Positions 1 through 47,324 of a stretch of 47,324 nucleotides of DNA are shown here, piece by piece. Made by a program: the position numbers and the translations under genes. The notes under the pieces were generated by a model that saw only the letters and a list, made by a program, of their open reading frames with translations, was not told where the DNA came from and did not search any database. Source of the stretch: a virus; IMG/VR virus record IMGVR_UViG_3300025853_000157, positions 1-47,324 of that record. One strand, given 5' to 3'. The first letter of the stretch is position 1, and the number at the start of each line of letters is the position of its first letter.

Positions 1-1259
1 GCATCATAATTAGCTGTTGATAAACCAGTAGATGAACCCATAAAGTTGACAAATGAAGTCACTTGGTTAATATCCCAACTAGATATATCTTGGTCGTAAA
101 TCGTGGTATTGAAATATCCAGCGAACAAACTAGCCATATTAGTTATCGTTGAAGTGTCCCAAGCGTTAAGAGGCTGATTAAATGAATCTGCACCTTGGAA
201 CATACCATTGGCGAGTGTAACACCATTCATATCCCAACCATTAAGAGATTGATTAAATGCTCGTGCTTGAAAGAATGTGCTTTGTGTCAAAGTCAATGAC
301 GTTGTTGTCCAACTACCAATTGGTTGATTAAATGCTAAGGCACCTCGGAACATATTACTCATAGTAGTAACACTACTTACATCCCAAGTTGTAATATCAC
401 CGTTAAAAGCCACGGCACCATTAAACATATTCGACATATTGGTAGCCGATGATGTATTCCACCCACTCAAATCTTGATTGAATGCTATGTTTGTTGTGAA
501 CATACCACCAAATAACTGTACATTACTGACATCCCAACCACCAATTGGCTGATTAAATGAAGTGCTACCAAAGTATCCAGAGAACATAGACGACATATTA
601 GTTGCTGATGATGGAACCCAACTAGTTATATCAGCATTGAACAATTCACACCCTTGAAACATACCTTGAAAACTAAGGATATTAGAAACATCCCAAGAGT
701 TCATAGATGGTGTTGTTAGTGATGAACAGTTGTAGAAAGCGTTTTGTGCAGTAGTTTGAGTACTAACGTCCCAGTTACTAAAATCGGGTGCAACTATTGA
801 GCCACAATCTCTAAATATATTTTGTAGGCAATTAGTAGTAGATAAGGTTGGCGCATCGGTGGCAGTGATGGTCATATTATTACAGCCATAAAACCCATTT
901 ACACTATTTAATGTAAGAGTTCCCCAATTTGAAACATTAGTAATCTTTAATTTATCACCACCGTTATTAAATCTCCATCCTTCAATTTGACCTGATATAG
1001 TAATAGTATATGTTCCTCCTGCTGCGTATGTGTGACTTCGGTTTGCATAAGATAACGATGAGGTAGACGTGTCTCCCCAATCGATTGAACCTAAGTATGT
1101 ACCTCCTGACAGTAATGGTAGTATAATAGTATCTGACGCTGATCCTGCCTGAGTAGTATCTACTTCAATAACAAAGTCGTTGTTGACAGAAGGTGCTCCT
1201 CCACCAGGAAGCTGGTTAGCATTTGAATTTAAAATATTTAAGCCTAATCCACTAAACAT
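1..1259 (-). CDS. BspA-like DUF285 leucine-rich repeat adhesin, 3'-truncated by window
   Basis: The reading frame starts at ATG 1257-1259, overlaps the end of the upstream gene by 8 bases and stays open to the window edge, so the C terminus is missing. About residues 25-90 look like a PKD-type beta-sandwich (GDTSTSS, then SHTYAAGGTYTITISG). The rest is a run of about a dozen repeats of roughly 25-35 residues with the pattern F-N-Q-P-[IL]-x-x-W-[DT]-[VT]-S-x-[VA]-T-x-M-x-x-M-F, the signature of DUF285/BspA-like leucine-rich surface proteins. In bacteria such repeats bind host or surface ligands. At the end of a phage tail module the likely role is receptor binding (inference). No signal peptide is seen. 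Confidence in the family is high, in the role moderate. Confidence 0.85.
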   Translation of the reverse strand, partial: MFSGLGLNILNSNANQLPGGGAPSVNNDFVIEVDTTQAGSASDTIILPLLSGGTYLGSIDWGDTSTSSLSYANRSHTYAAGGTYTITISGQIEGWRFNNGGDKLKITNVSNWGTLTLNSVNGFYGCNNMTITATDAPTLSTTNCLQNIFRDCGSIVAPDFSNWDVSTQTTAQNAFYNCSSLTTPSMNSWDVSNILSFQGMFQGCELFNADITSWVPSSATNMSSMFSGYFGSTSFNQPIGGWDVSNVQLFGGMFTTNIAFNQDLSGWNTSSATNMSNMFNGAVAFNGDITTWDVSSVTTMSNMFRGALAFNQPIGSWTTTSLTLTQSTFFQARAFNQSLNGWDMNGVTLANGMFQGADSFNQPLNAWDTSTITNMASLFAGYFNTTIYDQDISSWDINQVTSFVNFMGSSTGLSTANYD

Positions 1260-1794
1260 TTTGACAAATTTCCCAGCCACTAGTGACTTGATTATTAGAT
1301 GGTGATTGCGTATTATTAGGAATAGTATTTCTCCAATATTGATTAGCAAAGAATACAATATCTGTTACTTGATATCCAAGTCCATTGTTATAATTCGCCT
1401 CCCACTCTCCTTTACTACCTCTTTCACAATAACCTATTTTAACTCCTTCTGATAAAGTACAACAAGAACCTAAAAGGTCTTCTAGTTTTTTTATCATATC
1501 GCATACTACATCTGTGCATACAGCAGAAGGAAAAGTATCCATAAGTGTAGAAGCTTTACAACCTGTGCCAGCATATTCATTTAATGGAAAAGTAGGCCCA
1601 TTATTGGTTTGAAATAACCAAAACATTGCATTGTGTAAAAACAATTTTTCAGTAGTTTCTGCTAAACATCTGTCTCCATAGTAAGATTGGTTAAGAAAAG
1701 TCTTAACTAAATTTATATACTTACAGTTCCACATATCTGTAAGAACTAACTGATCGTCAGTACAAGAACAACATTTTTGGCAATCAGTGCTCAT
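1252..1794 (-). CDS. Cys-rich tail-module protein, unknown
   Basis: A 180-residue protein starting at ATG, with MSTDCQKCC at the N terminus and about eleven cysteines in total, several in pairs (CC at 8-9, CC near residue 110). It lies between the Cys-rich repeat protein and the DUF285 adhesin; only one base separates it from the upstream stop and it overlaps the adhesin start by 8 bases, so the three are surely co-translated. The N-terminal stretch CSCTDDQLVLTDMWNCKYIN followed by a helical segment with LVKTFLN recalls the Cys-rich helical C-terminal domains of the two upstream tail proteins. It could be an assembly partner or chaperone of the tail fibre, but no function is recognised. Confidence 0.75.
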   Translation of the reverse strand: MSTDCQKCCSCTDDQLVLTDMWNCKYINLVKTFLNQSYYGDRCLAETTEKLFLHNAMFWLFQTNNGPTFPLNEYAGTGCKASTLMDTFPSAVCTDVVCDMIKKLEDLLGSCCTLSEGVKIGYCERGSKGEWEANYNNGLGYQVTDIVFFANQYWRNTIPNNTQSPSNNQVTSGWEICQNV

Positions 1795-1795
1795 A

Positions 1796-3397
1796 TCAAC
1801 AGTTTATACAGGTTTTATTATCAAGTATTTTGCAATACTCTTGTAATCTTTTAATTGCTCTTTCTGTATCAGATTTAATAGCACAGTGTTCTGCTATTTT
1901 AACTGCTCTATACAAAGTAAAAGCTTTTATAAAAGTCTCTTTCAGATCAGCACAATCACAGCATTGCGTATCAAGCATGATCCGTTTCATATGTTTTTGT
2001 AAACATTTTTCTATATTACATAAGAAAAGTCCACATTTTTCTACCTCTAGGCTATCTAAAACGACCTCTCCGTTATAAACAGCACTAAGTCTTAATTTTA
2101 CAGAATAAAACCCATCTATAATACTACCACCTGCTTCTGCTAGTCCTATTCCTGTAGAACCATATACTCTACCATCTGGTAATATTTCGTTTTCTACTTT
2201 AAATACGACATCAGCACTATCTAAATATTGAATATCCTGTTCTTGTGTGTAATTAACTCCGTTGTAGGTATAATTTACACCACTGCCTATAACTAATTCT
2301 GCATATTTTCCATCTATAACTTCTTCAACCTTCCATTGTACTCCGTCTGGGAAAATTCCATAAAGCTCTAGTGTAGGAACTGTTGTACTATCACAAGGAC
2401 AGTTTAGTTTTATTGCTGTATTTATACAGCATCCATTACAATCAAATTCAGCAGTTTCATCGTAATTTTCTGCACAAGAATCTTTACAACCAGCGCATTC
2501 TGAGTTCCATGTTGTAGCATTATTAGGATCATTGCAATCTCCGCAGCCATCAATCATATTAGGCCCGTTAATTACTCCATCACAATCTATACAACTAGAG
2601 TTGTAATTATCTGATAAAGGATCATTACAAACACCGCAATCATCTATTACAGAAGTGCCTCCAAACACACCATTACAATCTGCTTCGCACGGAATTTCAT
2701 CTGTCTTTCCTCCTACACAATTACCGCAATTATCTAAGTAAGCTTCTCCGTTACAATCTCCATTACAGTCATTGTATAGACAACTACCATCATCAACTGT
2801 GGTTTCTGGATTGTAATTACAAGCTTCTGCATCACTACATCCAAATACAGTCTTATCTTCTGCAATTACAACATTCTGTCTACGCACCACGCAATTAGGC
2901 AGTTCTACCGTTTGTCCATTTACTTCATATGTAAAAGACAGCTCTACTCCTATAGAATAATACCCAGGAGTGAGATTATTAAATGTAAATACTTCAGGCG
3001 GATTTATGTACTGGGTAGCAATTATATTACCGCTAGAATCGTAAAGATTAATAGGCACATTAGTAATTACAGGAAGTGTTTGGTCGTATACCCAAGATAA
3101 CGAACAGGTAATACTTCCATCATTACCCGCAGGAGATTCGTCAGTCATACTGACGACATTCAAATTCATGAACTCACATGGATTTGGTCTACAATAAGTA
3201 TCACATTCTTGCATTGTAGCATAACCATCTCCTGTAGTTACGTTATCATACCAAAAATCATTTACTTCAGACCATGTTCCTTCAAAACTTATCCCACTAC
3301 ATGATCCGTTATTACAGAAATAAACTGTAGTAACATAGAGATCATCTGGTTGAATATCTCTAGGACTTTCTCCTGGTATGTAGTTTATAAGTGCCAT
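1796..3397 (-). CDS. Tail protein with Cys-rich TSP3-like repeats
   Basis: The ATG at 3395-3397 shares one base with the upstream stop (TAATG), a translational coupling arrangement, and is preferred to an in-frame TTG six bases earlier. It gives about 533 residues. Residues ~185-325 carry the repeat GCSDAEACNYNPE...DDGSC followed by several D-CG-C units (LDNCGNC, IDDCGVC, IDGCGDC), which resemble calcium-binding thrombospondin type 3 repeats of flavobacterial secreted proteins. The N terminus lacks a signal peptide. The C terminus (about the last 80 residues) is a Cys-rich helical domain with KCLQKHMKRIMLD and TQCCDC, similar to the C terminus of the upstream gene product. Probably a tail fibre or tail-tip protein; the exact role is inference. 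Confidence 0.8.
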   Translation of the reverse strand: MALINYIPGESPRDIQPDDLYVTTVYFCNNGSCSGISFEGTWSEVNDFWYDNVTTGDGYATMQECDTYCRPNPCEFMNLNVVSMTDESPAGNDGSITCSLSWVYDQTLPVITNVPINLYDSSGNIIATQYINPPEVFTFNNLTPGYYSIGVELSFTYEVNGQTVELPNCVVRRQNVVIAEDKTVFGCSDAEACNYNPETTVDDGSCLYNDCNGDCNGEAYLDNCGNCVGGKTDEIPCEADCNGVFGGTSVIDDCGVCNDPLSDNYNSSCIDCDGVINGPNMIDGCGDCNDPNNATTWNSECAGCKDSCAENYDETAEFDCNGCCINTAIKLNCPCDSTTVPTLELYGIFPDGVQWKVEEVIDGKYAELVIGSGVNYTYNGVNYTQEQDIQYLDSADVVFKVENEILPDGRVYGSTGIGLAEAGGSIIDGFYSVKLRLSAVYNGEVVLDSLEVEKCGLFLCNIEKCLQKHMKRIMLDTQCCDCADLKETFIKAFTLYRAVKIAEHCAIKSDTERAIKRLQEYCKILDNKTCINC

Positions 3398-6021
3398 TAA
3401 CAATCTTTACATGTTCCACATTCCCATTCATCTTTTAGAATAGGTAATGCTTCTAACGCTTCTTGAATAATACTTATCGCACTAGAGTCACAAATCCCTC
3501 TATTATATGCTTTAAGTTGTGTAAGTAAACTTTCGAGTGTTCTAAAGTTTTCATAAAGATATGGATCGTGCTCTTCACAATCTGAGCCATAGCAGTCTAG
3601 AGAACAATCTTTTAAAATTCTCTTAGCCATTTCTTTTAAAATACACTCGTAATAAGGTATTGTACATTGACAGGTACCATCATCTACTGTAGCATTTGGA
3701 TTATAATTACTTGCCGTAGGATCTGTACATCCTGAACAGCTAGTACCGTCCCCAAAACATTCTCCGCAGATGTCTTTATTTATATTATTACCTCCGCATA
3801 TACCGCAATCATCTAATAAAGTCCCAGGCTCAATTCCTGTATTTCCTCCAGTACACTCTCCACATTCGTCTATGGTAGCAGTTCCTCCACAGTCTCCGTT
3901 GCAGTCTAAATAGATACAAGACCCATCATCAACTCCTGCAGTCTCATCGTAGTTACAAGCTTCTGAGTCTGTACACCCTAGTCTACAAGCTGTGCCTACT
4001 GTATGTGTCTGAGAGTTTATTCTAATCTGCATACTGTACTGAGAACAGTTTCCTTCTCCTTGAAAAAGATAACACCCTAATATATTGTAAGCTTGGTCTG
4101 ATAATCCTGTTACATATAACTGACCTGTTGAATCTGTTACAAAAGGAGTTGAGTTAGCGTACTCAGGAATATCCACTTGAAAGTTAGGTACAGGCAGGCC
4201 TGTAGACTCATCAATTACAAGTATGCGTAAACAATCCGTCCCATCACAGGTAATACCCGCACCTATTAAACTGGTAAGATCATCTGAAAACTTATTTCTC
4301 CAAAGCGTTGGTTCTAAAGCTGTGACATTCTGGTCAATATTATATGCCCATTGCTTAGCAGAAAGTCTACCTAATCCAGTATCGAAATATGGATTTTGAC
4401 CATTTGAGGAGCTTCCAGCACTTACGTAAGATAGTGGAAGTAAAGTATTAATTGCTCCATTACTGAACTCATCCCATAAACCACTATAAGGCAAGTTATC
4501 ATCTTCAATGAGCCCGCCAGTTGTAGTAACAGAGTTTCCTGAGTTATCTGTATAAGTAGCATTATCAGTAATAGCTCCTACTACGTGTAACGGGAAAGCA
4601 ATATGTGTAGGATTAGGATTTGCAGGTCTACCCGCGTACACGAAAAAGTTTACATTAAAACCATCAGCTACGTCTTGTGCATATGTAGAACCTGTTGGAC
4701 TTTGAGAAAATTCATTGTAGATCATAGAAAACCTTCTATAATCACGTTCCCAAGAAGCGGTAGTATTAGATGAGTTATTAAACTGCATCTCGTCTTTCAT
4801 CATGGTTGGTCTTACTGAACCATCATAAGGTTTAATACCATCATAAAAAGCAGCTTGTTTCCACGCTTCAAAATAATTTAACTTAAGTATATAGTTACTA
4901 CTTGTACTATTATATACTGTAGTTCCTTGTTTATACTGTAAAGCAGCATTGGACGCACTTCCAAATACTGTATTTAAATTATTTGTAGACGGATCAAGCT
5001 GTGGGAAAGGCCATCCTTGAGCCTCACCTACGTTTGACCAGTTTGATTTATTTACTACTCCCAGATATGTATTAGTACTATCTGTATTATTACCAGGCCC
5101 CTGGGCGTGATAATCTGCCCATCCTACTTGACTACTGTTTTGTTTATACCTTGCCTGAGCATGTGCTTCATCTGCAATGCATATTACAAGTACGTTTTTA
5201 GTATTTGCTTGATATTGAGGATAGACAGTGCCAGAATTTAAATCTTGCGTAGGCTGCAATCCTTGTAATATTTGGGCTTCTGTCCAATATTTGGCATACT
5301 CATTAGTAGGGTATTGAGCAGCACTTCCTGCTAAATCGAATATAAAAGGACTATTTATAGTACCATTACCACTGAAACTAACAGGATTACCAACATTAAC
5401 GATTTGATTGTTAATAGTAGCAGTTGTCTGAGTTCTATCTCCAAATAGCCCACCAAACATACCCGTCTTTGGAAACTCTGCCCATTGAATCCAACGTTCT
5501 CCCCATATTTGAATATGATGAACTTCTCCTGAGTGGTTAGGTAAAAACTCTGCCCAACTTACTGCAGATTGAGCAGCAGTCAATGCTTCTGCTTCTCCAA
5601 AAGATGTTAGATCATAAAATATATAAATAGCAGTATCAGATGGTATTGCATCGTCCCCGCACGTAGGAAGTTCCCATGCTTGAGTTCCGTCTCCTGCAGT
5701 CGTTACAGGTTGTTTACATATAGTAGATACTGTAACCTCATCTCCAGGGTTAAGATCATCAATTCCAATTGCTCCAGAAGGCCCACATTGACTCCAAGAA
5801 TCTGTCCCATATGGAGAAGTAGTTGTAACAAAGTTATGATCATCACCAATGTCCATTATTAAGGACACTTGATTGTCTTCCATACACTCTTCAGAAAATT
5901 GTATTTCAGAACATACTTCTAGATTACGTTGTGTTTCAATAGATTTTGAAATTAACGTTCTAGTAGACAGTTTACCACTGAAAGAAGAAGACGATTGATC
6001 TAACGGAGTTTTTGATACCAT
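3397..6021 (-). CDS. Large tail/receptor protein: VWA-like domain plus TSP3-like Cys repeats
   Basis: About 874 residues when started at ATG 6019-6021 (MVSKTPLDQ). An upstream TTG at 6046-6048 is rejected because it sits inside a terminator hairpin. Residues ~130-170 read AIYIFYDLTSFGEAEAL..., and ~100 residues later NVLVICIADEAHA, which has the strand layout of a von Willebrand factor A-like fold with a variant metal site (D-x-T-S). Residues ~690-790 hold GCTDSEACNYDE..DDGSC, several D-CG-C units and a second GCTD..ASNYNP..DDGTC copy, again TSP3-like. A Cys-rich helical C-terminal domain (YECILKEMAKRILKD) matches that of the downstream protein. Likely an exposed tail protein. The VWA assignment is tentative. 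Confidence 0.8.
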   Translation of the reverse strand: MVSKTPLDQSSSSFSGKLSTRTLISKSIETQRNLEVCSEIQFSEECMEDNQVSLIMDIGDDHNFVTTTSPYGTDSWSQCGPSGAIGIDDLNPGDEVTVSTICKQPVTTAGDGTQAWELPTCGDDAIPSDTAIYIFYDLTSFGEAEALTAAQSAVSWAEFLPNHSGEVHHIQIWGERWIQWAEFPKTGMFGGLFGDRTQTTATINNQIVNVGNPVSFSGNGTINSPFIFDLAGSAAQYPTNEYAKYWTEAQILQGLQPTQDLNSGTVYPQYQANTKNVLVICIADEAHAQARYKQNSSQVGWADYHAQGPGNNTDSTNTYLGVVNKSNWSNVGEAQGWPFPQLDPSTNNLNTVFGSASNAALQYKQGTTVYNSTSSNYILKLNYFEAWKQAAFYDGIKPYDGSVRPTMMKDEMQFNNSSNTTASWERDYRRFSMIYNEFSQSPTGSTYAQDVADGFNVNFFVYAGRPANPNPTHIAFPLHVVGAITDNATYTDNSGNSVTTTGGLIEDDNLPYSGLWDEFSNGAINTLLPLSYVSAGSSSNGQNPYFDTGLGRLSAKQWAYNIDQNVTALEPTLWRNKFSDDLTSLIGAGITCDGTDCLRILVIDESTGLPVPNFQVDIPEYANSTPFVTDSTGQLYVTGLSDQAYNILGCYLFQGEGNCSQYSMQIRINSQTHTVGTACRLGCTDSEACNYDETAGVDDGSCIYLDCNGDCGGTATIDECGECTGGNTGIEPGTLLDDCGICGGNNINKDICGECFGDGTSCSGCTDPTASNYNPNATVDDGTCQCTIPYYECILKEMAKRILKDCSLDCYGSDCEEHDPYLYENFRTLESLLTQLKAYNRGICDSSAISIIQEALEALPILKDEWECGTCKDC

Positions 6022-6042
6022 AGCTAAATTGGAACAAATCAG

Positions 6043-6078
6043 ACACAAAAGAAGGAGAGTTGCCTCTCCTCCTTGTGT
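6043..6078 (-). terminator. Strong hairpin terminator closing the capsid operon
   Basis: On either strand the segment folds into a long stem: outer ACACAA (6043-6048) with TTGTGT (6073-6078), inner GAAGGAGAG with CTCTCCTCC (one mismatch), loop TTGC. On the minus strand the 3' arm is T-rich (CTTCTTTTGTGT) but there is no pure T tract. It lies just after the stop of the structural gene at 6088 and just before the ATG at 6021. Confidence 0.65.
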
Positions 6079-6087
6079 CCGTATATA

Positions 6088-7476
6088 TTATAGTACAGGA
6101 ATAACTCCGTCAGAGTTGATAGAGATTCCGTTCCAACCGTTACCAAATACTGCAACTACGTTATCGTAGGTAGTAGAAGCATCATCATTAATTGCAAGTC
6201 TTACAACATATGGAGATCTAACAGCTCCCGCAGTTGCTGCAGAAGTATGTTGATCAGCATAAGAGATTGACAATACTCGATAATCTTCACCTGAAACAGT
6301 AAGTGACTCGTTAGCTCCTAATTGACTCAATGGGAATGGAGTTCTGTAAGGGCTTGGTCTGTTTCCAGCACCAATAGCATTCTTACTGTTCTTCAATTCC
6401 ATTTGAGACACTTGCCAGTCTTGCCCGAAAGGTATTGTAGGAGCAGTTGTAGAAACTGTTCCATTACAATCAAATCCTCCAAGAAGGCCAATGTTAAGAG
6501 AAACAAATTGACTATTTACTACATTAGCAATAGGAGACATAGCACCTACAGCAGGAGTAGCATGTCGACCACCAGCAATAGAAATTGACCAGCTAGAGTC
6601 AGCAAATGCTTCGCCTACGGCTTTAGTAATAACTTCAAAGTCAGTGCTGTTACCTCCAGTTCCAGTACGTCCTGGCATTTCTACTGGACGATCCAATACA
6701 GCAGTATCACCAGAAACTGATTCTACACGATAAATTGGGTCAGCAGTAGTAGGAGCAGTACCATCTTCATCAGAGATACGAACAAAATCACCAGCAACAA
6801 GAGTACCATCATAAGTACCACCAGCACTGTGATCCCATCCACCAGCAGTTGTCATTTCATTGCTTCCTTTAACAATAGTAACGTTATCATCAAAATCGTT
6901 AGTAGCCGTTACAGCAGCGCTGTTAATAGGCAAAGCAAGCCCAATCAAAAACTCATTAGGATTCAAGGTAAACAAAGCATTTTCTTTATCTGCGTTAATG
7001 TTTTCTGCAATACCCATTGCAACATCCCATGCAGCACCTTCAGGGCATCCACATGCACTTCCACAGCATCTAGAAACATAAGAATATGTTTTAACTAAAT
7101 CTTGGTATCCATAAGATTGAAAAATCTTTTCTGATTCAAGACGTACTTTAATAATATACTCAGTTTCACAATCTCCGCTAAATGAGCTAATAGTAGCAGA
7201 GCCAGCAGCACCAGCGTCTGCATCAATAGCCGCAAGGTAAGTAGGAGCAGAGTTAAAAGTCGGAGACTTTCTTAATTCAGTTGCGCTAACTTTCACAGCG
7301 TAGTAGTGACGAGTAGGTAGAGCAGCAGCAGTGCCAACAGCAGTATTTGTATCTGCGTTGAAAATAGCAAGTTCTCCTACAGTACCACTAGCAAGAAAAG
7401 CAGCGAGTGTTGTAGTGTTAGCAGTGATACCACCAGTATCATTTACTACTAATACACTTTCTACAGGTCTTTCCAT
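6088..7476 (-). CDS. Virion structural protein, unknown class
   Basis: A 462-residue protein, rich in Ala, Thr, Gly and short beta-prone segments, with few lysines, typical of a high-copy virion protein. Near residues 135-150 there is an unusual cluster of cysteines (SRCCGSACGCPEG) that could bind metal or form crosslinks. It is the last gene of the capsid operon, preceded by two probable connector genes and followed directly by a strong terminator. Position and composition fit a tail tube, decoration or ring protein, but I do not recognise a family. The start codon ATG lies 27 bases after the preceding stop. Confidence 0.75.
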   Translation of the reverse strand: MERPVESVLVVNDTGGITANTTTLAAFLASGTVGELAIFNADTNTAVGTAAALPTRHYYAVKVSATELRKSPTFNSAPTYLAAIDADAGAAGSATISSFSGDCETEYIIKVRLESEKIFQSYGYQDLVKTYSYVSRCCGSACGCPEGAAWDVAMGIAENINADKENALFTLNPNEFLIGLALPINSAAVTATNDFDDNVTIVKGSNEMTTAGGWDHSAGGTYDGTLVAGDFVRISDEDGTAPTTADPIYRVESVSGDTAVLDRPVEMPGRTGTGGNSTDFEVITKAVGEAFADSSWSISIAGGRHATPAVGAMSPIANVVNSQFVSLNIGLLGGFDCNGTVSTTAPTIPFGQDWQVSQMELKNSKNAIGAGNRPSPYRTPFPLSQLGANESLTVSGEDYRVLSISYADQHTSAATAGAVRSPYVVRLAINDDASTTYDNVVAVFGNGWNGISINSDGVIPVL

Positions 7477-7503
7477 TTTAGTAATTTTTAAGGATTAAAA
7501 TAA

Positions 7504-8247
7504 TTATTCATTCTGTGCAACCTTTGCAGCTTTAAATTGGAAACCTGGAGAGTTAACACTACCCGATGCCATTTGTACTGCAAGATCCACAATTTCTCTG
7601 TGGGTATGATCAGGAAGTTCACATCCTTGATCTTGGTTTACAGTACTACCATCTGGATAATTATATGATTGTCCAGGCAATCCGCTTACAAAAGCTATTC
7701 GCTTCGGCTGTCTAAGATAGTCAAGGATGAACGAATTTATTACAAAACTTCCATCAGTATATCCAAATACCTTATTAGAGTCAGCAACTGTATCGCTTTT
7801 TGTACCATATACAATTGGCACTTCTCCCCATTCAAAACTGGGCTCATAGTAAGGATCTGTCAATACACTACTCAGATCGTCATGCTGCGTAGGCGTACAG
7901 ACGCAAATTCTGCGTCCGCATGGTTCTTTAGAAGTCTCTGCCTGAAGACGTATAGCAAATATGTAATCTCCAGGCAGAGTAGCTTCAAAAGAATTGTCGA
8001 TAGTCAATGCCGTTACTGGCAATGATTGATCTTTGATAACTAGGTTTCTAAGATCGTCTATCCTTTTTTGTGTTGTCTCAAAACCTTCACCTTTTATATT
8101 ATTTATGCCGTACCTCTGCTTCATAAACACTTCCATAGCCTCGTTTAGCCACCAGTCTATTTCAGGCGCTTTAAAATTTGCCTGGTCTTGACTGTCAACT
8201 TTATTGAACTTCAGCTTGAAGTCATAATGCATGTCTTGTACGGTCAT
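7504..8247 (-). CDS. Putative head-tail connector / ring protein
   Basis: 247 residues. The N terminus (MTVQDMHYDFKLKFNKVD..., then IDWWLNEAMEVFMKQRYG) matches in style the head-completion and ring proteins of Bacteroidota phages, which begin with a helix followed by a W-LN-A motif. A central part contains four cysteines (CGRRICVCTP near 135-145). It lies 9 bases downstream of the previous stop, between the 267-residue protein and the structural protein at 6088, in the segment after the capsid gene where connector proteins are usually encoded. The function is inferred from position and N-terminal pattern. Confidence 0.7.
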   Translation of the reverse strand: MTVQDMHYDFKLKFNKVDSQDQANFKAPEIDWWLNEAMEVFMKQRYGINNIKGEGFETTQKRIDDLRNLVIKDQSLPVTALTIDNSFEATLPGDYIFAIRLQAETSKEPCGRRICVCTPTQHDDLSSVLTDPYYEPSFEWGEVPIVYGTKSDTVADSNKVFGYTDGSFVINSFILDYLRQPKRIAFVSGLPGQSYNYPDGSTVNQDQGCELPDHTHREIVDLAVQMASGSVNSPGFQFKAAKVAQNE

Positions 8248-8256
8248 ACCTAATTA

Positions 8257-9060
8257 TTAGGATCTAGCTTCTAGATCAGTTTTTAGTTTAACAAGCATTT
8301 CTTGAGATTTTGGATTCAGTAGGTTTAGTACTGTATCCTCAAAGTCAAACCCTACTTGCTGATCATTGTAAAGATATGCGGTACCTTTTCTTCTAAAGAT
8401 TCCTTTTCTCTCTAGGTCGAAAATCAACGCCTTTACTTTAATCTCTTCTGGTTTAGCAGAAGCAACTTTGATAAATTTTGATGGATTATCTCTAACAATT
8501 TCATACAGTTTAGTATATGAGAATTCCTCTGATGTATTGTCCGCAGACTTACCAAAGACTTTGAGAAGATCACATCGTTTATTATGAGTAAGCTTTGTAA
8601 AGATTCCCATAGCTTTAGCCTCAACTTCGATTTCTCTAGCTTGAGTTTCTACTTCATCTTGCTCGTCATAAATAACATACTTTGCACCAGGCCACTTGCC
8701 TTCTGCATATTCTTTTTGAGAATTTGCAACCATATTACTAGCCCGCATTAGACGTACTTGAAGCTCATCGTTAGGTTTATTAGTGTCAAAGATTGTAGTC
8801 TTATCTTCTAACTTAACTTTAAAATTACCCCAGTACTCATTTGCTGATGATGAAGTTAGGTCTACTCCAAGAGCAGTTCCTAGCCTTGTTTCATCTTCTG
8901 GCTCTAATCCAGTTGCAAGTTTCCCGACTCTGGAATCATACAATGCCATAATGGTGTCATACGTTCCTTGAAATTTGGCACGGCCTAGTTTATCTAGACC
9001 ATGCCATTTTTCCTTGATGATTGGTTTTACGTAGACTAAATGTGTTTCTTTAGCTTTCAT
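8257..9060 (-). CDS. Structural or head-completion protein, unknown
   Basis: 267 residues, charged, mixed alpha/beta, starting MKAKETHLVYVKPI. The second half (about 160-235) resembles a winged-helix arrangement: KRCDLLKVFGKSADN, SYTKLYEIVRDNPSKF, then KALIFDLERKGIFRRKGTAYLYN. It sits 18 bases after the major capsid candidate and 9 bases before the connector candidate, so it is co-transcribed with the capsid genes. No enzymatic motif is visible. It could be a capsid-associated or head-tail joining protein; homologues in this position are known in Bacteroidota phages but without assigned role as far as I can tell. Confidence 0.65.
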   Translation of the reverse strand: MKAKETHLVYVKPIIKEKWHGLDKLGRAKFQGTYDTIMALYDSRVGKLATGLEPEDETRLGTALGVDLTSSSANEYWGNFKVKLEDKTTIFDTNKPNDELQVRLMRASNMVANSQKEYAEGKWPGAKYVIYDEQDEVETQAREIEVEAKAMGIFTKLTHNKRCDLLKVFGKSADNTSEEFSYTKLYEIVRDNPSKFIKVASAKPEEIKVKALIFDLERKGIFRRKGTAYLYNDQQVGFDFEDTVLNLLNPKSQEMLVKLKTDLEARS

Positions 9061-9078
9061 ATTACGTAAAATTGGTTA

Positions 9079-10503
9079 TTAGTTTTGTGCCAAAATCAAC
9101 TCTCCACAACGAGTAACATCGTCAATCTGAACTCCACACTGATCGTGAACGATCATAGTGTAAGAATCTTTAGCGTTTGACATGATACCACCCTTGTTAG
9201 CTCCGTAAGGAGTTTGAAGACCTGATACGTACCCAAGTTTGTACCCACCTTTTTTGTGTACATACTTGATGTTAGCGTCACCTTTTGCACCACCGAAATC
9301 CAAGAATGTGAATCTCATAGACTCAATTGGAACTTGAAGTTCATCATGGTAGATATGGTTAATCTCACGATCATCATAAACTGGGTTGTGACGAAGTGTA
9401 AGAGTAATACCATTCGGGCCGCGATATTTAACGAATTGACCACCGAACTCCAAGTTAGAACCTGATCCCCCAATAAATTTAGAATCAACAGTCAAAAAAG
9501 GAGCTGAAGCGTTCATCATAGCTTGGTGGAATGCAAGCATTCCGTACTCACCTGTGTACGCAACAATGTTTCGGTTAGACATATCAACTCGTCCGAAGAA
9601 AATATCTAGAAGATATTCACGGATAAGTTTTTCACTAAGAGTGTTGTAGAAGTGTACGTGAGAATCCTCAAGTAGTTCCTGAACACCTGGGCCTGTACGC
9701 GCGATACGTCCATTAGCTCCAGCAACTGAAGACTGAGAACGTCCGTACCATAGACCTCTTTCTTTTTCTTTGTAGAACTGGATCCAATACTCGGCTTCAG
9801 CATACTTCAACCATTTGTAGTCTTTGTATACTTTTCCGTTAGCATCCATCAATGCAACAACCAGTGATTGGTTAGCAGCATCTCCAGTTACAGAGTATTC
9901 TTTACGGTATGTTGAAAGGTTCGAGCGAAGTTTCATTGGCATAGCGTAAGTAGTAGAACCAGATTGGTCACCACCTTCTTCATATACCGAGAACATTTTG
10001 CTCCACTGAACACCTGCAGCTTGTGCAGCAGCGCTTAGTGCATCTGTCTGAGAATCTGACATCAATCGTGCTACATACTCAAAACCAACCCCAGGGCCAG
10101 CAGCCGCAACAGGGCCAGATTGAATACGTACTAATTGACGACTTACTCCAGCAGAAGGAGAAATAACATCACCAGGTTTAAACCAGTCTTCATCAAGTGT
10201 AAGTGTGATTTCAGAAAGAGAAATACCACTTCCAGAAGCTGCAGCAGTTGCAACCAATGGACGTGTAGATGCTCCCATCATTTCCCACTCCCAATCAAAA
10301 GACGAAATTTCTTGGGTTCGACCCATACCTTTAGTCATTGCTGTAAGAGGATTATCAGCGACACGGGTAGCTGTGAACACTCTGGTGAGCACTTTATCAA
10401 ATTTATGCGGCTCAGCCATGAATGCAGCACCCAGGTGATTAACCTCTGTGAAATTAGCATGAAAAGGTCTGGTCAAGACCGCTAATTTAGATTGTGCTCT
10501 CAT
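9079..10503 (-). CDS. Major capsid protein (probable)
   Basis: 474 residues, neutral, Gly/Ala/Ser rich, with the aromatic and Gly pattern expected of an HK97-fold capsid subunit. It follows an acidic coiled-coil scaffold-like gene by 25 bases and comes downstream of terminase and portal, the canonical place for the capsid gene. Codon use is more regular than in neighbours, as expected for a very highly expressed gene. The N terminus (MRAQSKLAVLTRPFHANF...) has no obvious cleavable delta domain, which agrees with a separate scaffold protein. The HK97 fold itself cannot be demonstrated by eye; a structure prediction would show an A-domain and E-loop if the call is right. Confidence 0.75.
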   Translation of the reverse strand: MRAQSKLAVLTRPFHANFTEVNHLGAAFMAEPHKFDKVLTRVFTATRVADNPLTAMTKGMGRTQEISSFDWEWEMMGASTRPLVATAAASGSGISLSEITLTLDEDWFKPGDVISPSAGVSRQLVRIQSGPVAAAGPGVGFEYVARLMSDSQTDALSAAAQAAGVQWSKMFSVYEEGGDQSGSTTYAMPMKLRSNLSTYRKEYSVTGDAANQSLVVALMDANGKVYKDYKWLKYAEAEYWIQFYKEKERGLWYGRSQSSVAGANGRIARTGPGVQELLEDSHVHFYNTLSEKLIREYLLDIFFGRVDMSNRNIVAYTGEYGMLAFHQAMMNASAPFLTVDSKFIGGSGSNLEFGGQFVKYRGPNGITLTLRHNPVYDDREINHIYHDELQVPIESMRFTFLDFGGAKGDANIKYVHKKGGYKLGYVSGLQTPYGANKGGIMSNAKDSYTMIVHDQCGVQIDDVTRCGELILAQN

Positions 10504-10528
10504 TTTGTAAAAATTAGAATGTTAAAAA

Positions 10529-11764
10529 TTAAATCATCCAGGCATCACTAGAAGCTTTGCCTGTCTTTTTATTACCACCAAATTTAGCTTGTGTAGCAGT
10601 TTTTGATTTACTACGCTGAAGTTGGTCTTTAAGTTTAGATGATAAGTTAGTTGTAGTTTTTTTCTTAACTCCATCCAAACTAAAGTCTGTCATTCTCAAA
10701 TATGCTCTAAGAATAAAGTCATCAACATTCTTACCCGCTTCCATTTCGTCAGCTTGAAACTGAGTCACATATTGTGGCCCATTTGGAGTGTCAATTTTTA
10801 CAGTATTATCAGTCATATAAGAGATAAGATCCTTTTTTACCTTTCTACTCATAGGAAATCCTTTGATTTCTGGAGAATCGGTAATGGTCTTTTGTATATC
10901 ATTAAGCACTTCTTGTCTTTTTTGAAGCTTTTCTGCCTGTTCTTGCTCTTGTTTTTGTGCTAATTGCTTCTTTTGAGCATCATAATAAGCAGAAAGTTTC
11001 TGTTGTGCTTTCTTAGATTGCTGTTCTAGCTTGCCTAAGTCTTCGTAATCTTGCAAAGTTTCTTGAATATCTTCTGAACTATCACCTCTTAGCCTTAAAA
11101 ACTCTTGTAATACAGCTCTTTGGTTAGAAATATTCTTTTGTCCTTCAAGATTTACTCTTGTAACATCGGGAGCAGAGTACACATTTGTAAAATCTGATAC
11201 TGATCCTCCTTGCATTAAGTGTCTTAGCAAGTCTTTCCCTTCTTGAGGTAACGCTCTTTGGAACAATTCAATTTCTTCTTTTACTCTACTCTCAATAGTA
11301 CCAGCAAAAGCATCCATTAGTCCTTCTTCACTAGCTTCAAAGTCTTCAGGAAGATCAAGAAGTTCGTTTTCGTTTAGCATTTTAGCAAATACAGAAAACT
11401 CATTGTCTTCTTCTTCTGTTTCCTCAACTACTTCTTCTTTCTTTTTAGAAGTTTTCTCTTCTGTCTCTTCTTCCTCCTCAGATTCTTCTTCTAATTCATC
11501 TCCTGGGTCAAACTCAGGAAGTTCTTCCTCCTCCTCCTCAATCTCTTCAGCTTTAGGAGTTTCTTTTTTCTTAGGAGTTTCCTCTTCTTCGAAGTCATCG
11601 AACATGTCTTGTTTTGCTTTTCCTTTAGGAGCATCAAAGTCAAGAACAGGCTCTTCTGTTGAAGATTTAGGTTCTTCAATTAAAGAGTCAAGATTGGAAT
11701 CGTCAATATCCCAGATCTCTAGATCATTTGTGATTGGTTTTGAATCTAAAGTTTCTTTACTCAT
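10529..11764 (-). CDS. Acidic coiled-coil protein, probable scaffold
   Basis: 411 residues. The first ~130 residues are extremely acidic (long Glu/Asp runs interrupted by Lys-rich patches), followed by a helical middle with long coiled-coil potential (EQQSKKAQQKLSAYYDAQ, KKQLAQKQEQEQAEKLQKR) and a basic C-terminal tail (KLKDQLQRSKSKTATQAKFG, then NKKTGKASSDAWMI). Disordered acidic N terminus, coiled coil and basic capsid-binding tail directly upstream of the capsid gene are typical of scaffolding proteins. It is the first gene after a promoter-like site and terminator at 11.78-11.87 kb, so it probably heads the capsid operon. Confidence 0.75.
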   Translation of the reverse strand: MSKETLDSKPITNDLEIWDIDDSNLDSLIEEPKSSTEEPVLDFDAPKGKAKQDMFDDFEEEETPKKKETPKAEEIEEEEEELPEFDPGDELEEESEEEEETEEKTSKKKEEVVEETEEEDNEFSVFAKMLNENELLDLPEDFEASEEGLMDAFAGTIESRVKEEIELFQRALPQEGKDLLRHLMQGGSVSDFTNVYSAPDVTRVNLEGQKNISNQRAVLQEFLRLRGDSSEDIQETLQDYEDLGKLEQQSKKAQQKLSAYYDAQKKQLAQKQEQEQAEKLQKRQEVLNDIQKTITDSPEIKGFPMSRKVKKDLISYMTDNTVKIDTPNGPQYVTQFQADEMEAGKNVDDFILRAYLRMTDFSLDGVKKKTTTNLSSKLKDQLQRSKSKTATQAKFGGNKKTGKASSDAWMI

Positions 11765-11782
11765 TGTGTTTAAAATTGATTA

Positions 11783-11790
11783 CAAAAATA
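11783..11790 (-). promoter_or_regulatory. Bacteroidota -7 box of the capsid operon
   Basis: On the minus strand the bases read TATTTTTG, a full match to the Bacteroidota -7 consensus TAnnTTTG, 19-26 bases upstream of the scaffold-like gene start. A TTTG occurs 24 bases further upstream (11815-11818), somewhat longer than the usual 19-21 spacing, so the -33 element is uncertain. Confidence 0.5.
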
Positions 11791-11809
11791 ATTTAGTTTA
11801 TATCAATAT

Positions 11810-11828
11810 CATAACAAAAACTGTTATG
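11810..11828. promoter_or_regulatory. Perfect inverted repeat at the capsid promoter
   Basis: CATAACA (11810-11816) and TGTTATG (11822-11828) form a perfect 7-bp inverted repeat around AAAAC. It overlaps the expected -33 region of the capsid operon promoter, a typical place for a repressor or activator site. It could also act as a weak RNA hairpin, but it has little GC. Confidence 0.4.
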
Positions 11829-11850
11829 TAAATTGCTTTTAAAAATTTTC

Positions 11851-11866
11851 TATAGCCAAAGCTATA
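11851..11866 (-). terminator. Terminator after the 1383-residue protein gene
   Basis: TATAGC-CAAA-GCTATA is a perfect 6-bp stem; read on the minus strand it is followed by GAAAATTTTT. It starts two bases after the stop of the large upstream gene and would separate it from the capsid operon. Confidence 0.55.
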
Positions 11867-11867
11867 T

Positions 11868-14800
11868 TTATTTATCAGATCCATTAACTGTTACTGCAGG
11901 TAAACCCATATATAAATACTCAGGTCTGTTAGGTTCTCTGTTAAATTCCCACATAAGAGCATCATTATCATAGAAATTATGTGGCCCTGCCATAAATCCA
12001 CCATCTTCTCTCCACACACCTCCTATATATTCACTACCGCCTTTTTGTTTACTATACTTAGACTCTGCAGAAAAGGTAGGATGGTTTGGTTTTTTAAATG
12101 TATCTGAGCCATGATTATCTGGATCTGAATTATTTTTCCATTGCCCTGATTTCCAATAACCTTGTATATCGTATACACCAATATCACGAGGATTACCAAA
12201 ACCTGCTTCTAACCATAATTTATAATGAATTTTTTCTATAGGAGTTAGTTCTGTATTAAACTTGTCAGCAAAAGCATCTTCTATACGCATGTACGTATCA
12301 TCACCAGGCTCTGCATATTTTAAAAGTTTATTCATATAATCATCTCTATATGGCTGTCTAGACTGAAGTGCATTTGCAAACGGATCTTCAGGGTCAGTTA
12401 CTTCTCCTCCTTCTTGAAACTCGTCTAAATCTTTTAATTCTAGCTCTTGCTGACGTATATCTTCTTCTAGAGCCCTTTGATATTCTTCTTCCGCAAAAGT
12501 CCGTTTAGGATTTACTGGTAATCTGTTATATATCTCAAAAGGAGTTCCTCCAAGTCCTTCTGTAATCCCTTCTACACCAGATTGAATATGTTCAGGAAAA
12601 TCATATTTATCATAATATGAATAATACTCTTCTTTAGTTTCTGGATCAATACCTTTTCCTATTTGAAAAGTGCCTAAAGCAGAATATTCATTGTAACCAG
12701 ATTCATCCATATTTTCCCAATCCCAAGGAAGATCTGCTTCACTAAACTCAACCATTTTGTTTAATGGGATATCTTGTGTTTTAGCAAATTTTAAAATCTG
12801 TCTTTCTAATTTAGGATCTAGTTTATAATAAACTGCGTCAGGATTTTTTGCTATAGAAGGTTTATTAGGAGAGAGAGAAAAATATTTAGGATTTAGATTT
12901 ATATCTAAATACTGTTTAAAAGCTTCTTCGCTTCTAGGATCTACAAAAGTTGTTCGTGGAGAAACATCTGTATCCTTACCTATACGCAATGCATTAAAAT
13001 AATTATCTAATGTTGAGTATGCAGAAGGTATTATAAGATTATATATATCCTCTGCTTTTTTTCTACGCTCAAACTCTTGTTGAGCTTCTTCTTTAGATAT
13101 AGGCCCATTTGGATATGCTAAAGGTTGCGGATCAGTAACTTCTCCTCCATCTTCTTTGTAAATATTAGGATTAGTCATATCAAACATACCATCATTTCCA
13201 TATGTAGATTTAACAAAATTACCAGGTCTATTATTTACCATTAATACACTTCCAAAAGATTCATCATATATATCTCTAAGTAATGCATTATCTATGTCTA
13301 ACTCAATAATTTTTTCTAAAATATCATCTGTGGCAGGGTTAGTTCCTTTAAACGCTTGGTTTAATTTATCAGTAACAGCCTTTTTTCCTGAAGATATATT
13401 TACTGTGTTTGGAGTATAATTTTCAAATCTTTTGAGATTATCTTTAGTGTTTTGCAAAGTTTCTTCTAATAATTTCTTTCTATGAGGATCTGTTTCATTT
13501 ATAATTTCTTTTTCTAATATAGGTATACGTTTTTTATTACCTTTAATATTTAAATCTATATATTTGTTTAAATCCCTATTTAAATCTAAATGTCCCCAAT
13601 CCTGACCTAATAAATTAGTAAAGTCAGCCGCATTATCTGAGTTTTTAACATATAATTCGTGAATTCCACCAAAGTTACCATGTTCAGGAGAAGCGATTGT
13701 TTTAGGATTGTCTATATAATGAGCGTACTTTTCTGCCTGTGACTTATCTAAAGAAGTAAATACTTTTTGTTTTATCTCAGGAAAATGATGTTGAGTTCCT
13801 CTATAGGCATAATAAGGATCTATTTCTCCAAAAGCAGCTCTAAAGTTTTTACTTCGCTGTTGTACAAACTGTTCTGGGGTACCTGTAAACTCAGAACCGT
13901 CAGGATTTTTCATCCAAGTACCTTCTTTTTTTGAAAGAGCCTCGATAGTATTATACTCTTCTATAAGTTCTTTATTATCTGGAATTTCTTTATTCCATTT
14001 TCCCCAATCTATTTCTGATTTAAAATTTTTAGGAATTTTAGAAGATTTAAAAAAAGACTTGAGTTTATTTAAATAGGGTTTTACTCTATTTACAATAGGG
14101 CCTGCAGCTCCTGGAAGTGCAGCAAATAATGAATACAATGCAGCATCTCCATAATTACCTTCATTAAGATGATACCCTATACTGGAAAAATCTGCATCTG
14201 GTGTATATGCAAGAGGGTTTGTGGGATCATCTCTATACTTTTGCATACGATCTTCTATAGACCCTCTTTGTTCATCAAATAACTGTCTAGCAAAATTTTG
14301 AACTTCTGCGTTTCTTTTTTGTTGATTATAAAAAGAAGAGTTATCAAGAATTGGATCATTCCAATTATATTTTATTTGGTCTGGTTGTATTGTTACTTCA
14401 GGCAACATGCCACCAGAATAAACTTTCCCTTCAGTTTGATATTTAGGTAATTGATACCCATTTTGAGCTTTTACAAGTCCTCCTTGCTGTAATTGAGGTA
14501 AGCCTACATTTTTCTTAAAATCTGCGTAAGAATTAAACCCACTGTTTTTAGCCATAGCATTTTCAAGTTCAGCTATGCTTTTACTTCCAGGCTTTCTTCT
14601 TTTTAGTGATTTATATTTTTCTAATTCTGCTAATTGTATTTCTTTAGGATATTTAAGTAAGTTTTCAAATTCAAAGCTATCAGGATAAAGGTCAAACACA
14701 TCTTTAGAAAGGCGGGAGTTGCCTGACCTTTCAATTGTATGGAGAGGAGTATTGCCGTGAATTTTACTACTACCCCCTCCAAAAGGCGATCCTATTGTTT

Positions 14801-16019
14801 TTAAAACTGGATCTTCTACTTGATAATACATACCAGTTTTTTCATCATAGACATTTTTTAGAACAGGTTTATAATTACTAGCAGGCTTATAGAGCGCAAC
14901 ATCTTTTCCTTCCTTCCAATTCTTTTCTAAATACCTTTCAAACAAATCTTTTCCACTCTCATCCCCTTCTTTTTTACTGTATGAATTTACTATGCTTTCA
15001 AATTCATCATTTGTAGTATTTGGGTAATACTTAACATTTTTTTGATTAGTATTTTTAATTATATCCTCGTACAGTTTTTTATCCCTAGTAAGTATTAAAG
15101 ACCCTTCAGGCACCTCCATATTTTTTGAATTATAAAAAAATGTATCTGTAGGGTCAAAATCTAAGGCATATCCTTTTTTTGACAAGGATTCATAATCACT
15201 AATAATAGCTGTAGATTTACCTTTCCAACTACCATGACCAGGATCTCCTATATGCCCATAAGACCAATGTGAAGTATTTCTATTAACGGTAGTATTAGAA
15301 AGTCCACTTTCTGTCATTACAGTATACGGCTCTACATTATTAAATAATTTTCCGTCTTTAACTACAAGATTATTTTTATCTAATACTCTAGTCAAAGGAA
15401 CTTTACTTTGTAACTCTTTTGTCTTTTGTGTAAAAGCTATATCATCTTGAGCTGTTTTTATTTTCTTTGAATCTAAAATTAAATTATCTGAAGATGCTAA
15501 AGATTTTTCTTTAATTTGTTGCACTTTTGGCAGTACTTCTTCTATTAAATCTGGATTTAAAGTTGCTTCATCTAAGCTAGTAGCTAAAGTTTTACTAAGA
15601 TTTTTATTTCTAGGGTTTAAATAAGATTTTACTTTATTTACTACGGGACCTGCAGCTCCTGGAAGTAATCCAAAACCAGCATAAAGTGCAGCATCAGTGT
15701 ACTTACCTTGGTCATAATGATCTGCTGCATTAATAAAGTCTGGTATAGGATTAACCATTGAAGCAGCATCTAAAGCAAATCTTCTGCCCTCTTCTGCTGT
15801 ATCTCCATATCCTAACAATCCAAGAAAAAAATTTTTCTCTTTCCTAAGACCTTTTGCATCTACGAACTTTCCTACATCAGATTTTTCAAAGTCTTCCCAC
15901 CAATCTCCAAAACTTGTTTCTTTTATAGGTTCAGTAGCATATTTTTCTACTCTACCTTTATCTTGGTATTTAGGCAATAAATATCCCTTAGCTCTTTTTT
16001 TAGATTTACGTTTAGCCAT
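11868..16019 (-). CDS. Mosaic polyvalent-type virion protein with ADP-ribosyltransferase-like segment
   Basis: 1383 residues, no signal peptide. It contains a duplicated block: residues ~13-20 and ~522-529 (YLLPKYQ / YQLPKYQ), and ~107-134 and ~624-651 (DAALYAGFGLLPGAAGPVVN / DAALYSLFAALPGAAGPIVN), each with a membrane-active-looking Gly/Ala stretch as in pre-toxin regions of polymorphic toxins. Residues ~736-766 (YYAYRGT, FTS at 754-756, AEKYA) followed by GGIHELYV recall R-S-E type ADP-ribosyltransferases. Near the C terminus ~1240-1345 (FNTELTPIEKIHYKLWL, YDIQGYWKSG, DTFKKPNHPTFS) is a module seen in other tailed-phage virion proteins. Linkers repeat the motif [EQ]-x-G-G-E-V-T-D-P. Position between portal and scaffold fits an injected cargo protein. 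Domain calls are by pattern only. Confidence 0.75.
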   Translation of the reverse strand: MAKRKSKKRAKGYLLPKYQDKGRVEKYATEPIKETSFGDWWEDFEKSDVGKFVDAKGLRKEKNFFLGLLGYGDTAEEGRRFALDAASMVNPIPDFINAADHYDQGKYTDAALYAGFGLLPGAAGPVVNKVKSYLNPRNKNLSKTLATSLDEATLNPDLIEEVLPKVQQIKEKSLASSDNLILDSKKIKTAQDDIAFTQKTKELQSKVPLTRVLDKNNLVVKDGKLFNNVEPYTVMTESGLSNTTVNRNTSHWSYGHIGDPGHGSWKGKSTAIISDYESLSKKGYALDFDPTDTFFYNSKNMEVPEGSLILTRDKKLYEDIIKNTNQKNVKYYPNTTNDEFESIVNSYSKKEGDESGKDLFERYLEKNWKEGKDVALYKPASNYKPVLKNVYDEKTGMYYQVEDPVLKTIGSPFGGGSSKIHGNTPLHTIERSGNSRLSKDVFDLYPDSFEFENLLKYPKEIQLAELEKYKSLKRRKPGSKSIAELENAMAKNSGFNSYADFKKNVGLPQLQQGGLVKAQNGYQLPKYQTEGKVYSGGMLPEVTIQPDQIKYNWNDPILDNSSFYNQQKRNAEVQNFARQLFDEQRGSIEDRMQKYRDDPTNPLAYTPDADFSSIGYHLNEGNYGDAALYSLFAALPGAAGPIVNRVKPYLNKLKSFFKSSKIPKNFKSEIDWGKWNKEIPDNKELIEEYNTIEALSKKEGTWMKNPDGSEFTGTPEQFVQQRSKNFRAAFGEIDPYYAYRGTQHHFPEIKQKVFTSLDKSQAEKYAHYIDNPKTIASPEHGNFGGIHELYVKNSDNAADFTNLLGQDWGHLDLNRDLNKYIDLNIKGNKKRIPILEKEIINETDPHRKKLLEETLQNTKDNLKRFENYTPNTVNISSGKKAVTDKLNQAFKGTNPATDDILEKIIELDIDNALLRDIYDESFGSVLMVNNRPGNFVKSTYGNDGMFDMTNPNIYKEDGGEVTDPQPLAYPNGPISKEEAQQEFERRKKAEDIYNLIIPSAYSTLDNYFNALRIGKDTDVSPRTTFVDPRSEEAFKQYLDINLNPKYFSLSPNKPSIAKNPDAVYYKLDPKLERQILKFAKTQDIPLNKMVEFSEADLPWDWENMDESGYNEYSALGTFQIGKGIDPETKEEYYSYYDKYDFPEHIQSGVEGITEGLGGTPFEIYNRLPVNPKRTFAEEEYQRALEEDIRQQELELKDLDEFQEGGEVTDPEDPFANALQSRQPYRDDYMNKLLKYAEPGDDTYMRIEDAFADKFNTELTPIEKIHYKLWLEAGFGNPRDIGVYDIQGYWKSGQWKNNSDPDNHGSDTFKKPNHPTFSAESKYSKQKGGSEYIGGVWREDGGFMAGPHNFYDNDALMWEFNREPNRPEYLYMGLPAVTVNGSDK

Positions 16020-16185
16020 TTCGTTTACGTGTTTTTCTTTGGGATACTCTTCTTTCTGGATCTTTACCAGCAGCTATTGCACAATACCCATCTTCACAAT
16101 AACATTGCCTAGGGTGTGTTTCACACCATCTAGTTTTTACTTTTTGCTCTTCTGTCTTTATCTTTCTCTTCTCTGTCCTGGGCAC
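16012..16185 (-). CDS. Small Cys-rich protein bridging portal and mosaic gene
   Basis: A frame of up to 57 codons begins at GTG 16183-16185 inside the end of the portal gene and ends at TAA 16012-16014, overlapping the next ATG by 8 bases. It fills the otherwise empty gap of about 110 bases. The product has a metal-site-like spacing WCETHPRQCYCEDGYCA and a basic tail (RRVSQRKTRKRNG). The tidy overlap at both ends and the cysteine cluster argue for a real gene. The start is uncertain because no ATG is available. Confidence 0.45.
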   Translation of the reverse strand: MPRTEKRKIKTEEQKVKTRWCETHPRQCYCEDGYCAIAAGKDPERRVSQRKTRKRNG

Positions 16186-18601
16186 GTTTCTTTTCTTCTA
16201 GTTCCTTTTTGGTTTTCATTTCTTTTTCTTTGATATCAAGCTTACGATTTTCTACATCAAGTTTCTTTTCGTTGAACTCTGTTTGAGTTCTAAGCCTTTC
16301 AATTTCAAGTTGATCAGGTACACCATTATCGTTTATATCTTGATCCATTTGCCCTTTGAATGCATTGATTTCTGCTACACGTATTTTAGTTTCATTGTCT
16401 AGATCAATTTTATATTTGTCAAGTGCATTTTTCTCATCAGCAATTTGTTTTTGTATTTGAGCTTGTTGCATTTGAGCTTGTTGCTGTTGCTGTTGCATTT
16501 GAGCTTCACGTTCTCTACGTGTATCTTCTGCTTTTTCAAGCAACGTTCTCATTTCACTAGTAGACTCACTTGAGAATAGTTTAACAATATCGGATAGTTC
16601 TGCCTGTTGATTTTGTAGTGCCGCATGCGCGAGTTGTCTCATTGTCAAGAATATCTCTTGATCTCTAGCAGAATCAGATATAAATATGTTAAAATTAGAC
16701 TCTGTAAGTTGTGCAGGTTCTATTTTTAGAAGGTTTACAGTAGAATCATCTAGTACGTATTGTATCTTTTTTATATCACTGTCAGCCCAAGCTACTTTTG
16801 TAGTATCAATAAGAGCTGTAAGAAGCTCTGCTTTTAGTTGATTGTGTGCGTAGAACCACTCTTCTGTAATATGAGAAGATTGTACAACAGCTTGTTGTGT
16901 ATTACCAACAAGTTCATTTGCAGATACTTGACCTTCTCTTTGTTTAGTTACTCCTGATACTTCAGAACATTGCTGCTCTAGATATTCTAGTAAACCTATT
17001 TTCTGCTGTATGGTCTGGGCCATTGATAGATCAATAGCTTGCCATTGATTAAAGTTAGATGGTTTATTACGCTGACCTTCTTCGTTAGGATTAATGAAGG
17101 CCATTCCCATAGCATCAAAATAGTACAACCATTTTTCCATGTCAACTCCAAGAGAAGACGGTATCTGATTTATATCTACTAAGAATTTTTTTCCTTTGTC
17201 TGCTGCTAAATCTAGTTCTAGTCTGTACATAATAATATTATACAGATATTGATACGGTTTCATTCTATCAATCATAGACACAGGAGCAGCATTAAGGTTA
17301 TTATACGCTATACCTACATAGCCAAGTTTAGCAGAGTGTAGGTTATCCATATCTTTAAACTGATTAGGCTTAGGTCTAATATTTACATAGACATCATCGC
17401 CTATTTTAGTTCCTTCCCATATTTCAGGTACCCATTCCCATCTAATATCTATATCACCAGCATCTTGGTTCATTTTATAAGTCTCATCAACAATTGTTTC
17501 TTGTTCTTCAAGTTCTTCATCTAAGAACTTTAAGAAACCTATCTTACGCAAAGACCTCCACTCACAGTGGACTACTTTTAAATATCTAGAGCCCTCTGGA
17601 GTGGATTCATCCCCATCCCATTCAAATGGATAATTAGAGTCAAAGAAGTTGTCATCTGAATCATAGTGGAATTCGGTAGAGCCGAGTGGATGGGAAGCAC
17701 CGATAAGAGAGGTATCGGTATAGAGATCTTTGATTTGAGTTTCTGTAAGATACTCTCCAAAAGTATCTGCTACAGATCCTGGGGTCATTCTCATTACATA
17801 CTTAGCCCATTGACCGTCTTGTATGTAGTCTATATCAGGATCTTTGTCGTATTCAAAATAAAGAGGATTTACAACTCTAACATCTGGTTCTCCATTTACA
17901 ATACCTGTCCAATAGATTTCTTCGCCAGAAATTAAAGCATGTTTCCATCCTTTATTAAATTTTTCTCTAAGTCGTTGAGACTTTTTCATATAGTTCAAGA
18001 TCTGGGTAGCCATAATCTCTCTTGAACCTTGATAAGTTCTTTTCATATACTCATCAATCTGTGGAGGTGTCATGGCTTGTTGTATCTCAGCCATTTTTTG
18101 CTGTTCTGCTTGAACTGCTTCAGGATCACGCGCATCTTCTGGCCCTCCAAACTGCCCAATACCTTGAGCAGCCATAGCCTCTTGAACTTTCATTTGTATC
18201 TGCTCACGCATGTACTGATCAACAAGTTCTTTCTTTTCTCGTTCTCTATCAGTAATTGCATCTGGGTTATTAGATACAACTTTAAAATTAAAAGGTCTTT
18301 TTATTTCTTCTCCAAATAAAACTCGGAGTTTAGCAGACATAATATCGTAATGTCGCATTTCTGCAGGCATCTCACCTACAGCATCTCCATAGGGAGCACA
18401 GACATACTCAAAATCATTCTTAGATAACTTACCATTAAATAAATCGTAGTTGGCTCGTTTACGATCCCAATCAACACGACCATCAAAACTAAGAGAGTCA
18501 TACTTATCTATCTCGTCAACAACTTCCTTACCCCAGGCATTGTTGTTTTTAGTTTTTTGCTTTTGTGTAAGCCTTTGTTGTGGAAAAGAATAACTACCCA
18601 T
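16130..18601 (-). CDS. Portal protein
   Basis: 823 residues, within the size range of the large portals of crAss-like and related phages. The N-terminal third (NYDLFNGKLSKNDFEYVCAP, RHYDIMSAKLRVLFGEEIKR, PFNFKVVSNNPDAI) is the typical start of these portals. The middle has the beta-rich region ending in NELVGNTQQAVVQSS, a helix-breaking segment expected near the tunnel loop. The C-terminal ~150 residues are a Gln-rich then Lys/Glu-rich coiled coil (MQQQQQQAQMQQAQIQ). It lies 47 bases after the terminase. In the virion twelve copies would form the DNA channel at one capsid vertex (family knowledge). Confidence 0.9.
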   Translation of the reverse strand: MGSYSFPQQRLTQKQKTKNNNAWGKEVVDEIDKYDSLSFDGRVDWDRKRANYDLFNGKLSKNDFEYVCAPYGDAVGEMPAEMRHYDIMSAKLRVLFGEEIKRPFNFKVVSNNPDAITDREREKKELVDQYMREQIQMKVQEAMAAQGIGQFGGPEDARDPEAVQAEQQKMAEIQQAMTPPQIDEYMKRTYQGSREIMATQILNYMKKSQRLREKFNKGWKHALISGEEIYWTGIVNGEPDVRVVNPLYFEYDKDPDIDYIQDGQWAKYVMRMTPGSVADTFGEYLTETQIKDLYTDTSLIGASHPLGSTEFHYDSDDNFFDSNYPFEWDGDESTPEGSRYLKVVHCEWRSLRKIGFLKFLDEELEEQETIVDETYKMNQDAGDIDIRWEWVPEIWEGTKIGDDVYVNIRPKPNQFKDMDNLHSAKLGYVGIAYNNLNAAPVSMIDRMKPYQYLYNIIMYRLELDLAADKGKKFLVDINQIPSSLGVDMEKWLYYFDAMGMAFINPNEEGQRNKPSNFNQWQAIDLSMAQTIQQKIGLLEYLEQQCSEVSGVTKQREGQVSANELVGNTQQAVVQSSHITEEWFYAHNQLKAELLTALIDTTKVAWADSDIKKIQYVLDDSTVNLLKIEPAQLTESNFNIFISDSARDQEIFLTMRQLAHAALQNQQAELSDIVKLFSSESTSEMRTLLEKAEDTRREREAQMQQQQQQAQMQQAQIQKQIADEKNALDKYKIDLDNETKIRVAEINAFKGQMDQDINDNGVPDQLEIERLRTQTEFNEKKLDVENRKLDIKEKEMKTKKELEEKKRAQDREEKDKDRRAKSKN

Positions 18602-18648
18602 AGTATGGATTTAATTTAGAACTAAATATTAAAATATGACAAAATTAT

Positions 18649-20763
18649 CTATTTCTTTTTAAAAAAGTTATTTGTATTTCCAAGTAAAAATTCACTTGCA
18701 CTGTTTTTATATGGCTCTTTTACAATTTCTCTGTCATATTCTTCTTCTATACAAAACATTAATTGCATAAATCCCATCACTCTATCGAAGTTTCCATCCC
18801 TAAAGTATAGAATCATCTCTTCAATAAGAGCAGGACTTGGCAGCAAATCCATGTTATATATTTTAGTACCGTCTTCGCGCGTACCTCGCTCTGTCCATAG
18901 CCATCTTAAGATAAACTTTTCACCAGCATCTTTCATACGAACGTTCATGTGACATCCTTTTATTCTTGATACTGTAGAGTTTTCTATAACTTTAGATATA
19001 ACATTATCTGGCTGATCTGCTAATAAATGTAGCTTACCTCGTCTTTTAAAATAGCTTAGAACTTCACCTCGATCATTCTCAAACATAATTTCTGCATTAC
19101 CAAAGTATTCAGATAATAATTCTAAGTTTCTATTATAGATTTCAATATTGTCTGGTCTGCCTACGTATTCTGCTACAATTTCATCGTAACCATAGTCAAA
19201 CTTCTGATAAGTTTTATATACAAAAGCAGCATTAAGAGATTTACCACCTGACTTATCAAAAGCAACAGGGTCAAGTCCTATCTTATATAGACCATGAGGT
19301 ATATCTTCAGGTGGATGTTGATATACTACAACACACCCATCTTGAGGATCATTAGGCCCGTGTGGGAATTTATTCAACGGGAATAATCGTTTCTCTAAGT
19401 CAGGTCTGAACCTTACTCTTCCTTCCTCCTCAAACAATGTTCCAGGAGTTGCAAGTTTTTTATATCTATCGTCTGATTTAAGTTTAGCAAGTACGTTATA
19501 TAATTCGATTGCAGGAAATACAGATCCTTCATTACGCAAAAAAGCTTCTTTTGGTGTATGAGGGTGCTGGGTCACCATCATATTGTAAGCTTTTGGATCT
19601 GCTTTTTTCTTTTCTTCTCGCTCAAGATCCATATCTTCTTGAGCTTTTGGTCTTAATGCATTACCTGCTTTGTCTACAAATGGCTCTCTGTACCATGCAT
19701 CATCTACAAACCAACCTGCTTCTCCAATAGCATTTTCGTCATAAATGTTTTCATAACTTCTTAATCCATAGGCACTTGGATTATAGAACATAGCCTCAAA
19801 ATCAGCATTAGTTCCGTTTTTACTGTTACCACCCGTACCATACAGAATAGGAATACCAATCATAATATTACCATCCTTAAAAAGAGGATAAGAACGTTGA
19901 TATGCTTGCATAAGCCCAGGCCAGTCCCCTGCTTCTTCAAATAACATACGTTCTGCTGTACGTCCTACTGATTTTTGTGGACTATCTTTGAAGCTAAGTG
20001 CAAGAAGTTCTGATTTGTAACCCTTTTCAATATTGACACCAGAAATAGGATCTTTTTCTACGTAACCTGCTTTGATATGATCTTGTCTATCTATAAGAGT
20101 CCCTTTTACCCAATCAGTGTGCTGATTTAAGAAGTTTATCATATTCTTAGCCATTTCCATAGTATTGGCCCAGAATGTTTTTTCGTATGCAGCTAGAATT
20201 GATATAGAAAAAGGAAACCAATGGTATTTCCACGCCATACCAAAAGCATTCTTGTAAGACCAACCCTTACGTCTTGCTTTTACTACTATCATACCTTCGC
20301 CATTAAGCTCTGCTTGCTCAAGTTCGTGGTACCAATAATAGTCCATGTCTAAGAACTTAGGAAATGTGTCAATTTTTCTAGTTCGACCTCCTTGTTCTAC
20401 AGTAGCTAAGATTCTACCAAAGTTAAGATATGCGTAGTGCTCACCTGTAATACGCACACCTCCTACAGTGTAGCCTTCTTTACAGCGTCTTTCTTGTTCG
20501 TCCCAAAATTCTATGTATTCGCTTGTACCTTCTGGTGCATCAGTATAATAACCGTGTTTTAAAAAATACTTAGAAGTTTCACTAAACTCTTCGGTATTTA
20601 TAAATTTAAGGTACTGTTGTCCTGTATGTCGTACAGGATTGTCAAGAGTTGGATCTATCTCATCCCAAGGAGTTGCTATTATTCTCCGTGACGAGTTAAT
20701 ACTGCTGCTCTCATTGGATTGTATCTTCCCTCTTTGTCCATTACGGTTTTTAACTCCTGACAT
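18649..20763 (-). CDS. terL: Terminase large subunit
   Basis: 704 residues. The ATPase part shows a degenerate Walker A (VVKARRKGWSYKNA, about 161-173) and a Walker B with adjacent glutamates (RMLFEEAGDW, about 272-281). The nuclease half contains YKIGLDPVAFDKSGGKS with the first metal-binding Asp and, later, IMFENDRGEVLSYF and IYNMDLLPSPALIEEM, matching the RNase H-like DNA-cleaving domain of packaging motors. The start at ATG 20761-20763 overlaps the upstream gene by 85 bases; the next in-frame ATG codons are much further downstream. Together with the portal immediately after it, this defines the packaging module. Confidence 0.9.
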   Translation of the reverse strand: MSGVKNRNGQRGKIQSNESSSINSSRRIIATPWDEIDPTLDNPVRHTGQQYLKFINTEEFSETSKYFLKHGYYTDAPEGTSEYIEFWDEQERRCKEGYTVGGVRITGEHYAYLNFGRILATVEQGGRTRKIDTFPKFLDMDYYWYHELEQAELNGEGMIVVKARRKGWSYKNAFGMAWKYHWFPFSISILAAYEKTFWANTMEMAKNMINFLNQHTDWVKGTLIDRQDHIKAGYVEKDPISGVNIEKGYKSELLALSFKDSPQKSVGRTAERMLFEEAGDWPGLMQAYQRSYPLFKDGNIMIGIPILYGTGGNSKNGTNADFEAMFYNPSAYGLRSYENIYDENAIGEAGWFVDDAWYREPFVDKAGNALRPKAQEDMDLEREEKKKADPKAYNMMVTQHPHTPKEAFLRNEGSVFPAIELYNVLAKLKSDDRYKKLATPGTLFEEEGRVRFRPDLEKRLFPLNKFPHGPNDPQDGCVVVYQHPPEDIPHGLYKIGLDPVAFDKSGGKSLNAAFVYKTYQKFDYGYDEIVAEYVGRPDNIEIYNRNLELLSEYFGNAEIMFENDRGEVLSYFKRRGKLHLLADQPDNVISKVIENSTVSRIKGCHMNVRMKDAGEKFILRWLWTERGTREDGTKIYNMDLLPSPALIEEMILYFRDGNFDRVMGFMQLMFCIEEEYDREIVKEPYKNSASEFLLGNTNNFFKKK

Positions 20764-20984
20764 TTTTCGTATTCTTCTAGTTCACTATAGTAATCAATTA
20801 CAGGCTGTAGCATAGTATCAGTATCTTCAAGATCTGGAAACCAATACTCCCCAGAATCTTCAAGTTCTGCATAGGATATTTTACCAACAGCTACGATATA
20901 TGCATTTTCCATAGCTTGAGATAAAATATACTCTCTTTCTTCTGCTGTTAATTCACCGTCCTTGTCCATTGTATTTTTTGACAT
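20679..20984 (-). CDS. Small acidic protein upstream of terminase, unknown
   Basis: 101 residues, Glu/Tyr rich (EEREYILSQAMENAYIVAVG, KISYAELEDSGEYWFPDLED). It overlaps the terminase start by 85 bases in another frame and begins 89 bases after the previous gene. The middle segment looks like an amphipathic helix followed by an acidic stretch. Its position directly before the large terminase would suit a small terminase subunit, but no helix-turn-helix is evident and it is shorter than most; unassigned. Confidence 0.6.
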   Translation of the reverse strand: MSKNTMDKDGELTAEEREYILSQAMENAYIVAVGKISYAELEDSGEYWFPDLEDTDTMLQPVIDYYSELEEYEKCQELKTVMDKEGRYNPMRAAVLTRHGE

Positions 20985-21073
20985 AGTTCTTAGAAGCCTT
21001 GTTATTAGAGTGTTTGGTTTTTGCGTGCACTCCTTTGCGTCTAATTTTTATTTTTTCTTTTGCGTCTGGATAA

Positions 21074-21688
21074 TTAGACGATCTCATTTTTGACATCTTT
21101 CGATTCTATTAAAGTGTATGTAAACAGATCACCCCAATGATCTGCAGCTTCATTTACTGTTGCCATAAATTCAGCAAAATCTAAATTGTTTGCAATAACT
21201 TGGCACCCAGCGCTCCATTTATCTATCTGAGTTGATGTACCTGATGAAGATGCTCTATGTATATTAATACCAAAAACACCTTCTTGTATAGAGTTGGGAT
21301 CATAATCGTAGTTATCATCTAGATTATCATCTCTATATACTTTTACTTTGCCTGATTGTTTCAAAGCTTCGTACTTACCTTGGTGTAATCCAATAGTATA
21401 TGCTCCTCTATACTGACCTGGTACAAGAATAGCTACTCCATCTGGATTCAGCAGGTTTTCTGCCCAGTGTTTACCTGGGTCAGTTGTACAATCAGCTTCC
21501 CAGTATACCCAAGTATCTTTATCTGTTTTATAAGATACTGTAATAAGATCATCAAATTTGTTTGTGATCTCGTTCCCAGTTTCTGAATTACGGATTCCTA
21601 CAATGTTCAGATTAAATATACCGCTTTCAAACCATTTGTAGCCTTTTGCTTTTACAGCATCTTTGATTTGCTCTAATGTAAATGTCAT
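21074..21688 (-). CDS. Putative L,D-transpeptidase-fold cell-wall enzyme (lysis candidate)
   Basis: 204 residues. The C-terminal half has GINIHRASSSGTS...KWSAGCQVIAN, i.e. a His about 20 residues before S-x-G-C, the arrangement of the catalytic His and Cys of the YkuD (L,D-transpeptidase) fold. In phages this fold can act on peptidoglycan stem peptides. There is no signal peptide or membrane segment, so a separate holin would be needed. It is co-transcribed with terminase and the co-chaperonin. An alternative is a structural, catalytically inactive relative. The assignment rests on the motif and on length only. Confidence 0.55.
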   Translation of the reverse strand: MTFTLEQIKDAVKAKGYKWFESGIFNLNIVGIRNSETGNEITNKFDDLITVSYKTDKDTWVYWEADCTTDPGKHWAENLLNPDGVAILVPGQYRGAYTIGLHQGKYEALKQSGKVKVYRDDNLDDNYDYDPNSIQEGVFGINIHRASSSGTSTQIDKWSAGCQVIANNLDFAEFMATVNEAADHWGDLFTYTLIESKDVKNEIV

Positions 21689-21689
21689 T

Positions 21690-22238
21690 TTAACGTGGAT
21701 CTTCTCTATTTCCTTTTCTTCTTTGTCCTCTAAGCGAACCTGATTCCGACACCTCTTTTTGAACTGTTTCTGTTACAATTCTAAGAGAGTCTACAATACC
21801 ACCAATAGCTTTTAATGCTGATGTTACATCACTTGGCTTATATACTGGTCTATTATTCTTATCACGTTCGGTCAGATCTACAGATTCAAGATAATCAGTC
21901 AAATTATGGACTGTTCTTTTCGCAGCATCTAGCAAAGACATAGAAGGAGTACGCTGTAGCTCTCTATATTTTTCCATTGCAACCCGCATATCTGGATCTG
22001 GAGTATAGTTTTCGTCTTTCATAAAGTCTTTACCAACTATACTTTCTAATTTATTAATTGTATGTGCAGATCTATATGGAGATCTATAATCACATACAAA
22101 ATAGATAAAGGAAAGCTGTTTTATAGCTACTCCCTTATCTTTTGTTTTGTCTTTTTTCCAAAGTTTTTCAAACTCTGGTATTAGTAATGCTTCTGGTGAA
22201 ACAATTACAGTTCGTTCTTTAAGATCAAATAGCTTCAT
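21690..22238 (-). CDS. Unknown packaging-module protein, possible small terminase
   Basis: 182 residues, starting MKLFDLKERTVIVSPEALLIPEF and rich in charged helices, with a basic C-terminal tail (GSLRGQRRKGNREDPR). Proteins with this N terminus occur upstream of the terminase in many Bacteroidota phages, as far as I recall, without a proven role. It overlaps the co-chaperonin gene by 4 bases and is followed by the cell-wall enzyme gene after one base. A helical basic protein next to the packaging genes could be the small terminase subunit (inference). Confidence 0.65.
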   Translation of the reverse strand: MKLFDLKERTVIVSPEALLIPEFEKLWKKDKTKDKGVAIKQLSFIYFVCDYRSPYRSAHTINKLESIVGKDFMKDENYTPDPDMRVAMEKYRELQRTPSMSLLDAAKRTVHNLTDYLESVDLTERDKNNRPVYKPSDVTSALKAIGGIVDSLRIVTETVQKEVSESGSLRGQRRKGNREDPR

Positions 22239-22519
22239 TTAAACTTTGCAAATAAGCTAGTTTCTCTAAATACATGAAAAACCTCACGTTCTATTATTAC
22301 AGGTGTACTGCCATGTGGAGGTAATAAAATGTCTTCTCCTACTTTGAAGTCTTTAACTTCTGGGCCGACAGACATTACTAGTCCGCTAATAGTTTTTTGA
22401 GTTTCCCGTGCAGTATCTTCGCTTACAACAAGGCCTGATTCTGTTTCTATGCTAGGTAATTCTACTTTTACAAGTATATTATTACCTATCATTACTACAT
22501 CTTTTATGCTTTTTTTCAT
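22235..22519 (-). CDS. GroES-like co-chaperonin
   Basis: 94 residues, the usual length of Cpn10. It shows the family layout: VVMIGNNILVKVE at the N terminus, TESGLVVSE in place of the strand before the mobile-loop region, GLVMSVGPEVKDFKVGEDIL, LPPHGSTPVI and a final strand. Phage GroES homologues such as T4 gp31 replace host GroES in GroEL-assisted folding of the capsid protein (established for T4). Here it lies in the virion block about 12 kb upstream of the capsid gene on the same strand, which fits the same job. No host-type mobile-loop IVL motif is obvious. Confidence 0.8.
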   Translation of the reverse strand: MKKSIKDVVMIGNNILVKVELPSIETESGLVVSEDTARETQKTISGLVMSVGPEVKDFKVGEDILLPPHGSTPVIIEREVFHVFRETSLFAKFK

Positions 22520-22529
22520 ACCTATTATT

Positions 22530-22880
22530 TTACCACTTTCCTAGTGGGCATTTCTTTTCAGGTGCATAGGTGTTAGCTGGAAAAGCACATCCACATTCTC
22601 CACATTTGTAACCTTTATACACATCATTTGCTTTTGCTGCAGTTTCTGGAGATACAGAAAACCTGGTCTTTACCATTTTCTTAGGCTCTGCTGGAGTAGC
22701 GCCTGGGACAAGCCTATTTACAAATCTAAACAGCCCTGATTCAGTTAATTTATCGCAACCTCCACAGATTTCTGCACGTTTATCTGCAAGTTCTTTAATT
22801 TTAGGATCAAGCTCAGCAGATTCTTGTACTGCTTTTATGTAATTACTCCATCCGTCCTTTATATTCTTAAGTGCCCCCAT
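22530..22880 (-). CDS. Zinc-finger-like small protein
   Basis: 116 residues with two cysteine groups: ICGGCDKLTESG near residue 40 and YKCGECGCAFPANTYAPEKKCPLGKW at the C terminus (CxxCxC...C). The second group can form a zinc ribbon. Between them lies a Lys/Pro-rich segment. Similar small proteins are frequent in Bacteroidota phage head modules. The start ATG overlaps the previous stop by one base. No function is known to me; binding of DNA or a virion partner is possible. Confidence 0.75.
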   Translation of the reverse strand: MGALKNIKDGWSNYIKAVQESAELDPKIKELADKRAEICGGCDKLTESGLFRFVNRLVPGATPAEPKKMVKTRFSVSPETAAKANDVYKGYKCGECGCAFPANTYAPEKKCPLGKW

Positions 22881-23110
22881 TACAATCCTTCTACAAATCT
22901 GTCAAATTTACCAGCTTTGATCTCATCTATAAGATCTTTAAAATGACCTTTTTGCCAAACAGTAAATCCTTCTTCTTTTCCCCCTAGTATTACATTTTCT
23001 AGATCTTCATGGATAGAAACAGAAGGACATGTCTTGCATGTTTTACATAAAGTCATTTGAACTCCTTTTTGAGGCTCTACATTTCTTTGATGTTGCTCTA
23101 GTAGATTCAT
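22880..23110 (-). CDS. Small protein with CxxCxxC motif
   Basis: 76 residues, with TLCKTCKTCPS around residues 21-31, a likely metal-binding cluster, then an acidic-amphipathic C-terminal half. One-base overlaps with both neighbours (TAATG-type junctions) show it is translated together with them. Not recognised. Confidence 0.65.
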   Translation of the reverse strand: MNLLEQHQRNVEPQKGVQMTLCKTCKTCPSVSIHEDLENVILGGKEEGFTVWQKGHFKDLIDEIKAGKFDRFVEGL

Positions 23111-23334
23111 TATAGTTCAATTAATAGGTTATAAAGTTTGCCTTCTAGCTTTTTACGCTCTGAGTCTTTAAAAAGAGGCTTTACATTATCACCTCCAATA
23201 GCAAGAGCACTCATAATAGTATGAGCATCTTTTGTTTTAAGCTCTTTGTGCGATGCCATTTTGTTAAATTCATAGGCTTCTCTTTGCTCTGCCGTCATTA
23301 TAGGCATTTCGCTTATTCCATTGGAATTTTCCAT
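23110..23334 (-). CDS. Small helical protein, unknown
   Basis: 74 residues, helical, with MTAEQREAYEFNKMASHKEL and a Lys-rich C-terminal half. It is joined by single-base overlaps to both neighbours in the chain of small genes from 24174 to 22530. No motif recognised. Confidence 0.6.
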   Translation of the reverse strand: MENSNGISEMPIMTAEQREAYEFNKMASHKELKTKDAHTIMSALAIGGDNVKPLFKDSERKKLEGKLYNLLIEL

Positions 23335-23546
23335 TAAATAATTGCTTTTAATTGTTTGATTATATTGTCTCTGTTAGAGATCTTTTTTGCAACTGTAAGA
23401 ATTTCTACTTCGATATTTTTTATATCTATAAAAGGAGTAAGCTCCTCTATTTCATCTACAAGTTCAGCAAGTGTAGATTGTAGCTCAGCTTTTTCTTTCT
23501 CAAAAAACCCGATAGCCTTATTTATTTTGTTTGCCTTATTTTCCAT
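23334..23546 (-). CDS. Small coiled-coil protein
   Basis: 70 residues, almost entirely helical with heptad-like spacing (KINKAIGFFEKEKAELQSTL, AELVDEIEEL). It overlaps the HU-like gene by 25 bases and the next gene by one. Role unknown; a short coiled coil in the head operon might be an assembly helper. Confidence 0.6.
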   Translation of the reverse strand: MENKANKINKAIGFFEKEKAELQSTLAELVDEIEELTPFIDIKNIEVEILTVAKKISNRDNIIKQLKAII

Positions 23547-23809
23547 AGCTTCTTTATTTCCTTCTTACCCTCTTCCTTATCAATTGTACCATTTCTTATT
23601 TTTCTAATAAGGCTTCGTATAAGAGCATCTATTCTTTGTTTTTTAACTTTAAACGTTCCAAAGTTATGTAATAAAATATTATCAAGCAACCCGTCTTCCA
23701 TAGACTGACGCACATAGTTAAATTGATGGCTTACAATATGTGTAATAACAGGACGAGGTATTCCCATTTCTTCTGCCAGCTTTTTTATTATTTTTTCGTC
23801 TGGCCTCAT
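23522..23809 (-). CDS. HU/IHF-like DNA-binding protein
   Basis: 95 residues. Residues 1-55 follow the HU/IHF pattern: IIKKLAEEMGIPRPVITHIV, SHQFNYVRQSMEDGL, then LHNFGTFKVKK, the last being the conserved G-F-G-x-F-like turn before the DNA-binding arm. The beta arm itself seems short and the C terminus is a Lys/Arg-rich helix (KKEIKKLWKIRQTK). Phage HU-like proteins bend DNA during packaging or transcription. It shares one base with the upstream regulator gene, so the two are co-expressed at the head of the virion block. Confidence 0.7.
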   Translation of the reverse strand: MRPDEKIIKKLAEEMGIPRPVITHIVSHQFNYVRQSMEDGLLDNILLHNFGTFKVKKQRIDALIRSLIRKIRNGTIDKEEGKKEIKKLWKIRQTK

Positions 23810-24174
23810 TAGCTACTTAGAAGCGAAAAAGAAAAAGTAAGCTCTACTTCTTTTTCATTTTTAGGTATAGATATCTTAGGATTTAGCTGCAGCTTCCCGT
23901 TCTTATCAGAAAAAATAACCCCTTTGTTCTTAAAATACTTTATATAGTTATCTAGATTAGAATGGGTTTTAAACCCAAACTTTTCACGTACATAACTTCT
24001 AGCTTGGGTACCAAATCTATCATTTTCTACTAGATCGCCTTCAAGCTCCATAAATGCAGATAGTATCTCTAGTTCCTTACTAGTTAAGGGAAGGGGGAGG
24101 ATGACATTTATTAACTTAAGATATTTAGGAATAAACTCTTTTTTACTAAGTCTTTCTTTCTTTACTCTCTTCAT
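23809..24174 (-). CDS. Winged-helix-like protein, first gene of the virion block
   Basis: 121 residues, basic N terminus (MKRVKKERLSKKEF), then LTSKELEILSAFMEL and FKTHSNLDNYIKYFKNKGVI, an arrangement of two helices and a recognition-like helix followed by a strand, as in winged-helix proteins. It is the first gene on the minus strand after the divergent control region and is preceded by a -7 box 18 bases before its ATG. It may regulate the switch to late transcription or act in packaging; both are inference. Confidence 0.65.
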   Translation of the reverse strand: MKRVKKERLSKKEFIPKYLKLINVILPLPLTSKELEILSAFMELEGDLVENDRFGTQARSYVREKFGFKTHSNLDNYIKYFKNKGVIFSDKNGKLQLNPKISIPKNEKEVELTFSFSLLSS

Positions 24175-24191
24175 TGTGATATACTATAGCG

Positions 24192-24199
24192 CAAATATA
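24192..24199 (-). promoter_or_regulatory. Bacteroidota -7 box of the virion block
   Basis: Minus-strand bases read TATATTTG, a full match to TAnnTTTG, placing a start about 10 bases before the ATG at 24174. A TTG lies only 15 bases upstream (shorter than the usual 19-21), so the -33 part is uncertain. Confidence 0.5.
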
Positions 24200-24595
24200 T
24201 ACATTTATATTTTACCAATAGCACTCTTCCCCCTCCCTAGAATTTTTGTGCTTTTTGAAACCCCGAAACTCGTGCTGAGAAGCGCCTGCGCTTTTTCTGT
24301 CATCGTTGACAGGTTTGTCGTGCTTTGTGGACGCACGACATTAGACGTAGTAGCCCTGCTTCATTGCACCATTGTTTCTCTTGGCAGGGTATCCCCAGTT
24401 CTTCCCTGGGTTGTCATTGAGTACAAAGATAAGTAATTTTTTAAAAAATTTTCTGAAAAAATTTTAATCTGAGTACTCGAAAGAGTGATCCACCAAAAAT
24501 CAAACACCCCTGTCAAACATTGGCGGAAGTATCCCCCGTCAGGCAGCAATGCAAAGACCAACAAAGGTCGGGGATTAACCCAAAACTTGTGAACT
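24200..24595. promoter_or_regulatory. Divergent control region between virion and early blocks
   Basis: About 400 bases without a credible gene between the two oppositely directed blocks. Three perfect hairpins follow one another: AAGCG-CCTG-CGCTT with a T run (24280-24296), TGTCA-TCGT-TGACA (24298-24311) and GTCGTGC...GCACGAC (24317-24339). A second minus-strand -7-like box TATCTTTG is at 24424-24431, followed by an A/T-only stretch. Short GC-rich pieces alternate with A/T tracts. Likely promoters and operators for both directions; the plus-strand promoter was not identified. Confidence 0.5.
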
Positions 24596-24982
24596 ATGTT
24601 TGACTTGTCACAACCGACACAGCAACTAGTCGCTTACAAGTTCATCACAGCCTCTGAGCCTAAGTCTCATTGCTCTACACCAGATGTAGTAGCAACTGAG
24701 CGTGGCAACTTCCAGGTTAACATCGTGTTTGTTACGATGGGAGAGTTGAAGAGTATGCGTGAAGAAGCAAAGCTAGCTGAAGAACTAGGCTTGGAGATTT
24801 CCGAGCACGGTGCTAAGCGTGGCTTTATGATTCCGCAGTTCTTTGCAACAAAGGCTGAGGCTGAGTCTTGTAAGTTGAACACACTTTGGCACGTAGCTAC
24901 CAAAGATGTCAAGTACCATCTAACTAAGATGGGATTGATTGACTCTGAGGATAGCGATGATGGCGAAGATTCAGTGTTTTAG
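24596..24982 (+). CDS. Early protein with acidic SSB-like tail
   Basis: 128 residues, first gene of the early block. The body is a compact alpha/beta sequence with GNFQVNIVFVTMGELKSM and HGAKRGFMIPQFFATKAEAE; the C terminus is SEDSDDGEDSVF, an acidic tail ending in an aromatic residue like the partner-binding tail of SSB proteins. The early protein at 26651 ends the same way (DEEPDSVF). Codon use is richer in GC than in the virion genes. A motif ATTAAC lies 22 bases before the ATG, and an excellent intrinsic terminator follows the stop, so it is a one-gene unit. Possibly a single-strand DNA-binding protein; not recognised by family. Confidence 0.7.
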   Translation: MFDLSQPTQQLVAYKFITASEPKSHCSTPDVVATERGNFQVNIVFVTMGELKSMREEAKLAEELGLEISEHGAKRGFMIPQFFATKAEAESCKLNTLWHVATKDVKYHLTKMGLIDSEDSDDGEDSVF

Positions 24983-24991
24983 TAGCGGAAG

Positions 24992-25025
24992 GAGGGGTAG
25001 GCCGAGATGGTCTACTCCTCTTTTT
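24992..25025 (+). terminator. Intrinsic terminator after the first early gene
   Basis: GAGGGGTAG (24992-25000) pairs with CTACTCCTC (25012-25020) with one G-T pair, loop of 11 bases, followed by TTTTT. It begins 10 bases after the stop codon. Confidence 0.85.
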
Positions 25026-25079
25026 ATTACAAGTTATGGGTACTTGATAAGTAATTATTAACCTCAAACTATATACGTT

Positions 25080-25448
25080 ATGGAAAACTATCAAGACAAC
25101 TCATCTAAGTGGTTAACTTCTAAAGGTCTAAGACCTGCTGAAGTCACAAAAGTATTTGAGCTTCTCACTGAGTTAGTGGGAAGAGACAGTACTGGATTTA
25201 AGTGGGTTGACAAAAGCGACTTGTATTACAAAGGTGAACAGTCTGTTTTCATCTCTGAAGACCATATTGGGTCAGACGTAGACAGGTGCGCTTGGAAAGT
25301 TACAAGAGTGTTGGATATAGCATCACTTATCTACGAAGAAGCTGATAACGGCTCTGTTGTCATTCTCTACAAAGAGAAACCTAAGACACCAGAGCAAGAA
25401 GCACTTCGAGATAGTTGGCCTTATTCAGTTCACATTGTACGAAGGTAA
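25080..25448 (+). CDS. Early protein, unknown
   Basis: 122 residues, mixed alpha/beta, with no recognised motif. N-terminal half: NSSKWLTSKGLRPAEVTKVF, a helix suitable for protein or DNA contact; C-terminal half: WKVTRVLDIASLIYEE, then GSVVILYKEK. ATTAAC lies 23 bases before the ATG as for the flanking early genes, and hairpins of terminator type lie on both sides, so it is transcribed as a single-gene unit. Phage early proteins of this size are often host-takeover factors, but nothing here proves that. Confidence 0.65.
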   Translation: MENYQDNSSKWLTSKGLRPAEVTKVFELLTELVGRDSTGFKWVDKSDLYYKGEQSVFISEDHIGSDVDRCAWKVTRVLDIASLIYEEADNGSVVILYKEKPKTPEQEALRDSWPYSVHIVRR

Positions 25449-25463
25449 ACACTCATCCGCAAG

Positions 25464-25487
25464 GGGCAGCAACACAAGCTGCTCTTT
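25464..25487 (+). terminator. Probable intrinsic terminator
   Basis: GGGCAGC (25464-25470) pairs with GCTGCTC (25478-25484) with one G-T pair, loop AACACAA, followed by TTT. It starts 15 bases after the stop at 25448. Confidence 0.6.
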
Positions 25488-25493
25488 GTGGAC

Positions 25494-25586
25494 AAAGCAC
25501 ATAGCACATTCAAATGCACATAGCACATTACACATTTAAATGCACATTACACACTCAAATGAAATTAGACATTACACATTCAAATG
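25494..25586. repeat. Four imperfect direct repeats ending in CAAATG or TAAATG
   Basis: Units of 19-26 bases of the kind CACAT..CACATTCAAATG end at 25516, 25542, 25561 and 25586. The DNA is A/C-rich on this strand. Spacing is irregular, so this is not a CRISPR array; iteron or regulator-binding repeats are possible. Confidence 0.6.
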
Positions 25587-25613
25587 CACGCAAGAGTCAA
25601 GCATCTATTTGAC
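25587..25613. promoter_or_regulatory. Two-copy element, copy 1
   Basis: CACGCAA, two bases, GTCAA, eight bases, TTGAC. The GTCAA and TTGAC halves form an inverted repeat. The same element with identical spacing is found at 26261-26287. Each copy directly follows a block of TGCAC/CAAATG repeats. Copy 1 lies 38 bases before the ATG at 25652. Confidence 0.55.
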
Positions 25614-25651
25614 ATATTGGCAATTAGGTATTAACTAAAAACATAGAAACT

Positions 25652-25912
25652 ATGCCAAAAAACAATTTCACCAAAGAGCAGATGGATGCTCTAAACCAAT
25701 TCATCAACGAGTCTATAGAACGTCAAGCTGTTCACGATGCATTCAGACATCTAGAGAACAAGATAGACAGAGCTATGGGCAGTCGTTACAGCAGAGACTC
25801 AAAACTTGAAAAGCTATTGAACTCTGACCTCTTTAAACAACCTGAGCCGCCAAAGCCAGTTGTTAAAGGGAAGATTGACCTGTCAAAATACGAAGACACA
25901 ACATTCGGATGA
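25652..25912 (+). CDS. Small early helical protein
   Basis: 86 residues, charged and helical (TKEQMDALNQFINESIERQA, FRHLENKIDRAMGS), with a Pro-rich linker (KQPEPPKPVVKG) and a short C-terminal motif (KIDLSKYEDTTFG). It has the ATTAAC leader motif 22 bases before its ATG. Its stop overlaps the next ATG by four bases (ATGA), so it is co-translated with a small membrane protein. Not recognised. Confidence 0.65.
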   Translation: MPKNNFTKEQMDALNQFINESIERQAVHDAFRHLENKIDRAMGSRYSRDSKLEKLLNSDLFKQPEPPKPVVKGKIDLSKYEDTTFG

Positions 25913-26124
25913 GACAGCTCAGGAACTTCATCATAATTCTATGTGTAGGGTCTCAGACTCTGCACATAGTAATTCTTTCTGTGTGGTTAGCAACATTCGG
26001 TCAAGCATTTAACTTGATTGAGGTTATAACCTGTCCTACAGTTCAAGTCTGGACTTACATCATTACTATATTTGTCTTTATATTTGATGTTGTTGCACTA
26101 GGCGTTGGCGAGTTGGACTTTTAG
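25909..26124 (+). CDS. Small two-helix membrane protein
   Basis: 71 residues with two hydrophobic segments, about 7-30 (NFIIILCVGSQTLHIVILSV) and 47-66 (VWTYIITIFVFIFDVVALGV), and a short acidic C terminus. Its ATG overlaps the preceding stop by four bases. A strong terminator follows 8 bases after the stop. Size and topology would suit a superinfection-exclusion protein or holin-like protein, but early position argues for the first; no homologue recognised. Confidence 0.65.
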   Translation: MRQLRNFIIILCVGSQTLHIVILSVWLATFGQAFNLIEVITCPTVQVWTYIITIFVFIFDVVALGVGELDF

Positions 26125-26132
26125 TTTGAGAC

Positions 26133-26161
26133 GAGCAAGGGGCACTACGCCCTTTGCTCTT
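26133..26161 (+). terminator. Strong intrinsic terminator
   Basis: GAGCAAGGGGC (26133-26143) pairs with GCCCTTTGCTC (26149-26159), 11 bp with one G-T pair and loop ACTAC, followed by TT and AAAACTTT. It closes the two-gene unit above. Confidence 0.8.
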
Positions 26162-26189
26162 AAAACTTTATTCATTCACAATGCAAATA

Positions 26190-26236
26190 AAATGCACAAT
26201 GCACTGGCACAGGGCAAAATCAAATGCACAATGCAC
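26190..26236. repeat. Two exact 15-bp direct repeats, with inverted relative downstream
   Basis: AAATGCACAATGCAC occurs at 26190-26204 and 26222-26236, 32 bases apart. A near-inverted version, GTGCAATGTGCAATG, lies at 26318-26332 on the other side of the second copy of the 27-bp element. Symmetric placement suggests a protein-binding site array. Confidence 0.6.
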
Positions 26237-26260
26237 AAATACACTATTCAAATACAAATA

Positions 26261-26287
26261 CACGCAATGGTCAACCACCTTTTTGAC
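26261..26287. promoter_or_regulatory. Two-copy element, copy 2
   Basis: CACGCAA, two bases, GTCAA, eight bases, TTGAC: the same fixed bases and spacing as at 25587-25613. The variable bases differ, which points to selection on the fixed ones rather than a recent duplication. Confidence 0.55.
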
Positions 26288-26650
26288 TTTGTGCGCGTGC
26301 GGAGAGTACTGTTTTTCGTGCAATGTGCAATGTACTTATGTAAAGTGCAGTGTACCTTGTGCTTGCTACTCTTCCAAACGCCATTTTGACCTCTTTCCGC
26401 TACTGGTCACAAACACTATTGATACGTACATTATAGCATATTCGATGATTGTCAGTCACAGAGTTGCCTGTGCATTTAACAAAAACGCAACCGAATGTTT
26501 ACGTACGCATCAGCCCTCAGTAACAGAGCAAAATTATATTGCAACGTTCTCTTGACAAGAGTTACACGTCCCAAATTAGGGCTCTGAATACTGAACCTTT
26601 TCAAATAATAAATAACAAATACAACAACAAAAACCAAAAACCAAAAACAA

Positions 26651-27123
26651 TGGACGAAAACACAATTAATCCAGACGCTACAATTGTACTAGACTCACTT
26701 TCTTTGTCTCGTAATCCTGATAAACCTATCATTGATGACGAAACAGGTGTGGACGGTAAACTCAATCAGACTTCAGATGGTCGTGGCTATTGTATGGCGC
26801 ATTTTCGCGATCCAAACAACCCATTTGCCGTGATTAGAACTCGTGTTCTTCAGCAACAGATGGACGCAAACGGCAAACCTGTATGGAAGTCTGCTACACC
26901 TGCTCAACTAAAAGCTTGGGTAGGTAAGACTATTCCAGGTGACTTTGTTACTCGCACTGTTGAAGAGTACACTGTCAATGGCAATAGCGCAACTACGTAT
27001 ACTGCTGTTGTACTCAAAGGAGAAAGCATTAGCTCTATCTTCAAGTCAGCAGGTCACGAGCTTGTTAACACTCAAGCCTATAACGTAGAACTGATTGACG
27101 AGGAACCAGACTCTGTGTTCTAA
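26651..27123 (+). CDS. Early protein with acidic DSVF tail
   Basis: 157 residues from ATG 26651, preferred over an earlier in-frame start because the upstream part lies in a repeat and A-rich leader (AAAACCAAAAACCAAAAACA). Body: beta-rich, RGYCMAHFRDPNNPFAVIRT, WVGKTIPGDFVTRTVEEYTV, TYTAVVLKGES. It ends DEEPDSVF, matching the tail of the first early gene product. An OB-fold single-strand binding protein with an interaction tail is a reasonable guess. A large hairpin and ATTT repeats follow the stop. GC-rich codon use relative to the rest of the window. Confidence 0.7.
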
Positions 27124-27135
27124 ACATTTGTAACT

Positions 27136-27176
27136 AAGCATTAGACATTGTACTTTATGTACTTTGTCTTTTGCTT
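27136..27176 (+). terminator. Long symmetric hairpin terminator with T-T internal loops
   Basis: AAGCA-TT-AGACA-TT-GTAC, loop TTTAT, GTAC-TT-TGTCT-TT-TGCTT: three perfect helices separated by two symmetric TT/TT internal loops, followed by ATTTATTT. It starts 13 bases after the stop of the early gene. Confidence 0.7.
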
Positions 27177-27200
27177 ATTTATTTATTTATTTATTTATTT
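27177..27200. repeat. (ATTT)6 simple repeat
   Basis: Six perfect ATTT units directly after the terminator hairpin. They supply the T-rich 3' side of the terminator and could vary in number by slippage. Confidence 0.9.
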
Positions 27201-27214
27201 AAAATAATACTCAA

Positions 27215-27310
27215 ATGTCAGAATACACAGACGAAGAACTAGACGAGCTTAATCAAGAGATTAAAAACGAACAAATAGAAGAACTCTATAAATTTTTATC
27301 AGATGATTAG
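27215..27310 (+). CDS. 31-residue acidic peptide gene
   Basis: ATG at 27215 opens a 31-codon frame (MSEYTDEELDELNQEIKNEQ...), predicted to be one acidic amphipathic helix, ending at TAG 27308-27310. It overlaps the next ATG by 8 bases, the type of junction used by translationally coupled phage genes. Strong helix character and tight packing support it; shortness keeps confidence moderate. Confidence 0.45.
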   Translation: MSEYTDEELDELNQEIKNEQIEELYKFLSDD

Positions 27311-27521
27311 AAAATATATAATCATTACAGAGTTTAATTCAGATACTATCATTCATATATCTGTAGAGAAATCAAACAAGCTAAAGCCTAGTTATTATAA
27401 CAAAGGCGGTACAGTTAATGGTCTCAAATATGAGATACACGACTATAGCTTGAACGATGCAATCGCTCAATTATATCCAGATTGGAAAGAGCGAGAACCT
27501 GAGTTTAATTACGAAGGTTAA
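27303..27521 (+). CDS. Small protein, unknown
   Basis: 72 residues, alpha/beta (YIIITEFNSDTIIHISVEKS, YEIHDYSLNDAIAQLYPDWK). AT-rich codons unlike the early genes before it. It follows the 31-residue gene with an 8-base overlap. Immediately after its stop begins the structured noncoding segment. No family recognised. Confidence 0.6.
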   Translation: MIRKYIIITEFNSDTIIHISVEKSNKLKPSYYNKGGTVNGLKYEIHDYSLNDAIAQLYPDWKEREPEFNYEG

Positions 27522-28198
27522 TTATATTTTCCCCTAAGAAACGTTGACCACTACTTAGAATACCACGGAGGTGCGAAACTCAAGGTATGCTCAGATACGT
27601 TAAAGTGCGAGTGGAGGGGGAAATATTTATTATTAAATCAACTGATATCTTCAGAAGATGGAGAATACCAAGTAGCTGTTAGCAAATTTGCTTTCAGTGA
27701 CGCTGTGAAAAACCAGACATCAGGTGCTCTATCTTAAGTTGCAACCTGAAGATTCAGTTGTATTTGGAGTTTAGTTTGTGTTTCCAACACGAATCTACAA
27801 GGAAACTTGGGGGGTTTGTGAGACACTGGCCTATCTGGTCGTTGAGTGGGAATGTACGCCCATAAACACAGGCTTTGCTCCAACTTTTACATATGTAGAC
27901 CAGATCGGCAAGTCCGAAATTGAATGTCAATAGGCTTTTTACTCTCGTATTGAGTATCCACGATGGTTAGAATGTAAAAAGACTGCTTAATTGCATAGGA
28001 CTGCTGGGTCTATATTATTAACACGCAGATATAATCAAGTCATCACTGCGGTATATAAATCAAAGAGCCAGGTTGCTGGGATAGAGAAAACCTTAAATAA
28101 CTATCCATATTTAGTAAGCACGTATAAGTGGGCGTGTATTCTTATTCGGGGTATCCACATCATCCCGATGTTTTTATTAATCTGAAATTCAAATGCAA
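27522..28198 (+). ncRNA. Candidate structured noncoding RNA, about 0.65 kb
   Basis: No convincing gene in any frame, yet helices follow closely. ATATTTTCCCC (27524-27534) can pair with GGGGGAAATAT (27616-27626); inside it CCACT/AGTGG (27548-27552, 27610-27614) and GTAT/ATAC (27585-27588, 27595-27598). TGCAAC-C-TGAA / TTCA-GTTGTA forms a hairpin at 27740-27762. ATCTGGTC (27833-27840) pairs with GACCAGAT (27898-27905) around further stems (TGGG/CCCA, GTTGAG/CTcCAAC). It ends with ACATC-ATCCC-GATGT and a T run at 28157-28175. Direction is inferred from neighbours and the terminator. The RNA class is unknown. Confidence 0.5.
28157..28175 (+). terminator. Terminator at the end of the structured segment
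   Basis: ACATC (28157-28161), loop ATCCC, GATGT (28167-28171), running into TTTTT. The stem is short but the T run is good. It stands 24 bases before the next gene. Confidence 0.55.
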
Positions 28199-28591
28199 AT
28201 GGGACTTGATGCTTATCTTTATAAATACAAAGGAAAGAACAGAAAAGAAGTAGATTTTGAATACAGTGGAGAAGAAGAAGAGATTCATTATTGGCGTAAA
28301 CATCCAAACCTTGAACAGTTTATGTCTAAGCTTTATTTCAAAAAAGGAGGAGAAGGAACAGAATCTTTCGGAGGCCATAAAGTTTTTAACTGCTGCAAAG
28401 TAGAACTAAAAGAACAAGATATAAATACTCTAAAAGAGTTGATCATATCTGATAACTTACCAGAAGGAGGAGGATTCTTTCACGGCAACAATTCAGATGC
28501 GTATTATAAAGAGGAAACTCTTGATGCATTGAATAATGCAGTAGATGCCATTGAAGAGGGTGATAGAATATATTATACTTCTTGGTGGTAA
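28199..28591 (+). CDS. MGLDAYLY-family phage protein
   Basis: 130 residues from ATG 28199; an ATG six bases earlier would add only two residues, and family members begin with MGLD-x-YLY. The sequence continues KYKGKNRKEV, EIHYWRKHPNLEQFMSKLYF, NCCKVELKEQDINTLKELI, FFHGNNSDAYYKEETLDALN. Proteins with this start and a central [WR]-K-[HA]-N...F pattern are common in phages and conjugative elements; their function is unknown to me. It is an isolated gene between two structured noncoding segments. Confidence 0.75.
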   Translation: MGLDAYLYKYKGKNRKEVDFEYSGEEEEIHYWRKHPNLEQFMSKLYFKKGGEGTESFGGHKVFNCCKVELKEQDINTLKELIISDNLPEGGGFFHGNNSDAYYKEETLDALNNAVDAIEEGDRIYYTSWW

Positions 28592-29155
28592 TGCAATAGA
28601 TATCTGTTAACGATTAAAGAGTAAAACAACAAGTTGTATAGATAGTAACAATCAGATGCTGCAGCATCCAACGCACACAGGAGAGTGTGAACAATATCGA
28701 ATAGACAAAGAAAGACAATTTGTTGAAATTCACCTGAGAACAATAGACAGTAGTAATAGAAGGTGGAGAAGCTTATAACTTCCAAATCCCTCGCAAGGAG
28801 AATGGGGATAGACCTACGCACACTTGCAATTATCATAGTTCTCGCCAAAGAGCGTTGTCTGTTGTTCTGTGCTTTGACAGAAAGAATCCCGTTTTGGCGG
28901 TGTAAATATTAAACTAATTAGCATCCAGAGTGGCATCTGGCAGGTGATAATTTATTGAAACCATTCTGATTCATTACAGACAGATAATCCCCTACGGACT
29001 TAGTATCGGAAGATTATCAACACTATCCAAGAAGTGTTTAGGTCTGGATGAATGTACTCTTTAATTCGTTAAGAGGATTTCTATAGTGGTCTTTGGGTTC
29101 GTATGCCAAAGAAGTATTCCACAATTGGAGTGGACAGAATGGTTTCTTTTTTATT
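28592..29155 (+). ncRNA. Candidate structured noncoding RNA upstream of the tRNA
   Basis: About 560 bases without a credible gene. Perfect pairings in order: GATGCTGCAGCATC palindrome (28655-28668); CACAC-AGGAGA-GTGTG near 28675-28690; CGCCAAA (28843-28849) with TTTGGCG (28893-28899) enclosing TTCTGT/ACAGAA (28865-28870, 28877-28882); CCAGA/TCTGG near 28925-28940; GATAATC (28983-28989) with GATTATC (29012-29018); AACACT/AGTGTT (29019-29024, 29033-29038); TCTTTGG/CCAAAGA (29090-29096, 29106-29112); TCCAC/GTGGA near 29118-29134. Location next to a tRNA in a phage recalls the GOLLD and ROOL giant RNAs, but no sequence match is claimed. Confidence 0.5.
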
Positions 29156-29272
29156 AGTCAGGTGGCGGAATTGGTAGACGCAGCACGGTATGGCAATACA
29201 GAGGGTGATGGTATAAGTCCCATCAGTGTTAAGTGACCTCTCTTAGAACAGGTTCGAATCCTGTCCTGACTA
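29156..29272 (+). tRNA. tRNA-Leu-like gene with 37-nt anticodon loop
   Basis: Acceptor AGTCAGG (29156-29162) pairs with CCTGACT (29265-29271), discriminator A, no encoded CCA. The D arm (GCGGAATTGGTAGACGC) is that of tRNA-Leu, the T arm ACAGG-TTCGAAT-CCTGT is perfect, and a long variable arm is TAAG...CTTA (29230-29245). The anticodon stem can be GCACG (29183-29187) with AGTGT (29225-29229), one mismatch. The loop then holds 37 bases (29188-29224) instead of 7, itself folding into GTAT-ggca-ATAC and GATGG...CCATC. Without the extra 30 bases the molecule would be 87 nt, normal for tRNA-Leu. The anticodon cannot be read: small intron, degenerate gene or tRNA-like domain. Confidence 0.75.
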
Positions 29273-29278
29273 AATATT

Positions 29279-29300
29279 AAAGGTCAAACCTACGACCTTT
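29279..29300 (+). terminator. Hairpin directly after the tRNA-like gene
   Basis: AAAGGTC (29279-29285) and GACCTTT (29294-29300) form a perfect 7-bp stem with loop AAACCTAC. There is no T run, so it may be a processing or stability hairpin rather than a terminator. Confidence 0.45.
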
Positions 29301-29480
29301 CACTCTATAGCTGCAGAAATGCCCTTATAGATGATAAAAGAAGATAAACGAAATAGGTGGATTAGTTACCGAATAAGTTTATCCAGTGTACCCTGAAACG
29401 ACATTTGAGGGGATTCATAGACGCTGAGGAGTTGTCAGCTAGACCATTGAGAGATGGTGCTAAAACAAAAACCGATTAAA
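29301..29480 (+). other. Noncoding leader with hairpins
   Basis: The 180 bases between the tRNA hairpin and the next gene contain GCTGA/TCAGC (near 29427-29443) and ACCAT-TGAGAG-ATGGT (29443-29458). No gene seen. It may be the 3' part of the structured locus or the leader of the following operon. Confidence 0.35.
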
Positions 29481-29729
29481 ATGAAAAAGACAGCTATGCA
29501 ACAGTTGATTGACATTATCAAGTCATCAAAACAAGAAGCTGATGTTCAGGGTGTTGGAATCTGTGAAGTTTTAGACTATCACGGAATTGAAGATAAAGCA
29601 ACCGAACTACTCGAAAAGGAACGGGAGCAGATTGAGGATTCTCATAACGCAGCTAACATAAATTGGAGCGCTGGTAGTCCTACACCGATAACTGATGGTT
29701 ATACATACTACAAAGACACGTACAAATGA
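29481..29729 (+). CDS. Small phage protein ending in YYKDTYK
   Basis: 82 residues from ATG 29481 (MKKTAMQQLIDIIKSS); a start 27 bases upstream is in the structured leader and less likely. Helical N-terminal half with KATELLEKEREQIEDSHNAA, then a short C-terminal YTYYKDTYK. Small proteins with this helix and a tyrosine-rich end are frequent in phages of Flavobacteriia, role unknown. Its stop overlaps the next ATG by four bases (ATGA). Confidence 0.7.
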   Translation: MKKTAMQQLIDIIKSSKQEADVQGVGICEVLDYHGIEDKATELLEKEREQIEDSHNAANINWSAGSPTPITDGYTYYKDTYK

Positions 29730-30118
29730 AAACAAGAGAACAAGCAGAACAAAGGGCGTTGGAGTTGTATCCAAAGACACACATAGCAACCGTTAACCAG
29801 TTACACGAAGTGTCAAGAGATGCCTTCCTCCAATGCTGGGATGAAATGCAAGTACCAATAAATACACAGCAAGCAAAAGATAGAGCTTTGGAAATCTACC
29901 CAATTCATGAAGATTTTGATGTTGACAGATTGAAGCCACTCAGAGATGCCTTCTTAGCTGGTGTTGAGTGGGAAAAAGAACGTGCGGAATCAACAAACGG
30001 GAAAAGCCATGAAACCTTTGATACCAAAGAGAATAAGGGTTCGGAATTACCTTCGGAAAAGCAACAAAACAAACAGACCTGCGGATTCTGCGTTGAACCT
30101 AAAAATAAAGAGAAATGA
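29726..30118 (+). CDS. Protein with an internal tandem duplication
   Basis: 130 residues. Two copies of a ~35-residue unit: AEQRALELYP...LHEVSRDAFLQCW (about 7-38) and AKDRALEIYP...LKPLRDAFLAGVEW (about 49-82). The unit is typical of small phage proteins of unknown role. The C-terminal ~45 residues are polar and disordered with a last CGFCVEP. It is coupled to both neighbours by ATGA overlaps. Confidence 0.7.
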   Translation: MKTREQAEQRALELYPKTHIATVNQLHEVSRDAFLQCWDEMQVPINTQQAKDRALEIYPIHEDFDVDRLKPLRDAFLAGVEWEKERAESTNGKSHETFDTKENKGSELPSEKQQNKQTCGFCVEPKNKEK

Positions 30119-30246
30119 AACGCTATCAAATAAAACGCTGGGATAAGCGCAATACATTACGATTCAAGAAGTATGCATACCCTATGTGGTTTATGATGAA
30201 CGTAATGACAGTAATGTTAATATACACAATGATTAATATAAATTAA
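30115..30246 (+). CDS. 43-residue basic single-pass membrane peptide
   Basis: ATG at 30115 overlaps the preceding stop by four bases; the frame ends at TAA 30244-30246. N terminus MKRYQIKRWDKRNTLRFKKY is strongly basic, followed by a Met-rich hydrophobic segment (PMWFMMNVMTVMLIYTMI). The layout is that of a positive-inside single-pass membrane peptide. Tight coupling supports reality. Confidence 0.5.
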   Translation: MKRYQIKRWDKRNTLRFKKYAYPMWFMMNVMTVMLIYTMININ

Positions 30247-30252
30247 AATCAA

Positions 30253-30660
30253 ATGAAATTAGAATTAAATCACAATGTAGATTCTATTGGAAAATGCTTT
30301 GGCTTTTCTGAAACTCTTACCGAAGACATAGAGAAAAGTTTAGAGTTTGATAAAAAACCAAATAAACCTAAATCAGACGCAATAGAAACTACTTTTAATA
30401 AATTTGTAGATAAGTTTGATTATTATGCTTTACCTGACAATCCTAAAACAGAAGCAGCATTACAAACTTTTTATGTGTACATAGGAATGTGTATAGCTAG
30501 AGCTATGTTTATGATTGATGCTAATGGCCTTATTAATACTCTTAAAGATACTGTACAAGAAGATCTAAAAAGTAAAGTAGGAGAAATGATAGCCAAAACA
30601 ATTCATTTTGATGTAGAAAAATTTAAACAACATTTAGAAACAGACGAAGATGACTTTTGA
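30253..30660 (+). CDS. Acidic helical protein, unknown
   Basis: 135 residues, mostly helical and acidic, with FVYIGMCIARAMFMIDANGL as a hydrophobic patch near the middle and an acidic end (HLETDEDDF) reminiscent of SSB-type tails. It overlaps the next gene by 11 bases. AT-rich codons. No family recognised. Confidence 0.65.
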   Translation: MKLELNHNVDSIGKCFGFSETLTEDIEKSLEFDKKPNKPKSDAIETTFNKFVDKFDYYALPDNPKTEAALQTFYVYIGMCIARAMFMIDANGLINTLKDTVQEDLKSKVGEMIAKTIHFDVEKFKQHLETDEDDF

Positions 30661-31045
30661 AAAAGATTTACAAAACGCTAAAAAAATATATGATGAACTT
30701 TTAAAATTACAGAAACTCAAAAAATCTTATGAAGAATTACAAGAAGTAGCAGAACATATAATAGAAAAAGAATTGCCTTTTTCTTTTACAATGCATATTA
30801 CTCTTAAAGTTCCGAATGAGAATCCAGAAAATGCAAACAATGCAGAAGAAACGCTCAAAAATCTATTGAATACAGATAATCCAGGGGAGTTTTACGACAT
30901 TCTTAACAATGCTGAAAAAAGAATGGATACTCCAAAAAATAAAGACAAAACTATTTCAATAAACTTAAATGAGCTTGACAATAATACGTTTGCAGCAGTA
31001 TTAGAAAAATTAGTAACAGATCTTAAACAAAAATTAGAGAAATAA
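30650..31045 (+). CDS. Helical protein, unknown
   Basis: 131 residues. N-terminal ~45 residues form a coiled-coil-like helix (LQNAKKIYDELLKLQKLKKS); a short beta segment follows (FSFTMHITLKVPNE), then polar helices. It overlaps both neighbours by a few bases, so it belongs to the same operon. Not recognised. Confidence 0.65.
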   Translation: MTFEKDLQNAKKIYDELLKLQKLKKSYEELQEVAEHIIEKELPFSFTMHITLKVPNENPENANNAEETLKNLLNTDNPGEFYDILNNAEKRMDTPKNKDKTISINLNELDNNTFAAVLEKLVTDLKQKLEK

Positions 31046-31431
31046 TGACAATACTTGGTATAATAATTTTAATAGGAGCTCTTGTTTTAATTGCAGTGTT
31101 TATTTATGGAAAAAGAATAGACATTGAAACAAGAGAAATGCTTGATACAGCTTTAGATGATCTAAAAGAAGAGGATATAGTAGAATCAGGAGAAGATTTT
31201 ACTGTAGATGATGCTAAAGCACTTAATGTACTTAGTTTTTATATTGAGTTTGAAGCACTTAGCAAAAGAGCTAAAGAAGCTTTATCTAAAGCAAATGTAT
31301 ATTCACTGCAAGAGTTATTGGATCTTGATGTAGACAAAGATCTGGAAAGTATAAAAGGATGTGGCCCTGCTACTAAACGTGAAATACAAGCTTTTAAAAA
31401 TAGCTTAGCAAATGCTGATATAATAGAGTAA
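31045..31431 (+). CDS. Membrane-anchored protein with RNAP alpha-CTD-like domain
   Basis: 128 residues. Residues 3-20 are a hydrophobic helix (ILGIIILIGALVLIAVFI). After an acidic linker, residues ~62-121 (FEALSKRAKEALSKANVYSL, QELLDLD...DLESIKGCGPATKREI) follow the pattern of the RNA polymerase alpha subunit C-terminal domain, including its helix-hairpin-helix with G-x-G and a final -EI- helix. In cells that domain binds DNA and activators. A membrane anchor on it is unusual. It might bind DNA at the membrane or compete with alpha; both are inference. One-base overlap with the previous gene. Confidence 0.6.
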   Translation: MTILGIIILIGALVLIAVFIYGKRIDIETREMLDTALDDLKEEDIVESGEDFTVDDAKALNVLSFYIEFEALSKRAKEALSKANVYSLQELLDLDVDKDLESIKGCGPATKREIQAFKNSLANADIIE

Positions 31432-31433
31432 TC

Positions 31434-31715
31434 ATGAATATATTATCTAAGTTAATATATGGTTTATATATAACTATATATGTATTACTAAGTAGTTCTT
31501 TTATAATGGTTTGTTTAGATCTTATTGTAAACACACCTCCACATAAAGTAACTACAGTAGGTATTGCATATGATATTGTAATTTTCTTTACAATGTTTAT
31601 GATAATGGTAGCTTTATTATTTATAGGATATGTTACGTTTAAGGCTATCATTACACCTAGTAAAATAGAAGAGCAACTACGGGGTTTATTCAACAAACCT
31701 AAGCTACCATTCTAA
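31434..31715 (+). CDS. Small membrane protein with two helices
   Basis: 93 residues with hydrophobic segments at about 8-33 (IYGLYITIYVLLSSSFIMVC) and 47-72 (DIVIFFTMFMIMVALLFIGY) and a basic C terminus (KIEEQLRGLFNKPKLPF). It begins two bases after the alpha-CTD-like gene and ends this operon, since a good terminator follows. It may work together with the preceding membrane-anchored protein. Confidence 0.65.
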   Translation: MNILSKLIYGLYITIYVLLSSSFIMVCLDLIVNTPPHKVTTVGIAYDIVIFFTMFMIMVALLFIGYVTFKAIITPSKIEEQLRGLFNKPKLPF

Positions 31716-31724
31716 ATTGTTTAA

Positions 31725-31754
31725 GGGAGGAGGAAGAGTCCTTCTCCCATTTTT
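31725..31754 (+). terminator. Intrinsic terminator before the polymerase operon
   Basis: GGGAGGAGG (31725-31733) pairs with CCTTCTCCC (31740-31748) with one G-T pair, loop of six, then ATTTTT. It separates the small-gene operon from the replication operon. Confidence 0.85.
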
Positions 31755-31777
31755 AACCTTGTTTAATTATAATAATT

Positions 31778-32200
31778 ATGAACTTTTCAGAATTTAAATT
31801 AAGAGTTATTAAAAAGTATTTTGATATTGAAAAAGAAGAAGATGCTATACCTGTTGTATTTTTAGGATTACAAAACAATAAGGCAAAATTAGTTCGTATA
31901 CCAGAAGTATATCTGGAAGATAAAGACAAAATGGTAGCAGAAATAGATGAGATTGTTACCATTTCAAATCCTAAATACATTGCTTTTTGTGCATTTTCTA
32001 ATGTCCATAAAATGGATACTGTTACTAATAAATGTATAGAATCTATTGAAGGTATTTCTATGATGTTTGAAGATGGAATAGAAGAGAAAAGTTATACTAT
32101 TACGTTTGAAAAAACAGAAAAAGGATATCAATTCAGCAATGAATTTAATTCAGATGAAATGGGCACTGAAATATCTGGTAGATTTTTAAAGAAATTGTAG
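31778..32200 (+). CDS. Unknown protein preceding DNA polymerase
   Basis: 140 residues, alpha/beta, with repeated short strands (AIPVVFLGLQNNKAKLVRIP, KYIAFCAFSNVHKM, SYTITFEKTEKGYQFSNEF). First gene after the terminator at 31.73 kb and one base before the polymerase gene, so it probably starts the replication operon. No family recognised; a polymerase accessory factor is conceivable from position only. Confidence 0.65.
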   Translation: MNFSEFKLRVIKKYFDIEKEEDAIPVVFLGLQNNKAKLVRIPEVYLEDKDKMVAEIDEIVTISNPKYIAFCAFSNVHKMDTVTNKCIESIEGISMMFEDGIEEKSYTITFEKTEKGYQFSNEFNSDEMGTEISGRFLKKL

Positions 32201-32201
32201 C

Positions 32202-34100
32202 ATGATTTATTTTATAGGGCCTGATGAAGCAATGAAACGTGATTTTGCTGCTAAATGCAGTATTGAAACGGCTGTTAAGTATTGTAAGGATCAAAATGTA
32301 CTTGGCGTAGATACTGAAACTGAAGGTTTTGACTTCTTGACTAAGAAAATGGTAATGTTTCAGATAGGCGATAAATCAAATCAATTTGTAGTTGACACTC
32401 GTTATATTTCTATTGAGCCGTTTAGAAATATCCTAGAAAGTAAAAAGATCGTTAAAATACTACACAATGTAAGATTTGATTATAAAGTAATTAAAAGATG
32501 GGCAAAGATTGAACTTGAAAATGTTCATGACACCATGCTTGCAGAACAAGTTCTTAATTGTGGTAAACGTAATTATGGATACGGTCTTAAAGATCTAGCT
32601 TATAGGTATTTAGGACTATCTATGGATAAAGAGGTACGTAATAGATTCATCAGTCTTGCTGGTCAACCTTTTGATAAAGATCAAATAGTGTATGGCGCAA
32701 ATGATGTTAAATATTTATGTGAGATGCGTGAAATGCAATTGCAGTCTATTCAAACTTTTGAACTTGAAAAAGTATTAAATCTTGAGAATAATGCTGCTCT
32801 TGCATTTGCAGATATCGAATACAACGGTATACCACTAGATGTGCCTGGATGGAAAGAAATTGCAAGTAATTCTTATGATCAAGCTTTGAAGCTTGAGTCA
32901 GAACTTGATACTGCTGTATTGAATGATGCTAGACTTGAAAGATTTAAAGCTAGATATGTACAGGGTGATTTGTTTACACCTGTTCAAGATTTGCGTAAGA
33001 TTAATATCAAATGGTCTAGTCCTACACAAGTCCTTCAAGTATTTAGAACATATTTACCTGAGCTTGAAAATGTTAACGGCAAAGAGATAATAATACATTC
33101 TAAAAAGTTTCCTATTATAAAACAATATATTAAATATAAGGAAGCAATGAAACTCGCTACTAGTTATGGTGAAGAATTTCTAAAGAATGTACGTGTAGAT
33201 GGTAGAATACATACTAGTTTTAATCAAATATTAAATACTGGTCGTGTAGCTAGTAATTCTCCTAATATGCAACAGATACCTGCTGACAATAAATTCAGAA
33301 ACTGTTTTGTTGCAAAAGAAGGTTATGTATATGTCTCTGCTGACTACAGTTCTCAAGAATTATGTATCATAGCTGAAGGTTCTAAAGATCCTGTGTGGCG
33401 TAAAGTTCTTGAAGAAGGACAAGACCTTCATTCTGTATGTGCTGATCTTGTATACGGTCAAGAGTGGGCTAATGCTGCAGAAGAAGGCTGTGCTTATGTA
33501 TCAGCTAAGCAAAAATGCAATTGTTTTGGGCATAAAAAACTTAGAACCAATGTTAAGACCGTAAACTTTGGTCTTGCTTATGGCATGGGCCCACATAAAC
33601 TTGCATGGACGCTTGATATATCAAATGAAGAGGCTGAAGATCTTATTGCTAAATACTTTCAAGCTTTTCCTTCTATTGGTAAATTTTTAGAAGCGCTTGG
33701 TACATATGGTAAGACTAGAGGTCATATTCGTACTTATTCTCCATTTAGACGTGTCAGATGGTTTGAAAACTGGTTTGCTGGTATTCAATTTCGTAAAGAC
33801 AAACTAGGGGAAGTAGGCGCTATTGAGCGTGCCAGTAAAAACACTCCAATACAAGGAACTGGTGCTGATATGACCAAACTTGCTCTTGTTAAAATACGAG
33901 AGTATTTGAAAGCAAATCCAAGATTCGATGTACAAATTGTAATGACTGTACACGATCAAATTGATACGATATGCAAATCAGATCAAGCTGATGAATGGAA
34001 AGGTATTATGGCTAAGCTTATGGAAGAGGCTGGAGCTGAAATACTTCCGTCTGGATTGCTAAAAGCTGACCCGAATATCAGCGATAAATGGGAAAAATAA
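32202..34100 (+). CDS. polA: Family A DNA polymerase with 3'-5' exonuclease
   Basis: 632 residues. Exonuclease domain: VDTET (D37, E39), HNVRFDYKV (D93), YGANDVKYL (Y164, D168), so proofreading residues are complete. Polymerase domain: motif A DYSSQEL (D381), O-helix RTNVKTVNFGLAYG (R448, K452, F456, Y460), motif C MTVHDQI (H584, D585). The residue equivalent to E. coli F762 is Phe. There is no 5'-3' exonuclease domain. A short insert rich in Cys (EGCAYVSAKQKCNCFGHKK) lies between motif A and the O-helix. It is the replicative polymerase of the phage, followed by helicase, primase and recombination genes. Confidence 0.95.
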   Translation: MIYFIGPDEAMKRDFAAKCSIETAVKYCKDQNVLGVDTETEGFDFLTKKMVMFQIGDKSNQFVVDTRYISIEPFRNILESKKIVKILHNVRFDYKVIKRWAKIELENVHDTMLAEQVLNCGKRNYGYGLKDLAYRYLGLSMDKEVRNRFISLAGQPFDKDQIVYGANDVKYLCEMREMQLQSIQTFELEKVLNLENNAALAFADIEYNGIPLDVPGWKEIASNSYDQALKLESELDTAVLNDARLERFKARYVQGDLFTPVQDLRKINIKWSSPTQVLQVFRTYLPELENVNGKEIIIHSKKFPIIKQYIKYKEAMKLATSYGEEFLKNVRVDGRIHTSFNQILNTGRVASNSPNMQQIPADNKFRNCFVAKEGYVYVSADYSSQELCIIAEGSKDPVWRKVLEEGQDLHSVCADLVYGQEWANAAEEGCAYVSAKQKCNCFGHKKLRTNVKTVNFGLAYGMGPHKLAWTLDISNEEAEDLIAKYFQAFPSIGKFLEALGTYGKTRGHIRTYSPFRRVRWFENWFAGIQFRKDKLGEVGAIERASKNTPIQGTGADMTKLALVKIREYLKANPRFDVQIVMTVHDQIDTICKSDQADEWKGIMAKLMEEAGAEILPSGLLKADPNISDKWEK

Positions 34101-34120
34101 CGTAACTTTACATTATTCCA

Positions 34121-34330
34121 ATGGGACATATGAAATTTATAACTGAGCTTGCTCTTGACGAACAAGAGCTTGCTGAGTTTAGAGCTGCCTATAAAAAAGC
34201 AGTAAAAGAAAAAAAGAAAGAGTACCAGTACAAAAATTCTTATTTATATACAGAATATGCTGGTCATGTACTTTATTATGTAGACAATCATGCAAAAAAC
34301 ATTAAATCTGAATATAGAAAAAGATACTGA
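34121..34330 (+). CDS. Small charged helical protein
   Basis: 69 residues, a helical Lys/Glu/Tyr-rich protein (FRAAYKKAVKEKKKEYQYKN). It lies 20 bases after the polymerase and overlaps the helicase start by 41 bases in another frame. An internal ATG nine bases on is an alternative start. Not recognised. Confidence 0.55.
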   Translation: MGHMKFITELALDEQELAEFRAAYKKAVKEKKKEYQYKNSYLYTEYAGHVLYYVDNHAKNIKSEYRKRY

Positions 34331-35480
34331 GCAACAACTACATTTTAATACATGGAAAGAAAATGGCATGAAAGGTACTTCAATTGCTGCTACTGGTCTT
34401 GGTAAAACCAGGATAGGTATTATGGCAATTGAGCATATCTTAAACATGTCAGAAAGTAATAAGGCACTTGTTATAGTGCCAACGGAAAACCTGAGAGACA
34501 ATGAATGGGTTAACGAGTTCAGAAAATGGGAATTATCTCATCTTCTGCCAAGAGTGGAGTTTATGTGTATCCAATCTGCTTACAAACTATCAAATCAGAA
34601 ATGGTCTATAGTTGTAGTAGATGAAGTACACACTACTCTATCTTATGTGTATCGTAATTTTTACGAATACAATAACTGGGAGACTATTTATTGTCTAACT
34701 GCTACTCCCCCTGAGAATGAAGAGTATCGAGAATACTTAGAATCTTTTTCACCTATATTGATGAAAACAGACCTTAGAAAAGCCAGCAAATTAGAGTTGG
34801 TATCAAAACACAGGGTCTACAATTTAGGTGTAAGTTTTACAGCTCTCGAAGCTCTTCAATATCAAAGGGTGGATAAGCTTTACAATCAGGCTGCTTCTCA
34901 TTTGGGAGGAGTATACAGTGCGTTTGCCAATGCCACTAAATGGCGAAGGTCTAAAAATAGAGACAAAGCAAAATGGGCAAACATATTTTATACAACTATG
35001 CAAAAGAGAAAACAGATCTGCTACAATGCTGTAAATAAAGTCAAAATGACTGATGAGATAATTAAAAAATTCTCAGATAGAAAAGCATTGGTATTTAGTG
35101 AGTCTATTGAGTTTGCAGAAAAACTGCAAGAAACCCTTGGAGCTGAATGCGTTACATTTCATTCAAAACTGTCTAAAAAGGAAAGAGACAAAGCATTAGA
35201 AGATTTTGCTAGTTCTAATAAACGTGTTATTAGTTCAGTAAAGGCTCTTAATGCAGGTCTTAATGTTCCTGATTGCAGTCTTGGTATATGTGCTGCTGGT
35301 AGCTCCAAAGCCTTAGATAACATCCAAAGAAAAGGAAGAACATTGCGTAAAACGGATGATAACAAAGAGGCTATTTACATTAATCTATTTATAAAAGGTA
35401 GTCAAGAGGTAAAATGGGTAAGAAAAAGAACTCAAAAAGACAAAGTAAAGTGGGTCGAGTCGTTAGACGAAGTAGTATAA
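34290..35480 (+). CDS. SF2 helicase (DEAD/DEAH-like)
   Basis: 396 residues. Motif I ATGLGKTR (34-41), motif II DEVH (111-114), motif III LTATPP (136-141), and a C-terminal RecA-like domain with KALVFSESIEFAEKL, FHSKLSKKERD, SSVKALNAGLNVPD and motif VI QRKGRTLRK. The core is small, without extra domains, like the phage helicases related to T4 UvsW. It would unwind or branch-migrate DNA during replication restart or recombination. It overlaps the previous gene by 41 bases. Confidence 0.9.
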   Translation: MQKTLNLNIEKDTEQQLHFNTWKENGMKGTSIAATGLGKTRIGIMAIEHILNMSESNKALVIVPTENLRDNEWVNEFRKWELSHLLPRVEFMCIQSAYKLSNQKWSIVVVDEVHTTLSYVYRNFYEYNNWETIYCLTATPPENEEYREYLESFSPILMKTDLRKASKLELVSKHRVYNLGVSFTALEALQYQRVDKLYNQAASHLGGVYSAFANATKWRRSKNRDKAKWANIFYTTMQKRKQICYNAVNKVKMTDEIIKKFSDRKALVFSESIEFAEKLQETLGAECVTFHSKLSKKERDKALEDFASSNKRVISSVKALNAGLNVPDCSLGICAAGSSKALDNIQRKGRTLRKTDDNKEAIYINLFIKGSQEVKWVRKRTQKDKVKWVESLDEVV

Positions 35481-35593
35481 AAGTTAGAGACTGGCAGATA
35501 TCTAAATACAAATATTCTTTTCCTGAAGAAGATGAGTATTTATACGAGAGAGAAAGGCTTATAATCCAAGCCGACAATTATTCTAATCTTTAA
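35414..35593 (+). CDS. 59-residue basic protein overlapping the helicase end
   Basis: ATG at 35414 opens a 59-codon frame that runs 67 bases inside the helicase end and fills the gap up to TAA 35591-35593. N terminus MGKKKNSKRQSKVGRVVRRS is strongly basic, the rest amphipathic (EDEYLYERERLIIQADNY). It ends 10 bases before the next ATG. Gap filling and the nucleic-acid-binding-like N terminus support a real small gene, although the basic part mirrors the helicase tail coding. Confidence 0.45.
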   Translation: MGKKKNSKRQSKVGRVVRRSSIKVRDWQISKYKYSFPEEDEYLYERERLIIQADNYSNL

Positions 35594-35603
35594 ACTATTA
35601 ACT

Positions 35604-36257
35604 ATGGTAGCAATTGGTGAACCATTTATTCAAACATTGATAGAAAACAATCTATCTCTTAGGGAGTATTTTATTCTATACTGTAAAGTCTATGATAAAG
35701 AACATCTTATAGATAAATACCAAGAGAAATTCACAGACTTAAAACTGTTTTCAGTGTATGGTAAACTTGTTACTAAAGGTTTTTTGTTGCGTCTTGATGG
35801 CGATAAAGGATATATCAGTACAGAGAAAGGCGATGATTTTATTTACGGTCTTGTAGATAGTTATGCTGATCAAAAATCTGATAATCCTTTTCTAGGTGAT
35901 GAAGACATCACTGAAATATCAGATTCGGTATATGATACCGAGTTTAAAAAGTTCCTAGATGCTTATCCTGTAAAGATAAGACGTACAAATGGAACGGAGT
36001 CTTATTTGAAAGAGGGCACTAAAGAGATTAAAGAACTTTATGTTAAAATCATAACTGGTAAAAGAGCAACACCACAACAGATGCAAGATGCGATTGAATA
36101 CTATGTCAGACGATATACTGACTCAGGTAATCTTCCGTATCTAAAAACACTGAAAAACTGGCTCTTACAAGAGATATGGCGTGACGTTCTTGGTCATATT
36201 AGTGGCCCTAATTACAAACCTGTTAAAACAGTAAATTATGGCGGAAAAATCGAATAG
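35604..36257 (+). CDS. Replisome-organiser or helicase-loader-like protein
   Basis: 217 residues. The N-terminal half could be a winged helix (IQTLIENNLSLREYFILYCK, SVYGKLVTKGFLLRL, KGYISTEKGDDFI). The C-terminal part has FKKFLDAYPVKI...TPQQMQDAIEYYVRR and LPYLKTLKNWLLQEIW, the pattern of the C-terminal end of phage replication-initiation proteins, which contact helicase. It overlaps the DnaB-like helicase gene by 20 bases, consistent with a loader role. The function is inferred. Confidence 0.6.
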   Translation: MVAIGEPFIQTLIENNLSLREYFILYCKVYDKEHLIDKYQEKFTDLKLFSVYGKLVTKGFLLRLDGDKGYISTEKGDDFIYGLVDSYADQKSDNPFLGDEDITEISDSVYDTEFKKFLDAYPVKIRRTNGTESYLKEGTKEIKELYVKIITGKRATPQQMQDAIEYYVRRYTDSGNLPYLKTLKNWLLQEIWRDVLGHISGPNYKPVKTVNYGGKIE

Positions 36258-37218
36258 TCTAGACTACAAACATATCAGTATTGCTGGTACCGAAGCTTTA
36301 GATTATATTGATAAGAGGAGAAAGGGTGCAATTAGGTCGCTTAAAACAAGATGGCCTAAACTGAACAACAGACTAACGGGCGGTATCGAATGGAATACTA
36401 TTATGACTATTGCTGGTATGTCAGGTTCAGGTAAATCAAGTATTGCAAATGAGTTAGAGACAAGTTTCTTTGATCATAATCCTAACGAAAACTTTTCTGT
36501 GCTGAGTTTCAATTTCGAGATGTTGGCACTTAAACAAGTTGGTAGGAAAATATCAGCGAAGATGTCACGAACTGTTACAGAACTGTATTCAGGTCAGGCT
36601 TCATTGTCAGATGGCGATTTTCAAATAGCAGAAAATCATATTAACAATGAGATTTCTAACTACGATATATTTTATGTGGACGTGCCTGGCACAGTTCAAG
36701 AAATATTCAGTACAATTATGAAATTCCATGAAGAACAAAAAAAGATAAAAGGCAAACACTATGGTACTGTTATATTTCTTGACCATACTCTACTTACTAG
36801 AGGTGCTCAAGGTGCCGCAGAACGTGAAATTTTATCTAGACTTTATGGTATGTTCATGTTCGTTAAGAAGAAAATAAAATGTATCTTTATAGCACTGAGT
36901 CAGCTCAACAGAGAGATAGAGAAGTCCGAGCGTTTAGCGAATCCTATGCAACATTATCCTATGAAGAAAGACATCTTCGGTAGTGATGCTGTGTTTCATG
37001 GTTCAGACTATGTGATGGTATCGCATAAACCATTTATGTTACACCTTCAGACATACGGACCTAAAAATCTACCTGTTGTCCATCCAACCAATCACACACA
37101 ATGTATGATATATTGGCATGTGATTAAAAACCGCGATGGCGAGAGTGGCTTAGTACTAAGTATGCTAGATAATCTTAAACATAACACAGTAGACGAATAC
37201 AATCAAATTTTTTCATAA
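36238..37218 (+). CDS. DnaB-like replicative helicase
   Basis: 326 residues, the ATPase domain of RecA/DnaB type without the N-terminal DnaB collar domain. Walker A GMSGSGKSS (60-68), Walker B VIFLDH (178-183), motif H3-like IALSQLNREIEKSE and DNA-loop region IFGSDAVFHGSDYVMVSHKP. A ring helicase that travels at the fork, working with the primase at 39032 and polymerase at 32202. It shares one base with the following P-loop ATPase gene. Confidence 0.85.
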   Translation: MAEKSNSLDYKHISIAGTEALDYIDKRRKGAIRSLKTRWPKLNNRLTGGIEWNTIMTIAGMSGSGKSSIANELETSFFDHNPNENFSVLSFNFEMLALKQVGRKISAKMSRTVTELYSGQASLSDGDFQIAENHINNEISNYDIFYVDVPGTVQEIFSTIMKFHEEQKKIKGKHYGTVIFLDHTLLTRGAQGAAEREILSRLYGMFMFVKKKIKCIFIALSQLNREIEKSERLANPMQHYPMKKDIFGSDAVFHGSDYVMVSHKPFMLHLQTYGPKNLPVVHPTNHTQCMIYWHVIKNRDGESGLVLSMLDNLKHNTVDEYNQIFS

Positions 37219-37901
37219 TGAGTCAAGAAATCTTAGTAATTGGGGAATCAGGCAGTGGCAAATCCACTAGTATAGAACAGCTTGATCCTAAGTCTACGTT
37301 TATCGTTAACGTAGCAAATAAACCACTTCCTTTTAGAGGCTGGAAGTCAAAATATGCGCCTTTATCAAAAGAAAATCCTACTGGTAATTACCTAAGTACG
37401 GATGATCCGTTGAAGATTGTCAATATGCTAAAACATATTGATAAGAATATGCCACATATTAAAAATGTGGTTATTGATGATTTTCAATATATCATGGCTA
37501 ACGAGTTTATGCGTAGAGCTAATGAACGTGGCTTTGATAAGTTTACTGATATTGGGTTACATGCCTGGGAAATAATCAATACTGGTAAAAACATGCGAGA
37601 TGACATTACATTTACAATGTTTGGTCATGCTGAAGCTTCTACAGATTTACAAGGCAACAGAAAACTGAAGTTCAAAACTATCGGTAAACTTGTTGACGAG
37701 AAAATTAATATAGAAGGTATGTTTACCGTAGTATTATTTACCGATGTGTCTCCTGATGAGAACGGTAATATTCAAAGATACTTTGTAACGCAAAGTGACG
37801 GCACTACTACAGCTAAATCGCCTCGTGGCATGTTTGAAGATCTAAAGATCACTAATGATCTAAATAATGTAATTGAAACAGTAACCGAATACAATAGTTA
37901 A
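37218..37901 (+). CDS. P-loop ATPase, Sak4-like recombination protein candidate
   Basis: 227 residues. Walker A GESGSGKST at residues 8-16, Walker B NVVIDDFQY near 85-93, and a later sensor-like TMFGHAEAS. The compact RecA-like core is close in layout to Sak4-type single-strand annealing ATPases, usually encoded near SSB and exonuclease genes, as here. It may pair homologous DNA together with the nuclease at 40623. The family call is by pattern. Confidence 0.7.
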   Translation: MSQEILVIGESGSGKSTSIEQLDPKSTFIVNVANKPLPFRGWKSKYAPLSKENPTGNYLSTDDPLKIVNMLKHIDKNMPHIKNVVIDDFQYIMANEFMRRANERGFDKFTDIGLHAWEIINTGKNMRDDITFTMFGHAEASTDLQGNRKLKFKTIGKLVDEKINIEGMFTVVLFTDVSPDENGNIQRYFVTQSDGTTTAKSPRGMFEDLKITNDLNNVIETVTEYNS

Positions 37902-37902
37902 A

Positions 37903-38430
37903 ATGAAACTTGTAGGTAAAAAAGTAGAAAGAATGAACAAGTATGGAGATACTTCTTGTATTAATCTAACCGACAACGGTAGAATGAGATTGTCTCCAAA
38001 TCTTGTAAGTAGATTACGTATTACAAAAAATACTAATCGCATTGGATTTGCATATCCTGAATCAAATGAAAAGCACACATATGTGTATTTAGCACCAGAT
38101 AACAATGGTATTGCTATCAATGCTCAAGGGTATGCAACAAACAAACCTCACAACAGGGATCTTAGATCTACGTTTGGGTTGTCTAGTACTGGAGAGTGTA
38201 CTTTGTACGTGGATGAGACACCAGTGACTTATCCAGAATACGAAGGATATACTTTCTATAGACTTACAGCTTCAACTGAAGATACTGAGGTTACGTCTAC
38301 TAGTGTTGAAGATACTAGAGAGGGAGAAGATTGGACTGACACAACTGAAACGTCAGCAGCTATTACAACAGAGGAAAGCACTGTTGAAGAAGTTGAAACA
38401 GAAGAAGTTGCTTTCGATGATATTTTTTAA
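37903..38430 (+). CDS. Protein with acidic SSB-like C-terminal tail
   Basis: 175 residues. The first ~120 residues are beta-rich (RMRLSPNLVSRLRITKNTNR, THVYLAPDNN-type strands), followed by a ~55-residue acidic Thr/Glu-rich linker and the tail EEVAFDDIF. An OB-like body plus acidic tail would suit a DNA-binding accessory protein. It is followed 18 bases later by a clearer SSB candidate. Not recognised with certainty. Confidence 0.6.
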   Translation: MKLVGKKVERMNKYGDTSCINLTDNGRMRLSPNLVSRLRITKNTNRIGFAYPESNEKHTYVYLAPDNNGIAINAQGYATNKPHNRDLRSTFGLSSTGECTLYVDETPVTYPEYEGYTFYRLTASTEDTEVTSTSVEDTREGEDWTDTTETSAAITTEESTVEEVETEEVAFDDIF

Positions 38431-38448
38431 TTAAATAGAAATAAATAA

Positions 38449-39021
38449 ATGTATTCTATTAGCAAAGATCTTACAGTAGATGCAGGAAATGGTATGAGTC
38501 CTATTCCTGTAGGAATTAATGAGAATGTTAAATTCAGTGGATTAGAGAAAAAAGCTGATAAAAATGGTAATAGTTATCTTAGCTTTAACTTTACTGATTC
38601 AGATGGTAATTCTTTAATGCATAACGAATTTGAAATTAATCCTCAATATGTTACACCTAAAGAAGGAGAATCTAAAGAAGATGCTGTTAGTCGTAGAGTG
38701 AACAGTATGCTTATCAGAATTAAGCATATCTGTACTCAGTTTATTTCTGCAGATCAATTTGTAGTATCAGGAGCAGATTGGAGTTCTTTCTGTGATAATG
38801 TAGTGCAGTTAATGCAGAACCGTGATTACAGCAAAGCTCTTCGATTAAAAGTTGTATACAACTATCGTGATTACGCTTCTCTTCCTAACTACGCTCCGTT
38901 TGTAGAAACAATGGAGACTTCTCCTAGTAAACTACGTATTGGTAAATACGATAAGTTGGAAAAAGAAGAGACTAAAGCTGTTGCTGAAGTTGCAAGTACA
39001 GACGATGATCTGCCATTTTAA
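38449..39021 (+). CDS. ssb: Single-stranded DNA-binding protein candidate
   Basis: 190 residues. Body: KFSGLEKKADKNGNSYLSFN, beta strands as in OB folds, then helices. The C terminus ASTDDDLPF closely resembles the conserved DDDIPF tail by which SSB recruits replication partners. It sits between the P-loop ATPase and the primase. The fold is not proven, since some phage SSB families share only the tail. Confidence 0.7.
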   Translation: MYSISKDLTVDAGNGMSPIPVGINENVKFSGLEKKADKNGNSYLSFNFTDSDGNSLMHNEFEINPQYVTPKEGESKEDAVSRRVNSMLIRIKHICTQFISADQFVVSGADWSSFCDNVVQLMQNRDYSKALRLKVVYNYRDYASLPNYAPFVETMETSPSKLRIGKYDKLEKEETKAVAEVASTDDDLPF

Positions 39022-39031
39022 ATAACAACTA

Positions 39032-40048
39032 ATGTATGACTCAAGGAACATACGAGTTCCTAAAAAGCTTACTAAAGCCAATATTTTGGAATTAGTAAGC
39101 GAGTCTTACATTATAAGGCATTATATGGGGTTTGATTTCAAACTAGGCAAAGCTTACTCTAGCCCGCTTAGAGAGGATTCAAACCCCTCTTTTGTCTTAT
39201 ATATGGCAGGCAATGGGAGCATAAAGTTTAAAGACTTTAATGGGTTGTCTGGTAATTGTTTTGACCTGGTAATGCATATACACAATGTAGATTTTAAAGA
39301 AGCATTGAGTATAATAGATAAAGATCTAGGTCTAAAATTATCACACACCTCCGCTTACCCCTTTTCCTCCCCCAAGCGTGTAGTTTACAATGTAGAAAAA
39401 CAAGAAAATCGTAAAAAACTAATTCAATTTAAACCTCAAGTATTTACAAAGTTTGATTTGGATTATTGGGCAGCGTACAATATAAATGCTGAAACGCTTA
39501 ATAAGTATAATGTGTATTCTGGTAAGTTTATATTTTTAGATAAAAAACTAATACTACGATATGCATATACTCAGCCTATTTTTTGTTACAAATTCCCATC
39601 AGGTTCAGTTAAAGTTTATAGACCTCTTAATACAGATATTAAATGGTTAAGTAATACAACTGAGCTTGACATACAAGGTGAGACACAACTTCCTGAAAAA
39701 GTAGATTGTTTGATAATTACAAAATCTCTAAAAGATGTAATGGTACTAGATAGTCTTGGTTATTCTGCTATTGCTCCGCAATCAGAAAATACTAAGACCC
39801 AGTACGAAAAAATGGTAGAGATAATTAAATCCAAACAAGTAAAATTTATCACAATTATATTTGATAATGACCAATCAGGGCGTAACGGGGCTCAAGAATT
39901 GAATGAATATCTAAGATCTGAATTTGATAGCATAATTACAATAGATGTGCTATTTGTAGAACGTCAAAAAGACATATCAGATCTTATAAAAGCAGAAGGA
40001 GAAGGCAGTGCGGTTGAATTTTTAAAGAATGTAAAATGTCAAAAATAG
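39032..40048 (+). CDS. DnaG-like primase with TOPRIM domain
   Basis: 338 residues. Residues ~30-100 (FKLGKAYSSPLREDSNPSFV, IKFKDFNGLSGNCFDLVM) correspond to the CHC2-type template-binding domain without its zinc cysteines. The TOPRIM domain (about 224-300) has LIITKSLKDVMVLDSLGY in place of the usual Glu motif and FDNDQSGRNG with the metal-binding Asp pair (D278, D280). Replacement of the TOPRIM Glu by a Ser/Lys context is usual among Bacteroidota phage relatives, as I recall. It overlaps the resolvase gene by 13 bases. Confidence 0.85.
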   Translation: MYDSRNIRVPKKLTKANILELVSESYIIRHYMGFDFKLGKAYSSPLREDSNPSFVLYMAGNGSIKFKDFNGLSGNCFDLVMHIHNVDFKEALSIIDKDLGLKLSHTSAYPFSSPKRVVYNVEKQENRKKLIQFKPQVFTKFDLDYWAAYNINAETLNKYNVYSGKFIFLDKKLILRYAYTQPIFCYKFPSGSVKVYRPLNTDIKWLSNTTELDIQGETQLPEKVDCLIITKSLKDVMVLDSLGYSAIAPQSENTKTQYEKMVEIIKSKQVKFITIIFDNDQSGRNGAQELNEYLRSEFDSIITIDVLFVERQKDISDLIKAEGEGSAVEFLKNVKCQK

Positions 40049-40626
40049 GAAAGACATGGAAAGTAGTTATTCCAAACTATGAAGATAAAGTCCCTATCAG
40101 TCAAAGACGTAGGGCAAAGTATTTTAAAAGAATTGATCAAAAAAATAATAAAATACCTAAAAAGCATCTTGCTAAACTAAAATCAGGTCATTTGTATTTT
40201 GATCAAAAGGGCTATTTAGTAGACCACAATAAAAATAGAGTAATTGCAAATCCATTAGTAGCAGGTAAGCCTAAGTATTGGACAATAAATGGACAAAGAA
40301 TATACGATGGTTCTTTACATTACACAGCCAGGGCAAAAGTAGCTCGTTGGATGCATAGATATTTAGGAGAATATATTGACAACTTACCCGAAATAGAAAT
40401 ACCTACTGGGTGTTATCTACGTGTGTGGCTTGATATATATAAACCTTATGTTTCTGATAAATGGGATTGCGATAATCAATGGCCTTGGGTCAAATGGTTT
40501 ATGGACACTCTTGTAGAGAAGGGCAAGATTCCAGAAGACAGTGTTGCATATGTACGTAGCGCTGGTCAAGTAAGTTATATACCTTCTGATGATAGAAAAT
40601 TAGTATTTAATATACAGATCATATGA
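40036..40626 (+). CDS. RusA-like Holliday junction resolvase
   Basis: 196 residues. The C-terminal half shows the RusA pattern: D-I-Y-K-P...KWDCDNQWPWVKWFMDTL (D144, D146, D157) and VEKGKIPEDSVAYVR (D168), the carboxylates that bind metal. The N-terminal ~80 residues are extra and basic (PISQRRRAKYFKRI, IPKKHLAKLKSG). It would resolve branched replication or recombination intermediates before packaging. It overlaps the exonuclease gene by 4 bases. Confidence 0.75.
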   Translation: MSKIGKTWKVVIPNYEDKVPISQRRRAKYFKRIDQKNNKIPKKHLAKLKSGHLYFDQKGYLVDHNKNRVIANPLVAGKPKYWTINGQRIYDGSLHYTARAKVARWMHRYLGEYIDNLPEIEIPTGCYLRVWLDIYKPYVSDKWDCDNQWPWVKWFMDTLVEKGKIPEDSVAYVRSAGQVSYIPSDDRKLVFNIQII

Positions 40627-41651
40627 TAGATTATGAAAAATTGAATGCGCATAGGATGAGTGTATCATCTCTTAATCTGTTTGCCCATTCGCCAAAATTG
40701 TACATGAATCATGTACTAAATCCTGAAGAAGTAAGAACAGGATATTTTTCAAAAGGTAGCGCAGTAGATTGTTTGATAACAGAACCTGAAAAGTTTGAAG
40801 ACCAATTTGCTATAATGTCAATTGAGCGTCCTTCTGGTATGATGGGCGATCTTTGTCAAAAATTAGTACAATATGGTTCTATGGAAGGAGCTGAGCATGT
40901 AGAGTTTGAAGATCTATTTGAGCTTGCTTACAAAGAATCAGGATTTAAACTTAGTAAAGCAGCAGTGCTTAAAAAGTTTGAAGCTCCTAATTCTGAAGCA
41001 AAGAAATATTATAATGAGATTCTGCAAGCAGGTGATAGAAAATTACTCAGTGAAACTGAATATGCTCAAGTAAAAGAAGTTGTACATATGCTTAAAACAA
41101 ATGAGCATACTAAATTCTATATAGAAGATGCAGCTTCTCATCCATTGATGGAGACCATTGATCAGATGGAGATATTCTTTGAACTTGAAAATGTTCAATG
41201 TAAGGCTTATTTAGACAGAGTTATAATAGACCATACTAATAAGCGTATAATTCCAACTGACTTAAAGACCACAGGTAAATCTGTATTTGAATTTGAGAAA
41301 AGTTATATTCAGTATGGATATTTCAGACAAGGTGCGTTTTACACAGCAGCTATTAGAGATTACATGAATAAAGACCAAAATCTTAAAGATTATAAGCTTG
41401 AGAACTTTAGATTCATTGTAGCCGAAATGGACTGTGAAAACCCTCCTCTTGTATTTCAAATGAGTGATGAGGATATAGAACGTAGTCTTTATACTGGCGG
41501 TACTCTTAAATCAGGTCAGGAATTAAAGAGTGTTTATCAATTATTACACGAACTCAAATGGCATAGGGAAGAATGTCTTTGGGATATGCGTAAAGAGCAC
41601 CTTGAGTCCCTTAAACGCACTGGGTCGCTCACCCTCGATATCATCCAGTAG
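40623..41651 (+). CDS. PD-(D/E)XK exonuclease (RecE/Cas4/YqaJ-like)
   Basis: 342 residues. Early motif VSSLNLFAHSPKLY, FSKGSAVDCLITEPEKF, and the active-site pattern KAYLDRVIID (D198) and PTDLKTTG (D213, K215), then QYGYFRQGAFY, the Q-x-x-x-Y motif of this nuclease superfamily. It matches the putative exodeoxyribonuclease-8-like group used by phages for recombination, probably acting with the annealing ATPase and SSB. It overlaps the resolvase gene by 4 bases. Confidence 0.85.
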   Translation: MIDYEKLNAHRMSVSSLNLFAHSPKLYMNHVLNPEEVRTGYFSKGSAVDCLITEPEKFEDQFAIMSIERPSGMMGDLCQKLVQYGSMEGAEHVEFEDLFELAYKESGFKLSKAAVLKKFEAPNSEAKKYYNEILQAGDRKLLSETEYAQVKEVVHMLKTNEHTKFYIEDAASHPLMETIDQMEIFFELENVQCKAYLDRVIIDHTNKRIIPTDLKTTGKSVFEFEKSYIQYGYFRQGAFYTAAIRDYMNKDQNLKDYKLENFRFIVAEMDCENPPLVFQMSDEDIERSLYTGGTLKSGQELKSVYQLLHELKWHREECLWDMRKEHLESLKRTGSLTLDIIQ

Positions 41652-41688
41652 TTTAGCTAGAAACTATACTACACATTTCCTTTTGCCT

Positions 41689-42111
41689 ATGATGCTTCCC
41701 TTCATAAGCAAAACACCTTCTTTTAATTTCAGGAATTTATATTTGGGAGCTGATTTTCTTCAGCCTCCCGAACCTGAAATTCTTCATATACTTTACAATC
41801 CTAAGTTTACGCAGCAGTACACAGACTTTGAGGCGCGTGTAGAAGCGCACAAGTCCTGCTATGGCATATACGATGCTGCGCCTGGACATGTAATGCATAT
41901 GATAGAAGTACCAGAGAAATATCTAGAAGACTATCATAGTTTTCTTATTGGAAGATATGATCTGTTCTCTGATAAATACAAAAAAGTATTTGTACCAGGG
42001 AGTAAATTGCATAAAGCAGTAAATAATATACAGCCACTTCCAATGTGGCAAGAACAATTTGAAATTTTTAATCTAAAACTTATCACTAAAAATGGAAAAG
42101 AGAACCATTAA
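41689..42111 (+). CDS. Unknown protein before the MoxR-like ATPase
   Basis: 140 residues if started at ATG 41689 (MMLPFISKTPSF); an earlier in-frame start would lie inside the nuclease gene and is not favoured. The middle has YLGADFLQPPEPEILHILYN, then FEARVEAHKSCYGIYDAAPG. It overlaps the ATPase gene by 20 bases. No family recognised. Confidence 0.6.
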   Translation: MMLPFISKTPSFNFRNLYLGADFLQPPEPEILHILYNPKFTQQYTDFEARVEAHKSCYGIYDAAPGHVMHMIEVPEKYLEDYHSFLIGRYDLFSDKYKKVFVPGSKLHKAVNNIQPLPMWQEQFEIFNLKLITKNGKENH

Positions 42112-43135
42112 AACTAGACTTGTAGGAAAAGAAGATGTATTTAAAATCTTAGCTCTTGGCGAGTCTGTACAGATGCCTGTATTATTACTAGGCGAACCAG
42201 GTGTGGGTAAAACACAAGCCTTACTTGACTATGCTGCAAGTAAGTATAACTTTAATAAAGACCTTGTGCGAGAAAAAACCTTTGTTATCGAACTTGACGA
42301 GGGTACTCGTACTTCAGAGATCAAAGGTCGTGTAAACATGCAAGCGCTGCTTGAAGATAAGAAGTATGAAATAGATGCTCCTATTGCAGATGCAGAGTTT
42401 GTGTTGATTAACGAGGTTGACAAAGGCACATCAGGTGTTAGAAATACTCTATTATCTGTAATGCGCGAGAAAGCTTTGTTCTATGGCGACACTATCAAGA
42501 AATGTAAATGGACTACGTTTGCTGGCTCTTGTAATGTTATTCCTGAAGACGAACTTGAGAATCCTTTCTGGGATCGTTTTGTTCTTACGCAGAAAGTTGA
42601 GCGTGTGGGCAGTGATGTTATGAAAAATATTTGTGATAAGCACAACGCAGTTCAGACAGTAGAACTTACTATCCCAAACAAAGAAGATATTAAAAATGCT
42701 CAGTATGACAAAAAGCTTTTTAATAAGTTTATTGACCTTGTGTACCCTGATGTATCGGATCGTACTATTTATGCTCTTGTGGAGATTATTAAAGCTGTAA
42801 AGCTTATCTATAATTATGATGATAAAGAAGCTTTATTGAATATTTGCGGTCTTGTGGCACCTAACCACGCTGCTGCACTTAGTTCTAAACTAGAGACCAA
42901 ACGAGAAAATAACGTTTCTTCTCTTATTCAGCAATTACCTAGTGTATTGTCTTCTGGAAATAGTGGTTATTCTACTGTATTTATCAGACAGATCGTTACT
43001 GAATTGAACGAGCTTGGTAAAATGAATAGCTATAAAACAAGAGCAACTGATCTTAAATCTCAACTTCTTAATATTATTAGCAATAATAGTCTAGTAGAGC
43101 AAAGTTTTGTATCATCACTAAATTTTGAATTTTAA
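42092..43135 (+). CDS. MoxR/CobS-like AAA+ ATPase
   Basis: 347 residues. Walker A GEPGVGKT (34-41), Walker B FVLINEVD (103-110, Asn in the place of the usual first Asp), sensor 1 FAGSCNVIP, and an arginine in ENPFWDRF. The insert before sensor 1 and the whole layout fit the MoxR group, as in cobaltochelatase CobS. It shares one base with the VWA gene, so the two act together. MoxR-VWA pairs work as chaperones or metal inserters. CobS-like genes also occur in cyanophages. The substrate is not known. Confidence 0.85.
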   Translation: MEKRTIKTRLVGKEDVFKILALGESVQMPVLLLGEPGVGKTQALLDYAASKYNFNKDLVREKTFVIELDEGTRTSEIKGRVNMQALLEDKKYEIDAPIADAEFVLINEVDKGTSGVRNTLLSVMREKALFYGDTIKKCKWTTFAGSCNVIPEDELENPFWDRFVLTQKVERVGSDVMKNICDKHNAVQTVELTIPNKEDIKNAQYDKKLFNKFIDLVYPDVSDRTIYALVEIIKAVKLIYNYDDKEALLNICGLVAPNHAAALSSKLETKRENNVSSLIQQLPSVLSSGNSGYSTVFIRQIVTELNELGKMNSYKTRATDLKSQLLNIISNNSLVEQSFVSSLNFEF

Positions 43136-44472
43136 TGAGGTATTCACGTTATAATAATCATAGTACTAACTATCAAAGTTATTATCAAATAAGAGAAGAA
43201 AGACAACAAAGAATTGATGATGCACAACCTAAGTGCATCATCAATAATTCTTTTCCTAAAGAAGAAGGACAGCTTGTCTTTGCAAATCTCAGTGGTTCTA
43301 TTCCTTATAGTAATAGTTTTATTCAAGAACAAGGAGGAGATAATCTATTATCAGATATCTATAAGCATTGGAACAATTCTGATAAACAGTATAGTATTCG
43401 ACCTGATAAATACTGGTGGCATTATATGCTTTCAAGGGTAGATAATCATTTACTTCAAAAGCTTACTAATAACAATACACTGTATAGTTATTTAGCAACC
43501 CGTAAAACTGTAGATATGTTAGCCAGGTTACTAAGAGAACATGATCCTGAAGATCTAAAACAATTTGCCAAAAGTATGCAATCGCAAGCAGAAGGAGACC
43601 CTGATGCTGCACCTAATCAGAAAATCTTAGATGCTATTGACAAAGCTTCTAATGCAGTACAGAATCAGATAAAGAAAGAGATTGATAAAGCTGAATCTTT
43701 GCCTGGTGGTATGCTTAGTGGAGATGCTGCTTCTGATATAGAACAATTAGAGACTCTTCCTAAGGACGTACTGAGTAAGCTTAAGTCTATTAAAAAAGGT
43801 CAAATAGCTAATTTTCTAAAATCTACTATTGACTATGCTATCGAAGCTACTGCAGGTAAAGACAAAGTTCTTGAAGAATCCATATTTGAAGCAGATGAGA
43901 TAGAGGCTATCTCCAATATAGAGAACTTTGCTCATATTGCCATGTTTGATGACCTTATGGTTACTAAGAAAACTAAACATGTAAGTTTTGATATCTATAT
44001 AGATGATTCTGGTTCTATGACTTCTAAAATATATGGAGGTGATTTTAATGGATCTTTTAGACGCACGATAGCGCACTTACTTTCTTTCAGGCTTATGCAA
44101 TTGAATATTCTTAGAAAGACCTATTTGTTTGCTCACACTGGCGAGTTAAGAGAAATTGAGAAAAAAGATCTATTTAAGCCTTTATTCAATGGTGGAACTG
44201 ATATCTATCAATGTATAAAACAAGCTAAAAAGCAAAATAGGCCTGCTATTCTTGTCACTGATGGATATGATCGCTTTGATAGAGATAAAGGATATTACAA
44301 AGACATGTATATTCTTGTTATAGGAACAGATTTGCCTTCTTGTTTTGGTAAATATGCTGAGAATAATCAGATTCTATTTTTCAGTAATGGAGAGTTTACC
44401 AATAAATATAGTATAGAAGATAAATATGGTACTATACGTCCTAAATTTAAAAGTGATGCAAAAACCGTCTGA
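43135..44472 (+). CDS. VWA-domain partner of the MoxR-like ATPase (CobT-like)
   Basis: 445 residues. N-terminal ~230 residues are helical and polar. The C-terminal VWA domain begins at VSFDIYIDDSGSM (metal site D290, S292, S294), continues with FNGGTDIYQCI and AILVTDGYDRF, which supply the Thr and Asp of the metal-binding site. The TAATG junction with the ATPase shows tight coupling. The layout equals CobT-like or other VWA partners of MoxR. It overlaps the following small gene by 17 bases. Confidence 0.85.
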   Translation: MRYSRYNNHSTNYQSYYQIREERQQRIDDAQPKCIINNSFPKEEGQLVFANLSGSIPYSNSFIQEQGGDNLLSDIYKHWNNSDKQYSIRPDKYWWHYMLSRVDNHLLQKLTNNNTLYSYLATRKTVDMLARLLREHDPEDLKQFAKSMQSQAEGDPDAAPNQKILDAIDKASNAVQNQIKKEIDKAESLPGGMLSGDAASDIEQLETLPKDVLSKLKSIKKGQIANFLKSTIDYAIEATAGKDKVLEESIFEADEIEAISNIENFAHIAMFDDLMVTKKTKHVSFDIYIDDSGSMTSKIYGGDFNGSFRRTIAHLLSFRLMQLNILRKTYLFAHTGELREIEKKDLFKPLFNGGTDIYQCIKQAKKQNRPAILVTDGYDRFDRDKGYYKDMYILVIGTDLPSCFGKYAENNQILFFSNGEFTNKYSIEDKYGTIRPKFKSDAKTV

Positions 44473-44776
44473 ACAATATGAACGTGTAAAAAAGCTTTTG
44501 CAGTCAGATTCCCGATTACGGGAGTCTGATCGCAAGCTTATGTCTAGAGTCTGGTATGATGATCTTGTCAATAAAGGTTATAATATAGATTCTATGACCG
44601 TGAAAGAGTTTCTTACTTTATTAAGCACGAATGGGTTATCTTCTTATGAAAGCACAACCCGTGCAAGACGTAAAGTAATGGAGCTCCATGCTGAACTTCG
44701 AGGCACTGGCTACTCAGCTAGAAAATCTCAAGAAAAAGAAGTAAAAACTGATATTAAAGATTGGAAGGTCATTTGA
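44456..44776 (+). CDS. Small phage protein with TRARRK motif
   Basis: 106 residues from ATG 44456, which overlaps the VWA gene end by 17 bases; an upstream in-frame start would overlap more. It has YERVKKLLQSDSRLRESDRK, then MTVKEFLTLLSTNGLSSYES and TTRARRKVMELHAELRGTGY. The combination of an N-terminal helix pair and a final [TS]-R-A-R-R-K helix is common in small proteins of many tailed phages and looks like a DNA- or RNA-binding helix bundle. Function unknown. Confidence 0.65.
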   Translation: MQKPSEQYERVKKLLQSDSRLRESDRKLMSRVWYDDLVNKGYNIDSMTVKEFLTLLSTNGLSSYESTTRARRKVMELHAELRGTGYSARKSQEKEVKTDIKDWKVI

Positions 44777-44791
44777 CCTTCCGTATCTTTG
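44761..44791 (+). promoter_or_regulatory. RNR promoter with inverted repeat in the spacer
   Basis: A -7 box TATCTTTG is at 44784-44791; a TTG at 44761-44763 stands 20 bases upstream in the -33 position. The spacer contains a perfect 8-bp inverted repeat GGAAGGTC-ATTT-GACCTTCC (44763-44782). The -7 box is 31 bases before the ATG at 44822. The repeat may be an operator, or a hairpin ending the preceding transcript; no T run follows. Confidence 0.55.
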
Positions 44792-44821
44792 ATGTCTTTT
44801 CTAATTAAAAATCAATCAAAA

Positions 44822-46681
44822 ATGGACAAAAGCAATCAAATTCTCAGTGACATCGTAGTGTTTAACAAATATGCTAAGTATGTACCGAGTGAAGAACGAA
44901 GAGAAACGTGGGATGAGATAGTAACACGTTACGTAGAAATGATGAAGAAACGGTATCCAACAATTGTAGATAAGATAGAAGAGAACGCTAAGTATTTGTA
45001 TAACAAAGAAGTATTGATGTCAATGAGAGGTGCACAGTTTGCTGGCCCTGCTATTGAAAAGTCAGAATCCAGAGTGTACAATTGCGCTTATCTTCCTATT
45101 GATGATTACCGTGCATTTAGTGAAACTATGTTTTTACTACTTGGTGGTACAGGCGTAGGTTATTCTGTACAACGTGACCATGTAAATAATCTTCCTGATA
45201 TACATAAGCCTAAGAAAAAACAGAAGTATCTTGTGGGAGATTCTATTGAGGGGTGGGCTGATGCAGTCCGTCATCTTATGTCAGCATACTTTGGTATGAG
45301 AAAGACAAAGCCTGTATTTGATTTTTCTGATATTAGACCTAAAGGTGCAAGGTTAGTTACGGCAGGAGGTAAAGCTCCTGGGCCTGAGCCACTTAAGAAA
45401 TGTCTATTCAATCTTGAGCTTATGCTTGAGCGTAAAGAAGATGGTGAAAAGCTCACACCTATAGAAGTACATGATATGATATGTCATATTGCAGATGCTG
45501 TACTTGCTGGAGGCATTAGACGAGCTGCTCTTATCTCTTTATTTTCTGCAGATGATGATGAAATGATAGCATGTAAAAGTGGAGCATGGTGGGAAAAGAA
45601 TCCTCAACGTGGACGTGCTAATAACTCTGCTGTTTTACTACGCCACAGGATTACAAAAGAGTTCTTTGTAAATCTATGGAAGAAAATTGAAGAGTCAGGA
45701 TCAGGAGAACCTGGTACATATCTTACAAATGATAAGGACTGGGGAACCAATCCTTGTTGTGAGATAGCATTAAGACCGTTTCAGTTCTGTAATTTGACAG
45801 AAATAAATGCTGGTAATGTAATAGACCAACTTGATCTTAATAATAGAGCAAGAGCTGCAGCGTTCTTCGGTACGCTACAAGCAGGTTTTACTAACTTCCA
45901 TTACTTAAGACCTATATGGAGAGAGACTACTGAGAAAGATGCTCTTGTAGGTGTAGGTATGACAGGTATATGTAATGGTGCTGTATATCCTCTTGATCTT
46001 AAACAGGCAGCAGGTATTGCAATTGTATCTAATTATGATACAGCAAAACTTATAAATATTAACCCTGCGGCTCGTATTACTACAGTAAAGCCAAGTGGTA
46101 CTACATCATGTGTTGTAGGCACAAGCTCTGGTATACATGCATGGCATTCTAAGTACTACATCAGACGTATGCAGTGCAACAAAGATGAAGCATTGTATCA
46201 ATATCTTGCTATACATCATCCTGAACTTGTAGATGATATGAAGCTTATTCCTAACTCTGCAGTTATTGAAATTCCTCAAATGGCTCCAGACTCTGCAACC
46301 TTGCGAGAAGATGAGACAGCATTGCAAATGCTAGAGCGTGTTCAGCGTTGGAATACAGAATGGGTTCGTTCAGGTCATATCCATGGAGCAAATACACATA
46401 ATGTATCTGCTACTGTATCAGTAAAACCTGATGAATGGGAAGGTATTGTAGAATGGATGTGGGAGCATAGAGAAAGTTTTAATGGCTTATCCGTTCTTCC
46501 TTATGATGGTGGTACTTATGTACAAGCACCGTTTGAAGAAATAGATAAGAAAGAATTTGATAAACGATATTCTTTATTAACAAAACTTGATCTTACTAAA
46601 GTAATAGAGATAAGCGATAACACAGACCTTTCAGCAGAACTTGCTTGTAGTGGAGGTTCATGTGAGGTTGTAAATTTATAA
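44822..46681 (+). CDS. nrdJ: Class II (B12-dependent) ribonucleotide reductase, monomeric type
   Basis: 619 residues from ATG 44822 (MDKSNQILSDIVV); starts 30-33 bases earlier overlap the -7 box. It shows SRVYNCAYLPIDD and FLLLGGTGVGYSVQ in the N-terminal half, SGEPGTYLTNDKDWGTNPCC EI with the active-site cysteine region, FCNLTEIN, VKPSGTTSCVVGTSSGIHAW for substrate phosphate binding, and the C-terminal redox pair CSGGSC. The size and layout fit the monomeric adenosylcobalamin-dependent enzyme of Lactobacillus RTPR type, which reduces ribonucleotides without a separate radical subunit. It would supply dNTPs for phage DNA synthesis, using host cobalamin. Confidence 0.9.
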   Translation: MDKSNQILSDIVVFNKYAKYVPSEERRETWDEIVTRYVEMMKKRYPTIVDKIEENAKYLYNKEVLMSMRGAQFAGPAIEKSESRVYNCAYLPIDDYRAFSETMFLLLGGTGVGYSVQRDHVNNLPDIHKPKKKQKYLVGDSIEGWADAVRHLMSAYFGMRKTKPVFDFSDIRPKGARLVTAGGKAPGPEPLKKCLFNLELMLERKEDGEKLTPIEVHDMICHIADAVLAGGIRRAALISLFSADDDEMIACKSGAWWEKNPQRGRANNSAVLLRHRITKEFFVNLWKKIEESGSGEPGTYLTNDKDWGTNPCCEIALRPFQFCNLTEINAGNVIDQLDLNNRARAAAFFGTLQAGFTNFHYLRPIWRETTEKDALVGVGMTGICNGAVYPLDLKQAAGIAIVSNYDTAKLININPAARITTVKPSGTTSCVVGTSSGIHAWHSKYYIRRMQCNKDEALYQYLAIHHPELVDDMKLIPNSAVIEIPQMAPDSATLREDETALQMLERVQRWNTEWVRSGHIHGANTHNVSATVSVKPDEWEGIVEWMWEHRESFNGLSVLPYDGGTYVQAPFEEIDKKEFDKRYSLLTKLDLTKVIEISDNTDLSAELACSGGSCEVVNL

Positions 46682-46687
46682 TAAAAG

Positions 46688-46936
46688 ATGAGTAAAAAAG
46701 AAATAATAGAACCTGAGTTGTTTGAAATAATAACCGAATATAATACATACTATGTAGTAGCTTACGATGCGGCTCATGCTATTACATCATTACTTGAAAA
46801 ATGGAGTAGTGAAAAGGATATTAAATCAGTAACAAAATTAACTGACAATTGGTCTAAATGTCTATTCGTAACTAAAGAATGTTTACCCCAAGGACTCTTA
46901 AATAAAACTGTAGATGATAACGAAAGTAAAACGTAA
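46688..46936 (+). CDS. Small protein between RNR and radical SAM gene
   Basis: 82 residues, alpha/beta (EPELFEIITEYNTYYVVAYD, AAHAITSLLEKWSSEKDIKS), reminiscent of small YxVxAxDxxxAI-type folds that occur widely in phages. It begins six bases after the RNR stop, so it is co-transcribed, and overlaps the next gene start by 23 bases. Function unknown. Confidence 0.65.
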   Translation: MSKKEIIEPELFEIITEYNTYYVVAYDAAHAITSLLEKWSSEKDIKSVTKLTDNWSKCLFVTKECLPQGLLNKTVDDNESKT

Positions 46937-47324
46937 AAGTATGGTCATTAGACCATCAGGACGTTCTACTGATTATATTTCTCCTTCCTTTGGGCATGGG
47001 TGTCTTTATGATTGTAGCTATTGTTATATGAAACGTAGTAAACCTACGGGTCTTACAATAGCTACAAACACAGAGGATATTCTTACAGCTATGAACAATC
47101 ATGCATACTTTGCAGATGTTCAAAAGCCTAACCAGACCCATGCTGAGTACATAACTTATGATATTTCGTGTAACGAGGACTTTGCATTGCATGCTAAGCA
47201 TCATGAGTGGAAGAAGATATTTCAGTTTTTCAAAGAACATCCAATTGCTATGGGTTCATTTGCTACTAAGTATGTGAATCCAAATCTTGTAGAATTTGAC
47301 CCAGGAGGTAAAGTACGTATCAGA
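46914..47324 (+). CDS. Radical SAM protein, spore photoproduct lyase-like, cut by window end
   Basis: 137 codons up to the window edge, no stop. N terminus MITKVKRKSMVIRPSGRSTD, then SPSFGHGCLYDCSYCYMKRS with the C-x3-C-x2-C motif that holds the [4Fe-4S] cluster of radical SAM enzymes. The basic start and the aromatic residue after the last Cys match the SPL-like group of phage and bacterial proteins. A shorter start at ATG 46941 is possible. SPL itself repairs UV thymine photoproducts; whether this relative does so is unknown. Confidence 0.8.
   Translation, partial: MITKVKRKSMVIRPSGRSTDYISPSFGHGCLYDCSYCYMKRSKPTGLTIATNTEDILTAMNNHAYFADVQKPNQTHAEYITYDISCNEDFALHAKHHEWKKIFQFFKEHPIAMGSFATKYVNPNLVEFDPGGKVRIR

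Follow-up and report, generated by a model that had tools for sequence, protein, structure and literature searches.

A modular structured noncoding locus with near-invariant cores and exchanged arms, a candidate large RNA of crAss-like phages

Results

A modular noncoding locus in crAss-like phages

A structured, noncoding stretch of about 860 bases (approximately 28606-29463, + strand) was found in the 47,324-base IMG/VR virus record IMGVR_UViG_3300025853_000157, the whole of which is referred to here as the window. Homologous domains were recovered from about 20 metagenomic virus contigs, as the same pieces in the same order and on the same strand. The locus has a modular architecture in which arms are exchanged between phages and turn over rapidly, and the folds of two of its domains, A and B, are supported by compensatory base changes. 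On the reading that we prefer, and to which we assign a probability of about 50%, the locus specifies a large modular noncoding RNA of crAss-like phages, a scaffold of the GOLLD/ROOL type with recombining arms and with a tRNA-like domain (T*) that would be cut by RNase P and RNase Z.

Extent, coding content and fold

The initial annotation had described 28592-29155 as a gene-free, structured stretch of about 560 bases next to a tRNA. This interval is bounded by the stop codon of a 132-aa ORF on its 5' side and by a tRNA-like sequence on its 3' side, and contains no plausible genes. Its predicted fold has a free energy of -146.2 kcal/mol (z = -3.36), and none of 100 dinucleotide shuffles folded as low. 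The description of the interval as gene-free and structured thus held, also as judged by the 18-21 stop codons found in each of the three forward frames of 28606-29463. The stretch is, however, longer than first described, since it extends past the tRNA-like sequence to 29463, and the adjoining gene is tRNA-like rather than a normal tRNA (see below). In the window, the RNA starts directly after one gene, runs through five consecutive domains (Z-A-Y-T*-B) with almost no linker between neighbours, and ends about 20 nt before the next gene. A further structured element, X, is present upstream of the 132-aa gene. The features are as follows.

28021-28178, + strand: domain X, composed of X1 (28021-28113) and X2, a hairpin with a terminator-like end (28119-28178)
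28193-28591, + strand: orphan 132-aa ORF between X and Z, a neighbour outside the RNA
28618-28727, + strand: domain Z, with a palindrome (28655-28668), a hairpin (28674-28689) and a closing helix (28625-28635/28715-28725)
28729-28956, + strand: domain A, with a closing helix (28730-28736/28941-28947), inner helices (28738-28750/28859-28867), a core (28844-28871), a hairpin (28925-28940) and variable arms P and Q; 8 homologs
28957-29150, + strand: domain Y, with a 12-bp closing helix (28957-28968/29135-29146), a hairpin (29117-29134) and a long variable arm
29156-29272, + strand: domain T*, with tRNA-Leu-like acceptor, D arm and T arm, and an unrelated insert replacing the anticodon and variable arms
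29279-29463, + strand: domain B, with a hairpin (29279-29300), helix P3 (GATAAAC/GTTTATC), helix P4 (CAGTGT/ACGCTG) and a last core segment (29453-29463); about 18 homologs

X1 is 87-95% identical to stretches in contigs L104/L158 and L109/L113, and X2 is shared with L008; the fold of domain X is predicted from its sequence. The 132-aa ORF is kept beside the RNA in L008 (80%) and L013 (78%) and also occurs in record G003 (53%), and no Pfam or PHROG match was obtained for it. Domain Z (fold z -3.5) shows 91% identity over 113 nt with L109/L113/L162 and is also found in L146, while domain Y (fold z -4.3) could be aligned with L160, L204 and L146. The palindrome reported earlier, the 14-nt sequence GATGCTGCAGCATC, was located at 28655-28668 within Z. 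This self-complementary hairpin is intact in the Z copies seen, a hint that it could pair between molecules.

Two long-range pairings had also been proposed. The one inside domain A is conserved and covaries. The longest one, between 28609-28623 and 29055-29070 with one bulge, had no counterpart in the relatives inspected; it was therefore set aside as a conserved feature and may be specific to the window phage.

Two further observations concern short repeated sequences. The motif TATAAG recurs in loops of X2 (28119-28136) and T* (29207-29230) in the window, of arm R in L008 and of T* in L151, and may be a shared contact or a relic of an anticodon loop. Short direct repeats with a unit like ATTCAAATGCACATTRCAC, spaced by about 19-26, are present at 25497-25597 and 26185-26237 in a noncoding stretch between oppositely oriented gene blocks; these could be iterons of a replication origin.

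Homologs and domain combinations

Homologs were sought by scanning short conserved pieces against fetched relatives and all viral contigs, and exact-pattern matches in DNA without other parts of the module, which made up most loci, were discarded as chance. The window terminase is closest to those of crAss-like and Flavobacterium phages (about 36% amino acid identity), and the terminase, portal, head protein, primase, helicase and ribonucleotide reductase all match phage families. The carrier contigs whose proteins could be tested belong to distantly related crAss-like phages, and their large terminase subunits (TerL) are only 28-36% identical to that of the window. All carrier contigs are metagenomic, and domains Z, Y, T* and C (described below) rest on 3-5 sequences. 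DNA similarity searches of cultured phages gave short tRNA matches or none, and a 30-mer of B had no match in a scan of bacterial genomes. A 20-mer of B matched three times in unrelated bacteria, which we regarded as chance.

A further domain, C, lies 3' of B in L160, L162, L158, L013 and L192. Its end is terminator-like in L160, L162 and L013, and an intrinsic terminator is predicted in L160. The domains occur in the following combinations.

Z-A-Y-T*-B: window
A-Y-B-C: L160
Z-B-C: L162
A-B: L008
B-C: L013
B-B-C: L158
Z-A-(repeat)-Y-T*: L146, L147
A-Y-T* inside a tRNA cluster: L204
A alone between two tRNA-Leu genes: L153
A alone: L154
B alone: L156, L157

None of Z, A and Y is found in as many contigs as B. 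Since several combinations exist, the domains together do not have to function as a single molecule. The locus may alternatively be regarded as an array of separate small RNAs that are clustered at a hypervariable locus and cut apart at the tRNA-like sequence, each domain being an independent small RNA or a decoy, for instance a sponge for a host defence protein that binds or senses RNA. The occurrence of A without B and of B without A, the closure of every domain on itself, and the tandem B of L158 and repeated B of L183 all agree with such an array. It does not, however, account for the order Z, A, Y, T*, B, C, which is constant wherever several domains co-occur, nor for the way the domains abut, with no promoters or terminators above chance level between them in the window. 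We consider an array of this kind rather unlikely, although it is the alternative that survives best.

Near-invariant cores and exchanged arms

The core segments are 15-28 nt long and almost identical across phages despite the low identity of their TerL proteins. The arms between the cores range in length between 0 and about 130 nt, or between 1 and 183 nt in Y, and for most arms at equal positions the similarity does not exceed that of shuffled sequence (mean 41%, maximum 58%). Single arms nevertheless reach 85-100% identity in pairs of phages with otherwise unrelated arms. Arm Q of the window is thus 99% identical to that of L204, whereas arm P of the same pair shows 27%; arm B2 is identical (100%) in L008 and L160, whose remaining arms show 42-55%. 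Further shared arms are P in L008 and L204 (90%), B1 in L013 and L162 (97%) and Q in L146 and L160 (91%). The turnover is most clearly seen between L153 and L204, whose flanks are 98.6% identical upstream and 96.1% identical over 4.4 kb downstream, while inside the RNA locus only core stretches of 33 and 41 nt are reported as common and Y and T* are present in L204 only. Assembly error is argued against by the recovery of the same arrangements from different metagenomes, with L146 and L147 being 100% identical over 2310 nt and L161 and L162 99.9% identical over 9.8 kb. The exchange of arms between distant viruses hints at an RNA that evolves under conflict and not as an ordinary gene.

A sub-motif like CAGTAACCCCGAAAGAC was seen at differing scaffold positions, in arm Q of L153, arm R of L204 and an arm of L192, and the arms may themselves be assembled from reusable pieces. 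As possible antisense guides, the arms gave no above-chance match to the fetched phage DNA. Comparison of the cores with E. coli rRNA, for complementarity or similarity, gave matches no longer than those for shuffled sequence.

Another explanation is that the domains are cis-acting elements of untranslated regions, either leaders or attenuators for the next gene or stabilisers of the mRNA of the preceding one. Their position would suit this role: in the window, L008 and L013 they come right after the stop of the 132-aa gene, and a start codon lies about 20 nt beyond B in the window and L008. The neighbouring genes vary between phages, however, and in L153 and L204 the element lies within a cluster of called tRNA genes. 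Complete arm turnover between near-identical phages is also unlike a ligand-binding leader, and we judge a cis-acting function to be improbable.

Covariation and the RNA strand

Covariation in relatives, which the initial annotation had proposed to look for, is present in both A and B. The alignments of the cores were anchored by sequence with the arms cut out, and the same sequences also served to derive the structures. In A (8 sequences, 26 pairs), 99% of the cells pair, and five pairs have changed on both sides, in nine cells. In B (15 sequences, 38 pairs; rows L158a, L182 and L197 were omitted on account of register shifts), 94.7% pair, and 11 pairs have changed on both sides, in 22 cells. 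For neither domain did any of 500 shuffles reach that number, and as a control, sliding one strand by 1-3 bases reduced pairing to 31-57%. Compensatory changes are exemplified by GATAAAC/GTTTATC, GATAAGG/CCTTATC and GATAGA/TCTATC in B and by CACCTG/CAGGTG versus CATCTG/CAGATG in A, which also contains the stems CCAGA/TCTGG, CCACC/GGTGG and CCGTT/AACGG. In Y, an A-U pair is replaced by G-C in the 12-bp closing helix, and there is one change in the hairpin. Covariance models of the cores matched the window with 54.9 bits (E 6e-13) for A (model R1) and 58.9 bits (E 1.5e-10) for B (model R2), but it should be underlined that both models include the window sequence and that these core-only models give rough E-values and miss members with long arms. 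They usually found one locus per phage, and no match in five related 80-86 kb contigs.

The variable pairs of A include 10 G-U cells and no A-C cells, indicating that the + strand is the likely RNA. The corresponding counts in B are 10 and 8, with one helix loosely registered, and thus carry no strand signal; for several B elements the sense strand gave a better fold than the antisense strand, although this was not uniform. This bears on whether the domains could instead act as DNA, as folded single strands or as mobile recombination cassettes resembling attC sites or MITEs, to which any RNA would be irrelevant. Hairpins could form in single-stranded DNA too, and the movement of arms and whole domains between phages is what such cassettes would produce. 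The G-U compatibility of all one-sided changes in A, the better sense folding of several B elements and the usual presence of one locus per genome argue for RNA, and we consider action at the DNA level very improbable.

The tRNA-like domain

In the window, T* has a 7-bp acceptor, a GCG/CGC D stem and a 5-bp T stem with the loop TTCGAAT. The window, L146 and L204 have the acceptor and D arm in common and a complete T arm, but unrelated inserts have taken the place of the anticodon and variable arms; the window insert forms other hairpins there. L151 contains another such body. No anticodon arm with a Leu anticodon was found in T* of the window, L146, L204 or L151, and ARAGORN called no tRNA in the window. 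With its class II D arm, T arm and 7-bp acceptor, T* thus resembles a phage tRNA-Leu, from which it differs by its hypervariable insert in place of the anticodon arm and by escaping the ARAGORN call. Decoding by T* is not to be expected, since the anticodon arm is missing. RNase P and RNase Z recognise the elbow and acceptor of tRNAs, and the retention of both parts in T* points to a role in processing or structure. T* also suggests how a larger RNA can recruit a tRNA body. In L196, a phage that also has a B domain, the ARAGORN calls include a tmRNA (425-810, minus strand) whose tag peptide is implausible; this may be a further tRNA-like body containing a long insert.

T* and the tRNA-like arm fragments (arm R in L008; L204) do resemble broken tRNAs and every contig is metagenomic, but it is hardly credible that the locus is functionless, decayed tRNA-cluster debris or a product of metagenomic chimeras, given cores that are almost invariant at about 30% TerL identity, the covariation, and the same arrangements in different metagenomes (L146/L147, L161/L162).

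Comparison with known RNAs

The initial annotation had suggested membership of GOLLD or ROOL, or else a new class. Membership was not supported: six phage records, that of the window among them, were without a match to the GOLLD model (RF02032, and not RF01998 as had been tentatively given) at E values up to 10, and the ROOL model (RF03087) likewise had none in six phage records, which is weaker evidence as this search was silent in all 14 control genomes as well. Whole-library scans with Rfam 15 gave no match over the locus and no gathering hits in the window, and a scan of the window at relaxed E yielded chance-level snoRNA matches only. GOLLD, ROOL and other Rfam families were accordingly rejected as the identity of the locus, and the suggestion of a large structured noncoding phage RNA of a new class agrees with the missing Rfam match, the fold and the covariation. 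A description of the family was not found in the open-access literature, subscription papers and preprints being outside the scope of this search.

No function is known for giant phage RNAs such as GOLLD and ROOL. Both are found in phages near tRNA islands and form RNA-only cages (PMC12286853). The 5' part of GOLLD is variable and its 3' part conserved, with a tRNA sometimes located in the linker (PMC12286853). The present locus resembles GOLLD in its similar total size, in its phage origin close to tRNAs and in the tRNA that at times lies inside the molecule (PMC12286853): it is phage-encoded, T* lies inside it, and the L153 and L204 elements lie in tRNA clusters. In contrast to GOLLD, its domains are separable and variously combined, its arms are exchangeable, and its internal tRNA lacks the anticodon arm. 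With ROOL it shares the similar length and the location in phages near tRNA islands (PMC12286853), but it is modular and not one intertwined fold. By analogy in size, host and tRNA neighbourhood, the RNA would work most like GOLLD and ROOL. The DUF805b RNA (RF02914) occurs downstream of B in L109 (62-96, - strand) and L113 (11155-11189, + strand) and also in the B-bearing L120 (120-154, - strand); this 35-nt motif is a distinct element and was not found in the window.

Proposed function and significance

According to the preferred reading, a large modular scaffold RNA, the locus would be transcribed with the + strand operon into consecutive domains that each close on themselves, with near-invariant cores bearing hypervariable arms at fixed positions. 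T* may serve as a processing signal for RNase P and RNase Z, so that cleavage of the precursor would yield Z-A-Y as the 5' product and B as the 3' product. The cores would bind a common partner or one another, by analogy with GOLLD and ROOL, which are scaffold or cage RNAs. The arms would form an adaptable surface, exchanged by homologous recombination between the short invariant core segments, and host defence or competing phages may exert diversifying selection on them.

More tentatively, the locus might represent a categorically new system, a combinatorial scaffold RNA whose cores act both as recombination handles and as sites of assembly or partner binding, whose arms are swapped at the pace of an arms race, and whose built-in, anticodon-less tRNA body is a processing or structural module. 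There is a real chance that combinatorial arm exchange makes it a new kind of its own.

The finding would add an independent family of large RNAs in relatives of crAss-like phages, and its fixed cores with exchangeable, fast-turnover arms are unreported for other giant phage RNAs in the literature searched. This pattern also makes the question of function testable: what is being evaded or targeted is indicated by the arms in which near-identical phages differ, and the partner by the invariant cores.
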